Shown in pieces: positions 1-60,229 of a DNA stretch of 60,229 bases. Source of the DNA: Chloroflexota bacterium (GTDB taxonomy: Bacteria > Chloroflexota > Dehalococcoidia > GIF9 > AB-539-J10). The position numbers and the translations under genes were made by a program. The stretch lies in contig JACAEN010000024.1 of assembly GCA_013388845.1 (NCBI GenBank), positions 1 through 60,229 on the forward strand. Direction: 5' to 3'. The stretch's first letter is position 1. The number at the start of each line of letters is the position of its first letter. The notes beneath the pieces are model-generated. The model was not told where the DNA came from. It did not search any database and saw only the letters and a list, made by a program, of their open reading frames with translations.

Positions 1-852
1 GCGCTTCGCTTGGGCTACCGAACCACGGCCGGCCCTGAGGCGGTCGATGCTGGCACTTACTGGGTCGACTCCTGGCAGTGGAGCAGCACTCCCAACCAGT
101 CCACATTCACCATAACCGCCCTGGACGGCTGGGGGCTCATGGAAAGATGGTCTGCTCGCTACCAGATGCGCTGGAACAAGGACGCCGTCAACCCCAAGAC
201 CGTCTGGCAAATCCTCTACCAGCTTTTAGCCAGGGTCGGCATAAAGCTCACCAACACCCCGCCCAAGCCCCAGTCCTCCGCCATCAACAACTTCTACCCC
301 GACTTCACCATCAACCCTGGCACACCAGGGGATACCGCCGTCAGAAGGCTGCTATCTTTCGTCCCCGACGGCCTCGTATTCCGGGGGCAGGAAGCCTTCA
401 CCAAGAACCCCCTACCAGACGAGCAAAGCTCCTACCAATACGGCACAGACCATAAGATACTCAAGGGCGAGTATTCCCAAATCACCACCACGACCAGGGC
501 TAGAGCCATCGGACAGGACGAGAACGGCAACCGTATCGTCCAGCAGGCCTTCAGCCCCGATTTATCGGGGCTCGGCATTGACATCCTCGAACAGGTCTAC
601 GACCCCAACCTCCAGACCACCACCCGAACCCAGGAAAGGGCGGACGCTATCCTCAGAACAGAGGCTCAAAAAGCACAGGGGGGTCAAATTAACATACCCA
701 CCAACGTCGGACAGGAGCTCCTCGACGTCATCACCATCACCGACGCCCGCTGCCACATCTCCCAGGAGAATTATAGAGTCCTTGCCATCCAGACCGCCCT
801 CGACCGCCGCCAAGGAATTTATACTCAGCATCTTGTGCTCTGTGCTCAGTGA
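1..852 (+). CDS. Phage tail/baseplate-like protein, 5'-truncated by the window edge
   Basis: An open frame runs in from the window edge and stops with TGA at 850-852, so at least 283 residues of the C-terminal part are present. I do not recognise a named family with certainty. Mixed beta-type sequence, a WxxR/Y-rich N-terminal half and a C-terminal block ending in a VLAIQTALD-like strand resemble tail hub or baseplate proteins of prophages; this is an inference. Third codon positions are strongly C-rich compared with the genes to the right, which suggests foreign origin. A perfect-armed palindrome (553-572) lies in frame inside it. No phage gene follows it, so it may be the edge of a prophage or a remnant. 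Confidence 0.5.
   Translation, partial: ALRLGYRTTAGPEAVDAGTYWVDSWQWSSTPNQSTFTITALDGWGLMERWSARYQMRWNKDAVNPKTVWQILYQLLARVGIKLTNTPPKPQSSAINNFYPDFTINPGTPGDTAVRRLLSFVPDGLVFRGQEAFTKNPLPDEQSSYQYGTDHKILKGEYSQITTTTRARAIGQDENGNRIVQQAFSPDLSGLGIDILEQVYDPNLQTTTRTQERADAILRTEAQKAQGGQINIPTNVGQELLDVITITDARCHISQENYRVLAIQTALDRRQGIYTQHLVLCAQ
553..572. repeat. CCCCGAT-type palindrome inside the left-edge gene
   Basis: Nine-base arms AGCCCCGAT / ATCGGGGCT separated by TT. It is read in frame as part of the coding region. Similar palindromes occur at 2622-2636, 37809-37824, 38217-38231, 39090-39106 and 53982-53998. Confidence 0.7.
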
Positions 853-872
853 GGAATTGCTGTGAATGTCTA

Positions 873-1427
873 CTAACTAATCAGCGCTTGCTTCAGGGCA
901 TTGAGCTCTGGGGCGAAAGTCTCAAGGAGCCTCTGTCGGGCTAGTTGCCATTCGTGGGTAGCCTCGATGTTGATAGCATCTACCGCTGTTCCGGAGATTC
1001 TCAATTGGTGCAGGGTTTGCTTGTAGCTGCTTTCTAGTTCCTGTCTCGTCTTCTGTTCTGCTCCTTCATATTCCTGAACAAGCTGGCTTATTTCTTCTGC
1101 CTTTGGCTGCAATTGTGGCTCTAAGCTGCTTATCGCTTCAATGGCTCGTTTTGTGTTACTTATACCCTGGCTAGTGGTAAGCTCGATAGCCTCTAACAAA
1201 CGCTCGATGAGGGCCTGCTTGATTATCTTTCTCTTCGTTTCTTCGTGATTGTTGAGTTCGGCAGCCATGTCCAGTTGTTGGTAGCTGTCCAGCCATTTTT
1301 GTGCCAGCGCCTGACCGATTTGGCGGCACTCTTGTCTTTCTTGCTGGTCCTTTTCCTCGGGTGATAGCCTGCCCAATCTATTGGCTCTTTCTTGGGCAAT
1401 CTCCCAGGCACTCTTTAGCTCACCCAT
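873..1427 (-). CDS. Conserved hypothetical, helical coiled-coil protein
   Basis: A 184-residue protein rich in Glu, Gln, Ala and Leu, with predicted long helices almost throughout and no Cys, signal peptide or membrane segment. Heptad-like spacing around residues 60-140 suggests a coiled coil. It is convergent with the phage-like gene to its left, with only 20 bases between the stops. The start ATG at 1425-1427 has no clear ribosome-binding site. I cannot assign a function; a scaffold or filament role would be guesswork. The call as a real gene rests on clean length, consistent amino-acid composition and lack of a better frame. Confidence 0.6.
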   Translation of the reverse strand: MGELKSAWEIAQERANRLGRLSPEEKDQQERQECRQIGQALAQKWLDSYQQLDMAAELNNHEETKRKIIKQALIERLLEAIELTTSQGISNTKRAIEAISSLEPQLQPKAEEISQLVQEYEGAEQKTRQELESSYKQTLHQLRISGTAVDAINIEATHEWQLARQRLLETFAPELNALKQALIS

Positions 1428-1434
1428 ATGGCGT

Positions 1435-1535
1435 AAAATCCTAAATCCGAAACTCTAAATCCTAAACAGTGAAATCAGGAGTCAGAATCCAGTAGTCAGG
1501 ATTTAGCAATCTGAAGTTACTCGTACTGGCTACTG
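1435..1535. repeat. AT-rich CTAAATCC-type intergenic element, copy 1
   Basis: Just upstream of the reverse gene lie repeated CTAAATCC / CTCTAAATCCTAAAC words, followed by alternating CAG/CTG-type words (GTCAG, CCAGTAG, CTACTGAC) that can fold back. Related elements lie at 3096-3240, 33273-33455 and 38165-38315. The rest of the 1428-1621 gap holds a TATAAT at 1581-1586. Confidence 0.55.
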
Positions 1536-1621
1536 ACCTTCTTCCCTACATTAGATTAGCGTTAGCAGTGCATTTTAGCCTATAATATTGGTGAGGTTCA
1601 ACAAACTTTGAGGTTATAGTG

Positions 1622-2350
1622 ATGATTTATCATAGATCTGTGAAGTTAACGGAAAAATTTTATTGTTATGTATGGCAGGGCCGAGGGAATAATTGCAATG
1701 CCATTCTCTGGCCCTCGGTTTTGAGAGGTGAGCGTCCGCACGTGCTAGTTGACCCGGGGCATGTCCGGAATGAGCTTGGGGAGCCCTGTCTTGATTCGCT
1801 GGCTCAGGCTATGGAGAAGGATGGCTTCAGAGTGGAAGATATTGGTTTGGTGATGGCCACCCATAGCCATCCTGACCATATTGAAGCCACGGAATTGGTA
1901 GTGGAAAAAAGTGGTGCCTTGTTCGCTTTATCTCGTGAGGAGGATGAATTTTATCGCACGATGGGGAAGTTTTTCTTTCAAGCATTCGGCGGTAAGGAGC
2001 CCCAGGTAAATCCCTTCTTTTATCTTAAGGAGGGCGACTTGTCTCTGGGGGCTAAAGATAATAAGTTAGCGGTCAAGATTTTCTTTACCCCGGGACATTC
2101 TCCCGGTTCCATTTCTCTGTATCTAGAAGAGAATAAAATATTGATTGCTGGGGATGTGGTCTTTGCAGGCAGTATAGGCCGGACTGACTTTCCTGGTGGC
2201 AGCCCTTCCTTGCTGCGAAGGAGCATTGACGAGCTATCTCAGCTTGATGTGGAATACCTTGTTCCTGGCCATAGCACGGAAATGGGCAGCATAATCGCCG
2301 GCAAAGATAAGGTGAAGCGTAACTTTTACACAGTTAAGACGTTTATCTAA
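1622..2350 (+). CDS. MBL-fold metallo-hydrolase (glyoxalase II-like)
   Basis: A 242-residue metallo-beta-lactamase-fold hydrolase. The binuclear metal site is visible: THSHPDH at about residue 79-85 (HxHxDH), GHSPGS near 158, the aspartate in GDVVFAG near 176, and the last histidine in VPGHS near 219. This pattern is that of glyoxalase II and persulfide dioxygenase relatives; the substrate cannot be read from sequence. GTG (1619) and ATG (1622) are adjacent; ATG is preferred, with GAGGT about seven bases upstream and a TATAAT at 1581-1586 as a likely -10. Only 14 bases separate it from the next gene, so the two are probably cotranscribed. Confidence 0.85.
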   Translation: MIYHRSVKLTEKFYCYVWQGRGNNCNAILWPSVLRGERPHVLVDPGHVRNELGEPCLDSLAQAMEKDGFRVEDIGLVMATHSHPDHIEATELVVEKSGALFALSREEDEFYRTMGKFFFQAFGGKEPQVNPFFYLKEGDLSLGAKDNKLAVKIFFTPGHSPGSISLYLEENKILIAGDVVFAGSIGRTDFPGGSPSLLRRSIDELSQLDVEYLVPGHSTEMGSIIAGKDKVKRNFYTVKTFI

Positions 2351-2364
2351 AATTGGGGTTCATT

Positions 2365-3039
2365 ATGGAAACGGATGACAAAATTAGATATGCTCTGGAG
2401 CACACGGAACTAATCCGGGCACCGCAGCAAAAACTGAGCACTTTTGGCAGTTCGGTCATTGATTATTATGTTGTCACGGAGCTGGTGGGGAACCTTAGTG
2501 TGGTCAGGGATGGCAAGGTAATTGCGGAAAGGCCCAAAATTGTCACACCTGCTTACTTGGTCAATGTGGAAGGCTTTAGCGAACAAGCTAGAAGATACAT
2601 AGCTATGATGGCTCGGGAGCACCCCGATGAATCGGGAATTTTTTACCGCTATAAGAACGAACCCAAGGGGATGAATGTTGTCTCCGAGCCTATCCGGCAG
2701 GTGCTAAACAAACTCAGTTCCCAAATAGAGAAGCAGCATAATCCCTTAAGCGCCATAATCAGGGGAGTGGAGGAACTATGGGATGTATCCTTGCTCATGT
2801 TCATCTATGAGCTAACTACCAAGTCGGTTCGCACTAATATTGCCGAATTTAGTCGTCGAGGCTTTTTCGATGTAGATGCCAGTGGAGTGCCCCAGGGTGC
2901 CCGAGATTATATTGAAGAGCTTTTCGAGCAAGTAAGCCTCAACCCTTCCCGAGCTCCAGAGTTGGTGGTTGAGTTAAATCGCTGGGGTCTGTTCCCGGAG
3001 TATCAAGACCGTTTCTTTGCCCTGTTCAGAAGAAAGTGA
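2365..3039 (+). CDS. Conserved hypothetical protein
   Basis: A 224-residue soluble protein that I do not recognise. The upstream TTG (2353) is possible, but ATG 2365 is preceded by a GGGG run at suitable distance. The N-terminal half carries beta-type segments around a YYVVTELV stretch, and the C-terminal half is helical with LFEQV and EYQDRFF-like helices. No Cys cluster, signal peptide or membrane span is present. It follows the MBL-fold hydrolase in the same direction after 14 bases, suggesting one transcription unit. A CCCCGAT..ATCGGG palindrome (2622-2636) is read through in frame. Function unknown. Confidence 0.7.
   Translation: METDDKIRYALEHTELIRAPQQKLSTFGSSVIDYYVVTELVGNLSVVRDGKVIAERPKIVTPAYLVNVEGFSEQARRYIAMMAREHPDESGIFYRYKNEPKGMNVVSEPIRQVLNKLSSQIEKQHNPLSAIIRGVEELWDVSLLMFIYELTTKSVRTNIAEFSRRGFFDVDASGVPQGARDYIEELFEQVSLNPSRAPELVVELNRWGLFPEYQDRFFALFRRK
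2622..2636. repeat. CCCCGAT-type palindrome within coding sequence
   Basis: CCCGAT / ATCGGG arms around GA, translated in frame inside the hypothetical gene at 2365-3039. It belongs to the family at 553, 37809, 38217, 39090 and 53982. Confidence 0.6.
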
Positions 3040-3095
3040 GCCTGCTCTGACTTTACATAAAGTGTGCAGGGTGGTTACACGCAACACAAGGAGAT

Positions 3096-3240
3096 AAAAT
3101 CCCAAGCTCTAAATCCTAAACAAATCCCAAATCCTAATTTCAAATTTCAAAACGTTCTTTTTTGGTCATTCGAACTTGGGACTTTGATATTGTTTGAGAT
3201 TTCGAATTTCGTGCTCAGGATTTGTCATATTTGAGGTCTG
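3096..3240. repeat. AT-rich CTAAATCC-type intergenic element, copy 2
   Basis: This fills most of the 230-base gap between the hypothetical gene and the prepilin peptidase. Words such as CTCTAAATCCTAAAC, TTCAAATTTC and GAATTTCG recur in partly inverted order, ending near CAGGATTTG. No open frame of note is present. Confidence 0.6.
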
Positions 3241-3269
3241 AGGCGTGAAGGAATCCTTTCCTTCACCAG

Positions 3270-4061
3270 CTACATCAGCCCCCGGTACCATTCCAGTATA
3301 TTGCTTCCCCAGAGCAATGTTACCATAGCGGCCAGGGCCAGGAAGGGACCGAAGGGGATTGTCTCCCGACGTTTTCTCTTTTTAGCTATCACTAAAGCCA
3401 CGGCCACTATGCCGCCGAGGATAGCCCCCATAATGATGACAAGAAGAACCAGAGGGAAACCGGTGGCCAGGCCAATCAAAGCTGCCAGCTTAACATCTCC
3501 CCAGCCCATGCCGCCACGGGAGGCTATAGCAATCAAAAGGAATATAGCAAAGCCAATGCCTCCGCCGAGAGCAGCACTGGCAATTCCAGGTTTTATCACC
3601 GGGGTAAGCCAGATCTCTTGGGTAAGCCAGGACTGCGGTATTAAAGCCAGAAGCAAAGCCACAACCATGCTGGGATAGACCACTTTGTTCAGGATGAGCC
3701 CGTGCTCCAGGTCAATAACGAAAATGATAATGAATAGGCAAGCATAGAAAGCCATTACCCCCAGCTCCACACTTAAGCCGTAATGCCAGCAGAGAAGAGC
3801 GAATATCAGGCCGGTGGCCAGTTCCACCCAGAATAACCTGCGTAGTATGGCAGCCTGACAGTACCGACAACGGCCGCGCAGCCTGAGGTAGCTAAACACG
3901 GGGATGAGGTCTTTAGCCGCTAGCCTGTGCTGACAAGCTTCGCAATGAGATGGTGGAATTACAATGGACTTGTTCTGGGGCAGGCGGTCAATGCAGACAT
4001 TGAGGAAGCTGCCTACCTCTAGACCCAGAACGGCGAATACGATTATCAGAAGTATTGCCAC
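3270..4061 (-). CDS. Type IV prepilin peptidase (leader peptidase / N-methylase, PilD family)
   Basis: A 263-residue polytopic membrane aspartyl protease that would cleave type IV pilin or type II secretion pseudopilin leader peptides. The N-terminus has the GSFLNVCIDRLP block. A cytoplasmic zinc loop follows with CEAC (near residue 40) and CRYC (near 65). The two catalytic aspartates are seen in FVIDLEH (near 115) and GWGDVKL (near 187). About seven to eight hydrophobic helices are evident. Length is normal for the family. No pilin, ATPase or secretin gene is adjacent, so its substrates must be encoded elsewhere. Divergent from the DUF72 gene. Confidence 0.93.
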   Translation of the reverse strand: MAILLIIVFAVLGLEVGSFLNVCIDRLPQNKSIVIPPSHCEACQHRLAAKDLIPVFSYLRLRGRCRYCQAAILRRLFWVELATGLIFALLCWHYGLSVELGVMAFYACLFIIIFVIDLEHGLILNKVVYPSMVVALLLALIPQSWLTQEIWLTPVIKPGIASAALGGGIGFAIFLLIAIASRGGMGWGDVKLAALIGLATGFPLVLLVIIMGAILGGIVAVALVIAKKRKRRETIPFGPFLALAAMVTLLWGSNILEWYRGLM

Positions 4062-4201
4062 GGGCGTTTATTGTGGACGTATCATGGGCGAGAAGTCAAT
4101 AGTTCGAGGGTATTGTTGCCAGGCGCAGCCTCTTCTGTCATTATTTATAGAGAGTGGTCATATCTGGGAAATCAGGCGACTACAAGAATCGGGTGGGCAA
4201 T

Positions 4202-4933
4202 ATGTCGGCGAAGTATTATATTGGTTGCAGTGGCTGGCATTATGAGCACTGGCGCGGGCTTTATTACCCCGAGGAATTGCCCAAGCCGAAATGGTTGCCA
4301 TTTTACGCTCGGCAATTTACTACTGTAGAGCTGAATAACAGTTTTTATCATCTGCCTTCGGAGAAAGCATTCACTACCTGGCGGGAATCAACACCCAACA
4401 ACTTCATTTTTGCTGTTAAGGTGAGTCGATTTATCACGCACATAAAAAAGTTAAGGAATTTAGGTTCAGCGGTGGAGAACTTCATATCCCGGGCTAGTTT
4501 TTTGGGGGAAAAGCTGGGTCCTTTGCTATATCAACTGCCGCCCAGCATGAAGCGCAACGATGAGCTATTGCAGAACTTCTTGTCGTCGTTGCCGCCGAAC
4601 TATCAGCATGTAATTGAATTTCGCCACGAGTCTTGGATTGATGACGCTGTATTCGATATTTTGCGAAGATATAATGTGGGGTTGTGCGTTTTTGATATGC
4701 CGGGCTTTAGCTGCCCCGTGGTCGCTACCAGTGATTTTGCCTATGTCCGTTTCCATGGCAGCGAAGGTCTATATTCCAGTTGTTACTCTGATGAAGAGCT
4801 TTGTCAATGGGCACAAAGAATTGCTCGGCTTGGGCCGAGCATTAAAGCTGGCTATATCTATTTTAATAACGAGGCTGAGGCGTTTGCGGTCGAGAATGCT
4901 ATAACGTTGGGGAATCTCTTAAACTTACTATAG
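4202..4933 (+). CDS. DUF72 domain protein (YecE-like)
   Basis: A 243-residue DUF72/YecE-family protein, a TIM-barrel-like fold of unknown biochemical role. The hallmark start YYIGCSGWHYEHW is at residues 5-17, followed by FTTVELNNSFYHLP and, further on, EFRHESW and YVRFHG, all typical blocks of the family. The frame is open upstream to 4154, but ATG 4202 gives the family's usual N-terminus. It stands alone between the prepilin peptidase and the protease-like gene. Nothing in the context reveals its function. Confidence 0.88.
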   Translation: MSAKYYIGCSGWHYEHWRGLYYPEELPKPKWLPFYARQFTTVELNNSFYHLPSEKAFTTWRESTPNNFIFAVKVSRFITHIKKLRNLGSAVENFISRASFLGEKLGPLLYQLPPSMKRNDELLQNFLSSLPPNYQHVIEFRHESWIDDAVFDILRRYNVGLCVFDMPGFSCPVVATSDFAYVRFHGSEGLYSSCYSDEELCQWAQRIARLGPSIKAGYIYFNNEAEAFAVENAITLGNLLNLL

Positions 4934-4938
4934 TAGCA

Positions 4939-4959
4939 CTTGCGCAGTTGACGGCGTGT
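4939..4959 (+). repeat. 21-bp direct repeat, left copy, flanking the protease-like gene
   Basis: The core GCAGTTGACGG is followed by CGTGTT. The right copy lies at 6673-6693; the two match at 19 of 21 positions, differing only by C/T at two sites. They bracket the gene at 5179-6654 and its promoter. Confidence 0.7.
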
Positions 4960-5072
4960 TCTTCATGACTTAAGCTCTTGGTGTAATTATCGCTTGTCCA
5001 CCAGGAAGTATTTTCTTCGATTCTACTAGCCTTAGACAATTTCATACTACACTACTGAAAATTTCTAACTGA

Positions 5073-5102
5073 TTGACCAAACATTCGTGCTAATGTTACA
5101 AT
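5073..5102 (+). promoter_or_regulatory. Sigma-70-type promoter for the protease-like gene
   Basis: TTGACC (5073-5078) and TACAAT (5097-5102) are separated by 18 bases. Predicted transcription start is near 5109, about 70 bases before the preferred ATG at 5179. Confidence 0.55.
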
Positions 5103-5178
5103 AATCCTTCAGTTCTTGGAAAATTTAGTAATTGGGTGGGAAGAATTTAAGGACAAAAAAGGAAAAAGAGAAGAGAAA

Positions 5179-6654
5179 ATGCGACAGGTGAAAATAAAAA
5201 AGGCATTGGTAATGGCAGCAATAATATTGCTCCTGATGATACCCATATTCGGCCTGCCGTTCAGCATTCAACCAGGCGATAGCGCTACCGTAGTGCATGG
5301 TTCTAATCCGCCAAGGGTTAGCGTTTTACAAGCGAAACAGGTGATAAATGTTAAAATTCACATCGTTAGCGGCTCAAATATTACCGCAGCGAATATAACG
5401 GATTGGCTTAAACTAGCTGGCGATGTGTTGAGCTCTTTTAGTTTTAACGTGACAGCGGTTAACAACCACACAAGTTACAATCAAAGTGCGAACGTACCCA
5501 ACGTATTGAACATATGGGCCGTGCCTGCAAAGAGTTGGGGTCATGGAAACATATCAGGAATAAATGGAGAGGAAATTCAGCTGCCTCCCGGAGATTGCAC
5601 AAATATTCATATTAAGAATTCTACCCTTGCCCATGAAATCGGACACAAGTTTGGTTTAGTTCATAATATGACGGACCCAAATAATATAATGCACCCTGAT
5701 AATCAGGGAGCCCCGCCAAAATCATGTCATCGAACTGGAACAAACCTCACTGAGGAGCAGCGAGCTCAGGCAAGAAATAGCACGGCAGCAAGGGCGCATG
5801 GGGCACATGACATGGGCTCAGGGACAAGCCAATGGGACGCCCACAAAGACGTGCCTCATGATTTTATAGACTTGTCTTTTGCAGAGGTGTGGGCAACTGA
5901 TCAAAACATATATCTGACTTTTACGGTTGATAATTTTATAGCTGGAGCTGAAAGGCTTGGGTTTTACCTAGAGACTGATAACGATCCGACTACGGGCGAT
6001 CCATATGAGGGCTTAGATTATTATGCAGGTTTTGATCCAGCGTATGAGCACGTAATTTTTGAGCGGTACGACGAAGACTGGGTTCCCTTAGATCCGACGG
6101 GAATAACCTACGACTTTGCCCTCGCCTGGCATGATGCTGACCTTCCACCTATCATTGTTGGTGTACACTTGACATTACCCATCGCCATGTTAGAAAGAAA
6201 AGCAGGCGACTTACTCTCATTTAGGGCTACTGGTGAGTACGATGGATGTGTTGATAGGCTGCCTGACGAAGGATTGAGCAACATTTTGTATGTGCCGGAA
6301 GAAGTGCCAGCACATGATATAGCCATCACCAATGTTTCACCTTCTACTACCAGTGTTCGTCAAGGTGAGAGCCTAAACATAGACGTCACGGTAGCAAACC
6401 TAGGTGACTTCGACGAAACCTTCGATGTCATAGTCTACGCTAACACGACTGAAATTGGGACCCAAACAATAATCTCCTTATCAAGCGGCGATTCTACAAC
6501 CTTAACCTTCCCATGGAATACCACAGGCTTCGCCCTCGGTGAGTATACCATATCAGCTTACGCTAACCCTGCTCTAGGCGAGACAAACATAGACAATAAT
6601 GAGTATATTAACGGCACAGTGCGAATAATTCGGCGGGGGGGCTTTGGTTGTTAG
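5179..6654 (+). CDS. Secreted zincin-type metalloprotease with CARDB-like C-terminal domain
   Basis: A 491-residue exported protein. ATG 5179 starts an ideal signal peptide (MRQVKIKK then a hydrophobic run to about residue 30); an in-frame TTG at 5116 would add 21 charged residues and is less likely. The motif HEIGHKFGLVH (near residue 154-164) is the metzincin-like HExxHxxGxxH zinc site, followed by NIMHP, which resembles the Met-turn. Residues about 215-385 form a beta-rich domain with Asp-rich turns. The last ~110 residues match a CARDB/APHP-type cell-adhesion domain. The protein ends abruptly in RRGGFGC, an unusual terminal cysteine that could be a truncated sorting or anchoring tail. Codons are more A/T-rich than in neighbours. 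Confidence 0.8.
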   Translation: MRQVKIKKALVMAAIILLLMIPIFGLPFSIQPGDSATVVHGSNPPRVSVLQAKQVINVKIHIVSGSNITAANITDWLKLAGDVLSSFSFNVTAVNNHTSYNQSANVPNVLNIWAVPAKSWGHGNISGINGEEIQLPPGDCTNIHIKNSTLAHEIGHKFGLVHNMTDPNNIMHPDNQGAPPKSCHRTGTNLTEEQRAQARNSTAARAHGAHDMGSGTSQWDAHKDVPHDFIDLSFAEVWATDQNIYLTFTVDNFIAGAERLGFYLETDNDPTTGDPYEGLDYYAGFDPAYEHVIFERYDEDWVPLDPTGITYDFALAWHDADLPPIIVGVHLTLPIAMLERKAGDLLSFRATGEYDGCVDRLPDEGLSNILYVPEEVPAHDIAITNVSPSTTSVRQGESLNIDVTVANLGDFDETFDVIVYANTTEIGTQTIISLSSGDSTTLTFPWNTTGFALGEYTISAYANPALGETNIDNNEYINGTVRIIRRGGFGC

Positions 6655-6672
6655 TGGGTTAGAGATTAAGAT

Positions 6673-6693
6673 TTGTGCAGTTGACGGTGTGTT
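6673..6693 (+). repeat. 21-bp direct repeat, right copy, flanking the protease-like gene
   Basis: Same core GCAGTTGACGG, here followed by TGTGTT. It lies 19 bases after the protease stop codon, in the 141-base gap where the protease gene and uvrC converge. No clear terminator hairpin is seen in this gap. Confidence 0.7.
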
Positions 6694-6795
6694 GGAGGCC
6701 AGGTGCCAGGCTGAGGCAAGCTGACTGCCTAGCCAACTGCGTAACTCCTATATAGGTAGTTCACAATGTGACACAAATTCGTTTACAGTCCAACT

Positions 6796-8703
6796 CTATA
6801 AATATTCCTTAACCTTTTGTGCTAGAACCAGAGTTATGCCTTTTGTCTGGCGGAGCTCCTCTAAAGAAGCCTCCTTGATGACTTCAACGGAGCCGAACTT
6901 TTTGAGCAAAGCCTTCTTCCGCTTGGGCCCAATGCCCGGGATGTCGTCCAGAACAGAAGCGGTGGCTTCTCTGCGGCGCAACTTCTGGTGGTAACTTATA
7001 GCAAAGCGGTGGGCTTCATCCCGGGCTCTTTGTAGGATATGGAGGGCTGGAGAATCTTTAGCGATATAAACTGGCTGGGGGTCGCCGGGTATAAATACCT
7101 CCTCGTTTTCCTTAGCCAGGCTGACCATGGGGATGGAGTCTAGCCCTAATTCCTGCCTCACCTCCAGAGCAGCATTAAGTTGTCCCCTGCCGCCATCAAT
7201 GAGGACAAGGTCAGGGATGATTGCCCAAGTAGCCTCTCTAGCCAGACCTCGTTTGAACCTACGCCTCAATGTTTCTTGAATCATGGCATAATCGTCAGCG
7301 CCAGCCACAGTTTTGATGCGGAAGCGGCGATAATGGGCTGGTTTGGGCCAGCCTTTTTCCAGGACCACCATGCTGCCCACAGCCAGAGCGCCCTGAATAT
7401 TGGAGACATCGTAACATTCTATTCTCCGAGGCATTCGAGGCAGGCGTAGTCTGTTTTTTAGCTCTCGTAAGCCGGCGCTTATAACCTCCACCTTCATTTC
7501 TTTAGCTTGGGCTAGTTCCAAACCTCGGACGGCGTTTTCCGCGGCTGTATCTATTAGCTTTTTTTTGGCTCCCCGCTCGGGCACTTGAAGTTCTACTTTG
7601 CTCCCTCTTTGCTGTTGCAGCCATTCTGAAAGCACTTCGGACTCATTCACCGAGTGCTGGAGCAATATCAGCGGTGGGATATATGAAGCCGAGGCATAGT
7701 ATTGCTTCACAAAACTGGTCATTATTTGCCCGGGAGACTCGCCCTGCACACCTTCCATAATAAAATGGTCTTGGCCGATAAGCTTGTTATTGCGGATAGA
7801 AAGGAGCTCAACATAAGCCTCTGTTTCATTTTGGGCCAGAGCAATGACATCCTTTTCCCCTTGTAATGTGATGGCAATCTTCTGCCCCTCAATGACTTTT
7901 TCTATGCCCTTAATTTGGTCGCGCAGCAAAGCTGCTCTCTCAAACTGAAGCTGCTGCGCTGCCGCTTTCATCTTGGCGTTCAATTCCCGAAGAATAACTT
8001 CCTGCTTCCCCTGTAAAAATAAGATGACCTGGTTTATGACGTCGCGGTATTCCTGTTTTTCCACTGCCCCAATGCATGGTCCGAGACAGCGATGAATATA
8101 ATAATCGAGACAGGGCCGCTTATCTTTACCCTCGATGCGCTTGCTGCAGCTACGGAAAGGAAAGATTTTCTTTATTAACTTTAAGGTCTTGCGTACTGAG
8201 CCAGCACTGGCAAAAGGTCCAAAGTATCTAGCTCCATCTTTCTGAACCCGGCGGGTGATGTAAACACCAGGCCAATCTTTGTTAATGTCTATCTTGAGAT
8301 ACGGAAAAGTTTTGTTATCTTTAAGGCGCACATTGTAGCGCGGGGAATATTTTTTTATTATGTTGCATTCTAGGATAAGCGCCTCTTGCTCGGAATTGGT
8401 AACTATGAACTCTAAGTCCTGTATCTTTGATACTAATCGTTGAATCTTAGATGACAGGCTAGAAGGGGCGCCAAAATAACTCCGGACACGACTGTTCAAG
8501 TTAGCAGCTTTGCCAACGTAGATAACCTTATCTTCTTTGTCTTTGAACAGGTAAACTCCTGGCTTTGGGGGCAAAGCTTTTAGTTTAGCCCCAAAAAGTT
8601 GTGAGACTTTTTGAGGACCCTCGATCAATTTGATTTTAGATTCGCCGGGTTCCCACGAAGCTTGCAAGGTTTTGGTGGGTGGACTTAATTGCTCTGATTT
8701 CAC
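6796..8703 (-). CDS. uvrC: Excinuclease ABC subunit C
   Basis: A 635-residue UvrC, the dual-incision endonuclease of nucleotide-excision repair, which acts with UvrB (encoded here at 46603-48630). Domains in order: GIY-YIG nuclease (PGVYLFKDKEDKVIYVGKA, near residues 48-66), cysteine-rich stretch (CSKRIEG..CLDYY..CLGPCIG, near 185-215), UVR motif for UvrB contact (near 245-275), the RNase H-like nuclease half with CYDVSNIQG and LIDGGRGQLN, and a C-terminal tandem helix-hairpin-helix (DDIPGIGPKRKKALL). The N-terminus has about 40 residues before the GIY-YIG fold, slightly longer than usual. It is divergent from the recombinase gene. Confidence 0.97.
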   Translation of the reverse strand: MKSEQLSPPTKTLQASWEPGESKIKLIEGPQKVSQLFGAKLKALPPKPGVYLFKDKEDKVIYVGKAANLNSRVRSYFGAPSSLSSKIQRLVSKIQDLEFIVTNSEQEALILECNIIKKYSPRYNVRLKDNKTFPYLKIDINKDWPGVYITRRVQKDGARYFGPFASAGSVRKTLKLIKKIFPFRSCSKRIEGKDKRPCLDYYIHRCLGPCIGAVEKQEYRDVINQVILFLQGKQEVILRELNAKMKAAAQQLQFERAALLRDQIKGIEKVIEGQKIAITLQGEKDVIALAQNETEAYVELLSIRNNKLIGQDHFIMEGVQGESPGQIMTSFVKQYYASASYIPPLILLQHSVNESEVLSEWLQQQRGSKVELQVPERGAKKKLIDTAAENAVRGLELAQAKEMKVEVISAGLRELKNRLRLPRMPRRIECYDVSNIQGALAVGSMVVLEKGWPKPAHYRRFRIKTVAGADDYAMIQETLRRRFKRGLAREATWAIIPDLVLIDGGRGQLNAALEVRQELGLDSIPMVSLAKENEEVFIPGDPQPVYIAKDSPALHILQRARDEAHRFAISYHQKLRRREATASVLDDIPGIGPKRKKALLKKFGSVEVIKEASLEELRQTKGITLVLAQKVKEYL

Positions 8704-8727
8704 GGCAAATTTATTGTAACAGGTGGC

Positions 8728-8756
8728 TTGTAGAGAGGCAAAAGAAGTTGTATTAT
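8728..8756 (+). promoter_or_regulatory. Sigma-70-type promoter for the xer operon
   Basis: TTGTAG (8728-8733) and TATTAT (8751-8756) with a 17-base spacer. Transcription would start near 8763, only about nine bases before the ATG at 8772, giving a very short leader. Confidence 0.55.
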
Positions 8757-8771
8757 GTTAAAATAACTGCG

Positions 8772-9617
8772 ATGAAGCTGGATATCGAAGCCTTCCTTCA
8801 ATATTTGACCCAGAACAGAGGCTATTCCCGGAATACTGTGGCTGCTTATCGCAACGATTTAACTCAAATGGCTGCCTTTATGGCTGCAGAACAGGCTAAG
8901 GGCATAATCCAGTCCTATGATGAGCTTTTGAAGAGCTATTTGCTCAAGCTCAGAGAGAAAAAATATTCTGTAGCCACAACCGCTCGCAAGGTCGCCTCAG
9001 CCAGATCATTCTTCAAATTTATGGTTGATTCAGGGAAGATGAGGGAGAACCCGACACGGAATTTGCCCTCTCCTCAAGTTAGGAGGCGTGCACTCAACTT
9101 TTTATCTCCATCTGAGTACCAGAAGTTGCTTGCCGAGGCTGCGAGGCTATCTACTCCAGAAGCTAAAAGAGACGTGGTGATGCTGGAATTACTTTACGCC
9201 ACCGGTTTACGCATCAGCGAATTGGTGTCATTAAATGTTAAAGATATTGATTTGAAGCAAAATTGTGTGCATGTTAGCTCTAAGAGGCAAGTTCCCTTCG
9301 ACCAGCGCTTAAGCACGATTTTAGGCAAGTTCCTCAGAAGTGACAGACTGGATTTATTATATGACGAGAAAGAGGAAGCCTTGTTTCTTAACCGACGTGG
9401 TAAGAGGTTGACTCGGCAGGGGTTCTGGCAGATTGTTAAGGGTTATGCCTCGCGGGCGGGTCTTAGTGGCAAGGTTACACCGCAAACCTTGCGTCATAGC
9501 TTTGCTAGACGTAAATTACAGAGTGGCACTGAGCTCCGTCAACTCCAGCAGCTTTTGGGTCATGCCTATATTTCCAGCACTAGGGTTTATAAGCAATCTG
9601 CACTGAGGTGGGGATAA
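8772..9617 (+). CDS. Tyrosine recombinase, XerC/XerD-like
   Basis: A 281-residue site-specific tyrosine recombinase. The N-terminal SAM-like core-binding domain (residues 1-90: AFLQYLTQNRGYSRNTVAAYRND) is followed by the catalytic domain. The active-site set is visible: Arg in ATGLRISEL (near 142), Lys in SSKRQVP, HxxR in LRHSFARR (near 243), His in LLGHA, and the nucleophile Tyr in TRVYKQ close to the C-terminus. The frame is open to 8679, but ATG 8772 gives the canonical N-terminus and avoids overlap with uvrC. Family size and chromosomal context suit a dimer-resolution XerC/D role; a mobile-element integrase cannot be excluded. Confidence 0.88.
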   Translation: MKLDIEAFLQYLTQNRGYSRNTVAAYRNDLTQMAAFMAAEQAKGIIQSYDELLKSYLLKLREKKYSVATTARKVASARSFFKFMVDSGKMRENPTRNLPSPQVRRRALNFLSPSEYQKLLAEAARLSTPEAKRDVVMLELLYATGLRISELVSLNVKDIDLKQNCVHVSSKRQVPFDQRLSTILGKFLRSDRLDLLYDEKEEALFLNRRGKRLTRQGFWQIVKGYASRAGLSGKVTPQTLRHSFARRKLQSGTELRQLQQLLGHAYISSTRVYKQSALRWG

Positions 9618-9889
9618 TGCCGAAAAAATCACGGCGGGCTAAAGCTAAGCAGCGGGCTAGAGTCGCGAAGGTAACACAGGCAAGTCAGGTAGCACAGGAG
9701 GTGGGTCCGCAACAGGCGAGGCCAGTGTCTGCCAAGATACAGTCGCCCACCCGAGTATTGCCCAAAGCTCAGGATTCCACCAGCCGCCATCAATATGTTA
9801 TACCCGAACTAAAACGCATTGGCATTGTTGCTGGAGCTATAATTGTGATCCTCATAATCCTATCTTTTGTTGGCATCCCCGGCTGGTGA
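9617..9889 (+). CDS. Small basic membrane protein, C-terminal anchor
   Basis: A 90-residue protein whose ATG overlaps the stop codon of the recombinase gene (TAATG). The first 25 residues are very Lys/Arg/Ala-rich (MPKKSRRAKAKQRARVAK). A flexible Gln/Pro/Ser-rich middle follows, and a single hydrophobic helix (GIVAGAIIVILIILSFVG) lies at about residues 68-86, so the basic tail probably faces the cytoplasm. I do not recognise a named family. Tight coupling to the recombinase upstream and pcm six bases downstream suggests one operon. Confidence 0.7.
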   Translation: MPKKSRRAKAKQRARVAKVTQASQVAQEVGPQQARPVSAKIQSPTRVLPKAQDSTSRHQYVIPELKRIGIVAGAIIVILIILSFVGIPGW

Positions 9890-9895
9890 GCTGCG

Positions 9896-10531
9896 GTGGA
9901 TTTAGAGAAGGCTAGAGAAAATTTATTTAGATACCTGGACCATGAAATCGCCGACAAGCGCGTAATTGAAGCAATGAAGCGTGTTCCTCGTGAAGCCTTT
10001 GTATCACCAGAGCAATATCATGCTGCTTACGAGGATAGACCTCTGAGCATTGGCTTTGGGCAAACTATCTCCCAACCTTTCATTGTGGCTCTGATGATAC
10101 AGGCTTTGGAGCTCAGAGGAGATGAAAAGGTGCTGGAGCTAGGCACGGGAAGCGGCTACGAAGCGGCGATATTAGCTGAGTTGGCGCAGAAGGTGGTTAC
10201 TGTGGAGTGTATACCTGAATTGGCGGAATCCGCTAAGAAAGTCCTGAATAAACTGGGTTATGCCAACATTGAAGTTCATGTCGCTGGCAAAACTCTGGGT
10301 TGGCCAGAGGGAGCCCCTTACGATGCTATTATAGTTTCTGCTGGTGCTCCCACTATACCTAAAGTTCTTCTGGAGCAACTAATCTGGAATGGGCGATTGG
10401 TGATCCCGGTCGGCTCTCGATGGCAGCAAGACTTGCTCAGGGTCACTAAACTGAGAAAGGGAAACAGAATAGAAAACTTAGGTGGCTGCTACTTCGTGCC
10501 CCTTATTGGTGAAGGTGCCTGGGAGGAGTGA
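9896..10531 (+). CDS. pcm: Protein-L-isoaspartate O-methyltransferase
   Basis: A 211-residue methyltransferase that repairs isoaspartyl residues in ageing proteins using S-adenosylmethionine. Characteristic blocks are GQTISQPFIVALM (near residue 60), the SAM-binding motif LELGTGSGYEAAILAEL (near 81-97), VECIPELA and the post-motif YDAIIVSAG (near 142). The start is GTG at 9896, six bases after the stop of the small membrane protein, and translation may be coupled. Length is typical. The acidic end GEGAWEE may be lineage-specific. Confidence 0.95.
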   Translation: MDLEKARENLFRYLDHEIADKRVIEAMKRVPREAFVSPEQYHAAYEDRPLSIGFGQTISQPFIVALMIQALELRGDEKVLELGTGSGYEAAILAELAQKVVTVECIPELAESAKKVLNKLGYANIEVHVAGKTLGWPEGAPYDAIIVSAGAPTIPKVLLEQLIWNGRLVIPVGSRWQQDLLRVTKLRKGNRIENLGGCYFVPLIGEGAWEE

Positions 10532-10547
10532 AAATACAGAAAGACTC

Positions 10548-10574
10548 TTGACAATGTGGATGGTGAGGTATGAT
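10548..10574 (+). promoter_or_regulatory. Putative promoter for the RCC1-like lipoprotein gene
   Basis: A perfect TTGACA (10548-10553) lies 15 bases before TATGAT (10569-10574). The spacer is shorter than the usual 16-18 bases. A GAGGTG ribosome-binding site precedes the ATG at 10596. Confidence 0.45.
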
Positions 10575-10595
10575 ATTATACCAAAGAGGTGAAGC

Positions 10596-11519
10596 ATGAA
10601 GATAATACTTAATTTGAGGAGACACTCTTATCTGGCAAGGGTTAGCGTCTTCTTGATCATGATAGCATTGATCGTCTGGATGGGAGGTTGCACTCCTGAG
10701 GGTGCTAGTCCTATTCACTATCCTGTCACCCGTATTGCCTGTGGCGAGCATCACACGGTGGGGGTTAAGTCTGATGGTACTGTGGTCGCCGTGGGCACGA
10801 ACTACTACGGGCAGTGCAATATGGAAGGCTGGACGAGCGTTGTTGGTGTTGCCGCAGGCTATTTTCACACGGTGGGGCTTAAGGTTAACCGCACCGTGGT
10901 CGCCAGGGGACGGAATAACTACGGGCAGTGTATGATCAACGGTTGGAAGGACATTGTTCAGATTGCCGCAGGCTCTAGTCACACGGTGGGGGTTAAGTCT
11001 GACCACACTGTGGTCGCCACGGGGTGGAACAGCGCCGGGCAGTGCAACGTCGGTAGCTGGACAAACATAGTCCAAGTTGCTGCAGGTTACGCTCATACAG
11101 TGGGGGTTAAGTCCGACGGCACCGTGGTCGCCGTGGGATTGAACAACGATGGGCAATGCAACGTAGGTGGCTGGAGAGACATCGTTCAGGTCGCCGCAGG
11201 CTGGCAGCACACAGTGGGGCGTAAGTCCGACGGCACCGTGGTCGCCGTGGGATATGATGGCTTTGGGCAGTGCGATGTCAGCGGCTGGACAGACATCATC
11301 CAGGTCGCCGCAGGCAGCTTGCACACGGTGGGACTTAAGTCTGACGGCACCGTAATCGCTGTAGGATATAATGAATATGGGCAGCGCAATGTCAGTACCT
11401 GGACGGGCATCATCGAGGTTGATGCAGGCTACGCTCACACGGTGGGACTTACGTCCAACGGCACCGTGGTCGCCGTGGGATTGAATGACAACGGGCAGTG
11501 CGATGTCGGCGAATGGTAG
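10596..11519 (+). CDS. RCC1-type beta-propeller lipoprotein (prematurely ended)
   Basis: A 307-residue exported protein made of seven near-identical 38-residue (114-bp) RCC1-like units with the pattern AAGxxHTVGxKSDGTVVAVGxNxxGQCxVxxWT, expected to form a beta-propeller. An N-terminal hydrophobic stretch ends at WMGGC (near residue 31), a plausible lipobox, so it is probably a surface lipoprotein; ligand unknown. It stops with TAG at 11517-11519 immediately after the Trp of unit 7. An eighth partial unit continues in another frame directly downstream, so the stop is best explained by a short deletion (about 40 bases). Confidence 0.8.
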   Translation: MKIILNLRRHSYLARVSVFLIMIALIVWMGGCTPEGASPIHYPVTRIACGEHHTVGVKSDGTVVAVGTNYYGQCNMEGWTSVVGVAAGYFHTVGLKVNRTVVARGRNNYGQCMINGWKDIVQIAAGSSHTVGVKSDHTVVATGWNSAGQCNVGSWTNIVQVAAGYAHTVGVKSDGTVVAVGLNNDGQCNVGGWRDIVQVAAGWQHTVGRKSDGTVVAVGYDGFGQCDVSGWTDIIQVAAGSLHTVGLKSDGTVIAVGYNEYGQRNVSTWTGIIEVDAGYAHTVGLTSNGTVVAVGLNDNGQCDVGEW

Positions 11520-11767
11520 GGCTTAAGTCCGACGGCACTGTAGTCGTCGGGGGGTATAACAGCTATGGGCAGTGCAGTGTGGAAGGCTGGACGCTGAATC
11601 AAACGTTTCCCGTGCCTCCACCCTCACCCGCCCCCGGGATTGTGGAGGTTGTTCCGAAGCGTAAGCGAAGAACCTCGTTTCTCACAATAACACTCCCCCT
11701 GTCTTTGCGAGTCCAGATTTATCGAGATGAAGCAATCCCCGAAATTGCCGCGCTTCGCTGCCAATGA
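11520..11767 (+). pseudogene. Out-of-frame 3' fragment of the RCC1-like gene
   Basis: Directly after the TAG, the reading frame shifted by one base resumes the repeat in mid-unit (GLKSDGTVVVGGYNSYGQC), then gives a Pro-rich linker PVPPPSPAPG and a basic tail. The first half of unit 8 is missing: only two bases lie between the Trp codon of unit 7 and the GLKS codons, where 42 are expected. From about 11683 onward the frame runs through a dispersed repeat, so the original C-terminus has probably been lost. Confidence 0.7.
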
Positions 11768-11770
11768 CAA
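11683..11770. repeat. TGTCATTGCGA/GAAGCAATC-type interspersed element
   Basis: The segment contains CTGTCTTTGCGAG at one end and TTGCC..CGCTTCGCTGCCAATGACA at the other, which are inverted relative to each other, and an internal GATGAAGCAATCCCCG. A shorter copy of the same element lies inside hypF (22564-22606). Confidence 0.6.
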
Positions 11771-11841
11771 AAAGTGGGACTGGCAATTACAAGAAAAATT
11801 GTGTCGAGGCTTAGGCAGTTAACTATAGAATAGCTCGAAAG

Positions 11842-11915
11842 TGCCCCCAAGGGGATTCGGACCCCTGATCTTCAGCTTGAAAGGCTGATGTCCTAGGCCT
11901 CTAGACGATGGGGGC
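11842..11915 (-). tRNA. tRNA-Glu (UUC anticodon)
   Basis: Read on the reverse strand, the acceptor stem GCCCCCA (5' end at 11915) pairs with TGGGGGC near 11843-11849 and the discriminator is A. The D arm holds the GTCTAGAGGCCTAGGAC block typical of tRNA-Glu. The anticodon stem TCAGC/GCTGA encloses loop CTTTCAA with anticodon TTC. The T arm has paired CAGGGGT and CCCCT sequences around a GTCCGAATC loop, with C instead of T at the usual TTC. The CCA end is not encoded. It stands alone; glutamyl-tRNA synthetase is encoded at 49100-50563. Confidence 0.95.
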
Positions 11916-11952
11916 AGCCTTAGGCCAACCCCAAAAGCCTTGCAACTTTTTT

Positions 11953-12021
11953 GGGCCCCGCCGATGTGAGATCTAATATTATTAGCGGGGTCCCCGCGAA
12001 AATCGCAAGATTTTCGTGGGG
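11953..12021. repeat. Compound palindromic element with a GCAA-loop hairpin
   Basis: Two nested structures. An outer inverted pair CCCCGC (11956-11961) and GCGGGG (11985-11990) is followed by a 13-bp stem, 11992-12004 with 12009-12021, closing a GCAA tetraloop (GNRA class). One stem pair is G-U if transcribed. A related hairpin lies at 20798-20823, and a similar two-part arrangement in opposite order at 41336-41395. The rest of the 11768-12313 gap holds tRNA-Glu and the promoter described next. Confidence 0.6.
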
Positions 12022-12094
12022 TGGTTTAAGCATTTTACGGGTAAAAGGCTAAATGTGCAAGGCCTGATAGCTGAACTAATAAGCCTATCCATCT

Positions 12095-12122
12095 TTTACC
12101 CTCGCGGTAACTTTGCTATAAT
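12095..12122 (+). promoter_or_regulatory. Sigma-70-type promoter for the Flx-Hdr operon
   Basis: TTTACC (12095-12100), 16-base spacer, then a perfect TATAAT (12117-12122). Transcription would start near 12130, giving a leader of about 185 bases before the ATG at 12314. Confidence 0.5.
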
Positions 12123-12133
12123 TCTTAAAAATT

Positions 12134-12150
12134 TTCTAGACAATCTAGAA
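12134..12150. promoter_or_regulatory. Operator-like palindrome just downstream of the promoter
   Basis: TTCTAGA-CAA-TCTAGAA is a perfect 7-bp inverted repeat with a 3-base centre. Its position, about +4 to +20 from the predicted transcription start, suits repression by a dimeric regulator. The regulator is not identifiable in this window. Confidence 0.5.
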
Positions 12151-12313
12151 TTTCGCCTTGTCAGTAACATCGGATATGAGGTATTATGTAGCGGTTACTA
12201 TGCCCCAACTGCTAGACTCAGATTATTCGGAGAGAATTACCCGAAAGTGAACACAAGATTAAGCGAACATAGTCATCAGGCTGTTTTTTCAAAGAGGGCA
12301 TAAAAAATAAGAC

Positions 12314-15300
12314 ATGGCCAGAATTGGAGTTTTCCTCTGCCACTGCGGCAGCAATATAGCTGGGAGCGTAAACATCCCTGAAGTGATAGAGGCAGTGGGG
12401 AAACTACCGCAGGTAGTTCACGTTGAAGATAACAAGTTCACCTGCAGTGATCCTGGCCAGGCATCTATCCAGCAGGCTATAACTAAGCATCGGCTTAACC
12501 GGGTGGTCATTGGCGCCTGCTCGCCTCGTATGCACGAGATAACCTTTCGTAGAACGGTGGCTGGTGCTGGTTTGAACCCCTATCTTCTGGAGATTGCAAA
12601 TCTTCGGGAGCATTGTAGCTGGGTCCACCCCAGCCAGGTTAAGGAAGCCACAGCTAAGGCGATAGACCTAGTGCGGAAAGCGGTAGCCAGGGTTGCTTGG
12701 CAAGAGCCCCTCACCCCCAAACACGTTGGCATAACTAGGCGAGCTTTGGTCATCGGTGGCGGCATTGCTGGCATCCAGGCTTCCTTAGATATCGCTGACG
12801 CTGGCTACGAGGTTATTTTGGTTGAGCGAGAGCCCTCCATCGGGGGACACATGGCTCAGCTGGACAAGACTTTCCCCACCCTGGACTGTTCTGCCTGTAT
12901 CCTGACGCCCAAGATGACTACAGTAGGACAGCATCCTAATATTAAGCTAATGAGCTACAGTGAGGTGGAGGATGTCTCAGGGTATGTAGGAAACTTTCGG
13001 GTGAAAATTAAAAACAAGAGCCGCTACATTGATGTGAGCAAGTGCACAGGCTGTGGTGAGTGTGCTAAGGTTTGTCCTGTCGAATTAAATAGCGAATTTA
13101 ACGAGAACTTGGGTAAGCGAAAAGCTACCTATATTCCTTTTCCCCAGGCAATTCCCAACAAATATACTATAGATAAGCGTGGCTATCCGCCATGCCGTGT
13201 GGCCTGTCCGGCCGGGGTCAATGCCCAGGGTTACATTGCTCTCATTTCCCAAGGCAAGTTTAAGGAAGCTCTAGCGGTGCTCCGCAGGACTATGCCTTTT
13301 GCTGGAGTCTGTGGACGAGTGTGCACCCACCCTTGCGAGCACGATTGTGAGCGGGGCAAAGTTGACCAACCTGTGGCTATCAGAGCTCTTAAGCGATTTA
13401 TGGCTGACTATGAACTCAAAGCCGGCCGGGAAAAAGCCACACCAGTGGAAAGGACCAAAGAGGAGAAGGTGGCTATCATCGGCTCGGGACCTGCCGGTCT
13501 AGCCTGTGCCTACGATTTGGTCAGGCAAGGATACCCGGTTACCGTGTTTGAATCTGCCCCTGTGGCAGGAGGCCTATTACGTTATGGTATCCCCGAATAC
13601 CGACTGCCCAAAGCGGTAGTCGATAACGAGATAAGCTATATACGAGAGCTGGGGGTAGAGATTAAGACCAATACCACGGTGAAAAATCTGGAGGAGGTTT
13701 TTGCTCAGGGCTATAGTGCAATCTTCTTGGGGATTGGGGCTGGGGTAAGCCAGAAGCTTGGTATCGCTAATGAAGACGCTAAAGGTATAATCTACGCCCT
13801 CAACTTCCTTAAACAAGTGAATTCAGGGGCAAAGGTTGACCTAGGGAAGCGGGTAGTGGTTATCGGTGGTGGCAGCGTCGCTATCGATGCTGCCAGAGCA
13901 TCGTTACGTCTTGGCGCCAAAGAAGTTCACCTTGTCTGTCTGGAGACCAGAGACCTTACCTCTAAAGACAGGATGCTTGCTCAGGACTGGGAGATCGAGG
14001 AGGCAGAAAACGAAGGATTAATTATCCATCCTTGCTTGGGTCCGAAGGAAATTTTGACCAGGGATGGAAATGTTGCCGGTTTAAGGACCATTATCTGCAC
14101 CTCTGTTCGCGATACGGATGGTAAGTTTGCTCCAAAGTTTGCCGAAGGCCCAGCCCCCACTATAGAAGCAGATACAATAATAGTTGCCATTGGGCAAAGA
14201 CTCGACGTGGAAGCTTTTGAAGAGGTGAAGAAAATGCCGGTTGGAACGGTCAAGGTAGACAGCACTACATTGGAGACGAATATAGACGGTGTCTTTGCCG
14301 GTGGTGATGTGGTTTCTGGTCCGGCCGATGTCATTAGAGCAGTCGCGGCTGGTAAGGAAGCGGCCATCTCTATTGACCGCTACCTCAGAGGTGTGGACAT
14401 ACAAGAGGGAAGACCAGAAACAGTCAAAAGGGTAAAGGAGGTATCAAAGGCTGGGGTAACACCAAAAGCTAGGCACCCTATGCCGACTCTGGAACCGGGA
14501 AAACGAAGGGGATTTGATGAGGTTGAGCTGGGCTTTGACGAAAAAACGGCGGTTGCGGAAGCCCAGCGCTGTTTGAATTGCGCAGTCTGTTCGGAATGTC
14601 GTGAATGTGAAAAAGTTTGCGAGGCAAAGGTTGTTGTTCATGAAATGAAAGACAAGGTATCAGAGGAGGAAGTGGGAGCAATAGTGGTGGCTACCGGAGC
14701 CACTCCTTTGAACCATACTCAGTTCAGTATCTATGGTGGTGGTGTCTATCCTGACGTCATCAGCAGCTTGCAGCTGGAGAGACTGATGAGTGCTGCTGGA
14801 CCCACTGGTGGCGAGGTAGTCCGCCCGTCCGATGGAGCTCACCCTAAAGAGGTAGTCTTTATAAGTTGTGTGGGGTCTCGGGATGAACGCACTGGAAGTG
14901 GCTATTGCAGCAAGATATGCTGCATGTATATGGCTAAGCAAGCTATTATGCTCAAGGAGCACGCTCCGGATACTCATAGTCATATCATATACACCGATGC
15001 CCGGGGGCCGGGAGGTAAGATTTTCGAGGACTTCTTGGCGCGGGCAGAGAAAATAGGGACCACCTACATGAGGGGCCAGATTGACAATGTGGCACAGCAA
15101 GATGGCAGGCTCTTAGTGTCTGGGCAAGATTTTCTTACAGACAAGACCTTTAATATACCCGCCGACCTAGTGGTTCTGGCTACGGGGTTAATGCCCAACC
15201 AGGATATCGCCAATCTATTCCAAACCCTCCATATTAGCTATGACAATAAGAACTATCTCCTCCAGGCGCATCCCAAGTTGCGCCCAGTTGAGACTGCCAT

Positions 15301-15658
15301 GGATGGCATCTTTATCGCCGGATGTGCGGTAGCTCCCACCGATGTACCGGAATCTGTAGCCCAGGGTGGCGCTGCGGCGCAATATGTCTTGAAACTATTT
15401 AGTCAGGAGTCGATTGAGGCTGAACCCATGACCTCTATTGTGGACATTGCTCGGTGCACAGGCTGTCTGCTGTGCCGCCAGGTTTGTCCCTTCCAGGCTA
15501 TTGAGGCTCAAATCCTTCGTGACGGGCGCACCGTGGCTTCCATTAATGAGAGTCTATGTAAAGGATGTGGCATCTGTGTCGTTGCCTGCCGCCCGGGGGC
15601 AATAAAACTCAGGGGCTTTGCTGACCAGCAAATTCTGGCTGAGGTGATGTCATTGTGA
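12314..15658 (+). CDS. hdrA: HdrA-like flavoprotein with an inserted GltD/NfnB-like NAD(P)H module
   Basis: A 1114-residue fusion. Residues 1-285 are HdrA: CHCGSNIAG, CSPRMHE, FAD motif VIGGGIAGIQA (near 145), PTLDCSACILTP (near 190) and a 4Fe-4S site CTGCGECAKVCP (near 243). Residues ~290-745 are a GltD/NfnB-type unit: Cys-rich CRVACPAG..CGRVCTHPCEHDC, FAD motif IIGSGPAGLA (near 386), NAD(P) motif VIGGGSVAIDAA (near 515) and GVFAGGDVV (near 658). HdrA then resumes: CRECEKVCEA (near 760), CVGSRDE (near 850), CSKICCMY, and two C-terminal 4Fe-4S motifs (near 1047, 1085). The insertion point matches the sister HdrA at 18748 exactly. It should be cytoplasmic and carry two FADs and several clusters. 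First gene of the operon; its stop overlaps the GTG of the next gene. Confidence 0.92.
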   Translation: MARIGVFLCHCGSNIAGSVNIPEVIEAVGKLPQVVHVEDNKFTCSDPGQASIQQAITKHRLNRVVIGACSPRMHEITFRRTVAGAGLNPYLLEIANLREHCSWVHPSQVKEATAKAIDLVRKAVARVAWQEPLTPKHVGITRRALVIGGGIAGIQASLDIADAGYEVILVEREPSIGGHMAQLDKTFPTLDCSACILTPKMTTVGQHPNIKLMSYSEVEDVSGYVGNFRVKIKNKSRYIDVSKCTGCGECAKVCPVELNSEFNENLGKRKATYIPFPQAIPNKYTIDKRGYPPCRVACPAGVNAQGYIALISQGKFKEALAVLRRTMPFAGVCGRVCTHPCEHDCERGKVDQPVAIRALKRFMADYELKAGREKATPVERTKEEKVAIIGSGPAGLACAYDLVRQGYPVTVFESAPVAGGLLRYGIPEYRLPKAVVDNEISYIRELGVEIKTNTTVKNLEEVFAQGYSAIFLGIGAGVSQKLGIANEDAKGIIYALNFLKQVNSGAKVDLGKRVVVIGGGSVAIDAARASLRLGAKEVHLVCLETRDLTSKDRMLAQDWEIEEAENEGLIIHPCLGPKEILTRDGNVAGLRTIICTSVRDTDGKFAPKFAEGPAPTIEADTIIVAIGQRLDVEAFEEVKKMPVGTVKVDSTTLETNIDGVFAGGDVVSGPADVIRAVAAGKEAAISIDRYLRGVDIQEGRPETVKRVKEVSKAGVTPKARHPMPTLEPGKRRGFDEVELGFDEKTAVAEAQRCLNCAVCSECRECEKVCEAKVVVHEMKDKVSEEEVGAIVVATGATPLNHTQFSIYGGGVYPDVISSLQLERLMSAAGPTGGEVVRPSDGAHPKEVVFISCVGSRDERTGSGYCSKICCMYMAKQAIMLKEHAPDTHSHIIYTDARGPGGKIFEDFLARAEKIGTTYMRGQIDNVAQQDGRLLVSGQDFLTDKTFNIPADLVVLATGLMPNQDIANLFQTLHISYDNKNYLLQAHPKLRPVETAMDGIFIAGCAVAPTDVPESVAQGGAAAQYVLKLFSQESIEAEPMTSIVDIARCTGCLLCRQVCPFQAIEAQILRDGRTVASINESLCKGCGICVVACRPGAIKLRGFADQQILAEVMSL

Positions 15659-16059
15659 GCGCGGGGTATCAACCTAAGGTCATTGGTTTTCTATGCAACT
15701 GGTGCAGTTATGCTGGCGCTGATATGGCCGGAACAAGCCGCATGTGCTATCCCCAAAATATTCGCATTATTCGTGTCCCCTGCTCAGGACGAGTTGACCC
15801 TCTCTTCGTATTGAAGTGTTTCCAGAGGGGAGCTGATGGAGTCTTGGTCTCGGGCTGTCACCCTGGAGACTGCCACTATACTGAAGGCAACTATCATACC
15901 AGGCGCAGGTTTGCATTGCTTCGTGAGTTCCTTGACTATCTAGGTATAGAAAAGGAGCGGCTACGGGTGGAGTGGGTTTCGGCATCAGAAGGGCAGAGAT
16001 TTGCTGAGCTGGTAGCCGATTTTACCACGGAGCTAGCCAGACTTGGGCCAAGGAGCTAA
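15655..16059 (+). CDS. mvhD: MvhD/FlxD-type iron-sulfur subunit
   Basis: A 134-residue protein of the MvhD family, the [2Fe-2S] subunit that passes electrons between HdrA and a partner hydrogenase, formate dehydrogenase or Flx module. Conserved cysteines are seen in FLCNWCSYAGAD (near residues 14-17), MCYP, VPCSGRVDP and SGCHPGDCHY. The GTG start overlaps the upstream stop (GTGA), so translation is coupled. Length is typical. In flx-hdr clusters of sulfate reducers this subunit is called FlxD; the gene order here supports that assignment. Confidence 0.93.
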   Translation: MSAGYQPKVIGFLCNWCSYAGADMAGTSRMCYPQNIRIIRVPCSGRVDPLFVLKCFQRGADGVLVSGCHPGDCHYTEGNYHTRRRFALLREFLDYLGIEKERLRVEWVSASEGQRFAELVADFTTELARLGPRS

Positions 16060-16066
16060 ATCTGAG

Positions 16067-16933
16067 ATGGATATGGAGTTGATCCAGCAGATTCGAGGTA
16101 AGGCTCGGAGCCTTTTAGAGGAAGGGACGGTTGAGGGTGTCATTGGCTATGAACGGGCTGGCGATGGTGTTACTTCTCGTCCCCTCTTTGCTTACGACTC
16201 CTCTGCCGCAGAGCGGCTTATCTTCGACGATACTTGTACTCACAACTTGGTTAAATACCTCCTAGGTAAGAGGGGCAAGAAGATGGCGGTTATGGTTAAA
16301 CCCTGTGACTCGCGGGCTATCAACTTGTTGTTGAATGAAAGGCAGATAGACCGGGACAAGGTATTCATTATCGGGGTTGGCTGTCCTGGTGTGGTGGAAA
16401 CGGAGTGGAACCATAAAAGTGAGACACTGCAAGCGAGGTGTCGAAGCTGCCTGCTAACCAAGCCACTAGTCTATGACGTTCTGTTAGGACGGGAGCTGGC
16501 AAGAAAAGCTGAGGAGGAAACCTATTCTGACATCCTGGAAGCAGAGGCTGAATCCGTTGTCAGCCGGAGGGAATTCTGGCGGGAGCAATTCAGCCGCTGC
16601 ATTCGTTGCTATGCCTGCCGCCAAGTCTGTCCAGGCTGTTACTGTCCTGTGTGCTTTGCCGAACAGCTCGAGCCCTTATGGGTGGGTATCCGCATCGCCC
16701 CCGAGGAGAATACGTTGTGGCAGACCATCCGAACCTTTCACCTGGCTGGGCGTTGCATTGGCTGCAATGAATGTGAGCGGGTTTGTCCCGTGGACATTCC
16801 CCTGAGCCTGCTCAACCGAAAGCTAGAGAAGGACGTGAAGGAACTCTTTGCCTTCCAGGCGGGGCTAGACCCTGAAGAACCACCTCCTTTCGCCACTTTT
16901 AGGAAGGAAGAAATGCCGGAGCTCGGAGAATGA
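16067..16933 (+). CDS. 4Fe-4S dicluster protein, FlxC-like
   Basis: A 288-residue iron-sulfur protein. An alpha/beta N-terminal half (residues 1-170) contains a MVKPCDSRAINLL block and a CRSCLLTKP pair. The C-terminal half holds two ferredoxin motifs: CIRCYACRQVCPGCYC (near 187) and CIGCNECERVCPVD (near 239). This layout matches FlxC of flx-hdr clusters and FdhB/FrhB relatives; the precise subfamily needs alignment. ATG 16067 is preferred over an in-frame TTG at 16043 that would overlap the upstream gene; AAGGAG precedes it. Its stop overlaps the ATG of the next gene. Confidence 0.7.
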   Translation: MDMELIQQIRGKARSLLEEGTVEGVIGYERAGDGVTSRPLFAYDSSAAERLIFDDTCTHNLVKYLLGKRGKKMAVMVKPCDSRAINLLLNERQIDRDKVFIIGVGCPGVVETEWNHKSETLQARCRSCLLTKPLVYDVLLGRELARKAEEETYSDILEAEAESVVSRREFWREQFSRCIRCYACRQVCPGCYCPVCFAEQLEPLWVGIRIAPEENTLWQTIRTFHLAGRCIGCNECERVCPVDIPLSLLNRKLEKDVKELFAFQAGLDPEEPPPFATFRKEEMPELGE

Positions 16934-17928
16934 ACTTATTTATCTCCAAGGATGACCTGATTCGCTGGCTGGAGTTGCTTCTCCGGGAGCGAATCATTAT
17001 TGCTCCGATCCGGGTTCAGGGGCAGACTATGTTCCAACCTATATCAAAGGTGGAAGAAATTATGTTTGATTTTGATAATACTGCGCTCTCATCAAAGGGA
17101 TGGTTCCTACCTCCCACGGAGACCCTTTTCTCAGTGCGAAGAGATGATGGACAGATCAAACTGATGCCAGCCACAGTGGAGAGAGATGCAATCATCTTCG
17201 GAATACGTCCCTGTGATGCTCGAGGCATTGCCTTGATGGACGGCCCCTTTCTACAGGTACCGAGCGATACTTTGTATCAGGAACGCCGCAATCGAACTAC
17301 TATTATAGGGTTAGCCTGTCGCCAAGCCCAGCCAGAGTGTTTCTGCACCAGCATGGGCAGTGCACCTGACGACCCCAGCCATGTCGATATCTTGCTCACT
17401 GAAGTAAAGGATGGCTATATTGTTCAAGTTGTTACTGAAAAGGGAAAGGCCTTGCTGCCTAAGGGCTGGGCAAAGTACAAGAGGAAAATGCCCACTCCTC
17501 CCCAGCTTAAGACTGTTCCCACCAAGGGAATCGTCTCGGCAATAAGGGAATTTTTCAATGACCCTTACTGGGAGCGACTTGCTGACCGCTGTTTGCACTG
17601 CAACATTTGTGCCTATGTCTGTCCCACTTGTTATTGTTTTGATGTGCGGGACTATCCTGATAAGGGAAAGGTAGAACGGGTGCGGAGTTGGGAGAGTTGT
17701 CAATCCCCAGGCTTTAGCCTCACCGCTGGGGGTTATGACCCTCGGACTACGAAGGGGGAGAGGTTGCGGCAACGTTTTTATCACAAACTCCTCTACTTCC
17801 CAGAGCGATTCCAGGAAGTGGCTTGTGTTGGCTGTGGCCGCTGTGGTAAGGCCTGCCCGGTAAATATAGACATTCGCGAAGTTATAAGTGACTTGCACCA
17901 ACTGGCGGAGGCTAAAAGTGGGTCTTGA
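16930..17928 (+). CDS. 4Fe-4S dicluster protein, FlxB/AsrA/HydB-like
   Basis: A 332-residue electron-transfer subunit related to anaerobic sulfite reductase subunit A and sulfhydrogenase beta subunit. An N-terminal alpha/beta domain carries FGIRPCDARGIALMD (near residue 95) and CFCTSMG. Two C-terminal 4Fe-4S motifs follow: CLHCNICAYVCPTCYC (near 219-234) and CVGCGRCGKACPVN (near 299). It should relay electrons between the NAD(P)H-binding FlxA subunit and the HdrA/MvhD part. ATG 16930 overlaps the preceding TGA, and the end overlaps the start of the next gene, so the operon is tightly coupled. Confidence 0.85.
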   Translation: MNLFISKDDLIRWLELLLRERIIIAPIRVQGQTMFQPISKVEEIMFDFDNTALSSKGWFLPPTETLFSVRRDDGQIKLMPATVERDAIIFGIRPCDARGIALMDGPFLQVPSDTLYQERRNRTTIIGLACRQAQPECFCTSMGSAPDDPSHVDILLTEVKDGYIVQVVTEKGKALLPKGWAKYKRKMPTPPQLKTVPTKGIVSAIREFFNDPYWERLADRCLHCNICAYVCPTCYCFDVRDYPDKGKVERVRSWESCQSPGFSLTAGGYDPRTTKGERLRQRFYHKLLYFPERFQEVACVGCGRCGKACPVNIDIREVISDLHQLAEAKSGS

Positions 17929-18751
17929 AAGTCCTTTTATTCCCTATGTCGCAACCCTGAAGATGTCTACCCAGCTGACTCCTGATATCAAGCTTCTAAG
18001 TGTGGAGCTGAAAGACCCAGACACCAGAGCCGGCTTTGATTACAAGCCAGGCCAGTTTGCCCTGCTTTCGGCTTTTGGGGAGGGAGAGGCACCCTTTGGT
18101 ATTGTGTCTTTGCCTGGGCAAGGAGACGGCTTAGAGTTCGCTGTGCGGCGTATTGGCACAGTGACCAGAGCCTTACAGGAACTTGAGCCCGGAGACATCC
18201 TGGGAGTGCGAGGACCCTTCGGCAATTACTTTCCTTTAGAGGATTATGCGGGCGGGAATATAATTGTTATCGGTGGAGGCATTGGGATGGCACCCCTGCG
18301 TCCGGTGATCAACAGGATATTGCAACAGCGGGATGATTACCAGCAATTGTTAATCATAAATGGGGCGCGAACACCTCAAGACCTTGTGTTTCAACCGGAG
18401 TTCCCGACATGGAGGGCAGCACCCAGAACCAGACTGGAACTGACTGTTGACCGGGGTGATGAGCACTGGAAAGGACGAGTAGCTCTGGTTCCCGATGTGG
18501 TGAAGGAGTTGGCTCCCTCGCCAAATAATGCCATTGCCATTATTTGCGGACCACCCATAATGATTCGTTTTACCCTATCCGTGCTGAAGAACTTAGGCTT
18601 CAAGGATAACCAGATTGTTACTACTCTGGAGGCTAAGATGAAATGCGGACTTGGTAAATGCGCCCGATGTAATATCGGTGACAAATATGTTTGTCAGGAT
18701 GGTCCGGTATTCACCCTCGAGCAGGTTTCGCAGTTTTTGGAGCAACCATGA
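17918..18751 (+). CDS. FAD/NAD(P)H-binding subunit, FlxA/AsrB/HydG-like
   Basis: A 277-residue ferredoxin-NADP reductase-fold protein. Domains in order: FAD-binding beta-barrel with YKPGQFALLS (near residue 43) and GDILGVRGPFGN (near 90); NAD(P)-binding domain starting IVIGGGIGMAPLRP (near 116) and CGPPIMIRF; and a C-terminal cysteine set CGLGKCARC..YVC for a [2Fe-2S] cluster. GTG 17918 is chosen because GGAGG lies six bases upstream; a start at 17888 would overlap the previous gene more deeply. It is the likely entry point for NADH or NADPH in the complex. The next gene's ATG overlaps its stop. Confidence 0.85.
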   Translation: MGLESPFIPYVATLKMSTQLTPDIKLLSVELKDPDTRAGFDYKPGQFALLSAFGEGEAPFGIVSLPGQGDGLEFAVRRIGTVTRALQELEPGDILGVRGPFGNYFPLEDYAGGNIIVIGGGIGMAPLRPVINRILQQRDDYQQLLIINGARTPQDLVFQPEFPTWRAAPRTRLELTVDRGDEHWKGRVALVPDVVKELAPSPNNAIAIICGPPIMIRFTLSVLKNLGFKDNQIVTTLEAKMKCGLGKCARCNIGDKYVCQDGPVFTLEQVSQFLEQP

Positions 18752-20715
18752 CAACAAGAGAAGTAAGGACAGGAGTATATATCTGCCATTGTGGCACCAA
18801 CATTGCTGGAACGGTAGACGTAGCCGCGGTAAGTCGGTATGCCTCACAACTGGATTCGGTGGTAGTGGCTCGAGACTATAGATTCATGTGCTCTGAGCCA
18901 GGGCAGGAGATGATAAAACGGGATATCAAAGAGTTGGGCTTAAACCGAGTTGTGGTTGCCTCTTGCTCCCCAAAGATGCATGAACCCACCTTCCGCAAGG
19001 CATGCGAGCAGGCCGGGCTGAACCGCCACTTATTCCAGATGGCTAATATTCGAGAGCATTGCTCCTGGGTAACCAGCGACCGTGAAGAAGCTACAGAGAA
19101 AGCCAAAGCGTTAGTGCGGGCTGCTGTAAGGCGGGTCTTCTATCATGAGCCACTTGAGATAAGAGAGGTGCCGGTAAATCCCAATACGCTAGTAGTGGGT
19201 GGGGGTATTGCCGGCATTCAAGCAGCCTTACAGATTGCTAACTCGCGACACAAAGTCTATTTGGTGGAGCGAGAGCCTTCCATTGGGGGACATATGATTC
19301 AGATGGACAAGACCTTCCCGACCTTGGATTGCTCCGCGTGTATCCTGACCCCTCATATGAGTGAACTGGGTTCGCATCCCTACATCGAGTTATTCACTTA
19401 TAGTGAGGTTGAAGAGGTATCAGGCTATGTTGGCAACTTCAAAGCCAGAATTAGAAAGAAAGCTAGGTACGTTGATGAACAGAAATGCACAGGCTGCGGT
19501 GTTTGTCAGGAGAAGTGCCCATGGAAAGTACCCAGCGAGTTTGAAATGGGTTTGGGGCAGCGGAAAGTAATTTATACACCATTTCCTCAGGCAGTGCCCA
19601 ATGTCCCTGTCATCGATCGAGAGAACTGCATTTATTTCCAGAAGGGCAAGTGTCGTGCCTGTGAAAAGTTCTGTGAGGCAGGGGCTATTAATTTCAACGA
19701 TGAAGACAAGCTAATAGAGGTGGAGGTAGGCAATGTCATCATAGCCACCGGGTTTCAAAACTTTGACCCTTCTCTGGCTGCTCAGTATGGCTATGGAAAA
19801 TTTGACGATATTATCACGGGGCTGCAATTTGAGAGGCTATGCAACGCCACCGGTCCCACTGCTGGTAACATTCAGCTCAAGGATGGCTCCGTCCCTCGAA
19901 GCGTGGCTATTGTCCACTGTGTTGGCAGTCGCGATGAAGAGTTTCACGACTATTGCTCACGAGTATGCTGCATGTATGCCCTGAAACACTCCCATCTTAT
20001 CAAAGAAAGGACTGATGCCCAGGTCTATCAAATATTTACTGATATTCGCTGCTTTGGGAAGGATTATGAGGATTTCTATGAGCGGTTGGCTGGCGAAGGA
20101 GTGAACTTCGTTCGGGGGAAGGTTAAGCGAGTCGCCAGTGCCGATGGAAAGGGGCTGGACCAGGGCAAGCTGATGATTACTGCGGAGGATCCAGATAATG
20201 GCAAGGTGTCTCAGGTATTCGCTGATATGGTCATCCTCTGTGCTGCTATCGAGCCCCGGCAGGATACTGATAAAGTAGCTCGCATCTTCTCCGTGAATTG
20301 CAAGGCTGACGGCTTCTTTTTAGAGCGACATCCCAAGCTAGATCCAGTGGCAACCATGACCGATGGAATCTACGTGGTGGGTTGTTGTCAGGGCCCTAAG
20401 GATATTCCGGACACGGTATCCCAAGCCTCGGCGGCGGCTGCCAAGATTCTAGCTGTGGTCACCAAAGGCAAAGTGGAGCTTGAAGCAAGCACGGCGGTTA
20501 TTGATGAAGTTCTTTGCTCGGGGTGCCGAATCTGCAATCTTCTCTGCCCTTATAATGCCATTTCCTTTGATGCTGAGAAAAAGGTCTCTAATATCAATGA
20601 GGCACTGTGCAAGGGGTGTGGCACCTGTGTCGCAGCTTGTCCCAGCAGAGCGATTACTCATAGACACTTCACTACTGAAGAAATTATGGCTGAAATCGAG
20701 GGTGTGTTAGTATAA
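18748..20715 (+). CDS. hdrA: HdrA-like flavoprotein (stand-alone form)
   Basis: A 655-residue HdrA, the FAD subunit at which bifurcation occurs in heterodisulfide reductase complexes. Visible: CHCGTNIAG (near 13), CSPKMHE, FAD motif VVGGGIAGIQA (near 147), the DCSACILTP cysteine motif (near 193), CTGCGVCQEKCP (near 246), CRACEKFCEAG (near 298), CVGSRDE and CSRVCCMY (near 390-405), and two C-terminal ferredoxin motifs (near 591 and 621). ATG 18748 overlaps the upstream TGA; the frame is open further upstream but would overlap flxA. It is collinear with the first gene of the operon minus the GltD-like insert. No hdrB or hdrC follows. Confidence 0.93.
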   Translation: MTTREVRTGVYICHCGTNIAGTVDVAAVSRYASQLDSVVVARDYRFMCSEPGQEMIKRDIKELGLNRVVVASCSPKMHEPTFRKACEQAGLNRHLFQMANIREHCSWVTSDREEATEKAKALVRAAVRRVFYHEPLEIREVPVNPNTLVVGGGIAGIQAALQIANSRHKVYLVEREPSIGGHMIQMDKTFPTLDCSACILTPHMSELGSHPYIELFTYSEVEEVSGYVGNFKARIRKKARYVDEQKCTGCGVCQEKCPWKVPSEFEMGLGQRKVIYTPFPQAVPNVPVIDRENCIYFQKGKCRACEKFCEAGAINFNDEDKLIEVEVGNVIIATGFQNFDPSLAAQYGYGKFDDIITGLQFERLCNATGPTAGNIQLKDGSVPRSVAIVHCVGSRDEEFHDYCSRVCCMYALKHSHLIKERTDAQVYQIFTDIRCFGKDYEDFYERLAGEGVNFVRGKVKRVASADGKGLDQGKLMITAEDPDNGKVSQVFADMVILCAAIEPRQDTDKVARIFSVNCKADGFFLERHPKLDPVATMTDGIYVVGCCQGPKDIPDTVSQASAAAAKILAVVTKGKVELEASTAVIDEVLCSGCRICNLLCPYNAISFDAEKKVSNINEALCKGCGTCVAACPSRAITHRHFTTEEIMAEIEGVLV

Positions 20716-20797
20716 ACTTCACTGAACATTGCATTCCTCTGGAATCGTCTTATAAACTAACCCCAGGCGGATTTTGATTCCAAATTGAGCAGGCTCA

Positions 20798-20823
20798 CTG
20801 CGGAAATCCCAAGATTTTCGCGG
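20798..20823 (+). promoter_or_regulatory. Hairpin immediately before hypF
   Basis: An 11-bp stem (20798-20808 with 20813-20823), with two G-U pairs if transcribed, closes a CCAA loop. The sequence resembles the stem at 11992-12021. Its 3' arm and the next bases (GGGA) are the only ribosome-binding-like sequence before the hypF ATG at 20832, so folding could limit translation. Confidence 0.45.
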
Positions 20824-20831
20824 GACGGTTT

Positions 20832-23177
20832 ATGTTAAAGGCAACAAAACAGTCTCTCAAGTTAGCTTCTATCAGTGTCCGGGGCGTTGTTCAGGGCGTT
20901 GGCTTCCGGCCTTTTGTCTACGGACTGGCTGTCAAACACAATCTCAAGGGGTGGGTTTACAACACTTCGGAGGATGTCAGGATTGAGGTAGAAGGCCAAG
21001 CACAAGCTATTGAGCGATTTGAACAGGAACTAAGGACAAAGGCGCCACCGTTAGCCTGCATCGAGAATGTAACTATTGAGTATCACGCCCCCCGTGGTTA
21101 CAAGAGATTTGAAATTCGGCAGAGCCAGGCTCAGGAAGGAAAATATCAGCTTATCTCCCCGGATGTTGCTACCTGTCAAGCTTGTCTTGGCGAGCTCTTA
21201 GATCCTGAAGACCGTCGCTATCGCTATCCCTTTACCAACTGCACTAATTGCGGTCCCCGCTTTACCATAATTGAGGATATGCCCTATGACCGCCCCCAAA
21301 CAACTATGCGCTACTTCCAAATGTGCCCCCAATGCCAGGCGGAATATGATAATCCTTTGGACCGCCGCTTCCATGCCCAGCCCAACGCCTGCCCGAAATG
21401 CGGTCCTCAGGTCCAGTTGGTTGATAACCAGGGCAATCTGGTAACCGAGTCGAATCCTATAGCCGTGGCTAGTCAGCTACTTAAAGAGGGAAAAATCGTG
21501 GCCATTAAGGGCTTAGGCGGTTTTCTCCTGGCTTGCGATGCCACCAACGACGACGTAGTTAAGACATTGCGACAGAGGAAAAAGCGCTCTTCGAAGCCCT
21601 TTGCCATAATGGTAACCAATACGGAGGAAGCCAAAAAGCATTGCTATGTCTCGCCAGAGGAGGAGAATTTACTTACCTCACCTCAAAGCCCCATCGTGCT
21701 TATGAGGTGGAGGGAGGACTCATCGGTATCTCGAGAGGTAGCGCCCAATTTACGATTCTTAGGGATTATGCTGCCATATACCCCGCTTCACCACATATTG
21801 CTCAGAGATACTGGTCTGCCTTTAGTAATGACCAGCGGCAATCTCAGTGAAGAGCCTATCGCCAGAGACAATGATGAAGCCTTAAGGAGGCTTTCTGGTA
21901 TCGCTGACTACTTCCTAATCCATAATCGGGATATCTATTCCCGTTATGATGACAGCGTAGCAATAGTGGAAAGGGGCACAGGCCAGCTTGTAAGGCGGGC
22001 ACGTAGCTATGCTCCATATCCTATCCGCCTGCCGTTTCAAGCTAAACAAGTGCTTGGCTGTGGCGCTGAGGAAAAAAATACCTTCTGCCTGACCAAAGAT
22101 AACTATGCCTTCCTATCACAGCATATTGGCGATATGGAGAATATGGAAACCCTAGAACATTTTGATAGCACTCTATCCCTGTATAAAAGGCTTTTCCATG
22201 TGGAGCCTGAAATCGTTGCCCATGACCTGCACCCTGATTATCTGGCCACGAAATATGCTCAGGAATTAAGCGAGTCTGGCCTAAAGCTTGTTCCTGTGCA
22301 GCACCACCATGCTCATATCGCCAGTTGTCTGGCTGATAATGGGCTGGAATCCCTGGTTATCGGCGTAGCCTTCGATGGCACAGGGATGGGTGCCGATGGA
22401 AATATCTGGGGAGGAGAATTCCTTGTAGCTGACTACCGCAATTTCACAAGGGTGGGACATCTGGAATATCTGCCCTTGGTTGGAGGCGCCGCGGCTATAA
22501 AAAGGCCTTACCGCACGGCCATTGGCTATGTTCTCACTCTGTTAGGGGAAAACGCCCTCAGCACTGTCATTGCGACCCTGAACGAAGTGAAGGGGAAGCA
22601 ATCTCAACTAGCTTCTATTGGGCAAGTTACTGAAGTTGAAATAGAGATTATCAAGCGCCAGATAGAAAGAAAGATAAATTCTCCGCTGTGCTCGAGCATG
22701 GGACGCCTTTTTGATGCCATGTCAGCTCTGCTAGGTATAAGGGGCGAGATAGATTATGAAGGACAAGCAGCGGTGGAATTAGAGATGGCTACCTACGACG
22801 AGGCTTGCGCCGGCGTTCAGGAAAGCTACCCATACCGCATACTTGAGGATAGGGGGGTAAGAATCGTGCAACTGAGGGACCTGCTCTCAGCCGTAATAGA
22901 AGACTTACATCAGGGTGTCTCAAAGGGGAGAATATCCGTCAAATTCCACAATACCGTAGCCCGGATGATAAACGAGATGTGTCTCTTGATAGCTGAGGAA
23001 ACCAGCATCACTCACGTAGCTTTAAGTGGCGGTGTATTCCAGAATCGCTTGCTGTTGAGGAAAACGGTCAACTTACTGGAAAGCAACGGTTTCCGGGTTT
23101 TTACCCACCGGCGAGTGCCCTGCAATGATGGCGGCATCTCACTGGGCCAGGCCGTTATTGCTAATTTCGCCACCTAA
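20832..23177 (+). CDS. hypF: Carbamoyltransferase HypF, [NiFe]-hydrogenase maturation
   Basis: A 781-residue HypF, which makes thiocarboxamide on HypE from carbamoyl phosphate for the CN ligands of [NiFe] hydrogenase. Domains: acylphosphatase (VRGVVQGVGFRPFVY, near residue 16), two zinc fingers (CQAC..CTNC near 115-140; CPQC..CPKC near 165-190), YrdC-like ATP-binding domain (near 205-390) and Kae1-like domain with HHHAHIASC (near 489) and ALSGGVFQN. Residues about 578-591 are translated from an interspersed repeat that keeps the frame. hypE, hypD and hypC are 4-9 kb away on the other strand. No hydrogenase structural gene is in the window. Confidence 0.96.
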   Translation: MLKATKQSLKLASISVRGVVQGVGFRPFVYGLAVKHNLKGWVYNTSEDVRIEVEGQAQAIERFEQELRTKAPPLACIENVTIEYHAPRGYKRFEIRQSQAQEGKYQLISPDVATCQACLGELLDPEDRRYRYPFTNCTNCGPRFTIIEDMPYDRPQTTMRYFQMCPQCQAEYDNPLDRRFHAQPNACPKCGPQVQLVDNQGNLVTESNPIAVASQLLKEGKIVAIKGLGGFLLACDATNDDVVKTLRQRKKRSSKPFAIMVTNTEEAKKHCYVSPEEENLLTSPQSPIVLMRWREDSSVSREVAPNLRFLGIMLPYTPLHHILLRDTGLPLVMTSGNLSEEPIARDNDEALRRLSGIADYFLIHNRDIYSRYDDSVAIVERGTGQLVRRARSYAPYPIRLPFQAKQVLGCGAEEKNTFCLTKDNYAFLSQHIGDMENMETLEHFDSTLSLYKRLFHVEPEIVAHDLHPDYLATKYAQELSESGLKLVPVQHHHAHIASCLADNGLESLVIGVAFDGTGMGADGNIWGGEFLVADYRNFTRVGHLEYLPLVGGAAAIKRPYRTAIGYVLTLLGENALSTVIATLNEVKGKQSQLASIGQVTEVEIEIIKRQIERKINSPLCSSMGRLFDAMSALLGIRGEIDYEGQAAVELEMATYDEACAGVQESYPYRILEDRGVRIVQLRDLLSAVIEDLHQGVSKGRISVKFHNTVARMINEMCLLIAEETSITHVALSGGVFQNRLLLRKTVNLLESNGFRVFTHRRVPCNDGGISLGQAVIANFAT
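22564..22606. repeat. In-frame interspersed repeat inside hypF
   Basis: CTGTCATTGCGACCC, then GAACGAAGTGAAGGGGAAGC and AATCTCA: the same element type as at 11683-11770. It is translated as TVIATLNEVKGKQSQ between conserved HypF blocks (before the CSSMGRLFDA motif), so it adds about 14 residues without breaking the gene. Confidence 0.65.
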
Positions 23178-23524
23178 AGGGCTGTGACGGCCAGCCTAGC
23201 AAGGAGTGGGTCGCTCAATTACGATATTGCAAGTAAATGTAGGCGGGGTCAACAGGGTTCAAAGCGATTGCCAATGTCTCCCAGCCTGTGCCGCCCAGAT
23301 GTGCATGGGCATGAGAAAGTGGCGATACAGCCTTCCTTAGGGGTCGAAAAATGCCCCAGAAGTGTGGATTGGCTCTACTTTCCTTTAGTGATCGGCCGAG
23401 GCGACTAGCTGGTATGACAGGAAGTAGTTGAATTTAGTTCGTTTAGTAAAGTGTGAGGGCACCGTCGCCTTGTTTTGGTACCATCGGGATAACGGCTGTC
23501 CTGTATTCGGGGCCGAATCCAGCG
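23178..23524. other. Gap of about 350 bases with no supported gene
   Basis: Between hypF and the reverse lipoprotein gene. Short open frames exist on the plus strand (for example 23184-23408) but their translations have no recognisable pattern or ribosome-binding site. No clear terminator or repeat was seen here; it may contain decayed coding sequence. Confidence 0.4.
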
Positions 23525-23869
23525 TCAAATCTCCTTGAATTGCGCAATAAGGAAAGAGTGGTAGTTGATGGTTAAGGTGGTGGTAGCAGCTACGGGATTG
23601 GCGATGGTGTTCACATTGCCGATCCAACGAGCAAATTGGTAACCCAGATCAGGCTGTGCGACTATGTTGACCACCGTTCCCTTGGCATAGTAGAAGAGCC
23701 CCTCGCCGGGGCTGGTCACCGTGCCACCTATGGTGCTGGAGATGCGAAGACCATATCGAGGAGTAAAACCGGGAAGGCCCGAGCTGCAGGCTACCGTCCC
23801 GGCGATTAGAACTAGTGCAATCAACAATATGCTAAATCTTACGACGCAGTATTTTGGTCTTTTCAACAT
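23525..23869 (-). CDS. Small lipoprotein with an InlB/Flg-type beta repeat
   Basis: A 114-residue predicted lipoprotein. The N-terminal signal FSILLIALVLIAGTVAC ends in a lipobox-like VAC at about residue 28. The remainder is one beta-repeat with the pattern GGTVTSPGEG..YYAKGTVVNIVAQPDLGYQFARW, typical of InlB B-repeat-like or bacterial-repeat domains found in surface proteins. It is far shorter than usual for such proteins and may be a minimal or truncated member. Same strand as the GLUG lipoprotein gene upstream, 117 bases away. Role unknown. Confidence 0.7.
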   Translation of the reverse strand: MLKRPKYCVVRFSILLIALVLIAGTVACSSGLPGFTPRYGLRISSTIGGTVTSPGEGLFYYAKGTVVNIVAQPDLGYQFARWIGNVNTIANPVAATTTLTINYHSFLIAQFKEI

Positions 23870-23910
23870 CGCTAACTTTCCATTATATCACAACCCACGC
23901 ACGGCTGCCG

Positions 23911-23989
23911 GTCGATTTGCCATGTGCACCAATCAAGATATCACCGCACAGGCGAGCCTGCTTCCCACGCTGTATGAAGAGTTATATTA
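23911..23989. repeat. 79-bp direct repeat, left copy, flanking the GLUG gene
   Basis: It aligns without gaps to 25264-25342 at 56 of 79 positions, most differences being transitions. Shared words include CGATTTG, CAGGCGAGC and AAGAGT. It ends at the stop codon of the GLUG gene; the other copy covers the 3' end of the Nudix gene. Confidence 0.65.
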
Positions 23990-25179
23990 CCAGCTCAGGA
24001 AGGGATAGGTTACTCCATTGACGATGTTCCAAATGTAGGAAGGGTTGTGCTCGCCAGAGGCGACTGCAATTATGTTCCAGCCTGTCCCTGAGAAGATGGC
24101 GATGTCCGTCATTTCGGCGGTAGTCTTGCCCGTCCCACCATCCGAAGTAGCTTGTCCGCTGGTCTCGATGTCCCAGAAGGAATTGCTCACGGTACCCTCA
24201 TAATTCCGCCCTACCAGACCGCCAACATCTTCATCGCCGGTCACGGCGCCGGTGGAATAGGACTTGCTCACAGTACCCCGATTATGTCCCACCAAGCCGC
24301 CGATAAGCCACTCGCCCGTCACGCTACCAGTAGAATATGAGTCGCTTACGATGTCTCGATTCCATCCCACCAGACCACCAACATACGAATCGCCCCTCAC
24401 GCTGCCCGTGGAATATGATTTATTCACAGTACCATAGTTATATCCTATTAGACCGCCAACTTGCGTATCGCCAGTCACGGTGCCTGAAGAATAGGAGTTA
24501 CTTACAGTGGTGTCGCTCATACCTCCCACGAGACCGCCAACACGCCACTCGCCACTCACGCTGCCTGTCGAATGGGAGTTGCTCACAGCGCCGGTGCTAG
24601 CTCCGACGAGACCGCCAACATAGTTAACACCACTCACGGTGCCTGTAGAATAGGAGTTACTCACAGTGCCACCGTTCCCCCTATCAAACCGCCAACCTGT
24701 TCCGTGCCACTCACACTGCCGGTGGAATAGGAATTGCTCACAGTGCCCCAATTGACTCCTGCCAGACTGCCAACACACCAGTCGCCAATTACATATGCGT
24801 TTACCACCCCGATATTCTTGATGGTTCCTCCACCAGCAACAACGCCGAAGAGCCCCACATAACCTTCTCCGGGGCGGTTCATACACAAGTCCTTTATCTC
24901 AAATCCCTGGCCGTCGAAAGTCCCGGTAAACTTGCCGGCGGAGGTTCCAATGGGCTGCCAGCCCTTTCCTTGATTGGCTGTCTCACTCGCTAGCTCCTTA
25001 TAACTGTCAGTAGCGGAGTCAAGGTCGCGCATTAGAACATACCTGCCGCTCAGATTGTTCCTGATGGCATTCAAGTCCGACCAGTCCCATATTTCCACAG
25101 TAGGAGAACGCTGCTCCTCACACGCCACCATCCCGGAAAGTAGAACTAGAACGATCAAAAGGAAGTTGAGCCTTGCCAT
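23987..25179 (-). pseudogene. GLUG-repeat lipoprotein, split by a one-base frameshift
   Basis: Two overlapping reverse frames together encode one protein of about 396 residues. The 5' part (25179 to ~24682) starts with a lipoprotein signal ending in MVAC, then a domain with FDGQGFEIKDL, then two GLUG units. The 3' part (~24676 to 23987) has six more units of the form VSNSYSTGSVSGxxxVGGLVGxNxGT and a C-terminal cap with GGTGKTTAEM. The frames meet at a run of five C (24677-24681; G on the coding strand); one more G restores a continuous GGLIGGNGGTVSNS reading. Such proteins are beta-helical surface proteins. It is either a phase-variable gene, a decayed gene or an assembly error. Confidence 0.8.
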
Positions 25180-25263
25180 GTGACACCTCGCCTTCCCGAA
25201 AATCTTTGAGTTGTGATACTATTATACGGCATTATTATATCAGATTCTCCACACTGTCAAGGG

Positions 25264-25342
25264 CTCGATTTGGCGTGTGCGCCAGTTGGGATACCACCTC
25301 GCAGGCGAGCTTATCTCCTTTGCCGTATAAAGAGTAACATAA
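25264..25342. repeat. 79-bp direct repeat, right copy; contains a TGGCG..CGCCA hairpin
   Basis: It covers the last ten codons of the Nudix gene and the 47 bases after its stop. It includes the perfect palindrome TGGCG-TGTG-CGCCA (25271-25284), related to the one at 35070-35085. Confidence 0.65.
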
Positions 25343-25850
25343 GCAAGGCGGCGATGCTTTTGCCATCGCAGATTTCGCCTGAGGCGATTAGTTGGCGTAT
25401 CTGATTTAAGGGGACGCGAACTAGCTCGATTTCGTCGGTATCCTCAGCCACGAGACGTGCGGGCACAAGGTCGGTGGCCAAAAAGCAATGAAGGTATTCT
25501 GTGCCATAGCCGGGGATGGTATAAAAGCCTCCCAATCTCTCTATTTTTTGGGGGAAATAACCAATCTCCTCCTGCAATTCCCGACGCACAGCGTCTATAA
25601 GCTCTTCGCCAGGGTCAATGCCGCCAGCCGGTATTTCCAGAAGAAACTTGTCCACGACGTGGCGAAATTGGCGAACCAAAAGGACATTATCTTGTTCATC
25701 AAGAGGTACTATGGCTACACACTCGCTATGTTCCACTACCTCTCGGGTGGTTTTTTCTCCGCTAGCCTTCTCTACAGTGTCCACACGAACGTTTATTGCG
25801 CGTCCATGGTAAATCTGTTGGGTTGCTAGCGTCTTTTCCGGTTTCACCAT
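25311..25850 (-). CDS. Nudix hydrolase, ADP-ribose pyrophosphatase-like
   Basis: A 179-residue Nudix enzyme. The Nudix box GGIDPGEELIDAVRRELQEE followed by IG is at about residues 75-97 and fits GX5EX7REUXEEXGU. Downstream FYTIPGYGTEYLHCFLA is typical of ADP-ribose pyrophosphatases (NudF-like), which hydrolyse ADP-ribose to AMP and ribose 5-phosphate. The N-terminal strand-rich part (residues 10-60) is the dimerisation domain of that subgroup. It is at the 3' end of the hypCDE-nadK-GNAT reverse-strand block; proximity to NAD kinase suggests nicotinamide nucleotide housekeeping, which is an inference. Confidence 0.92.
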   Translation of the reverse strand: MVKPEKTLATQQIYHGRAINVRVDTVEKASGEKTTREVVEHSECVAIVPLDEQDNVLLVRQFRHVVDKFLLEIPAGGIDPGEELIDAVRRELQEEIGYFPQKIERLGGFYTIPGYGTEYLHCFLATDLVPARLVAEDTDEIELVRVPLNQIRQLIASGEICDGKSIAALLMLLFIRQRR

Positions 25851-25900
25851 ATCCTTGCTACTTAGCTAAAATGACATCGCTTTCTTTGCAGATGGCAACT

Positions 25901-26365
25901 TCAAAGGTGGCGAATAAGAGCTACCTCATCACAGTTGGGAAACTTGGGGCAGCGATAGCATTCCGCCCACACCTTTTGGGGCAGCTCCGTTTTGTCGATT
26001 AGTTGGAACCCATGTTTTTCAAAAAAAGCCGTCTTACGAACGAGACAAAAAACCCTGGGTATGCCTAATTCCTTAGCCTCTTCCAGACAGGCTTTGACCA
26101 GCGCCGAGCCAACCCTTTGGTTCTGTTCTTTCTCATCAACAGCCAGAGACCTAAGTTCCGCTAAATCAACCCAGGTAACGTGCAATGCCGCACAAGCGAT
26201 AACCTTCCCTCCTTTCCTGACCACAAAGTAATCTCGAATATCCTCGTATATCTCCGATAGGGCGCGAGGCAGCATTTCCCCATTATCAGCGAAGTGGCTT
26301 ATCAACTGGTGCATGGAGGTTGCGTCGCTCACCCTTGCCCTATCAACCTTTATGTCAGCTTTCAT
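25901..26365 (-). CDS. GNAT N-acetyltransferase, ArgA-like
   Basis: A 154-residue GCN5-related acetyltransferase. Acetyl-CoA binding is indicated by the ELRSLAVDEKEQNQRVGSAL block near residues 71-90 (Q/RxxGxG/A-type, here QRVGSA). The end VWAECYRCPKFPNCDE has the cysteine pattern often seen in short N-acetylglutamate synthases for arginine biosynthesis, so that activity is likely though not proven. Its start overlaps the end of nadK by 11 bases, indicating translational coupling. Confidence 0.85.
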   Translation of the reverse strand: MKADIKVDRARVSDATSMHQLISHFADNGEMLPRALSEIYEDIRDYFVVRKGGKVIACAALHVTWVDLAELRSLAVDEKEQNQRVGSALVKACLEEAKELGIPRVFCLVRKTAFFEKHGFQLIDKTELPQKVWAECYRCPKFPNCDEVALIRHL

Positions 26366-27176
26366 TCTTTCTTCCTCCCAGCTTTTGCCACAGTGAACTA
26401 TAAAAATAACTTGGCTCGTGAATTCTTAAGAAGCGAGCTATGTGGGGGCTGAGCTTCACTCTGACATTTTGCCCGTCTGATAATGGCAATTCCACTTGTC
26501 CATCAATGCTAAGTATGACCTTTTCTCTAGGGGCAACTTTCAAATTGACTGTGCTCTGGGGAGGTAGCACTAGGGCATGACTCAATCCCAGGTGGCAGGA
26601 TATTGGCTGAAGGATGATTTCTCTGGATTGAGGATGGAGAATTGGCCCGCCCGACGCCAGAGCATAACTGGTGCTCCCAGTGGCGGTGGCGACGATGACG
26701 CCGTCAGCCCGATAAGTGGTTATGACTGTGCCGTCAACTTTGGCTTGTATGTTGACCAGGCGAACCGCCACACTGTGCAGGACAACATCATTCAAGGCAT
26801 GAAAGGTTTTGTCTTCAATCTGAGTCTCGAGCATAGCTCTTTCCTCAATCCAGCCTTTCCCCTTGAGCAAATCTGGCAAATTAGCCAAGACCTCGTCGCC
26901 ATCTATCTCCGTGATAAATCCCAGCCGGCCCAGGTTTATACCTAAAATAGGCACCGATAGGGGAGTTACGATTCGAGCGGAATGGAGGATAGTGCCATCT
27001 CCGCCAATACTGAGGATTAGCTCTGTGCCCGCTACCTGGGCTTTAGCTTTATCCTCGTCCCAGGCCGAGCATCGCCACGAAGAAACTCCCCGAGAGGATA
27101 GAAACTCTTCCAGTTTCTCAGCTAAGTCTCGGGCTTTCTCTCGTAGAGGGTGGTATAGAATACCAATACGCTTCAC
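26355..27176 (-). CDS. nadK: NAD kinase
   Basis: A 273-residue ATP-NAD kinase making NADP+. The GGDGT motif is in LSIGGDGTILHSAR near residue 60, followed by NLGRLGFITEI (near 83), the ALNDVVLH block (near 127) and the RADGVIVATATGSTSYALASGGP nucleotide-binding region (near 156), shown here only as landmarks within the conserved core. Length is normal. It lies 46 bases after hypE and overlaps the GNAT gene, forming one reverse-strand operon. Relevant to the NAD(P)H-linked Flx-Hdr operon nearby, though no direct link is shown. Confidence 0.97.
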   Translation of the reverse strand: MKRIGILYHPLREKARDLAEKLEEFLSSRGVSSWRCSAWDEDKAKAQVAGTELILSIGGDGTILHSARIVTPLSVPILGINLGRLGFITEIDGDEVLANLPDLLKGKGWIEERAMLETQIEDKTFHALNDVVLHSVAVRLVNIQAKVDGTVITTYRADGVIVATATGSTSYALASGGPILHPQSREIILQPISCHLGLSHALVLPPQSTVNLKVAPREKVILSIDGQVELPLSDGQNVRVKLSPHIARFLRIHEPSYFYSSLWQKLGGRKNES

Positions 27177-27221
27177 AGGTGAGCGAAGTGTAGCACTGGC
27201 GAATTCTGGCTGTCAAACAAT

Positions 27222-28226
27222 CTAGCATATCCGGGGCAGCAATTCCCCGGAGAGCATATCCACGATGCGGGATGGGCCGAGCTTTGTTTTCATTACCACC
27301 TTTCCCGGATGCTCCCTGGTTACCTCGCCGATGATAGCAGCATCTCTGCCGTAACGATTTCTTCTTATTCGGGCCAGAATCTTATCGGCATCGGCAGGGT
27401 CAACTATAGCTACCAGCTTGCCTTCATTGGCTACATAAATGGGGTCCAGTCCCAGGAGCTCGCAGGCAGCTTTAACCTCTTCCTTCACTGGTATCTTAGC
27501 CTCTTCAATGACAATGCCCACCCCCGATTGCCGAGCGAGTTCATTGAGTGTGGTGGCTAGCCCACCCCTGGTCGGGTCACGCATACAATGAATTCGCGAC
27601 GAGACTTCCTGCATCTGAGACACTAGCTTGTTCAAGGGAGCACAGTCGCTTTGCAGAGTCATGGAGAACCTTAATCCTTCACGCTGGCTCATTATAGCTA
27701 TACCGTGGTCGCCAATGGTGCCACTCAGGAGGACATTATCTCCAGGTCTGGCGTTAGCTCCTGAGATATCAAATCCGGGAGGAATTATCCCCACCCCTGA
27801 GGTGGTGATAAACAATTTATCAGCCTGTCCTCGATTCACCACCTTGGTATCGCCGGCAATGATATTGACCTCGGCTTCTTCAGACGCTTTCTTTATTGAT
27901 TGCACTATTTGTTCAAGCTCCCTCATGGGAAAGCCTTCTTCTATAATTGCTGCCAGGCTCAAATACAGAGGCTTGGCTCCGTTCATGGCTAAGTCGTTGA
28001 CCGTGCCACAAACGGCTAATTTACCTATATCGCCGCCCGGGAAGAAGATGGGATTTACTACATAGCTATCGGTGGTGAAAGCCAATCGCCCACTGGCTTC
28101 GAAAACAGCCGAGTCATCTAGTTTGTTCAATGCCGGATTGGACAGGTAGGGCAGGAATCTTTTCTCCACTAGTTCGTGGCTCAGTTTGCCACCGCTGCCA
28201 TGGGCTAAAAGAATGTTATCATCCAT
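27222..28226 (-). CDS. hypE: HypE, hydrogenase maturation (cyanide-ligand dehydratase)
   Basis: A 334-residue HypE, a PurM/AIR-synthase-like ATPase that dehydrates the C-terminal thiocarboxamide to thiocyanate for [NiFe] hydrogenase. N-terminal HGSGGK is at residues 9-14, DDSAVF and GTVNDLAMNGAKP follow, and the indispensable C-terminal PRIC tail is present. Length is typical. It is separated from hypD by a 221-base repeat-containing gap but has the same orientation. Confidence 0.97.
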   Translation of the reverse strand: MDDNILLAHGSGGKLSHELVEKRFLPYLSNPALNKLDDSAVFEASGRLAFTTDSYVVNPIFFPGGDIGKLAVCGTVNDLAMNGAKPLYLSLAAIIEEGFPMRELEQIVQSIKKASEEAEVNIIAGDTKVVNRGQADKLFITTSGVGIIPPGFDISGANARPGDNVLLSGTIGDHGIAIMSQREGLRFSMTLQSDCAPLNKLVSQMQEVSSRIHCMRDPTRGGLATTLNELARQSGVGIVIEEAKIPVKEEVKAACELLGLDPIYVANEGKLVAIVDPADADKILARIRRNRYGRDAAIIGEVTREHPGKVVMKTKLGPSRIVDMLSGELLPRIC

Positions 28227-28280
28227 AAGCCTGCTCGCAATAGTTTAATTTCTCCACAAGTTCCATCTCAAGAATTAGGA

Positions 28281-28425
28281 GTCTTTCCTTCATAACTCCC
28301 CTAACACCCCCTAAGAGGGAATTTTAGACTCCCTTGCTCCTCTTACTCTTAAGAGGGGGAATCTTAACATAGAGATTACCTCCTTATCCCCCTTAAGGTA
28401 AGGGGGATAGAAGGGGTTATCGACA
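28281..28425. repeat. CCTTAAGG-type interspersed element, copy 1
   Basis: The hypD-hypE gap holds CCCCCTTAAGGTAAGGGGGA (28388-28407), TCTTAAGAGGGGGAA and ACTCCCCTAACACCCCCT in a self-complementary arrangement. The reverse complement shares long words with 46373-46500 (for example GATTCCCCCTCTTAAG and AGGGGAGTTATGAAGGA). Confidence 0.65.
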
Positions 28426-28447
28426 TTTCTCAACTTGCTTATCTGCC

Positions 28448-29551
28448 TTACAAATCTGGCGAATTTTCAGTAGTCCCGTATTGATAATAGGCAGCACAGG
28501 CGCCTTCGCTGGAGACCATGCAGGGGCCGACAGGGCTTTCCGGGGTGCAGACTTTCTTGAAGAGTTGGCACTCCAGTGGTGTAGCTGCGCCGCGGATCAC
28601 ATCCCCGCATCGGCATCCCTTGGGCTCCCTCGGTGGTTTCAGGGTCACGGAAAAAGCCTTGTCGGCATCAAATTGCTCGTATTTTCTTCTAATTTTCAAG
28701 CCACTCTCAGGGACAATGCCAATACCTCGCCAATTCGCCTCCCCAATCTCAAAAACCTCCTCCATCAGTTGCCGCGCTTTTGTATTTCCTTCGGGCTTCA
28801 CTCCTCGGCGGTAAGCTATCTCCACCTTGGGCTCGCATTTTTCAATTTGCTCCACCAGCTTATCTATGCCTAACAAGATATCTAATGGTTCAAATCCTGA
28901 GATAACACAGGCCACTCCATAATCACGGGGGATAAATTCATAGGGATGAGAACCAATTATAACACTGACATGTCCGGGACAGATGATGCCGTCTAGCTTT
29001 ACCTTGTCTGAATCGAGCAGCGCTTTCATCACCGGCGGGGTCAGCTTATTGAGAGACAAAACATAGAAGTTTTCTATTTTCTCCTGCTGTGCCTTAAGTA
29101 TAGAAGCGGCTATGGTGGGCGCCGTGGTCTCAAAGCCGATGCCGATGAAGATGACTGATTTCCTGGGGTTGGCTTTGGCTATCTCTACAGCGTCTATGGT
29201 GGAATATACTATTCGGACATCTGCTCCCTCGGCTTTTGACCGTTGCAGGCTCGAATAGCTGCCGGGAACTCTAATCATGTCCCCAAAAGTAGTGATGATA
29301 ACGTCGGGCAGGTGTGTCAGGGCGATGGCCTTGTCTAGGTCAGCAGTTGCGGTAACACAGACAGGGCAGCCTGGCCCCGACTTCATTTCCACCGTTTTGG
29401 GGACTAATTGACGAATTCCATATCGCAGTATGGCATGCGTATGCCCACCGCAGAATTCCATTAGTCTTATGGTTTTGGTGGAGCGCTGGGCAACTTTGCG
29501 TGCTAGCCCCTTGGCTAGTTTGCTGTCTTGATACTCGTCAATGAACTTCAC
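28448..29551 (-). CDS. hypD: HypD, hydrogenase maturation iron-sulfur protein
   Basis: A 367-residue HypD, which with HypC assembles the Fe(CN)2CO unit. Diagnostic blocks: MEFCGGHTHAI (near residue 31), SGPGCPVCVT (near 63), GIGFETTAPT (near 137), CPGHVSVIIG (near 191), and the C-terminal [4Fe-4S] cysteines in CRCGDVIRG, CQLF and CMVSSEGACAAYY. Its start overlaps the end of hypC by 14 bases. Length is typical. Confidence 0.98.
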   Translation of the reverse strand: MKFIDEYQDSKLAKGLARKVAQRSTKTIRLMEFCGGHTHAILRYGIRQLVPKTVEMKSGPGCPVCVTATADLDKAIALTHLPDVIITTFGDMIRVPGSYSSLQRSKAEGADVRIVYSTIDAVEIAKANPRKSVIFIGIGFETTAPTIAASILKAQQEKIENFYVLSLNKLTPPVMKALLDSDKVKLDGIICPGHVSVIIGSHPYEFIPRDYGVACVISGFEPLDILLGIDKLVEQIEKCEPKVEIAYRRGVKPEGNTKARQLMEEVFEIGEANWRGIGIVPESGLKIRRKYEQFDADKAFSVTLKPPREPKGCRCGDVIRGAATPLECQLFKKVCTPESPVGPCMVSSEGACAAYYQYGTTENSPDL

Positions 29552-29765
29552 TTAGACTTGCTATCTCTTCCAGGAGCTTCAGGGTCTCCTCAGCTTCAGC
29601 CTCATCTATTACGCCTATGGCATATCCTGTATGCAGCAATACGTAATCCCCCACTCTGGCTTCTGGGGTGAAGGCAATGCTAACTCGACGTCTCACCCCG
29701 GCGATTTCTGTTTCCGCCTCGTCCCCGTCTATGGAGACAATCTTTACCGGTATTGCTAAGCACAT
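29538..29765 (-). CDS. hypC: HypC, hydrogenase maturation chaperone
   Basis: A 75-residue HypC/HybG chaperone. The N-terminal MCLAIPVKI supplies the essential Cys2 that binds the iron unit, followed by a small beta-barrel and the acidic helix DEAEAEETLKLLEEI. First gene of the reverse-strand hyp block. The short region upstream is shared with the divergent ilvD promoter. Confidence 0.97.
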   Translation of the reverse strand: MCLAIPVKIVSIDGDEAETEIAGVRRRVSIAFTPEARVGDYVLLHTGYAIGVIDEAEAEETLKLLEEIASLSEVH

Positions 29766-29833
29766 GGCTTTGTGTATTTTAGCCTAAGTTTGCGTATAAT
29801 ACAAACCAATGCCTTAAGCTAAGAAATATCGTA

Positions 29834-29862
29834 TTGACGCTAGTTAGGCATTGTGCTATTTT
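29834..29862 (+). promoter_or_regulatory. Sigma-70-type promoter for the ilv operon
   Basis: TTGACG (29834-29839), a 17-base spacer and TATTTT (29857-29862). Transcription would start near 29869, 27 bases before the ATG at 29896. No attenuator or T-box structure was recognised in the short leader. Confidence 0.5.
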
Positions 29863-29895
29863 ATGCGACATACTTCGTTTTGGGGTGCAGGTCAA

Positions 29896-31563
29896 ATGCG
29901 AAGCGACATGATAAAGAAGGGAATCGAGCGGGCACCTCATAGGTCGCTGCTGCGGGCTGTCGGTTGCTCTTTCGATGACTGGAGTAAGCCGTTTATTGGA
30001 GTAATCAATAGCTTTAGCGAGATTGTGCCCGGGCATATTCATCTACGAACCATAGCCAAGGCGGTAAAGGAAGGGATTCGAAGCCAAGGTGGGGTGCCTT
30101 TTGAGGTCAATACTATAGCTGTTTGCGATGGTATCGCCATGAACCATCCGGGGATGAGATATAGCTTGCCCAGCCGAGAGCTCATTGCCGACTCAGTTGA
30201 AATCCTGGCTCAGGCACATGCCTTCGATGCTCTGGTATTCATTCCTAATTGCGACAAGGTCGTGCCCGGTATGTTGATGGCTGCGGTCAGGCTTAATTTA
30301 CCCTCTGTCTTTGTGAGTGGTGGTCCTATGCTAGCCGGGAATCTTGTCCGAGGGAATGCTGCCAAGTCCGTTGACCTTATTACAGTCTTTCAAGCTGTCG
30401 GCGAAGTGGCTAGAGACAAGATGACCGAGGCTGAGTTGCAGCAATTAGAGATGGTTGCCTGCCCTGGGTGTGGGAGCTGTGCCGGGATGTTCACCGCTAA
30501 TACTATGAATTGTCTTACTGAAACCTTGGGGATGGCTTTGCCGGGTAATGGCACGATTCCGGCAGTGGAAGCACGGCGTATCTCACTTGCCTATAAAGCC
30601 GGGCAGCAGGTCATGGTAGCGTTAGCTAAAGATATTCGGCCTAAAGACGTCATCACTGGGGATTCTCTTTACAATGCCTTTGTTGTGGACATGGCTTTGG
30701 GCGGCAGCACCAACTCCGTGTTGCATCTTACTGCCATAGCGCATGAGGCTGGCATAGATTTCCCCTTGTCGCTGATAAACGAGATTAGCGGCTCCGTTCC
30801 TAATATCTGCAAATTGAGCCCGGCCAGTGATTATCATATTGAGGATTTGGACTTAGCTGGTGGCATTCCGGCCATAATGCATGAACTATCAGGATTGCTG
30901 AAGCTTGGGGCGAAAACCATTTTGGGCAAGTCATTGGGAGAAGTGATTGGGTGGGCCGAAGTTAAGAATAGAGAAGTAATCCGCTCCTTGTCGCAGCCTT
31001 ATGCTCCAACTGGTGGCATTGGCATATTATTTGGCAATTTGGCGCCTGAGGGCGCCGTCGTGAAAAGTGCTGCCGTGGCTCCTGAGATGTTAGTTCATCA
31101 GGGTCCAGCAAGGGTTTTCAATAGTGAAGAGGAAGCTACGACGGCGATAATCAAAGGCGAATTTAAATCGGGCGAGGTAATCGTCATTCGCTATGAAGGT
31201 CCCAAGGGAGGTCCAGGGATGCGGGAGATGTTAGCAGCCACTTCCCTCCTCAGCGGTATGGGTATGGATAATAAGGTGGCCCTTATTACAGATGGACGCT
31301 TTTCGGGGGGCACGCGAGGAGCAGCTATTGGTCATGTCTCTCCTGAAGCTGCTGAGAAAGGTCCGATAGCAGCCTTGCAAGATGGTGATATTATCAAAAT
31401 AGATATACCCAAGCACACATTGGAAGTAAAACTAAACCAAAAAGAGCTAAAACAACGGCTAGCTTCCTTGCCTCCCTTTGAACCCAGGATTAGAACTGGT
31501 TATCTTAAAAGATATAGCGACAAAGTAAGCTCAGCCAGCACTGGTGCCGTGTTTACCGAGTAA
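29896..31563 (+). CDS. ilvD: Dihydroxy-acid dehydratase
   Basis: A 555-residue Fe-S dehydratase that converts dihydroxy-isovalerate and dihydroxy-methylvalerate to 2-keto acids in valine and isoleucine synthesis. Cluster ligands are visible in [12 protein letters not shown] (near residue 116) and [18 protein letters not shown] (near 189). The start ATG 29896 gives the usual [19 protein letters not shown] beginning and family length; upstream in-frame codons to 29851 are excluded because they would precede the predicted transcription start. Eleven bases separate it from ilvB. Confidence 0.97.
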
Positions 31564-31574
31564 GGAGCTATTCT

Positions 31575-33272
31575 ATGAAGAAAACTGGTGCCCAGATTCT
31601 CTGCGAGAGTTTGATTAAAGAAGGGGTGGAGGTTATCTTCGGTATTCTTGGTGGCGCTGTCTTGCCGATATATGATACCTTCCCCCAATATCCTCAGCTC
31701 CGGCACATACTGGTCCGCCATGAGCAGGGAGCGGCTCATGCCGCCGATGGCTATGCTCGTGCTACTCATAAAGCCGGTGTATGTATAGCTACGTCGGGTC
31801 CCGGAGCTACTAATCTGGTTACAGGCATTGCCTGCGCTTATATGGATTCCGCACCTATGGTGGCTATAACTGGTCAGGTACCCAGGTCTGTTATTGGCAA
31901 GGATGCCTTTCAGGAGACAGATATCACAGGCATTACCATTCCCATTACCAAACATAACTATCTCGTTACCGATGTTGCTGAGCTGGCTAAAACGGTTAAG
32001 GAGGCTTTCTATATTGCGCAGACAGGAAGGCCAGGACCTGTGCTTATTGACATACCTCGGGATGTTCAGCAAGAGACCACGGAGTTTATCTACCCCGATA
32101 AGGTTGATTTGCCCGGTTACAAGATTATCTCTCGCGGGCATCCAGCTCAAATTAAGAAGGCAGCAAAGCTCATTAACGAAGCTGAGCAACCTGTTATCAT
32201 CGCTGGCAGAGGGGTAATTATTTCCCAAGCTTACGATGAGCTTAGGGAATTAGCTGAAGAGGCGCAAATACCGGTGGTTCATACCCTCCTTGGCATCAGC
32301 TCTTTTCCTGGTAATCATATACTTAATCTTGGCATGCTCGGGATGCATGGCACAGGTTCCGCTAATATGGCAGTGCAAAATGCTGACCTCATTATCGCTA
32401 TTGGCATGAGATTTGATGACCGGGCTACCGGAAATACCAAATACTTTGCTCCCAATGCTCGTGTCATTCACATCGATATTGACCCAGCCGAGATTGGAAA
32501 GAATGTTCTCACGGAGGTTCCGGTAGTCGGGGATATAAAAAGCGTGCTCACAGCTATGAATAGCCAGATTGAGAGAAGGGAGCACGTGGCTTGGCTTTCT
32601 CAAATAGAACAGTGGAGCTACGAATATCCATCTCAGGAAATCAGGGAGGGTGAGGAGCTTTTGCCTCAATATATTGTTCAGCAGATTTATGACGCTACTC
32701 AGGGCGATGCTTTGGTGGTTACTGGGGTGGGGCAGAATCAAATGTGGGCGGCAAGGTATTTCACTTATATTAAGCCAAACAGCCTTATCTCAGCGGGAGG
32801 ATTGGGACCGATGGGGTTTGAACTACCTGCAGCTATGGGGGTTAAGGTAGGGTGCCCTGAGGAGGTGGTGTGGTGTATTGCTGGTGATGGTGGATTTCAA
32901 ATGACTATTCAGGAATTAGCTACTATAACGCAAGAGAGAATTGCGGTAAAAATAGCCATTATGAACAACGGGTATTTAGGCATGGTCAGGCAGTGGCAGG
33001 AGCTATTTTATGGACGGCGCTACGTTGATACCAAACTTTGGAATCCCGATTTTGTCAAAATTGCTGAAGCGTATGATATTCCTGGTGTCAGGGTGAAACG
33101 CAGAGAGGAGGTCATTCCGGCTATACAGAAGGCCATGGAGTATCCTGGGGCTTTTCTCATCGACTTTCTTATTGAGCCCGAGGAGAATGTCTATCCTATA
33201 GTGCCACCAGGGGAAAGTCTGGCCAGATTTTTAGAGCTATCAAAGCCAGAGGTACGGGGAGGAAAATTATAA
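31575..33272 (+). CDS. ilvB: Acetolactate synthase, large (catalytic) subunit
   Basis: A 565-residue ThDP-dependent enzyme that condenses pyruvate to acetolactate or acetohydroxybutyrate. Landmarks: the catalytic glutamate in RHEQGAAHAADGYAR (near residue 47), TSGPGATN, the FAD-region GMLGMHGT, and the ThDP motif starting GDGGFQM and ending near NNGYLGMVRQW (near 438-475). AAGGAG lies before the ATG. The regulatory subunit gene follows after a 195-base gap filled by a repeat. Confidence 0.97.
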   Translation: MKKTGAQILCESLIKEGVEVIFGILGGAVLPIYDTFPQYPQLRHILVRHEQGAAHAADGYARATHKAGVCIATSGPGATNLVTGIACAYMDSAPMVAITGQVPRSVIGKDAFQETDITGITIPITKHNYLVTDVAELAKTVKEAFYIAQTGRPGPVLIDIPRDVQQETTEFIYPDKVDLPGYKIISRGHPAQIKKAAKLINEAEQPVIIAGRGVIISQAYDELRELAEEAQIPVVHTLLGISSFPGNHILNLGMLGMHGTGSANMAVQNADLIIAIGMRFDDRATGNTKYFAPNARVIHIDIDPAEIGKNVLTEVPVVGDIKSVLTAMNSQIERREHVAWLSQIEQWSYEYPSQEIREGEELLPQYIVQQIYDATQGDALVVTGVGQNQMWAARYFTYIKPNSLISAGGLGPMGFELPAAMGVKVGCPEEVVWCIAGDGGFQMTIQELATITQERIAVKIAIMNNGYLGMVRQWQELFYGRRYVDTKLWNPDFVKIAEAYDIPGVRVKRREEVIPAIQKAMEYPGAFLIDFLIEPEENVYPIVPPGESLARFLELSKPEVRGGKL

Positions 33273-33455
33273 GCACGAAACACGAAATATCAAAAGAAAA
33301 TCAAAGGGCAAAGGTAAAAATGCAAAATGACGGGGCAAAATTCAAAAATCAGTTTAGTAAAGCCCTTTTGCATTTTGACCCGATCAAATGGGTTTAATTT
33401 TTTATCTTTGATTTTTGATATTTATTTTTAGAGATTAGGATTTAGAGTTTATCTA
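33273..33455. repeat. AT-rich inverted-repeat element between ilvB and ilvN
   Basis: It begins right after the ilvB stop. ATATCAAAAGAAAATCAAAG on the left is matched in reverse complement by ATCTTTGATTTTTGATATTT on the right, and AAAATGCAAAA pairs with TTTTGCATTTT inside. The right end GATTAGGATTTAGAGTTTA is the CTAAATCC signature of the family. Confidence 0.7.
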
Positions 33456-33467
33456 CGGGAGGGCGCC

Positions 33468-33959
33468 TTGATTAATACAAAACATACTTTAGTAGCTTTA
33501 GTAGAAGATAAACCAGGGGTGCTTAATCGAATAGCTAGTTTATTCCGGCGCCGGGGCTTTAATATCCAAAGTCTTGCTGTAGGTGGTAGCGAACATCCTG
33601 GCTTATCTCGCATGACTATTGTTGTGGGCGGTGATTCTGCTCAGGTAGAGCAGGTGAGAAAGCAACTGGAAAAGCTTATCAACGTGGTTAAAGTCTCTGA
33701 TATAACCGAAGAGGATATAGTAACCAGAGAATTAGCCTTAATCAAGGTGAAGGCTACTGCTCAGACAAGGAGCGAGATTATGCAAATTGTGGACATTTTC
33801 CGGGCGAACATAGTTGATGTGTCTCCAAGTTCATTGACAATAGAAGTAACTGGTGATGAAGATAAGGTTAATTCTCTGATCGGGCTCCTTCGTGAGTTCG
33901 GAGTTAAGGAGATCGCACGGACTGGCAGGATAGCCTTAACCCGTGGCGGCGGTTCATAA
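33468..33959 (+). CDS. ilvN: Acetolactate synthase, small (regulatory) subunit
   Basis: A 163-residue regulatory subunit that activates IlvB and confers feedback inhibition by valine. The N-terminal ACT domain (HTLVALVEDKPGVLNRIASLFRRRGFNIQSL) is at residues 5-75, the C-terminal domain at 80-160 with RTGRIALTRG at the end. The start is TTG at 33468, chosen because GGGAGG lies five bases upstream and no ATG fits. The symbol ilvH is equally used for this family. It is 44 bases before ilvC. Confidence 0.95.
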   Translation: MINTKHTLVALVEDKPGVLNRIASLFRRRGFNIQSLAVGGSEHPGLSRMTIVVGGDSAQVEQVRKQLEKLINVVKVSDITEEDIVTRELALIKVKATAQTRSEIMQIVDIFRANIVDVSPSSLTIEVTGDEDKVNSLIGLLREFGVKEIARTGRIALTRGGGS

Positions 33960-34003
33960 ATAACTGTTGATAGCTGATGGCTGGAGGTTAACAAGGAGGG
34001 ATT

Positions 34004-34996
34004 ATGGCGAAAATCTATTATGATAAAGATGCTAATCTGAATTTGCTTCAAGGGAAGACAATCGGCATTATCGGCTTTGGAAGTCAAGGACATGCCCAGG
34101 CTCAGAATCTAAGGGACAGCGGTTGCCGAGTCATTGTCGCTGAATTACCGGGCACCCAAGCTTGGAAAGCAGCCAAAAAAGCTGGTTTTGAAGTAACCAA
34201 TGCCGCTGAAGTGGCTAGGAAGGCAAGCATAATTGTTATGCTTGCCCCAGATACTTTGCAGCCCAGAATCTATCGGGAGTCAATTGAGAAAGAGATGACT
34301 CGGGGCAAGACCTTGATGTTTGCTCACGGTTTTAGTATCCACTTTTCTCAAATCGTGCCTCCAGTCGAAGTTGATGTCAGCATGATAGCGCCTAAGTGTC
34401 CGGGACATATGCTCAGAAGGCTTTACACCGAAGGTTCAGGAGCTCCAGCCTTGGTGGCTATCCACCAAGATGCCTCGAAGAAAGCAAAAAACGTGGCTTT
34501 AGCTTATGCTAAGGGCATTGGTTGCACCAGAGCTGGGGTTCTGGAAACGACTTTTGCTGAAGAGACCGAGACCGACCTATTCGGCGAGCAAACAGTCCTT
34601 TGCGGGGGAGTCTCATCCTTGATAAAGGCTGGCTTTGAAACATTGGTAGAAGCTGGCTATCAGCCGGAAATCGCTTACTTCGAGGTTTGTCATGAGTTGA
34701 AGCTCATCGTTGACCTGATTTATCAGGGTGGTTTGAGTTACATGCGTTATTCGGTAAGTGACACCGCCGAATATGGTGATTATACTCGGGGCCCGCGAGT
34801 CATTAATAATTTAGTTAAAGAGGAAATGAAGCAAATCTTGGCTGAAATTCAGGATGGCAGCTTTGCTACAGAGTGGATTTCGGAAAATCAAGCCGGTCGC
34901 CCCAGCTTTAATGCCATGAAAAGAAGAGAGGCGGAGCATCTCATTGAGACCGTGGGCCAGAAACTCAGGAGTATGATGCCCTGGTTGAAGGCCTAG
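34004..34996 (+). CDS. ilvC: Ketol-acid reductoisomerase (class I)
   Basis: A 330-residue class I enzyme catalysing alkyl migration and reduction of acetolactate. The Rossmann motif is [19 protein letters not shown] (near residues 22-40); catalytic acids lie in the [13 protein letters not shown] block (near 189) and in [12 protein letters not shown] (near 226). The cofactor loop after beta-2 reads [10 protein letters not shown], where family members with NADPH usually show VGLRPGSxSW, so the Arg and both Ser that contact the 2'-phosphate are replaced and a Glu is present. AAGGAGGGA gives a strong ribosome-binding site. It ends the ilv operon. Confidence 0.97.
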
Positions 34997-35069
34997 ATAA
35001 TTAGAAAGGCTTGCTGCTGATATACTACTGCGAGCTTTTAAAATTTTCATAAAACTTTATAGTAATCTC

Positions 35070-35085
35070 CTGGCGCACACGCCAG
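35070..35085. repeat. CTGGCG..CGCCAG palindrome
   Basis: CTGGCG-CACA-CGCCAG, six-base arms, in the gap between ilvC and the zinc-ribbon gene. The same core occurs at 25271-25284. No T-run follows, so a terminator role is not supported. Confidence 0.5.
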
Positions 35086-35158
35086 CCTAAGCTGGTAGAT
35101 TTTGGTCAGCTTTAGTTTATAAATAACATCTGCTAGAAAGAGACTGGGAGGTGTGGCT

Positions 35159-35497
35159 ATGCCATATTGTCAATACTGTCGGGAAAAAGTAGATAAAGAT
35201 GTAGTGTCTTGCCCTGCATGTGGGGAAAGTTTGGTTGGAAGAAGTACAAGATGGCGAAAGTCTCAGCTTCAGGAGAAAATTGAGGAAGCTAAGCATAGGG
35301 CAAATATGTATATTATTTTGGCAACAGTTCTGGTGACGATGGGACTGCTAGGGGGTAGTATCCTTTTTGTCTCATCGAGTCTGCTTGGGCTTTTTGGAAT
35401 AGTGCTTGTTTGCTTGGGCATTGGGTGTACTGCGTCGGCTGATCGATATGAACACAAAGCCCGGAATTTAAGGAAACAACTCCGGCGGCGAACTTAA
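35159..35497 (+). CDS. Zinc-ribbon membrane protein of unknown function
   Basis: A 112-residue protein. The N-terminus is a zinc ribbon, CQYC (residues 4-7) and CPAC (near 20-23), followed by a charged helix and two adjacent membrane segments at about residues 48-95 (YIILATVLVTMGLLGGSILF and LLGLFGIVLVCLGIGC), then a basic tail. ATG 35159 is preferred over GTG 35153 because GGGAGG is then at normal distance. Similar zinc-ribbon-plus-two-helix proteins are common but uncharacterised. Confidence 0.7.
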   Translation: MPYCQYCREKVDKDVVSCPACGESLVGRSTRWRKSQLQEKIEEAKHRANMYIILATVLVTMGLLGGSILFVSSSLLGLFGIVLVCLGIGCTASADRYEHKARNLRKQLRRRT

Positions 35498-35606
35498 TCT
35501 GAAGTCGTATTAGTCGAATATTAGCACGTCAGTTCCCAATGTCCACTAGCTGATCCTCGTAGAGTATTTCCTGCACGCACTCTGGAATTACGGTATGGCT
35601 ATGTCA

Positions 35607-35864
35607 TTAAGGCAAAGTACGTCTTAGTTCAAACACCACCGGGTTTGTTGGGTCAGGGCAGGCAACAGTAGCCTTGTTTCGGTCTTTCTCCCAAGGGAAC
35701 GAACCGCCAAATTGCAGGACTTGAGCAAAGGGAAAAAGGGAGTAAAAAGCCCATGAACAAAGGTTAGGCGGTGTCTGTTGTCCGATGACAAACTCATCCC
35801 CAACCTTGTGTTGAGCTGCGCAAGTCCCCTTCTGGGATATTACCTTAGCTATCACGTCAGACAT
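35607..35864 (-). CDS. TIGR04076 family protein
   Basis: An 85-residue protein matching the TIGR04076 pattern: KVISQKGTCAAQHKVGDEF near residues 7-25, TPPNLCSWAF (near 31-40), FGGSFPWEKD (near 52) and VACPDPTNPVVFELRR at the C-terminus. The family is small, often found in anaerobes, and of unknown function; conserved Cys residues (14, 36, 69) suggest redox or metal binding. AGGAGGT precedes the ATG. It stands alone, reverse to its neighbours. Confidence 0.88.
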   Translation of the reverse strand: MSDVIAKVISQKGTCAAQHKVGDEFVIGQQTPPNLCSWAFYSLFPFAQVLQFGGSFPWEKDRNKATVACPDPTNPVVFELRRTLP

Positions 35865-36005
35865 GTCAACCTCCTATTTCACTACCGATTGAGCTAATAT
35901 CTCCTCCTCCATCTCTGGTAGGAGCGGCCCGGGCTATCTTATCATATTAAAGAACTTGCGAGATTCCGTAGTCTAGTGCTACCTGTGGCCAGTCAGCATA
36001 ATAGG

Positions 36006-36034
36006 TTGAGCTAGCTAGGCTTTATTGCTATACT
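36006..36034 (+). promoter_or_regulatory. Sigma-70-type promoter for rnc
   Basis: TTGAGC (36006-36011), 17-base spacer and TATACT (36029-36034). Transcription would begin near 36041, five bases before the ATG at 36046, so the mRNA would be nearly leaderless. The rest of the 35865-36005 gap shows nothing recognisable. Confidence 0.55.
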
Positions 36035-36045
36035 TAATTCCGAAA

Positions 36046-36756
36046 ATGGTGGATTGGAACGATTGCCAGAAGAACTTAGGAGTAGCCTTCCGCCAGGAAT
36101 CTTTACTGGAGCAGGCTTTTGTGCATTCATCTTATCTTAACGAGAATCCTGGTTTCACCCGGCCTAGCAACGAGCGCTTGGAGTTTCTTGGTGATGCCAT
36201 ACTTAACTTCATTGTAGCGGAAAAGCTGTATGAAGAGTTTCCTGAACTATCTGAAGGAGAACTAACTGAGATTCGTGCCTCTCTAGTTTGCCGCGATGCT
36301 TTAGCTGAACTAGCCTCTTCGCTCAAGCTTGGTGACTGGCTTTTGTTAGGACGAGGTGAGGAAGGGACAGGCGGAAGGGCGAAGGCGAGCAACTTGGCAA
36401 ACGCTATGGAAGCACTGGTCGGTGCTTTGTATTTAGACCAGGGGCTAGCCAAAACCAGAAGATTTATTCTTAGACAGCTCAAGCCGGGATTGGAGAAAAT
36501 AAGAGCTGGGAAGAAAATCCCTAACTACAAGGCATTAGTGCAGGAGCTTATTCAAGGACAGAAGAGGCCAACGCCAGTTTACCGTTTGGTGGAAGCTATT
36601 GGTCCTGATCACAACAAGCAATTTACCGCCAAAATCTTGGTGGAGGGGGAGGTATTAGGCAGGGGGATTGGAAAGAGCAAGAAAGCAGCTGAGAGCCAAG
36701 CAGCCAGAGCAGCTTGGGAAAAGCTAAGGTGCAACCATGGGCAGACGAGATTATAG
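36046..36756 (+). CDS. rnc: Ribonuclease III
   Basis: A 236-residue double-strand-specific endoribonuclease for rRNA and mRNA processing. The catalytic signature NERLEFLGDAIL is near residue 42, the second acidic motif in NAMEALVGALYLD near 119, and a C-terminal dsRNA-binding domain spans about 160-230 (NYKALVQELIQG to ESQAARAAWEKL). The frame extends to TTG 36025, but ATG 36046 fits the promoter position and the family start. The next small gene overlaps its end by 20 bases. Confidence 0.96.
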   Translation: MVDWNDCQKNLGVAFRQESLLEQAFVHSSYLNENPGFTRPSNERLEFLGDAILNFIVAEKLYEEFPELSEGELTEIRASLVCRDALAELASSLKLGDWLLLGRGEEGTGGRAKASNLANAMEALVGALYLDQGLAKTRRFILRQLKPGLEKIRAGKKIPNYKALVQELIQGQKRPTPVYRLVEAIGPDHNKQFTAKILVEGEVLGRGIGKSKKAAESQAARAAWEKLRCNHGQTRL

Positions 36757-36883
36757 ACGGCGGGAGCCCAAGAAACCCAAGAAGGGGGCGCAGAAAAGCA
36801 AACCGATTTCGGAATTCGTGCCCCAGATTGAGGTAGAGGTAATCAAGAAAAAGAGGAAGCCCGCTGAGGAATACGAGGAATAG
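36737..36883 (+). CDS. Small highly basic protein overlapping rnc
   Basis: A 48-residue frame starting ATG 36737 inside the end of rnc and stopping TAG at 36881-36883. It begins MGRRDYRRREPKKPKKGAQK and ends with an acidic KPAEEYEE. The charge pattern, an AAGGTG ribosome-binding site eight bases upstream and tight spacing between two coupled genes suggest a real gene, perhaps an RNA-associated protein. I do not know a named family. Confidence 0.55.
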   Translation: MGRRDYRRREPKKPKKGAQKSKPISEFVPQIEVEVIKKKRKPAEEYEE

Positions 36884-36888
36884 TATAC

Positions 36889-37827
36889 TTGGCAGCTTAC
36901 CTGGAGCTTTACCATAGTGGCAAGCTAAGGGAGCGGGTGGAGGCGGCTTTATCTTTGCTCGAGAGTTGCTCCGTGTGCCCTCGCAATTGTGGTGTGAATC
37001 GCCTGGCTGGCGATGTCGGCAAGTGCCGCACCCCGCGCGAAGCAATGGTGTCTAGCTACGGGCCTCACTTTGGTGAGGAATCCCCCTTAGTGGGCAGACA
37101 TGGTTCGGGTACTATATTCTTCACTAACTGCAACCTTAGGTGTCTGTTCTGCCAGAATTATTCCATTAGCCAGCTAGGCGAAGGTTATAAAGTGAGCAAA
37201 GAAGAGCTGGCTCATATGATGCTTTCCCTTCAAGTCAGAGGATGCCACAACATAAACTTGGTTTCTCCGACCCACGTAGTTCCTCAAATTCTAGAAGCAC
37301 TGGAGCTAGCAGTGGAGTCCGGCTTGCATCTCCCTTTAGTATACAATAGCGGTGGCTATGACTTAGTGGAGACTTTAAGGATACTCGAGGGCGTCATTGA
37401 TATTTATATGCCCGACATGAAATATGATGATGAAAAGATTGCTAGAGAATTGTCGGGCATTGAAAACTATCCTGAGATAAATAAAGCAGCCATCAAGGAA
37501 ATGCATCGGCAAGTAGGTGACTTGGAGATAAGTGAAGAAGGAGTTGCTCAGCGAGGACTCCTGGTCCGCCACCTGGTTTTACCTAATGGTCTAGCAGGAA
37601 CAAGAGGAATAGTGAATTTTCTCAGCAAAAAAATTTCTCGAAATACTTATGTGAATATCATGGCTCAGTACCGTCCCTGCTACAGGGCTTTGGAAAATCC
37701 TAGTTTAGGGCGGCGAATATCTTCGGCAGAATTCTATGAAGCATTATCCTTAGCTCAGGAAGCCGGACTGACTCGACTGGATAAGGCTCATCCCGTAGAG
37801 ATTCTTCGCCCCGACATGTCGGGGTGA
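36889..37827 (+). CDS. Radical SAM protein, PflA/PflX-like
   Basis: A 312-residue radical SAM enzyme. The cluster motif CNLRCLFCQNY (C-x3-C-x2-C) is near residues 82-92, preceded by an N-terminal cysteine set (CSVCPRNCGVNR near 27-38) typical of the subgroup related to putative pyruvate-formate-lyase activators (PflX-like). The start is TTG 36889 with GAGGA eight bases upstream; no ATG is available. The substrate is unknown and no glycyl-radical enzyme gene is nearby. The stop codon lies inside a 32-base palindrome (37801-37832). Confidence 0.88.
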   Translation: MAAYLELYHSGKLRERVEAALSLLESCSVCPRNCGVNRLAGDVGKCRTPREAMVSSYGPHFGEESPLVGRHGSGTIFFTNCNLRCLFCQNYSISQLGEGYKVSKEELAHMMLSLQVRGCHNINLVSPTHVVPQILEALELAVESGLHLPLVYNSGGYDLVETLRILEGVIDIYMPDMKYDDEKIARELSGIENYPEINKAAIKEMHRQVGDLEISEEGVAQRGLLVRHLVLPNGLAGTRGIVNFLSKKISRNTYVNIMAQYRPCYRALENPSLGRRISSAEFYEALSLAQEAGLTRLDKAHPVEILRPDMSG

Positions 37828-37832
37828 AGAAT
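37801..37832. repeat. 32-base palindrome over the radical SAM stop codon
   Basis: ATTCTTC-g-CCCCGACA / TGTCGGGG-t-GAAGAAT, perfect except for one G/T position. The core CCCCGACATGTCGGGG belongs to the CCCCGA..TCGGGG family. It encodes the last residues RPDMSG and supplies the TGA stop; it could act as a 3' mRNA hairpin. Confidence 0.75.
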
Positions 37833-37877
37833 GAGAAAAAGTGGCTGAGAATGACGGGAATAACTCCGAACAACAAG

Positions 37878-38162
37878 ATGGCTGAAATGGCGCGTCTTTC
37901 CGCCACAGTTTATGGTCGCGTACAAGGCGTTTTCTTTCGCTCTTTCGTCCAGAATGTAGCCAAGGGATTGGGTTTAAAAGGCTATGTCCGCAACCTTGCT
38001 AGAGGCGATGCTGTGGAAGTTCAAGCTGAAGGAGAGAAGCAGCAGTTGGATAAATTACTGGAGCAGCTTAAAGTAGGCCCACCAGGAGCTCGGGTCGAGA
38101 AAGTGGAAGTAAAGTGGGCAGACTATTCAGGGCAATTTGCCGACTTTAGTATAAGATATTGA
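37878..38162 (+). CDS. acyP: Acylphosphatase
   Basis: A 94-residue acylphosphatase hydrolysing carboxyl-phosphate bonds. The signature VYGRVQGVFFRSFVQ carries the catalytic Arg, and LKGYVRNLARGDAVEVQAEG carries the catalytic Asn. The frame is open back to GTG 37824, but ATG 37878 gives the normal family length. It follows the radical SAM gene in the same direction. It is separate from the acylphosphatase domain of HypF. Confidence 0.92.
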   Translation: MAEMARLSATVYGRVQGVFFRSFVQNVAKGLGLKGYVRNLARGDAVEVQAEGEKQQLDKLLEQLKVGPPGARVEKVEVKWADYSGQFADFSIRY

Positions 38163-38164
38163 GA

Positions 38165-38315
38165 GAAATACTAAGCACTAAATCCGAAATCCTAGATGCC
38201 GATTTTGTCGAGCATCCCCGATGAAGTCGGGACAATATCGAAATCCCGATGACCAAATGGTTTTGAATTTAGAAATTTGAATTTGTTTAGAGTTTAGATA
38301 TTAGCATTTAAGTTA
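38165..38315. repeat. AT-rich CTAAATCC-type element with an embedded CCCGA palindrome
   Basis: After acyP: CACTAAATCCGAAATCC on the left and GTTTAGAGTTTAGATATTAG on the right are roughly inverted. In the middle sits TCCCCGATGAAGTCGGGA (38215-38232), so two repeat families are combined here. Confidence 0.6.
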
Positions 38316-38329
38316 GCTAAGAAACTTAT

Positions 38330-39082
38330 TTAGTCTTCGAGTTGAACCCTGCCCTCACTGATCAGTCTTAAATGCTTACATTCCACTCCCGCTATTCGAG
38401 CAGCCTCAGAATCAATTTCACGGGGTTCGCCAACTAGGATTTTCCCCAAATCCTCCACTTTTCCTTTCGTGGGGTCATTAGTGTAGAAGAACTTTTGATG
38501 GGCTTCAATGATGCCCAAATCAAAGGGTAAGGTGAAGTAAAGGTCAGCAAGGACTTTTTCGATGCCTAATTCGTACAGAGCTCTCCAACCCCCCGCTCTG
38601 CCCTTTCGATACTTGCTCACTGGCAGCAGACTCAAAAGGTTGGCCACACTGAAGCAACCAGACTTACCCCGAACCTTGAAGGGGGCAACGCTGATCAAGA
38701 AGTCGCTGCGCAACACCACGTTAGGCACCCAGAAGCTCTCCACAGCATAGAATTCAGTTAAAGGATTTTGCACCTCTATAAAAATGGAGTCCCGGATATC
38801 GAGCATAAGAACATGATGAAAGTTATATCCGAGAGCTTGGTATATTGGATAAATCGATTCACCGCTAGGAGTCCCGTCAGCAATGATGATATCGGCTTTA
38901 CTAACTTTCCTGATACCTCTAATGATAGTATTCAGTAGTTTGGGACTCGTGGTTACAGGGTATGGCAAGGGATAGCCAGCACAGGGTTTGATCAAAACTC
39001 GTCTGGCCCAGGAAAGCTGTTTGGGAGGAGTAAACACAAAATCAGAATCTTTGACAATCATTGACTTCGTATCAGCGGCCAA
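38330..39082 (-). CDS. DUF362 domain protein
   Basis: A 250-residue DUF362 protein; the family is linked to iron-sulfur proteins but has no settled reaction. Landmarks: RVLIKPCAGYPLPYPVTTSP (near residues 28-47), DIIIADGTPSGES (near 64-76) and LISVAPFKVRG (near 130-140). Start is TTG 39082, four bases after the MBL stop, or an internal ATG at 39061; neither has a good ribosome-binding site. Unlike many members it lacks a ferredoxin domain. Third gene of the pepA-MBL-DUF362 reverse operon. Confidence 0.85.
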   Translation of the reverse strand: MAADTKSMIVKDSDFVFTPPKQLSWARRVLIKPCAGYPLPYPVTTSPKLLNTIIRGIRKVSKADIIIADGTPSGESIYPIYQALGYNFHHVLMLDIRDSIFIEVQNPLTEFYAVESFWVPNVVLRSDFLISVAPFKVRGKSGCFSVANLLSLLPVSKYRKGRAGGWRALYELGIEKVLADLYFTLPFDLGIIEAHQKFFYTNDPTKGKVEDLGKILVGEPREIDSEAARIAGVECKHLRLISEGRVQLED

Positions 39083-39085
39083 ATT

Positions 39086-39751
39086 TCAATCCCGATTTAA
39101 TCGGGACAAAGCTGGTTGCAATAGCACGATTTCGGTAGCAGCCGGAAGTTTTTCTTTCTCGAAGTCCACTTCACTACCGCCTACCCTCCTCACATTTTTC
39201 TTGCCCTTAAGGAAATCCTCAACACCAGCTATAGGATAAGCACACTTGGGCGTCTTAAAATGCATGGGAATGACTACTTTCGGCTTCAATTGGTTACATA
39301 CCTGGCTAGCCATAGGTGCATCAATAGTGAGGAAGCCACCCACAGGAATAAACAGTATGTCTATAGCACCAATTTCAGTGACCTGCCCCGTACTGAGCAT
39401 ATGTCCTAAATCGCCCAGGTGACAGAGCTTCATATTATCTACGGCGAAACAAAAGATAGTGTTAGGTCCCCTTTGTTCACCCTGGAAGGCATCATGGTAA
39501 CTGGCGATGCCCTTAAACTGAATCCCTTTGGCGATTCTTGTGCCACTACCTCTAACTACTTCGGGTTTCCCTTGTACTGACGCAACGTTACTATGGTCAT
39601 CGTGGTCATGGCTTACCACAACAATATCAGCAGTTTCCTTGATGGGAGAATAGTCAATACCGCTACCTACAGCGTAAGGGTCGGTGATTATTCTTACCCC
39701 TCCCTTGGAGGTAATCAAAAAACAAGCATGACCCAACCACTTTATCTTCAT
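39086..39751 (-). CDS. MBL-fold metal-dependent hydrolase (UlaG-like)
   Basis: A 221-residue metallo-beta-lactamase-fold protein of the UlaG/YtkL type. Metal ligands: SHDHDDHSNV near residues 48-57, HLGDLGHML (Asp near 117) and IPMHFKTP near 166. ATG 39751 is chosen because AGGAGG precedes it and it overlaps the pepA stop by four bases; a longer frame back to 39886 would lie inside pepA. The last codons NRD and the stop are formed by a TCCCGATT..AATCGGGA palindrome. Substrate unknown. Confidence 0.88.
   Translation of the reverse strand: MKIKWLGHACFLITSKGGVRIITDPYAVGSGIDYSPIKETADIVVVSHDHDDHSNVASVQGKPEVVRGSGTRIAKGIQFKGIASYHDAFQGEQRGPNTIFCFAVDNMKLCHLGDLGHMLSTGQVTEIGAIDILFIPVGGFLTIDAPMASQVCNQLKPKVVIPMHFKTPKCAYPIAGVEDFLKGKKNVRRVGGSEVDFEKEKLPAATEIVLLQPALSRLNRD
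39090..39106. repeat. CCCGATT-type palindrome at the MBL gene's stop codon
   Basis: TCCCGATT-T-AATCGGGA, eight-base perfect arms, two bases from the TGA of the reverse-strand MBL gene and just before the DUF362 start. Same family as 37809-37824 and 53982-53998. Confidence 0.7.
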
Positions 39752-41259
39752 GTAGCCTCCTTGCTCCTTGCCTCGCTCAAAGCTAATTCGACTAAGGTTC
39801 TGGCGCCGACTCCAGTAGCCCCTTTCACTATATAGCCACTCTCCTTGTTGGAAAGAGCCGGGCCAGCTATGTCGAGATGAACCCAAGGGATATTATCAAC
39901 GAACTCAGCCAAGAAGAGGGCAGCGGTGATGGCTCCGCCATACCTGTTGCCGGTATTCTTAACATTGGCAATTTCGCTTTTGTTTTGCTCCTTATACTCC
40001 TCAGGCATCGGCATTTGCCACATTCTCTCGCCGGTTCTTTCCGCAGCTTTGAGGACTTTATTTACCAGGTCTTGGTCATTGCCAAAGAGACCGCTATATA
40101 GGGTGCCTAAAGCAACACGACAGGCTCCGGTTAAGGTAGCCAGGTCTACTAAAGGAGATAAACCTTGTTTTACAGCATAACTGAGGGCATCAGCCAGGAT
40201 AAGCCTTCCTTCAGCATCGGTGCTTATCACTTCTATGGTTTTGCCATTCATCGCCTTTAGTACATCCCCTGGTTTCAGGGCGCTGCCGCTGGGTAAATTC
40301 TCAGTAGCCGGGATAATGGCGGTGACATTAATCTTCGGTTTCAACTGAGCAATAGCCCCAAGTGCTGTCATAACTGCCGCAGCACCAGCCATGTCCCCCT
40401 TCATCTCATCCATCCCCTCCGATGCCTTAATGGAGATGCCCCCGGAGTCAAAAGTTATGCCCTTGCCCAGAAAGCCAAGGGCTTTTTGAGAACGTTCATC
40501 TCCTTTATAGCTGAGAGTTATGAACTTGGGGGGCTGGTTGCTCCCTTTGGCCACCCCCAAGAGTGCTTCCATGCCCATCGCCTCCATATCCTCCCGGTCA
40601 AAGACTTGGCACTCCAAATTATATTTGCGGGCTATTTCTTTAGCTGTTTCCGCCATCTGGCTAGGTGTCATATAGTTAGCTGGTTCGTTGACCATATCCC
40701 GAGCCAGGTTAGTGGCTTCAGCCATCACCTCTCCCTTGTGAACGGCTTGTTCCAGGAGCGGAACTTTGTCCTTTTCCCTCACCACTATCAGCATTTCTGC
40801 GATATCCTCATATTCCGGCTTCTTATATTTGGTGAAGCTATAGAGCCCGAGAAGAGTGCCCTCAGCTATGGCTTCAGCGGAAGCTTCCGGCTCAATACCA
40901 CCTATGCCAGCACCGTGAAGTATTGTAGCCACCTTATGGCAGTTCAATTTACGCAATGCCCGACAAAATTCCCCGGCTACCCCGCGAACTTTGTCCACAC
41001 TGAAATCCTGGCGCTTGCCCAAGCCGGCAATAGCTACTCTCTCTGCCGGCACTTTGCCAAATGTGTGGACAATGGTAACTTCCCCAAACTTACCTTTAAT
41101 CTCACCTCGACTGATAAGAGAGCTAATAGCTCCGCCCAGTGCTCTGTCTACAGCCGCGGTAGCGCCGCCCGGTTGTTCCACACCTTCGAAAATGTTTACC
41201 ACAATGGCGTCAGCTACGATTTGAGCTATGTCCCCAACTATAACTTTAATCTCCAACAT
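39748..41259 (-). CDS. pepA: Leucyl aminopeptidase (cytosol aminopeptidase, M17)
   Basis: A 503-residue M17 aminopeptidase releasing N-terminal residues from peptides. Two metal-site blocks are clear: GKGITFDSGGISIK near residue 267 with the catalytic Lys, and STDAEGRLILADAL near 350 (family signature NTDAEGRL with Ser for Asn). The N-terminal domain is of the macro-like type usual for PepA. Length is normal. First gene of the reverse-strand operon; its upstream region holds a hairpin repeat. Confidence 0.96.
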   Translation of the reverse strand: MLEIKVIVGDIAQIVADAIVVNIFEGVEQPGGATAAVDRALGGAISSLISRGEIKGKFGEVTIVHTFGKVPAERVAIAGLGKRQDFSVDKVRGVAGEFCRALRKLNCHKVATILHGAGIGGIEPEASAEAIAEGTLLGLYSFTKYKKPEYEDIAEMLIVVREKDKVPLLEQAVHKGEVMAEATNLARDMVNEPANYMTPSQMAETAKEIARKYNLECQVFDREDMEAMGMEALLGVAKGSNQPPKFITLSYKGDERSQKALGFLGKGITFDSGGISIKASEGMDEMKGDMAGAAAVMTALGAIAQLKPKINVTAIIPATENLPSGSALKPGDVLKAMNGKTIEVISTDAEGRLILADALSYAVKQGLSPLVDLATLTGACRVALGTLYSGLFGNDQDLVNKVLKAAERTGERMWQMPMPEEYKEQNKSEIANVKNTGNRYGGAITAALFLAEFVDNIPWVHLDIAGPALSNKESGYIVKGATGVGARTLVELALSEARSKEAT

Positions 41260-41335
41260 TCATCACCCGAATATGTAAATTTTGAAACATTTATTTTACT
41301 TCATTTGAATGAAGAATTGAAGAGGTTAATACTTA

Positions 41336-41395
41336 CCCCTGAAAAACTGAGTTTTTCAGGGGACCCCCCAATTTAATTCTTACCTAAGCGGGGTC
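41336..41395. repeat. Compound hairpin element upstream of pepA
   Basis: A perfect 12-bp stem (41336-41347 with 41351-41362) with a TGA loop is followed by GGACCCC (41361-41367) and GCGGGGTC (41388-41395) as an outer inverted pair. The arrangement mirrors 11953-12021, in opposite order. It lies about 80-135 bases upstream of pepA on the reverse strand. Confidence 0.6.
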
Positions 41396-41453
41396 TCATA
41401 AAAAGAGCGAAACGAATTTTTTACGGGATACTGGCATATGGGAAATTTTGTTC

Positions 41454-42077
41454 TTATCTCTTTGTCGCTCGCACAATTTTGTCAATTACGGGAGTAATAT
41501 CCTGCGAGGTATCAACAACAAGGTGATTGCGAGAAATCTTTTCCCTTCGAGATTTCATTTTATTATACACTTCCCAGTCGGCTTCCGAGTCATATTGAGG
41601 TATAGTTGCTTTTTCTCGATCCAGAAGGCGTTGTCGCACCACTTCCGTGGGAGCTTCAACCCAGACCAGGATGAGCTTTGCCCCGGCTCTTTCGGCAGCG
41701 CGGTAAAGATATTCTCGATGGTGCTCCAGCAGGTTTGTGGCGTCAAAAATGACCGGTATTCCCTTCCTTAAAAGCTCTTCGATGAGAACATGGCAGGCGG
41801 AGAAAAGCCGCTTATTTTCGCTTTCATTATACTGGGGAGCGGGGAACAGGATTTTTCGCAAAGTGTCGCTGGCTAAGATGAGAAAAGGCAACCTTTCAGC
41901 CAGCTTGCGGCAGAAAAAAGACTTGCCTGTGCCTGGCAAGCCACTGACTACTATGAGTGGAGGCTCTACCTGAGGTTGAGGTAAGCCATTAAGGCTTTGT
42001 CTTAATTTCTTGACATCTTCGTCTAAGATGCTGACCATAGCATGACAATTATCACCATGAGTCAGCCTGTGTGTCAA
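41454..42077 (-). CDS. P-loop ATP-binding protein, small-molecule/zeta-type kinase
   Basis: A 207-residue P-loop protein. Walker A GLPGTGKS is near residues 46-53; IFDATNLLEHHREYLYRAA near 110 and VWVEAPTEVVRQRLLDRE near 138 are typical of the AAA_33/zeta-toxin-like kinase group, which phosphorylates nucleosides, sugars or tRNA-linked substrates. The substrate is not identifiable. A later ATG (42038) is an alternative start. No antitoxin-like partner is adjacent. Confidence 0.85.
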   Translation of the reverse strand: MTHRLTHGDNCHAMVSILDEDVKKLRQSLNGLPQPQVEPPLIVVSGLPGTGKSFFCRKLAERLPFLILASDTLRKILFPAPQYNESENKRLFSACHVLIEELLRKGIPVIFDATNLLEHHREYLYRAAERAGAKLILVWVEAPTEVVRQRLLDREKATIPQYDSEADWEVYNKMKSRREKISRNHLVVDTSQDITPVIDKIVRATKR

Positions 42078-42094
42078 GATGTTAGAGTTGCGGT

Positions 42095-42193
42095 TTGACC
42101 GACGTGGTGGCTGAAAAAGCAGTGTCTATCGTCCGGAATGATGAAGGGCAAGAGGACAAAAGATACGTGATAGAATTCAAAGAGCGCTGTTAA
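42095..42193 (+). CDS. Possible tiny ORF or 3' remnant of a lost gene
   Basis: A 32-residue plus-strand frame (TTG 42095 to TAA 42191-42193) reading TDVVAEKAVSIVRN..RYVIEFKERC. Amino-acid pattern looks protein-like but there is no ribosome-binding site and it sits between two reverse-strand genes. I take it as a possible remnant. Confidence 0.25.
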   Translation: MTDVVAEKAVSIVRNDEGQEDKRYVIEFKERC

Positions 42194-42211
42194 CATCCAG
42201 CTTGGAGGGCG

Positions 42212-43231
42212 TCAAGTCTCTATTGTTCTCGTTTCGGCTTTTCTAAGAAATGCGGTGACGACAACCGGGTCGAACTGAGTGCCAGAACAGCGCTTAATTT
42301 CGTCTATAGCTTTTGTGATAGATAGTGCTGGGCGATATGGTCGGTCGGATATCATGGCATCAAAGGCATCGGCTACAGCCAGAATTCTGGCTCCCAGTGG
42401 TATGTCATCGCCTGCTACAACCTGATGAAGTCCGCTGCCATCATAATGGGCGTGGTGGTGCTCAATAATTTCAGCTATTCTCTCATTAACCACCGGCCGA
42501 ACGATTTCAGCGCCGATATGGGCGTGTGTCATAATGTGCTCGTACTCTTCGTCTGTCAACTTAGCGGGCTTATTCTGGATAAGCTGGTCAATGGCAATCT
42601 TCCCGACGTCGTGGAGCAAACCCCCCCAGCGCAAGTCTTCCATTTCCTGTGCAGATAGGCCAAGTTCATTGCCTACAGCTAGTGCTATCTCGCTCACCCG
42701 GCGAGAATGTCCAGCAGTATACCTGTCCTTGGCTTCGAGGGCAGATACCAGTGCCTCAATGGCGCCCAGGAAAAGTTTTCTAATCTCTCCCGTCTGCTCC
42801 TCAACTTTTTCCTCCAGGTATTGCTGGTACTCCCTGAGCTCGAGCTGGAGATGCCTTTTCTCAAGAGCTCTTTGGACAGCTAGGGAAAGTTCGTCCAGGT
42901 TGAAGGGCTTGCAGAGATAGTCATCAGCCCCTTGCTTCAGACATTGAATAGCCACATTAATCTCAGTAACAGCCGTAGCCATGATAACCGCTGTGTCAGG
43001 ATAGTCGGACTTTATTTCCGGGAGGAGTTCGATTCCTGATTTACCGGGCATCTTTATATCCAGAATAACCAGGGCAATTGGACTGGTGGCCAGTGTGTTC
43101 AAGACTTGCTCAGCATCACTTGCCTCCTCACACTGGTAGCCTTCTCTGGATAATTTCTGGCACAGAACCCTCCTGATCGCTGCTTCATCATCCACGATAA
43201 GCAATATTTCTCGCTCGTTAGCCTGTTTCAT
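42212..43231 (-). CDS. Response regulator with HD-GYP-type output domain
   Basis: A 339-residue REC-HD-GYP protein. The receiver domain (residues 8-122) has the acidic pocket IVDDE, phospho-acceptor ILDIKMPG (near 57-64) and CKPF. A coiled linker (125-150) leads to the HD domain: GHSRRV, LLHDVGKI (near 207), HHHAHYDGSG (near 250). The class degrades cyclic di-GMP, but the GYP tripeptide is replaced here by GLH, so activity may be altered. It lies 15 bases after the histidine kinase gene, its likely partner. Confidence 0.93.
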   Translation of the reverse strand: MKQANEREILLIVDDEAAIRRVLCQKLSREGYQCEEASDAEQVLNTLATSPIALVILDIKMPGKSGIELLPEIKSDYPDTAVIMATAVTEINVAIQCLKQGADDYLCKPFNLDELSLAVQRALEKRHLQLELREYQQYLEEKVEEQTGEIRKLFLGAIEALVSALEAKDRYTAGHSRRVSEIALAVGNELGLSAQEMEDLRWGGLLHDVGKIAIDQLIQNKPAKLTDEEYEHIMTHAHIGAEIVRPVVNERIAEIIEHHHAHYDGSGLHQVVAGDDIPLGARILAVADAFDAMISDRPYRPALSITKAIDEIKRCSGTQFDPVVVTAFLRKAETRTIET

Positions 43232-43246
43232 GGCATCTCTATATGG

Positions 43247-45817
43247 TCAGGGGGTGGTAATGGGCAGTTCGATAATGAAAGTGGCTCCTTCACCGAGCTC
43301 GCTCCTGGCATATATCTGCCCACCATGCTCAGCCACTATCCCGTGGCAGATGCTCAAACCCAGCCCGGTTCCCTTGCCGGCTGGTTTGGTGGTGAAGAAG
43401 GGGTCGAATACCCGCCCCAGATTTTCCGGTGGGATACCCGGGCCATCATCGGCGAAGGAAATCATCACGTTGCTGTTCTGTTTCTTGGTGGTAATGGTCA
43501 GAGTTCCCCTGTTGTGTGCCTCGGTCATAAAGTATTCGGCGTTGATGATGATATTCAGAAAAACTTGCTGCATCTGGAAACGGTCCACCATGATTTCGGG
43601 AAGGTCAGGGGCAAGCTGTTTCTTGACCTCGATGCTATTCACTTTGAGTTCATAGGCCCGCAGTTTCAGCACATCTTCGATAATATTATTTATCTGGCTA
43701 AGCTGCTTCACAGGGGTGTGCTTTCGGGCAAATGTCAGGAGATTCTTGGTTACGTTGGCCGCCCGCTGAGCCTCGTTGTAAATAAACTCCACATCCTCAC
43801 GGAGGTCATCAGGGATATCCCTCTCCTTGAGCAACTGGGAGAAACCGATGATGCTCGTCAACGGATTGTTGAGTTCGTGGGCGGTGCCGGCTGCCAACTC
43901 ACCCAGGGAGGCCAGCCGGTCAGCCATCATAAGCCGCTCATGTTGTTGCTTTTGCGCAGTAATGTCTCTGGTAACATGTACAGTGCCAATGACCTCGCCT
44001 CGCTTATCGAGAATCGGTGATGTTGACTCCAGGAGGTATTTTCCCAGGTGGGATTCGTAGAACTCTGCCGCCGCAGGTTTCCCGGTTGCTAACGTCTGCT
44101 GGTGGGGGCAGCCTGAGTGGGGTTTTTCACCCTTGTGTAGCTCATAGCAGTGCTTACCGATGACCTGACTCAGGTCTGTGTTAAACATGTTGGCAAATGC
44201 TTTGTTTGCCAGCTGAATTCGGAAGTCCCTGTCATGAATGGAAATAGCATCGCTGATGGAATCGAAGGTCTCTTTCCATTCCTCGGCTGCCAGCTTGAGT
44301 GCCTCCTCCATCTTCTTGCGCTCCGTAATGTCTCTGGCAACGGTGACGTGGCCAATCAGATTGCCCGAGGCGTCCTTTAACACGCTGGTGCTTAACTCAC
44401 CTGGAAACTCAGAACCATCTGCCCTGAACAAGGTGCATTCGACCCTTCTAGTCGCACCCTGTTTTATGGCTTTCTTCACGGCGGCTGCTACTGTCTCACG
44501 GTCGCTGGGCGCAACCAGTTCGAAAGCATTCTTCCCTAGAAGCTCGTCCTTGGAACTGAAGCCATGCATCTCTACCGTTCTTTGGTTTACCTCGGTGATG
44601 ATGCCTTTCAGATCAATAAGGGATATTCCGTCGGTGACTGACTCAAACATTTCCCGTAACTTTTCTTCCGAATTCCGCACTGCCTCCTCCATCTTCTTGC
44701 GTGCGCTGACATCCCGGCAGACGCAGAAGATTAACTTCTGCCCCCGGAACATAGCCGCATTGATGCTGATATCAACATCAAAGACAGAGCCATCCTTGCG
44801 AGTGTGCTTTGTCTCCAGGTGGAAACCTTTCTCATCAACAGCACGCCCCATCTCGAGCAGTTTCTCGGGGGGGAACTGCTTATCCCAGTCCCAGGTGTGG
44901 AGCTTACGGACTTCCTCGAGGGTATAGCCCAGCATCTCGGCAAAGCGCTGGTTAGCCTCTACCACTGCGGCGTCCTCGTCGAGGACAACTATCCCGTCCA
45001 GGGACTGGTCAATCAGGATACGGCGGCGGGTTGCCTCATCAGCCAGCGCCTGCTCCATCCTCTTGCGCTCGGTGATATTCCGACCAACCTCAAGACAGGC
45101 AACAATCCTCCCTTCGGCGTCTTTGATGGGGTTAGCCGTATTCTCCCAGAAGGTGACCTCCCCCGAAGGCAGTGTTCTCATCCTCTCTGCGATGTGTGAC
45201 TTACCATCCTTAAATGCCTTTTTTACCGGACATCCGTCACACACCTTATCTTGGCCTTCAAAGACTCGATAGCACTTCTCCCCCACACGGTCACCGCCAC
45301 TAGACGCCTTTGACACCTCATTCTGGAAAATAATGTTATATTCTGTATCTTGTATAGAGAGTCCATCCGACATGGCATCTATTAGCGATTGCAGCTTATT
45401 CTTCTCGGCTTGCAGTGCCTCCTCTGCTTGCTTGCGTTCGGTGATGTCTACGAAGCTTGCCAGGGTTGCCCGTCTCCCACGGTACTGGATGGAGGCAAGT
45501 GACTCTACTACCCAGTGAATGCTGCCATCTTTGTGCACCACCCTGAATTCATATGGCAGGGTGAGTTTGCCCTTCAGCGTCTTTATGACATTTTCTCTGA
45601 CTCGCTGCCGGTCTTCGGGAACCACGATCTCCAAGGAGTCCTTGCCCAGCAATTCATCTTGTCTGTAGCCGGTGTTACTCTGGAAGGTGGGGTTGATGTA
45701 GCAAAACTTTCCGTCCTGTATGATGCAAACTCCAACTGGTGCCTTGTTGCACAGGACCTCGAATAATCTTTCCGTCTCTGTTCGTTTGGGCTTGGTTCCT
45801 TTGGTCGCTAATGTCAT
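43247..45817 (-). CDS. Multi-PAS sensor histidine kinase
   Basis: An 856-residue soluble kinase with no membrane segment. Five PAS domains end at the repeated DITERK-type motifs near residues 127, 250, 373, 500 and 621. PAS2 and PAS5 carry Cys motifs (CYRVFEGQDKVCDGCP and CYELHKGEKPHSGCP), suggesting redox or cofactor sensing. The HisKA domain has the phospho-acceptor in AAGTAHELNNPLTS (near 648); the ATPase domain shows N, G1 (DDGPGIP) and G2 (GKGTGLGLS) boxes. It lies 12 bases after the HTH gene and 15 before the REC-HD-GYP gene. Confidence 0.95.
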   Translation of the reverse strand: MTLATKGTKPKRTETERLFEVLCNKAPVGVCIIQDGKFCYINPTFQSNTGYRQDELLGKDSLEIVVPEDRQRVRENVIKTLKGKLTLPYEFRVVHKDGSIHWVVESLASIQYRGRRATLASFVDITERKQAEEALQAEKNKLQSLIDAMSDGLSIQDTEYNIIFQNEVSKASSGGDRVGEKCYRVFEGQDKVCDGCPVKKAFKDGKSHIAERMRTLPSGEVTFWENTANPIKDAEGRIVACLEVGRNITERKRMEQALADEATRRRILIDQSLDGIVVLDEDAAVVEANQRFAEMLGYTLEEVRKLHTWDWDKQFPPEKLLEMGRAVDEKGFHLETKHTRKDGSVFDVDISINAAMFRGQKLIFCVCRDVSARKKMEEAVRNSEEKLREMFESVTDGISLIDLKGIITEVNQRTVEMHGFSSKDELLGKNAFELVAPSDRETVAAAVKKAIKQGATRRVECTLFRADGSEFPGELSTSVLKDASGNLIGHVTVARDITERKKMEEALKLAAEEWKETFDSISDAISIHDRDFRIQLANKAFANMFNTDLSQVIGKHCYELHKGEKPHSGCPHQQTLATGKPAAAEFYESHLGKYLLESTSPILDKRGEVIGTVHVTRDITAQKQQHERLMMADRLASLGELAAGTAHELNNPLTSIIGFSQLLKERDIPDDLREDVEFIYNEAQRAANVTKNLLTFARKHTPVKQLSQINNIIEDVLKLRAYELKVNSIEVKKQLAPDLPEIMVDRFQMQQVFLNIIINAEYFMTEAHNRGTLTITTKKQNSNVMISFADDGPGIPPENLGRVFDPFFTTKPAGKGTGLGLSICHGIVAEHGGQIYARSELGEGATFIIELPITTP

Positions 45818-45829
45818 ATATCCACTCGC

Positions 45830-46048
45830 TCAGTTTCCTCGACTTATGGCTGTAACATGGCTGGTCTTCGCTCTCATGGTCTCCATCTGAGCTGGGGTAA
45901 ATAGTCTCCAGCCCCGCCAGTCCCGGTACTCGACGTCGGAAAATATCCCTTCTTTTAACCACCGAAAGAGGGTATTTCTGCTGATGCCAATCATCCGGCA
46001 AACTTCGGCTGTCCTGTAATAAGTCTGGCCGTTAATAACCACAGGCAT
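45830..46048 (-). CDS. Small MerR/excisionase-type HTH protein
   Basis: A 72-residue DNA-binding protein with a winged HTH of the HTH_17/MerR type: YYRTAEVCRMIGISRNTLFRWLKEG, with RDWRGWRLFTPAQ as the wing. ATG 46048 is chosen because GGGAGAGG precedes it; the frame is open to 46072. It is the first gene of a three-gene operon with the PAS kinase and REC-HD-GYP regulator, so it may control that operon. It lacks an effector domain. Confidence 0.82.
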   Translation of the reverse strand: MPVVINGQTYYRTAEVCRMIGISRNTLFRWLKEGIFSDVEYRDWRGWRLFTPAQMETMRAKTSHVTAISRGN

Positions 46049-46134
46049 GTCGCCTCTCCCGAAACTACTCAACTATGCCATAATATACCATTACTATAGA
46101 CATGCGCTCGAGGAAGTGTCAATGACCCGTTGGT

Positions 46135-46167
46135 ACCAGTTATTCCCTTACTTTAGTAAGTACTGGT
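46135..46167. promoter_or_regulatory. Nested inverted repeat upstream of the HTH gene
   Basis: ACCAGT (46135-46140) pairs with ACTGGT (46162-46167), and inside it CTTACT (46147-46152) pairs with AGTAAG (46155-46160). A further CTGGT-C-ACCAG palindrome lies at about 46241-46251. These may be operator sites for the HTH protein. Confidence 0.35.
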
Positions 46168-46372
46168 CGGTTCAATGGCTCCGGTTAGTCGAATACTTGA
46201 TGCCCAGCGCTGGCACTGTTTGTACACTCCTCTATTCCGGCTGGTCACCAGTGGCATAGGTTGCCACATTTATCATTCCAGACTATAGTGGGGTGCGAGA
46301 CAAGTCCATTTTTATAAGCGGAAGACGCTGATTAAAAATGCAGTCGCCCAATTTATTGGGCTCGCTCCTAAC

Positions 46373-46500
46373 AGGTAAGCTTATCTGCAGATTCCCCCTC
46401 TTAAGATAAGAGGGGCTAGGGGAGTTATGAAGGAGTCCCCCCCTTGCCATAACCCCCTTTATCCCCCTTACCTTAAGAGGGATAGCGAAGGATAGAGCCC
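46373..46500. repeat. CCTTAAGG-type interspersed element, copy 2
   Basis: It contains TTCCCCCTCTTAAGATAAGA, GGGGAGTTATGAAGGAG and CCCCCTTACCTTAAGAGGGA in a self-complementary layout, matching the reverse complement of 28281-28425. It occupies much of the 530-base gap (46073-46602) between the HTH gene and uvrB; no gene is supported in this gap. Confidence 0.65.
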
Positions 46501-46602
46501 TTATTTTAGGGGGGACAGAGAGCCCTAATCTTTGAGAGCAAGCTTGTGGGAAGGACTGGACTATTACGATTTGGGAAAAGCTAAACTGTAACAGGAGTGG
46601 TC

Positions 46603-48630
46603 TCAAGTAGATTCAATTCCTGGTGAACGACTACTCCGATTATCTTTCACCATGGGCGAAACTAATTCCTCGTCTTTTCTTAATTCGATAATGCGGTCAC
46701 GGAGCATAGCCGCCTTTTCAAACTCCAGATTTTTGGCCGCTGCCTTCATCTGGGATTCTAGTTGTCTGATAAGCTGGAGTATTTCCTCTTTGGAAATAGG
46801 AGTAACTGTATAAGGAACCCTTGTCTCGGCTACCACTTGGACTCTCTCAGCTATATCTTTAATTGCCTTCTTGATTCCTTGAGGGGTTATGCCGTGCTCC
46901 TTATTATAAGCTTCCTGAACCTGTCGCCGGCGCTGGGTTTCCTCTATTGCCTTCTGCATAGATTGAGTAATGGTATCAGCATACATTATGACGTGGGCAT
47001 TTATGTGTCTGGCAGCGCGTCCCATGGTTTGAATGAGCGCCTCCTCTGACCTGAGATAGCCTTCCTTGTCGGCATCGAGTATGGCAACTAGGCTGACCTC
47101 GGGCAGGTCCAACCCCTCGCGAAGGAGATTTATGCCCACAACCACGTCATAGACGCCGAGGCGGAGGTCACGGAGAATCTCTACTCGCTCTAAAGTCTCT
47201 ACCTCCGAATGCAGGTAATGAGTTTTAATCTCCATTTCCTTCAAGTAGTCGCTCAATTCCTCTGCCATTCGCTTGGTCAAGGTCGTCACCAGGCAGCGCT
47301 CCCCTCTGGCCACCCGGCTTTTTATCTGATAAACGAGGTCATCAATTTGTCCCTTAACGGGTTTAACCTCCACAGTCGGCTCCAGCAAACCAGTGGGGCG
47401 GACTAATTGCTCCACTATTTGCTGGCTATGTTCATATTCATACGGCTTGGGTGTGGCAGAGACGTAAATAACCTGGTTGATGTGCTGGTTAAACTCTTCA
47501 AAATTCAGTGGGCGGTTATCCAGGGCTGAAGGAAGGCGAAAGCCGTAATCAACCAATGTCTGCTTTCGAGAAATATCGCCGTGGTACATGCCTCTTATCT
47601 GGGGTAGAGTCATGTGTGATTCATCAATGAATAGCAGGAAATCGTCGGGGAAGTAATCCAGCAGAGTCCAGGGTGTGCTTCCTGGTGCTCGGCGCTGGAG
47701 ATGCCGGGAGTAGTTTTCCACCCCGGTGCAGTACCCCACCTCTTGAAGCATTTCAATATCGTAATTGGTCCGCGCCTCCAGCCTCTGCGCTTCCAGTAAC
47801 TTTCCTTGGCTCCTTAACTCCTTTAATCTTTCCTCTAGCTCGACTTTAATATCCTCGATTGCCGCCAGCAACTTCTCGCGGGAGGTAACAAAGTGCTTGG
47901 CCGGGTAAATATCTACTTGGTCGCGGTGAGCTAGCACCTCGCCGGTTAGAGGGTCAACTTCCACAATGCGCTCAATCTCGTCTCCCCAGAATTCGATTCT
48001 CAGGGCTGTTTCCTCGTAAGCTGGCTGAATCTCTAGAGTGTCTCCACGGATGCGGAATTTGCCCCTGGTAAAATCATAATCGTTTCTTTCATATTGCATA
48101 TCCACCAAACGACGGGCCAGCTTATCGCGTTTATAGTTTTTACCTCTTTCAATAGAAAGGGCAAAGCTGTGATATTCTTCAGGTGCGCCCAAGCTATAAA
48201 TACAGGAGACTGAAGCGACGATAATTACATCTCGGCGGGTGAACAGAGACCTAGTAGCGGCATGCCGTAGTTTATCAATCTCCTCGTTTATATCGGTTTC
48301 CTTCTCGATATAGAGGTCGATGCTGGGAACATAAGCCTCTGGCTGGTAATAGTCATAATAGCTGACAAAATACTCCACAGCATTTTCGGGGAAGAATTCT
48401 CTGAACTCGGTTGCCAGTTGAGCCGCCAAGGTTTTGTTGTGACAAATAACCAGGGTTGGCCTTTGCACCCTCTCGATGACATTAGCCATGGTGAAGGTCT
48501 TGCCACTACCAGTGACTCCCAGCAGTGTTTGCTCCCGGTAACCCTTGTTCAGTCCCTCAACCAGCTCATTTACGGCCTGCGGCTGGTCGCCGGTAAGACG
48601 GAAGTCGGAAACTATTGTAAACTGGGGCAT
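46603..48630 (-). CDS. uvrB: Excinuclease ABC subunit B
   Basis: A 675-residue DNA helicase-like damage-verification subunit of nucleotide-excision repair, partner of UvrC (6796-8703). Walker A GVTGSGKT is at about residues 38-45; the beta-hairpin [12 protein letters not shown] is near 92-103; helicase motifs IDESH (near 338), YVSATP and [14 protein letters not shown] (near 503) and QTMGRAARH follow. A C-terminal UVR motif ([21 protein letters not shown]) binds UvrC. Length is typical. uvrA is not in the window. Confidence 0.98.
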
Positions 48631-48742
48631 TGAGCTCCCTCACTACAATAAAAACAGCCACCCTTAATATATAAGAGATAGCAAAATTTTGCATAATCAG
48701 CAGGGGAGCACCATGCACAGGTGCTGGGTCAAATCAAATGTC

Positions 48743-48771
48743 TTGTTTAAGATAGTAAGCCATGTTAAAAT
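48743..48771 (+). promoter_or_regulatory. Sigma-70-type promoter for the 86-residue protein and gltX
   Basis: TTGTTT (48743-48748), 17-base spacer and TAAAAT (48766-48771). Transcription would start near 48783; GAAAGGAAA precedes the ATG at 48808. Confidence 0.5.
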
Positions 48772-48807
48772 TGCGTTATCCCCAATAAGAGAAAGGAAAT
48801 TGGTTCT

Positions 48808-49068
48808 ATGAAGTCCTATGAAGAACTCAGTGAAGAGCAAGGGAGGAGGGAAACAAGTTTCTTGGCTAGTTTAATGGGAGATGTTGGGCTAAAAGAATTA
48901 TCGGATTTGGAGAGTAGTTTGGGTCAGCGGCGGGATGAAATACTGTTCAAGCTAACTACGGAAATAGAGGATACCAAGAATGCCCTCAATCAAGTTGAGC
49001 AGCTTGCTCAGAGGCTTAAGAAATATCTGGAACGGTTAAGAAAGATACATCAAGCTCTCTCTAAGTGA
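48808..49068 (+). CDS. Small coiled-coil protein of unknown function
   Basis: An 86-residue, highly charged protein, entirely helical by composition, with heptad-like hydrophobics from about residue 35 to 82 (ELSDLESSLGQRRDEILFKL, then VEQLAQRLKKYLERLRKIHQ). No Cys, signal or membrane segment. Well-placed promoter and ribosome-binding site support it as a real gene. It lies 31 bases before gltX and is probably cotranscribed. Function unknown. Confidence 0.65.
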   Translation: MKSYEELSEEQGRRETSFLASLMGDVGLKELSDLESSLGQRRDEILFKLTTEIEDTKNALNQVEQLAQRLKKYLERLRKIHQALSK

Positions 49069-49099
49069 GTTTAGGTCAGGCGAATTAAAATAGAGCTCG

Positions 49100-50563
49100 A
49101 TGCAGCCTGAATTAAAAAGTCCGGTCAGAGTTCGTTTTGCACCCAGTCCTACAGGGTATCCGCATTTAGGCAACATCAGGACTGCTTTATTCAACTGGCT
49201 TTTTGCTCGTCACTATGGTGGCAAATTCATCCTGAGAATCGAGGATACTGACGTTGCTCGTAAAGTGGAAGGCGCAGTGGAGGCGATACTGGATAGCCTG
49301 CAGTGGCTGGGACTGGATTGGGATGAAGGGCCTTATTTCCAATCGCAGCGATTGCCTATTTACCGTGAAACTGGTCACAAATTGCTTGAGGAGGGTCATG
49401 CCTATTTATGTTACTGCTCTCCAGAGCGATTAGAGGCGATGCGTCAGGAGCAGATAAAGCGTAAACAGCCACCGAAATATGATCGCCGTTGTCGGGATTT
49501 AGCACAACAGGAAAAGACTCGGTTACAGGCCACAGGTATTACTCCTGTGATTCGTTTTACAACACCTCTCGAAGGCGAAACCACTTTCCATGACTTAATT
49601 CGGGGCCCGGTAACTTTCAAGAATGATACTTTAGACGACTTCGTCTTGCTCAAATCCGATGGTTATCCAACGTATCATTTGGCCAGCGTAGTAGATGACC
49701 ACATGATGGCTATCTCACATGTGCTTAGAGCCGATGAGTGGCTCTCCAGCACTCCTCGCCACGTTTTGCTTTACCAGGCTCTAAACTGGCAACCTCCACA
49801 ATTCGCTCATTTGCCCATGATTCTGGGACCGGACCGTGCCAAGCTGTCCAAAAGGCACGGTGCTACCACTGTTACCGAATACCAAAAGCAAGGATATCTC
49901 CCTGAGGCCGTGGTCAATTTCTTGGCGCTTTTGGGCTGGTCACTTGATGACCGGACTGAACTTTTATCCCGAGAAGAATTGATAAAGCACTTCTCTCTGG
50001 AAAGGGTGGGCAAAACGCCAGCCATTTTTAACAAGGATAAGCTGGAATGGATGAACGGAGTTTATTTGCGCAAACTAAGCCTGGGAGAATTTGTCCAGCA
50101 AGCCCTGCCATTTTTGGATAGGGAGTTGCCAAAGTCGGTAGAACGTCCATTGGACAAGACTTACGTCAGCCAGGTTCTGTCTCTTATTCAGGAGCGAGCC
50201 AAGACACTGGTTGAAGTTCCTCAACTTGCTAGCTTTTTCTTCCTTGACGAGCTGCAATATGATACAGGCTTGCTTTTAAGCGGGAAACTGGATGCCAAGT
50301 CAGCCGCTAACGCTATTACGATTGCCTCGCAAAAATTAGAAGAAGTAATGACCTGGGATGCCACTGCGCTTGAGAGTGCCCTGCGCCCTCTGGCCGCAGA
50401 GCTAAACTTGGACACAGGGAAATTCTTTGGTCTATTAAGGGTGGCAATTACCGGGCGTACTGCAGCACCGCCGCTGTTTCAGACTATGGCAGTGTTGGGA
50501 AAAGAGAGATGCCTGAAACGATTCAATGCAGCCTTGCAATTGCTATCCACCTATTCTAACTAG
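49100..50563 (+). CDS. gltX: Glutamyl-tRNA synthetase
   Basis: A 487-residue class I synthetase charging tRNA-Glu (encoded at 11842-11915) with glutamate. The HIGH-type motif is PTGYPHLGN (near residues 14-22), the KMSKS-type motif KLSKRHG (near 249-255). The C-terminal anticodon-binding domain (near 330-487) is full length, ending with RTAAPPLFQTMAVLGKE. The cysteine-rich CYCSPERLEA (near 109) is a common feature of the family. Start ATG 49100. Confidence 0.97.
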   Translation: MQPELKSPVRVRFAPSPTGYPHLGNIRTALFNWLFARHYGGKFILRIEDTDVARKVEGAVEAILDSLQWLGLDWDEGPYFQSQRLPIYRETGHKLLEEGHAYLCYCSPERLEAMRQEQIKRKQPPKYDRRCRDLAQQEKTRLQATGITPVIRFTTPLEGETTFHDLIRGPVTFKNDTLDDFVLLKSDGYPTYHLASVVDDHMMAISHVLRADEWLSSTPRHVLLYQALNWQPPQFAHLPMILGPDRAKLSKRHGATTVTEYQKQGYLPEAVVNFLALLGWSLDDRTELLSREELIKHFSLERVGKTPAIFNKDKLEWMNGVYLRKLSLGEFVQQALPFLDRELPKSVERPLDKTYVSQVLSLIQERAKTLVEVPQLASFFFLDELQYDTGLLLSGKLDAKSAANAITIASQKLEEVMTWDATALESALRPLAAELNLDTGKFFGLLRVAITGRTAAPPLFQTMAVLGKERCLKRFNAALQLLSTYSN

Positions 50564-50658
50564 AATGCCCATGTATCTTTGTAGCCGGACTCCGAGTAGT
50601 CTTAAACTCCTGCCTCGCCTGCCGAAATGGTCAAAAATTTATAATCTTTGCTTTGGAG

Positions 50659-50687
50659 GCACAAAAGGTATTGACAAAGCTTTGTGC
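50659..50687. promoter_or_regulatory. Inverted repeat overlapping a TTGACA box
   Basis: GCACAAA (50659-50665) and TTTGTGC (50681-50687) form a perfect inverted repeat that encloses a consensus TTGACA (50671-50676) upstream of the DUF5679 gene. The matching -10 is weak (TAACAA 17 bases on). This looks like an operator over a -35 box. Confidence 0.4.
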
Positions 50688-50731
50688 TTATAGTAACAAT
50701 ATAGACATAGCAAGATTAAAAGGAGGTTATG

Positions 50732-50875
50732 ATGGCAACAGCTTATTGTATGAAGTGCAGGAGAAAGGTGGAGATAAGAAACCCCAGAAGGGTTATGCTC
50801 AAGAACCGCCGACCAGCAACCCAGGGTGTCTGTCCCATCTGCGGCACAAAAGTATTCAGAATAGAGAAAGCCTAA
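50732..50875 (+). CDS. DUF5679 zinc-ribbon protein
   Basis: A 47-residue protein starting MATAYCMKCRRKVEIRNP and containing KNRRPATQGVCPICGTKVFRI. The CxxC..CxxC ribbon and the PATQGxCPxCGTK block match the small DUF5679 family, which is conserved and uncharacterised. Two ATGs are adjacent; the second (50732) is five bases after a perfect AGGAGG and is preferred. It is followed by a gap of 666 bases up to leuS. Confidence 0.85.
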   Translation: MATAYCMKCRRKVEIRNPRRVMLKNRRPATQGVCPICGTKVFRIEKA

Positions 50876-51021
50876 GTTTATACGAGGGTCAACTGGTGGT
50901 GAGAGGGGTGAGGGAGTGATAGTGCCCGCTTTTTGAGTTTGCATGAAATCCCAGGTGAGCGGGCGTAGATTTTTGCGCATATCTATTTCACACGGCATAG
51001 TGTATCTTTTTGAGATTATTC

Positions 51022-51329
51022 TCAAAAAGTAGAAACCAGAGAGTCGGTTATTTCTCTCAGGGTGTGAGCCAGGGCCTTTTTATCTGCATATTTTACATTC
51101 AAAGCCCTCTGGGAGATTTTGTGTGCTTCTCGTTGAAGGCATATGCATTCTTTCAATAAGGGTGCGCGGATTAATCGGTTCCCTCCCATAAATAAAATAT
51201 ATAATCCAGCGTGTAATTCTGGAATTCCTCTTCAATTCTATTGCCAACCTTCTGTTGCCGGTATATGGCGACTCTCGTGTTATGCTTTTCGATTGCTTGA
51301 GCTACAGGTTTGACATTGATTGGTTCATA
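51022..51329 (-). pseudogene. Decayed gene fragment, frameshifted
   Basis: Two reverse-strand frames with protein-like sequence abut. The first (51329 to 51171) reads NVKPVAQAIEKHNTRVAIYR.. and FQNYTLDYIFYLWEGTD then stops. The other (from about 51231 to 51022) continues LIRAPLLKECICLQREAHKI.. and LAHTLREITDSLVSTF then stops. No start codon or ribosome-binding site is convincing, and a stop lies just upstream at 51330-51332. Together they suggest about 100 residues of a former gene. Family not recognised. Confidence 0.45.
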
Positions 51330-51343
51330 CTATATTGATTGGG

Positions 51344-51490
51344 GTGGAAGCGCGAGTTTATTTATATGATGGGAAAAGAAGAATGTTTCATATGAAGGCT
51401 GATATAATCGCCAGAACTGGCTTTGAGTGTGAACAAAAGTTTATACAGATTATTTTTGCTAAGATTCTCTTTTTTCATGTTTATTCCTAA
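51344..51490 (+). pseudogene. Possible coding fragment upstream of leuS
   Basis: A 48-residue plus-strand frame (GTG 51344 to TAA 51488-51490) reading VEARVYLYDGKRRMFHMKAD, then ARTGFECEQKF. The first half looks like real protein; the end is A/T-driven. It has no clear ribosome-binding site and may be a relic. The remaining bases between 50876 and 51541 hold nothing else I can support. Confidence 0.3.
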
Positions 51491-51541
51491 TCTCAGGAAG
51501 GGCTTTAAATTGATTCTAGATTAGGGTAAACTTTAGCAGAT

Positions 51542-53992
51542 ATGGCTCAGAAATATGACCCTCGGGAAATCGAAAAGAGATGGCAGCAGAGGTGGGCGGC
51601 TGACCATATTTATGAGGTAAAGGAAGATAGTAGCCGTCCAAAGTTCTATGCCCTGACCATGTTTCCCTATACCTCAGGAGACCTTCACATTGGCCATTGG
51701 TATGCCATGGCGCCCTCAGATGTTTATGCCAGATTTAAGAGGATGCAGGGCTATAATGTGCTTCATCCCATGGGCTTTGACGCCTTTGGGTTACCGGCGG
51801 AAAACGCTGCCATCAGCCGAGGAATTCACCCCTACGAATGGACGATGAGAAATATAGAGAATATGCGTCGGCAACTCAGGAGTATGGGGGCAATATATGA
51901 CTGGAACCGTGAAGTAGTTACTTGCTTACCAGAGTATTATAAATGGACGCAATGGTTTTTCCTTAAATTCTATCACGCCGGTCTGGCCTATCGAGCTAAA
52001 GCGCCTGTTAACTGGTGTCCGAGGTGTCAGACAGTGTTGGCTAATGAACAGGTAGTAGGGGAAGGTTTTTGTGAGAGATGTAGCACGCCCGTGACTAAAA
52101 AAGACCTGGAGCAATGGTTTTTCAGGATTACCAAATATGCCGAAGAACTCCTTGATCATAGTCGTCTGGACTGGCCAGAGCGCATAAAGATAATGCAAAA
52201 GAACTGGGTGGGTAAGAGCGAAGGCGCGGAGATTTCCTTCTGGCTGGAGCGTCAGGGTATAGGACAGAAAGAGATAAGAGTGTTCACCACTCGCCCTGAT
52301 ACTATTTTTGGGGTGACTTTCTTCCTTCTGGCTCCGGAGCATCCTTTAGTTTCTCAACTGACTGCACCGCAACATAAAGCTGAAGTGGATGAGTATATTG
52401 CTTGGTGTCGGCGACAAACTGAATACGAGCGAGTGGCACTGGGCAGGGAGAAAACGGGGGTCTTTCTGGGAAGTTATGTTGTCAATCCTTTGAGCGGGGA
52501 GCGAGTGCCTATCTGGATTACTGACTATGTATTGCCAAGTTATGGCACGGGAGCAGTGATGGCAGTGCCGGCTCACGATGAACGAGATTTGGAATTTGCC
52601 AGGAAGTTTAAGCTACCTGTGCGAACAGTTATTGCCCCTCCGGGCTGGACGGGAGAAGAATTGACGGAAGCCTATACCGGGTCAGGTACAATGGTGAATT
52701 CCGAGGAGTTTAGCGGTTTACCCAGCGAACAAGGATACGAGGCAATCTGTGCTTTATTAGAGAAAAAGGGATGGGGCAAGCGCACGGTTGTTTATCGCCT
52801 TCGTGATTGGCTTATCTCCAGGCAGAGGTATTGGGGAGCACCCATCCCTATAATCTACTGTGACAAATGTGGCATAGTCCCTGTGCCCGAGAAGGATTTG
52901 CCTGTTCTGCTCCCTCCTGACGCCGAATTTAGACCTACTGGCGAATCTCCTCTAAAATATTGCTCAAGTTTCGTCAATACCACCTGCCCTAAATGCTCCC
53001 GGCCAGCACGACGTGAAACTGATACTATGGATACCTTTATGTGCTCCTCTTGGTATTTCTTGAGGTACACCAGTCCTGAAACCAGGGATGCCCCTTTTGA
53101 TGCTGCCAGAATTAGATATTGGTTGCCTGTGGATTTGTATACTGGAGGGGCTGAGCATGCAGTCATGCATCTCTTCTACGCTCGGTTTTTCATCAAGGCG
53201 TTGAAGGACATGGGGCTGGTGGACTTTGATGAGCCTTTTAGCCGTCTATTCAATCAGGGGACCATAATCTATCGTGGTGATAAGATGAGCAAGTCCAGGG
53301 GCAATGTGATTGCCCCTGACGAATATGTGGCTAAGTTAGGAGCTGACGCTGTTCGGGGGTATCTCATGTTTATTGGTCCTTGGGAGCTGGGAGGAGAATG
53401 GAATGATAGGGGAATTGTGGGCATCAGTCGCTGGCTAAATCGGGTGTGGATCCTAGTCACGACTGAATACGCTAGCCATACTGTCGATCCTGACGCTGAG
53501 AGAGAACTCCTTCGTTCAATGCATAAGACAATTAAGGAGGTCACCGGCGATATAGAAAAGTTCCGCTTCAACACCATGCTGTCTAGCCTTATGGAATTTA
53601 GCAACTATCTGTCCAAGGTTAAAGAGAGCGGGGTTGTGTCAGATTCTCTTTGGAGGGAAGCTATTAGCTATTTTCTCCTTCTCCTTGCCCCCACCGCTCC
53701 TCATCTTGCCGAAGAGTTATGGGACAGGACTGGGCATCCCTACAGTATTCATGACCAACCATGGCCTGAGTATGATAAAGAGCTAGCCAAGGAAGAAGAG
53801 ATTACCTTAGTCATTCAAGTAAATGGCAAACTTCGCGATAAGGTGCTTGTACCCGTTTCCATAAGTGAAGCCGAGGCCAAGGAGCTGGCGCTGAGTCGAG
53901 AGCGAGTGAAGGCTTATATTGATGGTAAGAAACTTACTAGAGTCATTTATGTTCCCAAGCGAGTGGTTAATATTGTGGTAGCCCCGATGTAA
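51542..53992 (+). CDS. leuS: Leucyl-tRNA synthetase
   Basis: An 816-residue bacterial-type class I synthetase. HIGH motif PYTSGDLHIGH is near residues 42-52, a zinc-binding set CPRCQTVLANE..CERC near 159-180, the CP1 editing domain with TRPDTIFGVTF (near 244) and GTGAVMAVPAHDERD (near 335), KMSKS in GDKMSKSRGN (near 578), then the anticodon domain and a C-terminal end at VVNIVVAPM. The stop TAA lies in the centre of a CCCCGAT..ATCGGGG palindrome. Length is typical. Confidence 0.98.
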   Translation: MAQKYDPREIEKRWQQRWAADHIYEVKEDSSRPKFYALTMFPYTSGDLHIGHWYAMAPSDVYARFKRMQGYNVLHPMGFDAFGLPAENAAISRGIHPYEWTMRNIENMRRQLRSMGAIYDWNREVVTCLPEYYKWTQWFFLKFYHAGLAYRAKAPVNWCPRCQTVLANEQVVGEGFCERCSTPVTKKDLEQWFFRITKYAEELLDHSRLDWPERIKIMQKNWVGKSEGAEISFWLERQGIGQKEIRVFTTRPDTIFGVTFFLLAPEHPLVSQLTAPQHKAEVDEYIAWCRRQTEYERVALGREKTGVFLGSYVVNPLSGERVPIWITDYVLPSYGTGAVMAVPAHDERDLEFARKFKLPVRTVIAPPGWTGEELTEAYTGSGTMVNSEEFSGLPSEQGYEAICALLEKKGWGKRTVVYRLRDWLISRQRYWGAPIPIIYCDKCGIVPVPEKDLPVLLPPDAEFRPTGESPLKYCSSFVNTTCPKCSRPARRETDTMDTFMCSSWYFLRYTSPETRDAPFDAARIRYWLPVDLYTGGAEHAVMHLFYARFFIKALKDMGLVDFDEPFSRLFNQGTIIYRGDKMSKSRGNVIAPDEYVAKLGADAVRGYLMFIGPWELGGEWNDRGIVGISRWLNRVWILVTTEYASHTVDPDAERELLRSMHKTIKEVTGDIEKFRFNTMLSSLMEFSNYLSKVKESGVVSDSLWREAISYFLLLLAPTAPHLAEELWDRTGHPYSIHDQPWPEYDKELAKEEEITLVIQVNGKLRDKVLVPVSISEAEAKELALSRERVKAYIDGKKLTRVIYVPKRVVNIVVAPM

Positions 53993-53998
53993 TCGGGG
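53982..53998. repeat. CCCCGAT palindrome enclosing the leuS stop codon
   Basis: CCCCGAT-GTA-ATCGGGG. The bases encode the last leuS residues and supply the TAA at 53990-53992. It lies between leuS and proC and could form a small mRNA hairpin. Confidence 0.75.
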
Positions 53999-54033
53999 TG
54001 ATGAAAACACGAGGAAGTACGGGAAAGAAAAAA

Positions 54034-54825
54034 ATGAAGATAGTATTCATTGGTGGTGGGGCTATGGGGGAAGCGATGGTTAGATGTCTTTTGACTAAGA
54101 AGGTAGCCTCGCCGCAGGATATCGTGGTTAGCGATATCAGTCCAGTGCGACGTGAGTTATTGAGTCGGGAGTATGGAGTTAGCACTTTAGATGATAATAG
54201 GAAGGCGGTGACAAGTGCCGACTTGATTATTCTGGCAGTGAAGCCTCAAAACCTGCCTGAAGTAATGGAGAAGATAAAAGGTTTAGCACCCGAACAGCTG
54301 GTTCTGTCTATAGTAGCTGGCGCTACTCTGTCAAGTTTATGCCAGGGCTTAAACCATTCCTCTGTAATTCGAGCTATGCCTAATATGCCAGCGCAAATTG
54401 GCGAGGGGATGACTATCTGGACAGCAACTACTGAGACTGAGCGGAAGCAAAAAGAGTTAGCTCAGACTGTATTGCGAGCTTTGGGTAAAGAAATTTATGT
54501 TACTGAGGAGAAGTACTTAGATATGGCTACGGCTTTAAGTGGCAGTGGCCCGGCTTATGTTTTTCTTTTTATCGAGGCACTCGTTGATGCTGGTGTGCAT
54601 ATTGGCTTGCCTCGGAATGTCGCCCAAGAATTAGTGATACAAACTATACTTGGCTCTGCTTTCACTGTTGAGAAGACGGGCAAACACCCTGCTGATTTGA
54701 GGAACATGGTTACTTCTCCAGGGGGAACTACCACCGAGGCTCTTCTTCAATTGGAAAAAGGGAGATTTCGTTCGTTACTTCTCAAGGCTGTAGCGGCTGC
54801 TTATAAAAAAGCCAAGCGCCTTTGA
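54034..54825 (+). CDS. proC: Pyrroline-5-carboxylate reductase
   Basis: A 263-residue enzyme performing the last step of proline synthesis with NAD(P)H. The Rossmann motif IVFIGGGAMGEAM is at residues 3-15; the family signature lies at LSGSGPAYVFLFIEALVDAG (near 166) and SPGGTTTEAL (near 228). ATG 54034 gives the usual N-terminus; an in-frame GTG at 53998 would start in the palindrome. It follows leuS by 41 bases. Confidence 0.96.
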   Translation: MKIVFIGGGAMGEAMVRCLLTKKVASPQDIVVSDISPVRRELLSREYGVSTLDDNRKAVTSADLIILAVKPQNLPEVMEKIKGLAPEQLVLSIVAGATLSSLCQGLNHSSVIRAMPNMPAQIGEGMTIWTATTETERKQKELAQTVLRALGKEIYVTEEKYLDMATALSGSGPAYVFLFIEALVDAGVHIGLPRNVAQELVIQTILGSAFTVEKTGKHPADLRNMVTSPGGTTTEALLQLEKGRFRSLLLKAVAAAYKKAKRL

Positions 54826-54874
54826 CGATTGTGTGAAAAGGATTCACTTTTGGGAATACCACGGAGGATAATGA

Positions 54875-55867
54875 ATGGCAAATATTTCTCTATGGCAAGG
54901 GACTAAGCTTGTCACGAAGGGAATATATAGCTATCTAACTAACCGCCCCATAGTAGTTTCTTATGAGGTAACGCTTTCCTGTAACTGCAACTGCCGCCAC
55001 TGTGACCTTGGCGGGATAATAAAGGATGAAAAGCAAATCAAACCAGAGGAGTACCGAGACTTGACACAACGCCTGAAGCCGCTGGCAGCGCAAATTTCTG
55101 GTGGTGAGCCACTTCTACGTAAGGATATAGCCGCCATAGTCAAGGCTATCAAGCAAGGCGGTGTGCAATACGCGATACTTGTTACTAATGGAGCGTTGCT
55201 AAACGAGAACAATTATCTCCAGTTACGTAAAGCAGGGGTGGACCAATTTTCTGTATCACTCGACTTCCCGGATGAGCGGCATGATGAATTTCGACAACGG
55301 CCGGGTCTCTATAGGCGCTTGGAGCAAACTCTTCCCAAGCTAGCAAAGCTTGGGTTTCGGGATATTATCTTGAACACGGCTATAACTAGGGCTAATGTCA
55401 GAGAGATATTGCCCTTGGCAAAAAAGGCCATTGAGTGGGGTGTGGACATATCATATAGCGCATATACTGTGCTGCGAACAGGGAATAAGGACTATTGTCT
55501 CAACAATGGAGAGGATTTGGAAATCTTGCGTCAGGCTATTAACGAACTACTAATATTGAAAAAGCAGGACACTCGTCTGGCTAATCCAGAACTCACGCTC
55601 CGAGACACTTTAAGATTCTTTGAACAAGGATACATGCCAGATTGTAAGGCAGGCATAAGATTTCTGGTCGTGATGCCTGACGGGAGCCTGGTCCCCTGTT
55701 CGCTGCACCGCAGTAAATACGCTAACCGCGAAGAGATGGTAGAAGAATTTTCCCGAACTAACCAATGTGGTGCTTGTTACGTTGCTATAAGGTCATACAG
55801 CGAGATGTCATTTTTGAGCCACGCCAAAAATCTCCCTAGGTACATACACCAGATGGTCTTTCACTGA
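54875..55867 (+). CDS. Radical SAM protein with C-terminal cysteine (SPASM-like) region
   Basis: A 330-residue radical SAM enzyme. The cluster motif CNCNCRHC is near residues 35-42, GGEP near 75 and VSLDFPDERHDEFR near 124. C-terminal cysteines in DCKAGIRF, LVPCSLH and CGACYVAIR form a SPASM/twitch-like auxiliary cluster site. Such enzymes modify peptides or cofactors or act in haem and cofactor synthesis; no precursor peptide is apparent nearby. GGAGGA-type ribosome-binding site precedes the ATG. Confidence 0.85.
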   Translation: MANISLWQGTKLVTKGIYSYLTNRPIVVSYEVTLSCNCNCRHCDLGGIIKDEKQIKPEEYRDLTQRLKPLAAQISGGEPLLRKDIAAIVKAIKQGGVQYAILVTNGALLNENNYLQLRKAGVDQFSVSLDFPDERHDEFRQRPGLYRRLEQTLPKLAKLGFRDIILNTAITRANVREILPLAKKAIEWGVDISYSAYTVLRTGNKDYCLNNGEDLEILRQAINELLILKKQDTRLANPELTLRDTLRFFEQGYMPDCKAGIRFLVVMPDGSLVPCSLHRSKYANREEMVEEFSRTNQCGACYVAIRSYSEMSFLSHAKNLPRYIHQMVFH

Positions 55868-55881
55868 GGGATATTTGTTAC

Positions 55882-55914
55882 CCGCTCGTGTTAAGCTTGC
55901 CAAACCACGAGCGG
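55882..55914. terminator. Hairpin after the radical SAM gene, possible terminator
   Basis: CCGCTCGTG (55882-55890) pairs perfectly with CACGAGCGG (55906-55914), 15-base loop. No T-run follows, so an intrinsic terminator is uncertain. It lies between converging genes. Confidence 0.35.
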
Positions 55915-56007
55915 CACTCAAGTTCGAATGGCCTACCCTTCGACGCGCTTAGGGCCAACAGGTTACCAAATGAGCAAATTTCAGTGAAATGTTTGATAAG
56001 GTTTATT

Positions 56008-56274
56008 TTAAGTGACGGCCGGGGTCTCACCCGGGTGTAGCTTGCGCCACTTCGCTAATAACTGCTCCCGTGTTTCCTTGTGGCCGGGGTCAGGGACACA
56101 GGCATCTACGGGGCAAACCTCAACGCACTTCTGTTTTTCGAACCAGCCGACACACTCTGTGCACTTATTAGGGTCAATAATGTAGATTTCGTCCCCTTCT
56201 TTTATAGCTTCATTTTTACATTCTGGTTCGCAAGCACCGCAGCTAATACAATCCTCAGTAATTTTATATGCCAT
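56008..56274 (-). CDS. 2[4Fe-4S] ferredoxin, Alvin-type
   Basis: An 88-residue ferredoxin. Motif [12 protein letters not shown] is near residues 9-19; motif [22 protein letters not shown] is near 38-57 and has the longer spacing between second and third Cys that marks Allochromatium-type (YfhL-like) ferredoxins of low potential. A helical C-terminal tail follows. AAGGAGGT precedes the ATG. It could be an electron carrier for the Flx-Hdr complex, but there is no direct evidence. Confidence 0.93.
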
Positions 56275-56309
56275 CTTTCTATTACCTCCTTAATTTTTAG
56301 CCTTTAATT

Positions 56310-56822
56310 TTACCTTTTGCCCTTACCAGTGGCAAGCTTGGTAGATGTGGAAAACTTCTCCCTTAGAGCTGCCGCCACATGGTCGGGAACCATGCCTTCC
56401 AGACAGCCTCCTAATTCAGCTACTTCCTTAATCAAGGTCGAGCTGAGAAATTGATATTGAGAGCTAGTCATCAAGCAGAGTGGCTCAATGTCGGGCGCCA
56501 GCTTCCTAGTCATCAGCGCCATTTCAAATTCTCGTTCGAAGTCAGAGTTTGCTCTCAAACCGCGAATCATAATCTTTCCTCCTACTTGATGTATAAAATC
56601 CACGGTCAACCCTTTGAAAGCTTTAACCTCGACGTTGGGCAAGTCTTTTACCGCCTCCTCCACTAACCTTACTCTTTCTTCTAGGGAAAAAAGCGGTCGT
56701 TTAGCAAGATTCTCATAGACGCCGACGATTAACTTGTCGACTAGGGGTACTGCTCGTTCAATAATGTCCATGTGCCCGCAGGTGATGGGGTCAAAGGTGC
56801 CTGGATAAACTGCTATGGCCAT
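56310..56822 (-). CDS. coaD: Phosphopantetheine adenylyltransferase
   Basis: A 170-residue enzyme of coenzyme A synthesis. The nucleotidyl-transferase HxGH-type motif is in YPGTFDPITCGHMDIIERA (residues 5-23), followed by GLRANSDFEREFEMA (near 93-107) and SSTLIKEVAELGG near 131, which is the second nucleotide motif. AAGGAGG lies within the end of rsmD; the two genes are three bases apart, a common pairing. Confidence 0.97.
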   Translation of the reverse strand: MAIAVYPGTFDPITCGHMDIIERAVPLVDKLIVGVYENLAKRPLFSLEERVRLVEEAVKDLPNVEVKAFKGLTVDFIHQVGGKIMIRGLRANSDFEREFEMALMTRKLAPDIEPLCLMTSSQYQFLSSTLIKEVAELGGCLEGMVPDHVAAALREKFSTSTKLATGKGKR

Positions 56823-56825
56823 AAG

Positions 56826-57374
56826 TTAAACCTCCTTTTGGTATATGGAAACAAAAGTATCACCGTAGCGGCGCTGCTTAACAAGATGAAGTCCGTCATA
56901 GTCAGAGTTTAAGGGGAAGCGGTTTGCGTGGCAAAGCACGATTGTAGAGTTTTCCTTGAGCAATTTCGACTTAGCTAGGTTTATAAGTAAATTATTTGTA
57001 GAAGGGTCGGAGTAAGGTGGGTCTATGAAGATAATGTCATAACTATTGTTAAGGAAGGTTAGTGCCTTGTTCACACTACAGCAATAAATATGGGCTCGCT
57101 GTAATTCCCCTGTTTTCTCCAAGTTGCTTCTGATAAGGTCGCAGCAACTTTTTCGGTGGTCAACAAAATCGACCCATTCTGCCCTGCGGCTTAGAGCTTC
57201 AATACCCAGAGCACCACTGCCAGCGTATAAATCAAGAACCTGGTGCCAGTTGGTAGGTCTGTTCTCCAAAAGAGAGAATATAGCTTGCCTTACCACACTG
57301 GTCGTGGGTCTAATGGAGTGCCGTGGTAGAGTTTTTAACCGAGTTCCCTTTACTTTGCCACCAGTGACCCGCAT
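56826..57374 (-). CDS. rsmD: 16S rRNA (guanine-966 N2)-methyltransferase
   Basis: A 182-residue RsmD. N-terminal MRVTGGKVKGTRL and RPTTSVVRQAIFSLL are typical; the SAM motif is DLYAGSGALGIEALSRRA (near 49-66), and the catalytic DPPY is in IFIDPPYSDP (near 117). Upstream, toward clpC, the two genes diverge across about 130 bases. Confidence 0.96.
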   Translation of the reverse strand: MRVTGGKVKGTRLKTLPRHSIRPTTSVVRQAIFSLLENRPTNWHQVLDLYAGSGALGIEALSRRAEWVDFVDHRKSCCDLIRSNLEKTGELQRAHIYCCSVNKALTFLNNSYDIIFIDPPYSDPSTNNLLINLAKSKLLKENSTIVLCHANRFPLNSDYDGLHLVKQRRYGDTFVSIYQKEV

Positions 57375-57445
57375 TTCTATTAACCTTCAATATTTTTTTG
57401 TATTATATTACGATTCCACCACTTAGTTCAAGTAAGCGGCGTTTG

Positions 57446-57474
57446 TTGACGAGAAGGGTGGTATGTTCTATACT
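57446..57474 (+). promoter_or_regulatory. Sigma-70-type promoter for clpC
   Basis: TTGACG (57446-57451), an exact 17-base spacer and TATACT (57469-57474). Transcription would start near 57481, 22 bases before the ATG at 57503. No CtsR-type direct heptamer repeat or CIRCE inverted repeat was seen. Confidence 0.65.
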
Positions 57475-57502
57475 TTGGATTGAAAGAGCGAGTAGGTTTG
57501 AA

Positions 57503-59962
57503 ATGAGTACAGGATTTGAAAGGTTTTCTGAAGGAGCTCGTAGGGTACTGACTCGGGCTCAAGGAGAGGCGCAACGCCTGGGCCATAATTATATCGATAC
57601 TGAGCACATACTATTGGGGATAGCTGGGGAAGAGTCAGGGATTGCGGCCAAAGTTTTGACCAATCTGGGTGTCTCGATGACTAAGATACAGGCCGCTGTG
57701 GAATTTGTAATTGGAAAAGGAGAGCGTCGCGCTACCAGTGGCGATGTGGAGCTTGCCCCTGGGGCGAAAAGAGCTATAGAGTTTGCCGTGGATGAGGCCC
57801 GCCGTCTTAATTCCAGCTATATAGGTGTGGAGCACCTTTTGCTTGGTTTACTGCGCGAAAGCGAAGGGGTAGCTTTTAGTGTTTTAGAAAGTTTTGGTAT
57901 TACCTTGGAGCGAACACGTGACGAGGTGAGTCGGGTAGTTAAGCAGGAAGCTGTGCGAGCTCGTACCACGGGTCGGGCTGTTACGCGTACGCCGACCTTG
58001 GATCAACTGGGGACCGATTTAACTGCTCTGGCCCGGGCGGATAAACTTGACCCTATTATCGGGCGTCACAAGGAAATTGAACGGGTAATTCAGATATTAA
58101 GTCGCCGTACTAAGAACAATCCTGCGCTCATAGGGGAACCAGGTGTGGGTAAGACAGCTATTGTGGAAGGGTTAGCCCAGCGCATAGTAGCCGGGGAAGT
58201 TCCTGAGGTCTTACAGGGCAAGAGAATAGTTGCATTAGATATGGGTGCTTTAGTGGCGGGAACAAAATACCGTGGTGAGTTTGAGGAGAGGCTGAAGAAG
58301 GTTATTGAGGAAGAGAAAGCTGCCGGTAATTGCATTTTATTTATTGATGAAATGCAGACTATTGTAGGTGCTGGAGCAGCTGAAGGTGCGGTTGATGCCT
58401 CTAACCTCTTGAAGCCTTCGTTATCGCGGGGCGAGATTCAATGTATTGGCGCCACTACGTTGGATGACTATCGCAAATATGTGGAGAAAGACCCAGCTTT
58501 GGAACGGCGGTTTCAACCTGTCTTGGTTGCTGAACCTACTATGGAAGAAACTCTGGAAATATTGCGAGGCATTAAACACAGATATGAAGAATTTCACCAA
58601 TTAGAGATAAGCGACGAAGCCTTGCAGACTGCGGCTGCGCTAGCTACCCGGTATATAGCAGATCGTTTTTTGCCTGATAAGGCTATTGACTTAGTAGATG
58701 AAGCTAGTTCTCGGGTACGCATCAAACGAGGTAGCGCCCCCATTGGCTTAGCTGAGGCAAGGCGGGCCTTGGAAAGTGTCCGCAAGGAAAAAGACATGGC
58801 TGTGGCAGCTCAACAGTATGAGTATTCTGCCGAGTTGCGGGCTCGCGAGCTTCAGCTAACAGAGAAAATCGAGACTATGAAGAAGGAGTGGAAAGTCAAA
58901 CAGGAACAAGGCCGACCTGTGGTTACCTCAGAGGATATTGCCGAGGTGGTCAGCATGTGGACGGGCATACCTCTGGTGAAACTAAGTATTGATGAAACCA
59001 CCCGTCTTTTGCAGATGGAAGAGGCTCTACATCGTCGTATCATTGGTCAGGACGAGGCCATAAGTACTGTGGCCAAGGCGGTAAGGAGGGCTCGAGCTGG
59101 GTTGAAAGACCCCAGACGTCCCATTGGTGTCTTCATCTTCTTGGGCCCCACTGGGGTGGGTAAAACTGAACTAGTAAGAGCCTTGGCCGAGTTCATGTTT
59201 GGCAGCGAAGATGCTATGGTCAGGCTTGATATGTCGGAGTTTATGGAGCGTCACACTGTTGCTCGCTTAGTCGGAGCACCACCAGGTTATATTGGTTACG
59301 AGGAAGGTGGTCAATTAACCGAGGCAGTGAGGCGGAAGTCCTATTGTGTTATTCTTCTCGACGAGATTGAAAAGGCGCATGCTGATGTATTCAATATCCT
59401 GCTCCAAATTTTTGATGATGGTCATTTGGCTGATGCTAAAGGGCGAAGAGTTGATTTCCGTAATAGCATCATAGTCATGACCAGCAATGCCGGTGCTGAG
59501 CTTATTAAGCGTGATATGAGCCTGGGTTTTACTGCTCATGTTGATGGCGAAGGAAAGCGGCAGGTGGAATACGAAAAGATGAAGGAGAAAGTGCTCGGGG
59601 AGATGAAGAAAATTTTCCGACCCGAGTTTCTTAACCGCATTGATGCCACGGTCGTGTTCCATGCTTTAAGCAAAGAGCATATCCGCCAGATTGTGGACTT
59701 GATGCTTAATCAGATTATCGCTTCCCTCAAAGAGAAGAATATCACTCTGGAAGTAACTGATGGAGCCAGGGATTTCATAGGCAACAAGGGTTATGACCCT
59801 GTTTTTGGGGCTCGCCCCTTGCGCCGCACCATCCAAACTTTAGTTGAGGATCAGCTCTCCGAGGCTTTGCTGCGTGGTGACTTCCTGCCCGGGGACACGG
59901 TGGTTGTAGATTGTGTCGAGGATAAAATTGTCATGAAACCATTGGTTAAGGAGACTGCATAA
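57503..59962 (+). CDS. clpC: ATP-dependent Clp protease ATP-binding subunit ClpC
   Basis: An 819-residue Hsp100 unfoldase that feeds ClpP. N-terminal double repeat ([13 protein letters not shown].. and [15 protein letters not shown]) spans residues 1-150. AAA-1 Walker A GEPGVGKT is near 211, the middle UVR-type domain ([17 protein letters not shown]) near 435 distinguishes ClpC from ClpA/B, and AAA-2 Walker A GPTGVGKT is near 549. The frame is open to 57398, but ATG 57503 gives the standard start and lies after the promoter. clpP is not in the window. Confidence 0.97.
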
Positions 59963-59964
59963 AT

Positions 59965-60186
59965 ATGGCTCAAGAAATAATCGAAGCACCGCTACCTGGG
60001 AAAGTGGTACGTGTGGAGGTAACTGTGGGTAATACAGTCGAGGAGGGCGGGGTGATTTGCGTCATAGAGGCTATGAAGATGGAAAATCCTATATTGTCTC
60101 CGGTAAAAGCCTCAGTTGCGGAGGTGGCTGTTTCACCAGGGCAGACGGTTAAAACCGGACAAAAGATAGCCGTTCTTAAGTATTAG
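59965..60186 (+). CDS. Biotin/lipoyl attachment protein (biotin carboxyl carrier)
   Basis: A 73-residue carrier domain. The biotin-accepting lysine is in EAMKMEN near residue 37, within a typical barrel-sandwich fold; PLPGKVVRVEVTVGNTVEEG is the N-terminal half. It starts two bases after the clpC stop. Stand-alone carriers of this size serve decarboxylases or acyl-CoA carboxylases; the partner is probably downstream of the window. Confidence 0.92.
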   Translation: MAQEIIEAPLPGKVVRVEVTVGNTVEEGGVICVIEAMKMENPILSPVKASVAEVAVSPGQTVKTGQKIAVLKY

Positions 60187-60229
60187 GTATCTCAGCCAAG
60201 CAAACTTGAAATCTGACAAGCAGGGCAAA

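Follow-up and report, generated by a model that had tools for sequence, protein, structure and literature searches.

A short palindrome at gene ends of a Dehalococcoidia genome is probably an exchangeable tip module of dispersed REP-like hairpins

Rickettsia palindromic elements (RPE), which insert within genes and in frame, are palindromic repeats through which proteins acquire additional codons. Another class of short palindromes, the REPs, has been divided into repeats tagged by GTAG and repeats tagged by CGTC (Di Nocera et al., 2013, PMC3733652). In the available part of that survey, CGTC REPs have an A-T opening, a stem of 8-9 bp, a loop of 4-5 nt and a CCA tail, with TGTC listed as a variant of the tag, and no transposase is known for them. 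The same part describes repeats at gene ends that supply stop codons, among them GTAG REPs (TAG), as well as alternative loops that differ in length in GTAG-3 and, in Thermomicrobium roseum, GTAG-23 REPs that lie inside small palindromes. Chloroflexi are listed there for GTAG but not for CGTC repeats. Candidate palindromes in Dehalococcoides mccartyi are given by number in the available part of the RepRanger study (PMC12306157).

We analysed a stretch of 60,229 nucleotides from a Chloroflexota metagenome assembly (contig JACAEN010000024.1, hereafter the window), in which three genes terminate in or beside a YCCCGA..TCGGGR palindrome, here called the core (Table 1). A first-pass annotation of the window had described these gene ends, and their sequences and coordinates are as it gave them; the additional copies that it listed, of which two are read through and one is located in an AT-rich repeat, are also present. 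The repeat does supply last codons and stops, as had been claimed, with the stops being by-products. In the radical SAM gene, the final codons and the TGA (37825-37827) are within the hairpin, and the loop of the palindrome at leuS contains the TAA (53990-53992) of this gene. The stop of the MBL-fold hydrolase gene is located one base beyond its core, and the C-terminal codons SRLNRD derive from the repeat and its edge. The window also contains tandem 114-nt repeats (10751-11593; a 79-nt unit is present eight times, with 68-100% identity to the reference copy), tandem repeats with a period of 78 nt (24196-24786) and a perfect 13-bp inverted repeat with a 1-nt spacer (CCCCTGAAAAACT/AGTTTTTCAGGGG, 41336-41362).

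Table 1. Cores, hairpin and associated genes in the window.
Feature	Position	Strand	Remarks
Core read through in ORF without family match	555-570
Core read through in ORF without family match	2622-2637
Radical SAM gene	36889-37827	+	ORF; PF04055
Family A hairpin AGATTCTTCG-[core]-TGAAGAATGAG, long tip	37801-37832		End of radical SAM gene; 94% palindrome
Core CCCCGACATGTCGGGG	37809-37824		Tip of the 37801-37832 hairpin
Acylphosphatase gene	37824-38162	+	ORF and family match; listed start overlaps the 37801-37832 hairpin
Core in dispersed AT-rich repeat (family C, ~38166-38310)	38216-38232
MBL-fold hydrolase gene	39086-39751	-	PF13483; stop 39088-39086
Core TCCCGATTTAATCGGGA, end of MBL-fold gene	39090-39106		In place of plus-strand AACT of the empty allele
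leuS	51542-53992	+	ORF; TIGR00396
Core CCCCGATGTAATCGGGG, end of leuS	53982-53998		In place of ATCA of the empty allele

When only the window was considered, the motif was close to chance expectation (3 matches with at most two mismatches, as compared to 1.93 expected), as would be the case if these were simply G+C-rich palindromes that had arisen by chance. In the whole assembly (1,377,641 bases in 52 contigs, 93.85% complete), however, CCCCGAN4TCGGGG was found 30 times, as compared to 0 for the reversed control, and YCCCGAN{2,8}TCGGGR 112 times, as compared to 4; the many copies share one consensus. These counts rule out chance as a source of the palindromes, and the shared arms and empty alleles described below also argue against it, which leaves this explanation with practically no probability.

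Named relatives identified via leuS are metagenome assemblies of Dehalococcoidia (Chloroflexota), such as CSMAG_2721 and RBG_13_51_36. The core was also searched for in our own genome and 39 relatives (40 in total), in which the CCCC form was present in 0-48 copies per genome, and it was recovered from all 20 genomes of the genus, with 2-48 copies as compared to 0-3 for the control. In a survey of the phylum with a stricter pattern, 80 of 301 genomes contained a match, mostly one or two copies each, and the core-rich genomes were few (36 copies in G200, 15 in G160). These two genomes and G037, with 37 core copies, are outside the genus, and most others sampled had almost none. A repeat that is mobile or parasitic would be expected to have such a patchy distribution. 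An exact family A hairpin with a long tip was identified in a contig from a viral collection (IMGVR_UViG_3300045482_000019, positions 90-126 of the piece examined).

As a comparison of the flanks showed, many cores form the tips of longer, dispersed hairpins with a TGTC tag. Family A has the form TGTCATTCTGAG-tip-CGAAGAATC, and the outer arms of the hairpin at the radical SAM gene are identical to it; family B has the form TGTCATTGCGAG-tip-(GA)GCAATC, and rarer relatives read TCATCCTGAG..GAAGGATC and TCACCCTGAG..GAAGGGTC. Pairing is preserved despite changes on both sides of the stems, which are ATTCT/AGAAT, ATTGC/GCAAT, ATCCT/AGGAT and ACCCT/AGGGT. The A and B arms carry either a short C-GAA-G tip, the long core, or another tip (10, 9 and 12 of the 31 family A copies and 7, 17 and 19 of the 43 family B copies, respectively), and the tip was found to be exchanged at an orthologous B hairpin, which differs in this respect between G013 and G019. 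We identified 82 core sites in a sample of 827.6 kb (60%) of our own genome, window included, of which 22 are flanked by both B arms, 13 by both A arms, 11 by one arm and 36 by none. Cores thus occur on their own and also in two further repeat families, namely the AT-rich family C, which contains some of them, and family D (CTCCCTTGATGGGAG-AGGGTTAG-GGTGAGGGTG), in which 1 of 15 matches carries a core in the tip. The consensus of the core module is YCCCGAY-NN(N)-RTCGGGR, with compensating pairs at stem position 1 (C-G at 37, T-A at 31 and mixed at 14 of the 82 sites) and at stem position 7 (T-A at 43 and C-G at 28 of the 79 sites scored).

In families A and B, the base that precedes the fixed TC in the search pattern is G in 26 of 31 and 40 of 43 copies, respectively, and that G is preceded by T in 25 of 31 and 37 of 43, which corresponds to the TGTC variant of the CGTC tag; solo cores, as judged by eye, have no common tag of the TGTC type. 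The base after ..AATC is T in 29 of 31 and 36 of 43 copies, giving a CT(C) tail. The stem of the short-tip hairpins opens with AT and consists of 5 bp, an internal loop (2x2 mismatch) and 2 bp, with a terminal loop of 5 nt (CGAAG), which is in the range of CGTC REPs, while in the long tips this place is taken by the core. The radical SAM hairpin folds with 14 pairs (-23.6 kcal/mol, z -6.2 as RNA; -13.8, z -7.2 as DNA), and all three gene-end copies form stable single-strand folds (z -3.0 to -6.2 as RNA), whereas the folds of the short-tip hairpins are no more stable than those of shuffled sequences (z -0.3 to 0.3, RNA and DNA). Among neighbouring A/B-type hairpins within 100 nt of each other, 17 of 20 pairs are inverted with the tags facing outward, as in REPIN doublets, and 38 of 96 A/B-type hairpins are located in doublets.

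The elements thus resemble CGTC REPs, as described in the available part of the survey, in the YGTC tag, the A-T opening, the 5-nt loop of the short-tip copies, the dispersed and mostly intergenic location, the doublets, the presence of some copies in genes or at gene ends and the lack of a known transposase (PMC3733652). They differ in the interrupted stem, in the tail, which is TC(T/C) rather than CCA, and in that the tip can be an independent palindrome. Because the tag and the opening pairs are shared but the 8-9 bp stem and the CCA tail are not, and since no CGTC repeats are listed there for Chloroflexi, we have filed them as a CGTC-like variant rather than as members of the group. GTAG REPs and RAYTs (REPINs) likewise include short, dispersed, imperfect palindromes that form doublets, but the hairpins studied here have no GTAG tag, our own genome has no RAYT, and the RAYTs of its relatives are located among another repeat. 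The GTAG-23 REPs of Thermomicrobium roseum are also nested with small palindromes in a member of the Chloroflexi, but there the REP is inside the palindrome, while here the palindrome is inside the REP-like hairpin. Unlike RPE, most copies are located outside genes, and the three in the window alter the last codons only. A literature search that included the exact repeat strings and the peptide retrieved no description of exchangeable core tips.

We compared the three gene ends to those of relatives, as the first-pass annotation had suggested. The leuS and MBL-fold genes were found both with and without the palindrome, in agreement with its proposal that the palindromes are inserted repeats, while the radical SAM gene differs in the tip only. 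The filled leuS allele, GTAGC-CCCGATGTAATCGGGG-TGATAG, is present in our own genome (with one change after TGATAG) and in G017, several relatives have the empty allele GTAGC-ATCA-TGATAG, and the palindrome is decayed or variant in G002, G006 and G018. In total, the hairpin is absent from leuS in 14 of the 19 genus genomes scored, and no intact core was detected at the leuS ends of 38 further loci from named genomes, which include some genus members that also carry G handles. The empty MBL allele reads TTTGT-AGTT-ATTGAAA. The filled MBL allele, TTTGT-CCCGATTAAATCGGG-ATTGAAA, was again found in our own genome and in G017, decayed forms were found in G004, G005, G006, G009 and G018, and the hairpin is absent in 11 of 18 genus genomes scored. 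Among 18 radical SAM loci, our own included, seven relatives have a short-tip family A hairpin at the gene end (e.g., GATTCTTCG-CATTC-GCTCAGAATGA), in which the TGTCAT tag, read as its complement, supplies the TGA, while the tips are long and partly decayed in our own genome and in G004, G005, G006 and G009. Since the relatives share the hairpin and only the tip differs, the hairpin itself is probably old. A doublet after this gene is present in G003 and G017 and absent in our own genome, G019 and G013.

In four of five comparisons (leuS, MBL, A tips and B tips), 3-4 nt have been replaced by 14-16 nt, a net gain of 11 or 12 nt; the family D comparison gave a change from 8 to 18 nt because the two copies compared also differ nearby. 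The empty targets have no clear common motif. The end of a CoA-activase-like gene (C17:29577, within C17:29562-29605) is located inside a family D repeat with a core in its tip, and among the 14 readable ends of 16 loci this core was found in our own genome only, with the genus orthologs ending differently. A further gene considered as an ortholog test (C28:63220-65367) was unusable, since its best match in a relative was only 46% identical.

Occupancy was mapped on a tree built from the three proteins, in which several internal nodes are weakly supported, with degenerate palindromes scored as filled by eye. On this tree, leuS (5 filled of 21 tips, representing 19 genus genomes and 2 outgroups, with G001 left out) required 5 changes, as compared to a mean of 4.6 for shuffled labels (500 of 500 shuffles at or below), and MBL (7 filled of 18 tips) also required 5, as compared to a mean of 5.8 (190 of 500). 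The radical SAM tip, scored for 13 tips of the tree, follows it better, with 2 changes as compared to a mean of 4.1 (16 of 500). Occupancy at leuS and MBL is without phylogenetic signal, having changed at least five times at each site, as often as with shuffled labels. The similar empty alleles in distant members of the genus speak for gain, while the filled leuS loops, which are alike across lineages (TGYAA-like), speak for one old insertion followed by repeated loss. We rejected the idea that recombination had carried the leuS palindrome from one of G000 and G017 to the other, as no block of raised identity was seen at a resolution of 300 nt. In each interval of the leuS region G000 was equally similar to G017 and to G003 (G013 left out), with identities of 0.94-0.98 between G017 and G003 across leuS and the 1.2 kb directly downstream of it.

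To describe the placement of the cores relative to genes, 5 of the 82 sites in the sample were excluded, of which 3 are located in the half of contig C20 that is mirrored and 2 in tRNA-Ala-like copies on contig C47. In contig C20 (47,406 bases), positions 7407-40000 are the exact reverse complement of themselves, and this inverted duplication is probably an assembly artefact. On contig C47 (G000:C47:57636-58347), a tRNA-Ala(TGC) is followed by two tandem units, each with an ORF for a GIY-YIG nuclease (PF01541 matched in the first) and a duplicate of the tRNA-Ala 3' half, in which the anticodon stem is altered to TCCCG/CCCCG..CGGGG; these units look like a small tRNA-targeted mobile element. 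The remaining 77 sites comprise 30 genic ones, some of which may be in spurious ORFs since genes were called with a simple hexamer model (e.g., four on C33:54986-56521), along with 22 in co-directional, 21 in divergent and 3 in convergent gaps and 1 at a contig edge. The corresponding values for random positions are 86.0%, 8.7%, 3.3%, 1.7% and 0.3%. Thus, 47 of 77 cores are intergenic, as compared to 14% expected, and 69 of 96 A/B-type hairpins are extragenic, as is typical of REPs. The main bias is toward non-coding DNA, divergent gaps included, and away from coding sequences.

These results are best explained, and in our opinion are likely to be explained, by a palindrome that serves as an exchangeable tip module of 14-17 nt in dispersed REP-like hairpins, with the association to stop codons being a survival effect. 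The dispersal, the exchangeable tips, the empty and filled alleles, the short replaced segments and the intergenic retention were all observed. The module would be copied from hairpin to hairpin while the DNA is single-stranded, for which template switching (e.g., at a stalled polymerase), conversion at hairpin loops or some enzyme are candidate routes; we infer this copying step, and no enzyme has been tied to the module. Copies within coding regions would mostly be purged by purifying selection, while those at gene ends would be tolerated since an altered C-terminus is harmless, and this difference would create the association with stops. The 36 core sites without recognised arms count against this model. 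Also, simple rare insertion does not predict at least five changes of occupancy at leuS and MBL, which a preference for those sites does. The likeness of the filled leuS loops, which fits a single old insertion that was lost repeatedly, speaks against it as well, as does the stop excess outside the window, which is nominally significant before genic and intergenic cores are separated. In a stronger version, a palindrome of 14-16 nt spreads without a transposase by transplantation into loops, swapping 3-4 nt in unrelated repeats and genes and flipping on and off often enough to erase the phylogenetic signal, through a sequence-specific, loop-directed template switch or conversion. The targets would then be the GAA loop of C-GAA-G tips and the stop-codon sites of leuS and MBL. 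We consider this stronger version rather unlikely.

Spread by ordinary REP/REPIN transposition, with a RAYT (Y1 transposase) since lost from the genome or missing from the assembly, is consistent with the outward-tagged doublets, which resemble REPINs, and with the genuine RAYTs (NF047646) of G017 and G013. However, no match to PF01797 was found in our own genome, only five of the 20 genomes of the genus have such matches although all 20 have the CCCC core, and the two RAYTs examined are flanked by a different, GTAG-tagged REP of unrelated sequence (GTAGTGCGACC..GGTCGTGC in G013, GTAGTGGCGGGG.. in G017). The replacement of 3-4 nt is not known for RAYT insertion. We rejected RAYT-driven spread, since our own genome has no Y1 gene and the RAYTs of the relatives belong to the GTAG repeat, and regard the Y1/RAYT route as less likely than the tip module, indeed as improbable. 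The G013-type GTAG repeat is present 14 times in the sample of our own genome (C6:47518, C29:6457 and others), yet no RAYT is present in the genome. As for the 3' mRNA hairpin role proposed by the first-pass annotation, here taken as selection for a terminator, stabiliser or translational brake at gene ends, the three gene-end copies do form stable RNA folds, and in E. coli, REPs located at most 15 nt from a stop were reported to stall ribosomes, according to the available part of the RepRanger study (PMC12306157). But most of the relatives scored have no hairpin at leuS and MBL, none of the three gene-end hairpins has a T-run or was listed in a terminator scan, the gene pairs are nearly contiguous, and the cores favour divergent gaps, where no transcript of a flanking gene ends. 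We rejected a terminator on the basis of the scan, and selection for any such element is very unlikely to account for the hairpins. The window itself had suggested the idea that insertion targets stop codons or a sequence present at them. With the window included, 10 of 77 cores (3.17 expected, p 0.0012) and 5 of the 30 genic cores (0.93 expected, p 0.002) are located 20 nt or less from a stop, as compared to 2 of 119 other 7-bp GC-rich palindromes, of which 68 are genic, and the same two stop codons have gained or lost the palindrome repeatedly across the genus. Outside the window, 7 of 71 cores are this close to a stop (2.93 expected, p 0.027), but the excess vanishes once genic (2 of 25, 0.78 expected, p 0.18) and intergenic cores (5 of 46, 4.78 expected, p 0.53) are separated, and the empty targets have no motif in common. 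The non-random placement on stops and the insertion favoured at gene ends that had been proposed are thus unsupported genome-wide, and the association mostly follows from the bias of the cores to intergenic DNA. After this count in 60% of the genome, targeting was dropped as the main explanation, and we now give it hardly any weight.

For REP-like repeats without a known transposase, such as the CGTC group (PMC3733652), there is no accepted route of spreading. Within the genus studied here, genomes differ in whether an orthologous site contains the module, and alternative tips are found on the same arms, whereby the change and movement of hairpins can be tested by the alignment of strains. The exchangeable tip and the unstable occupancy at two orthologous stop codons deserve the attention of specialists. 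A further caution is that, in such genomes, the C-terminal tail of a protein can consist of repeat DNA rather than selected sequence.
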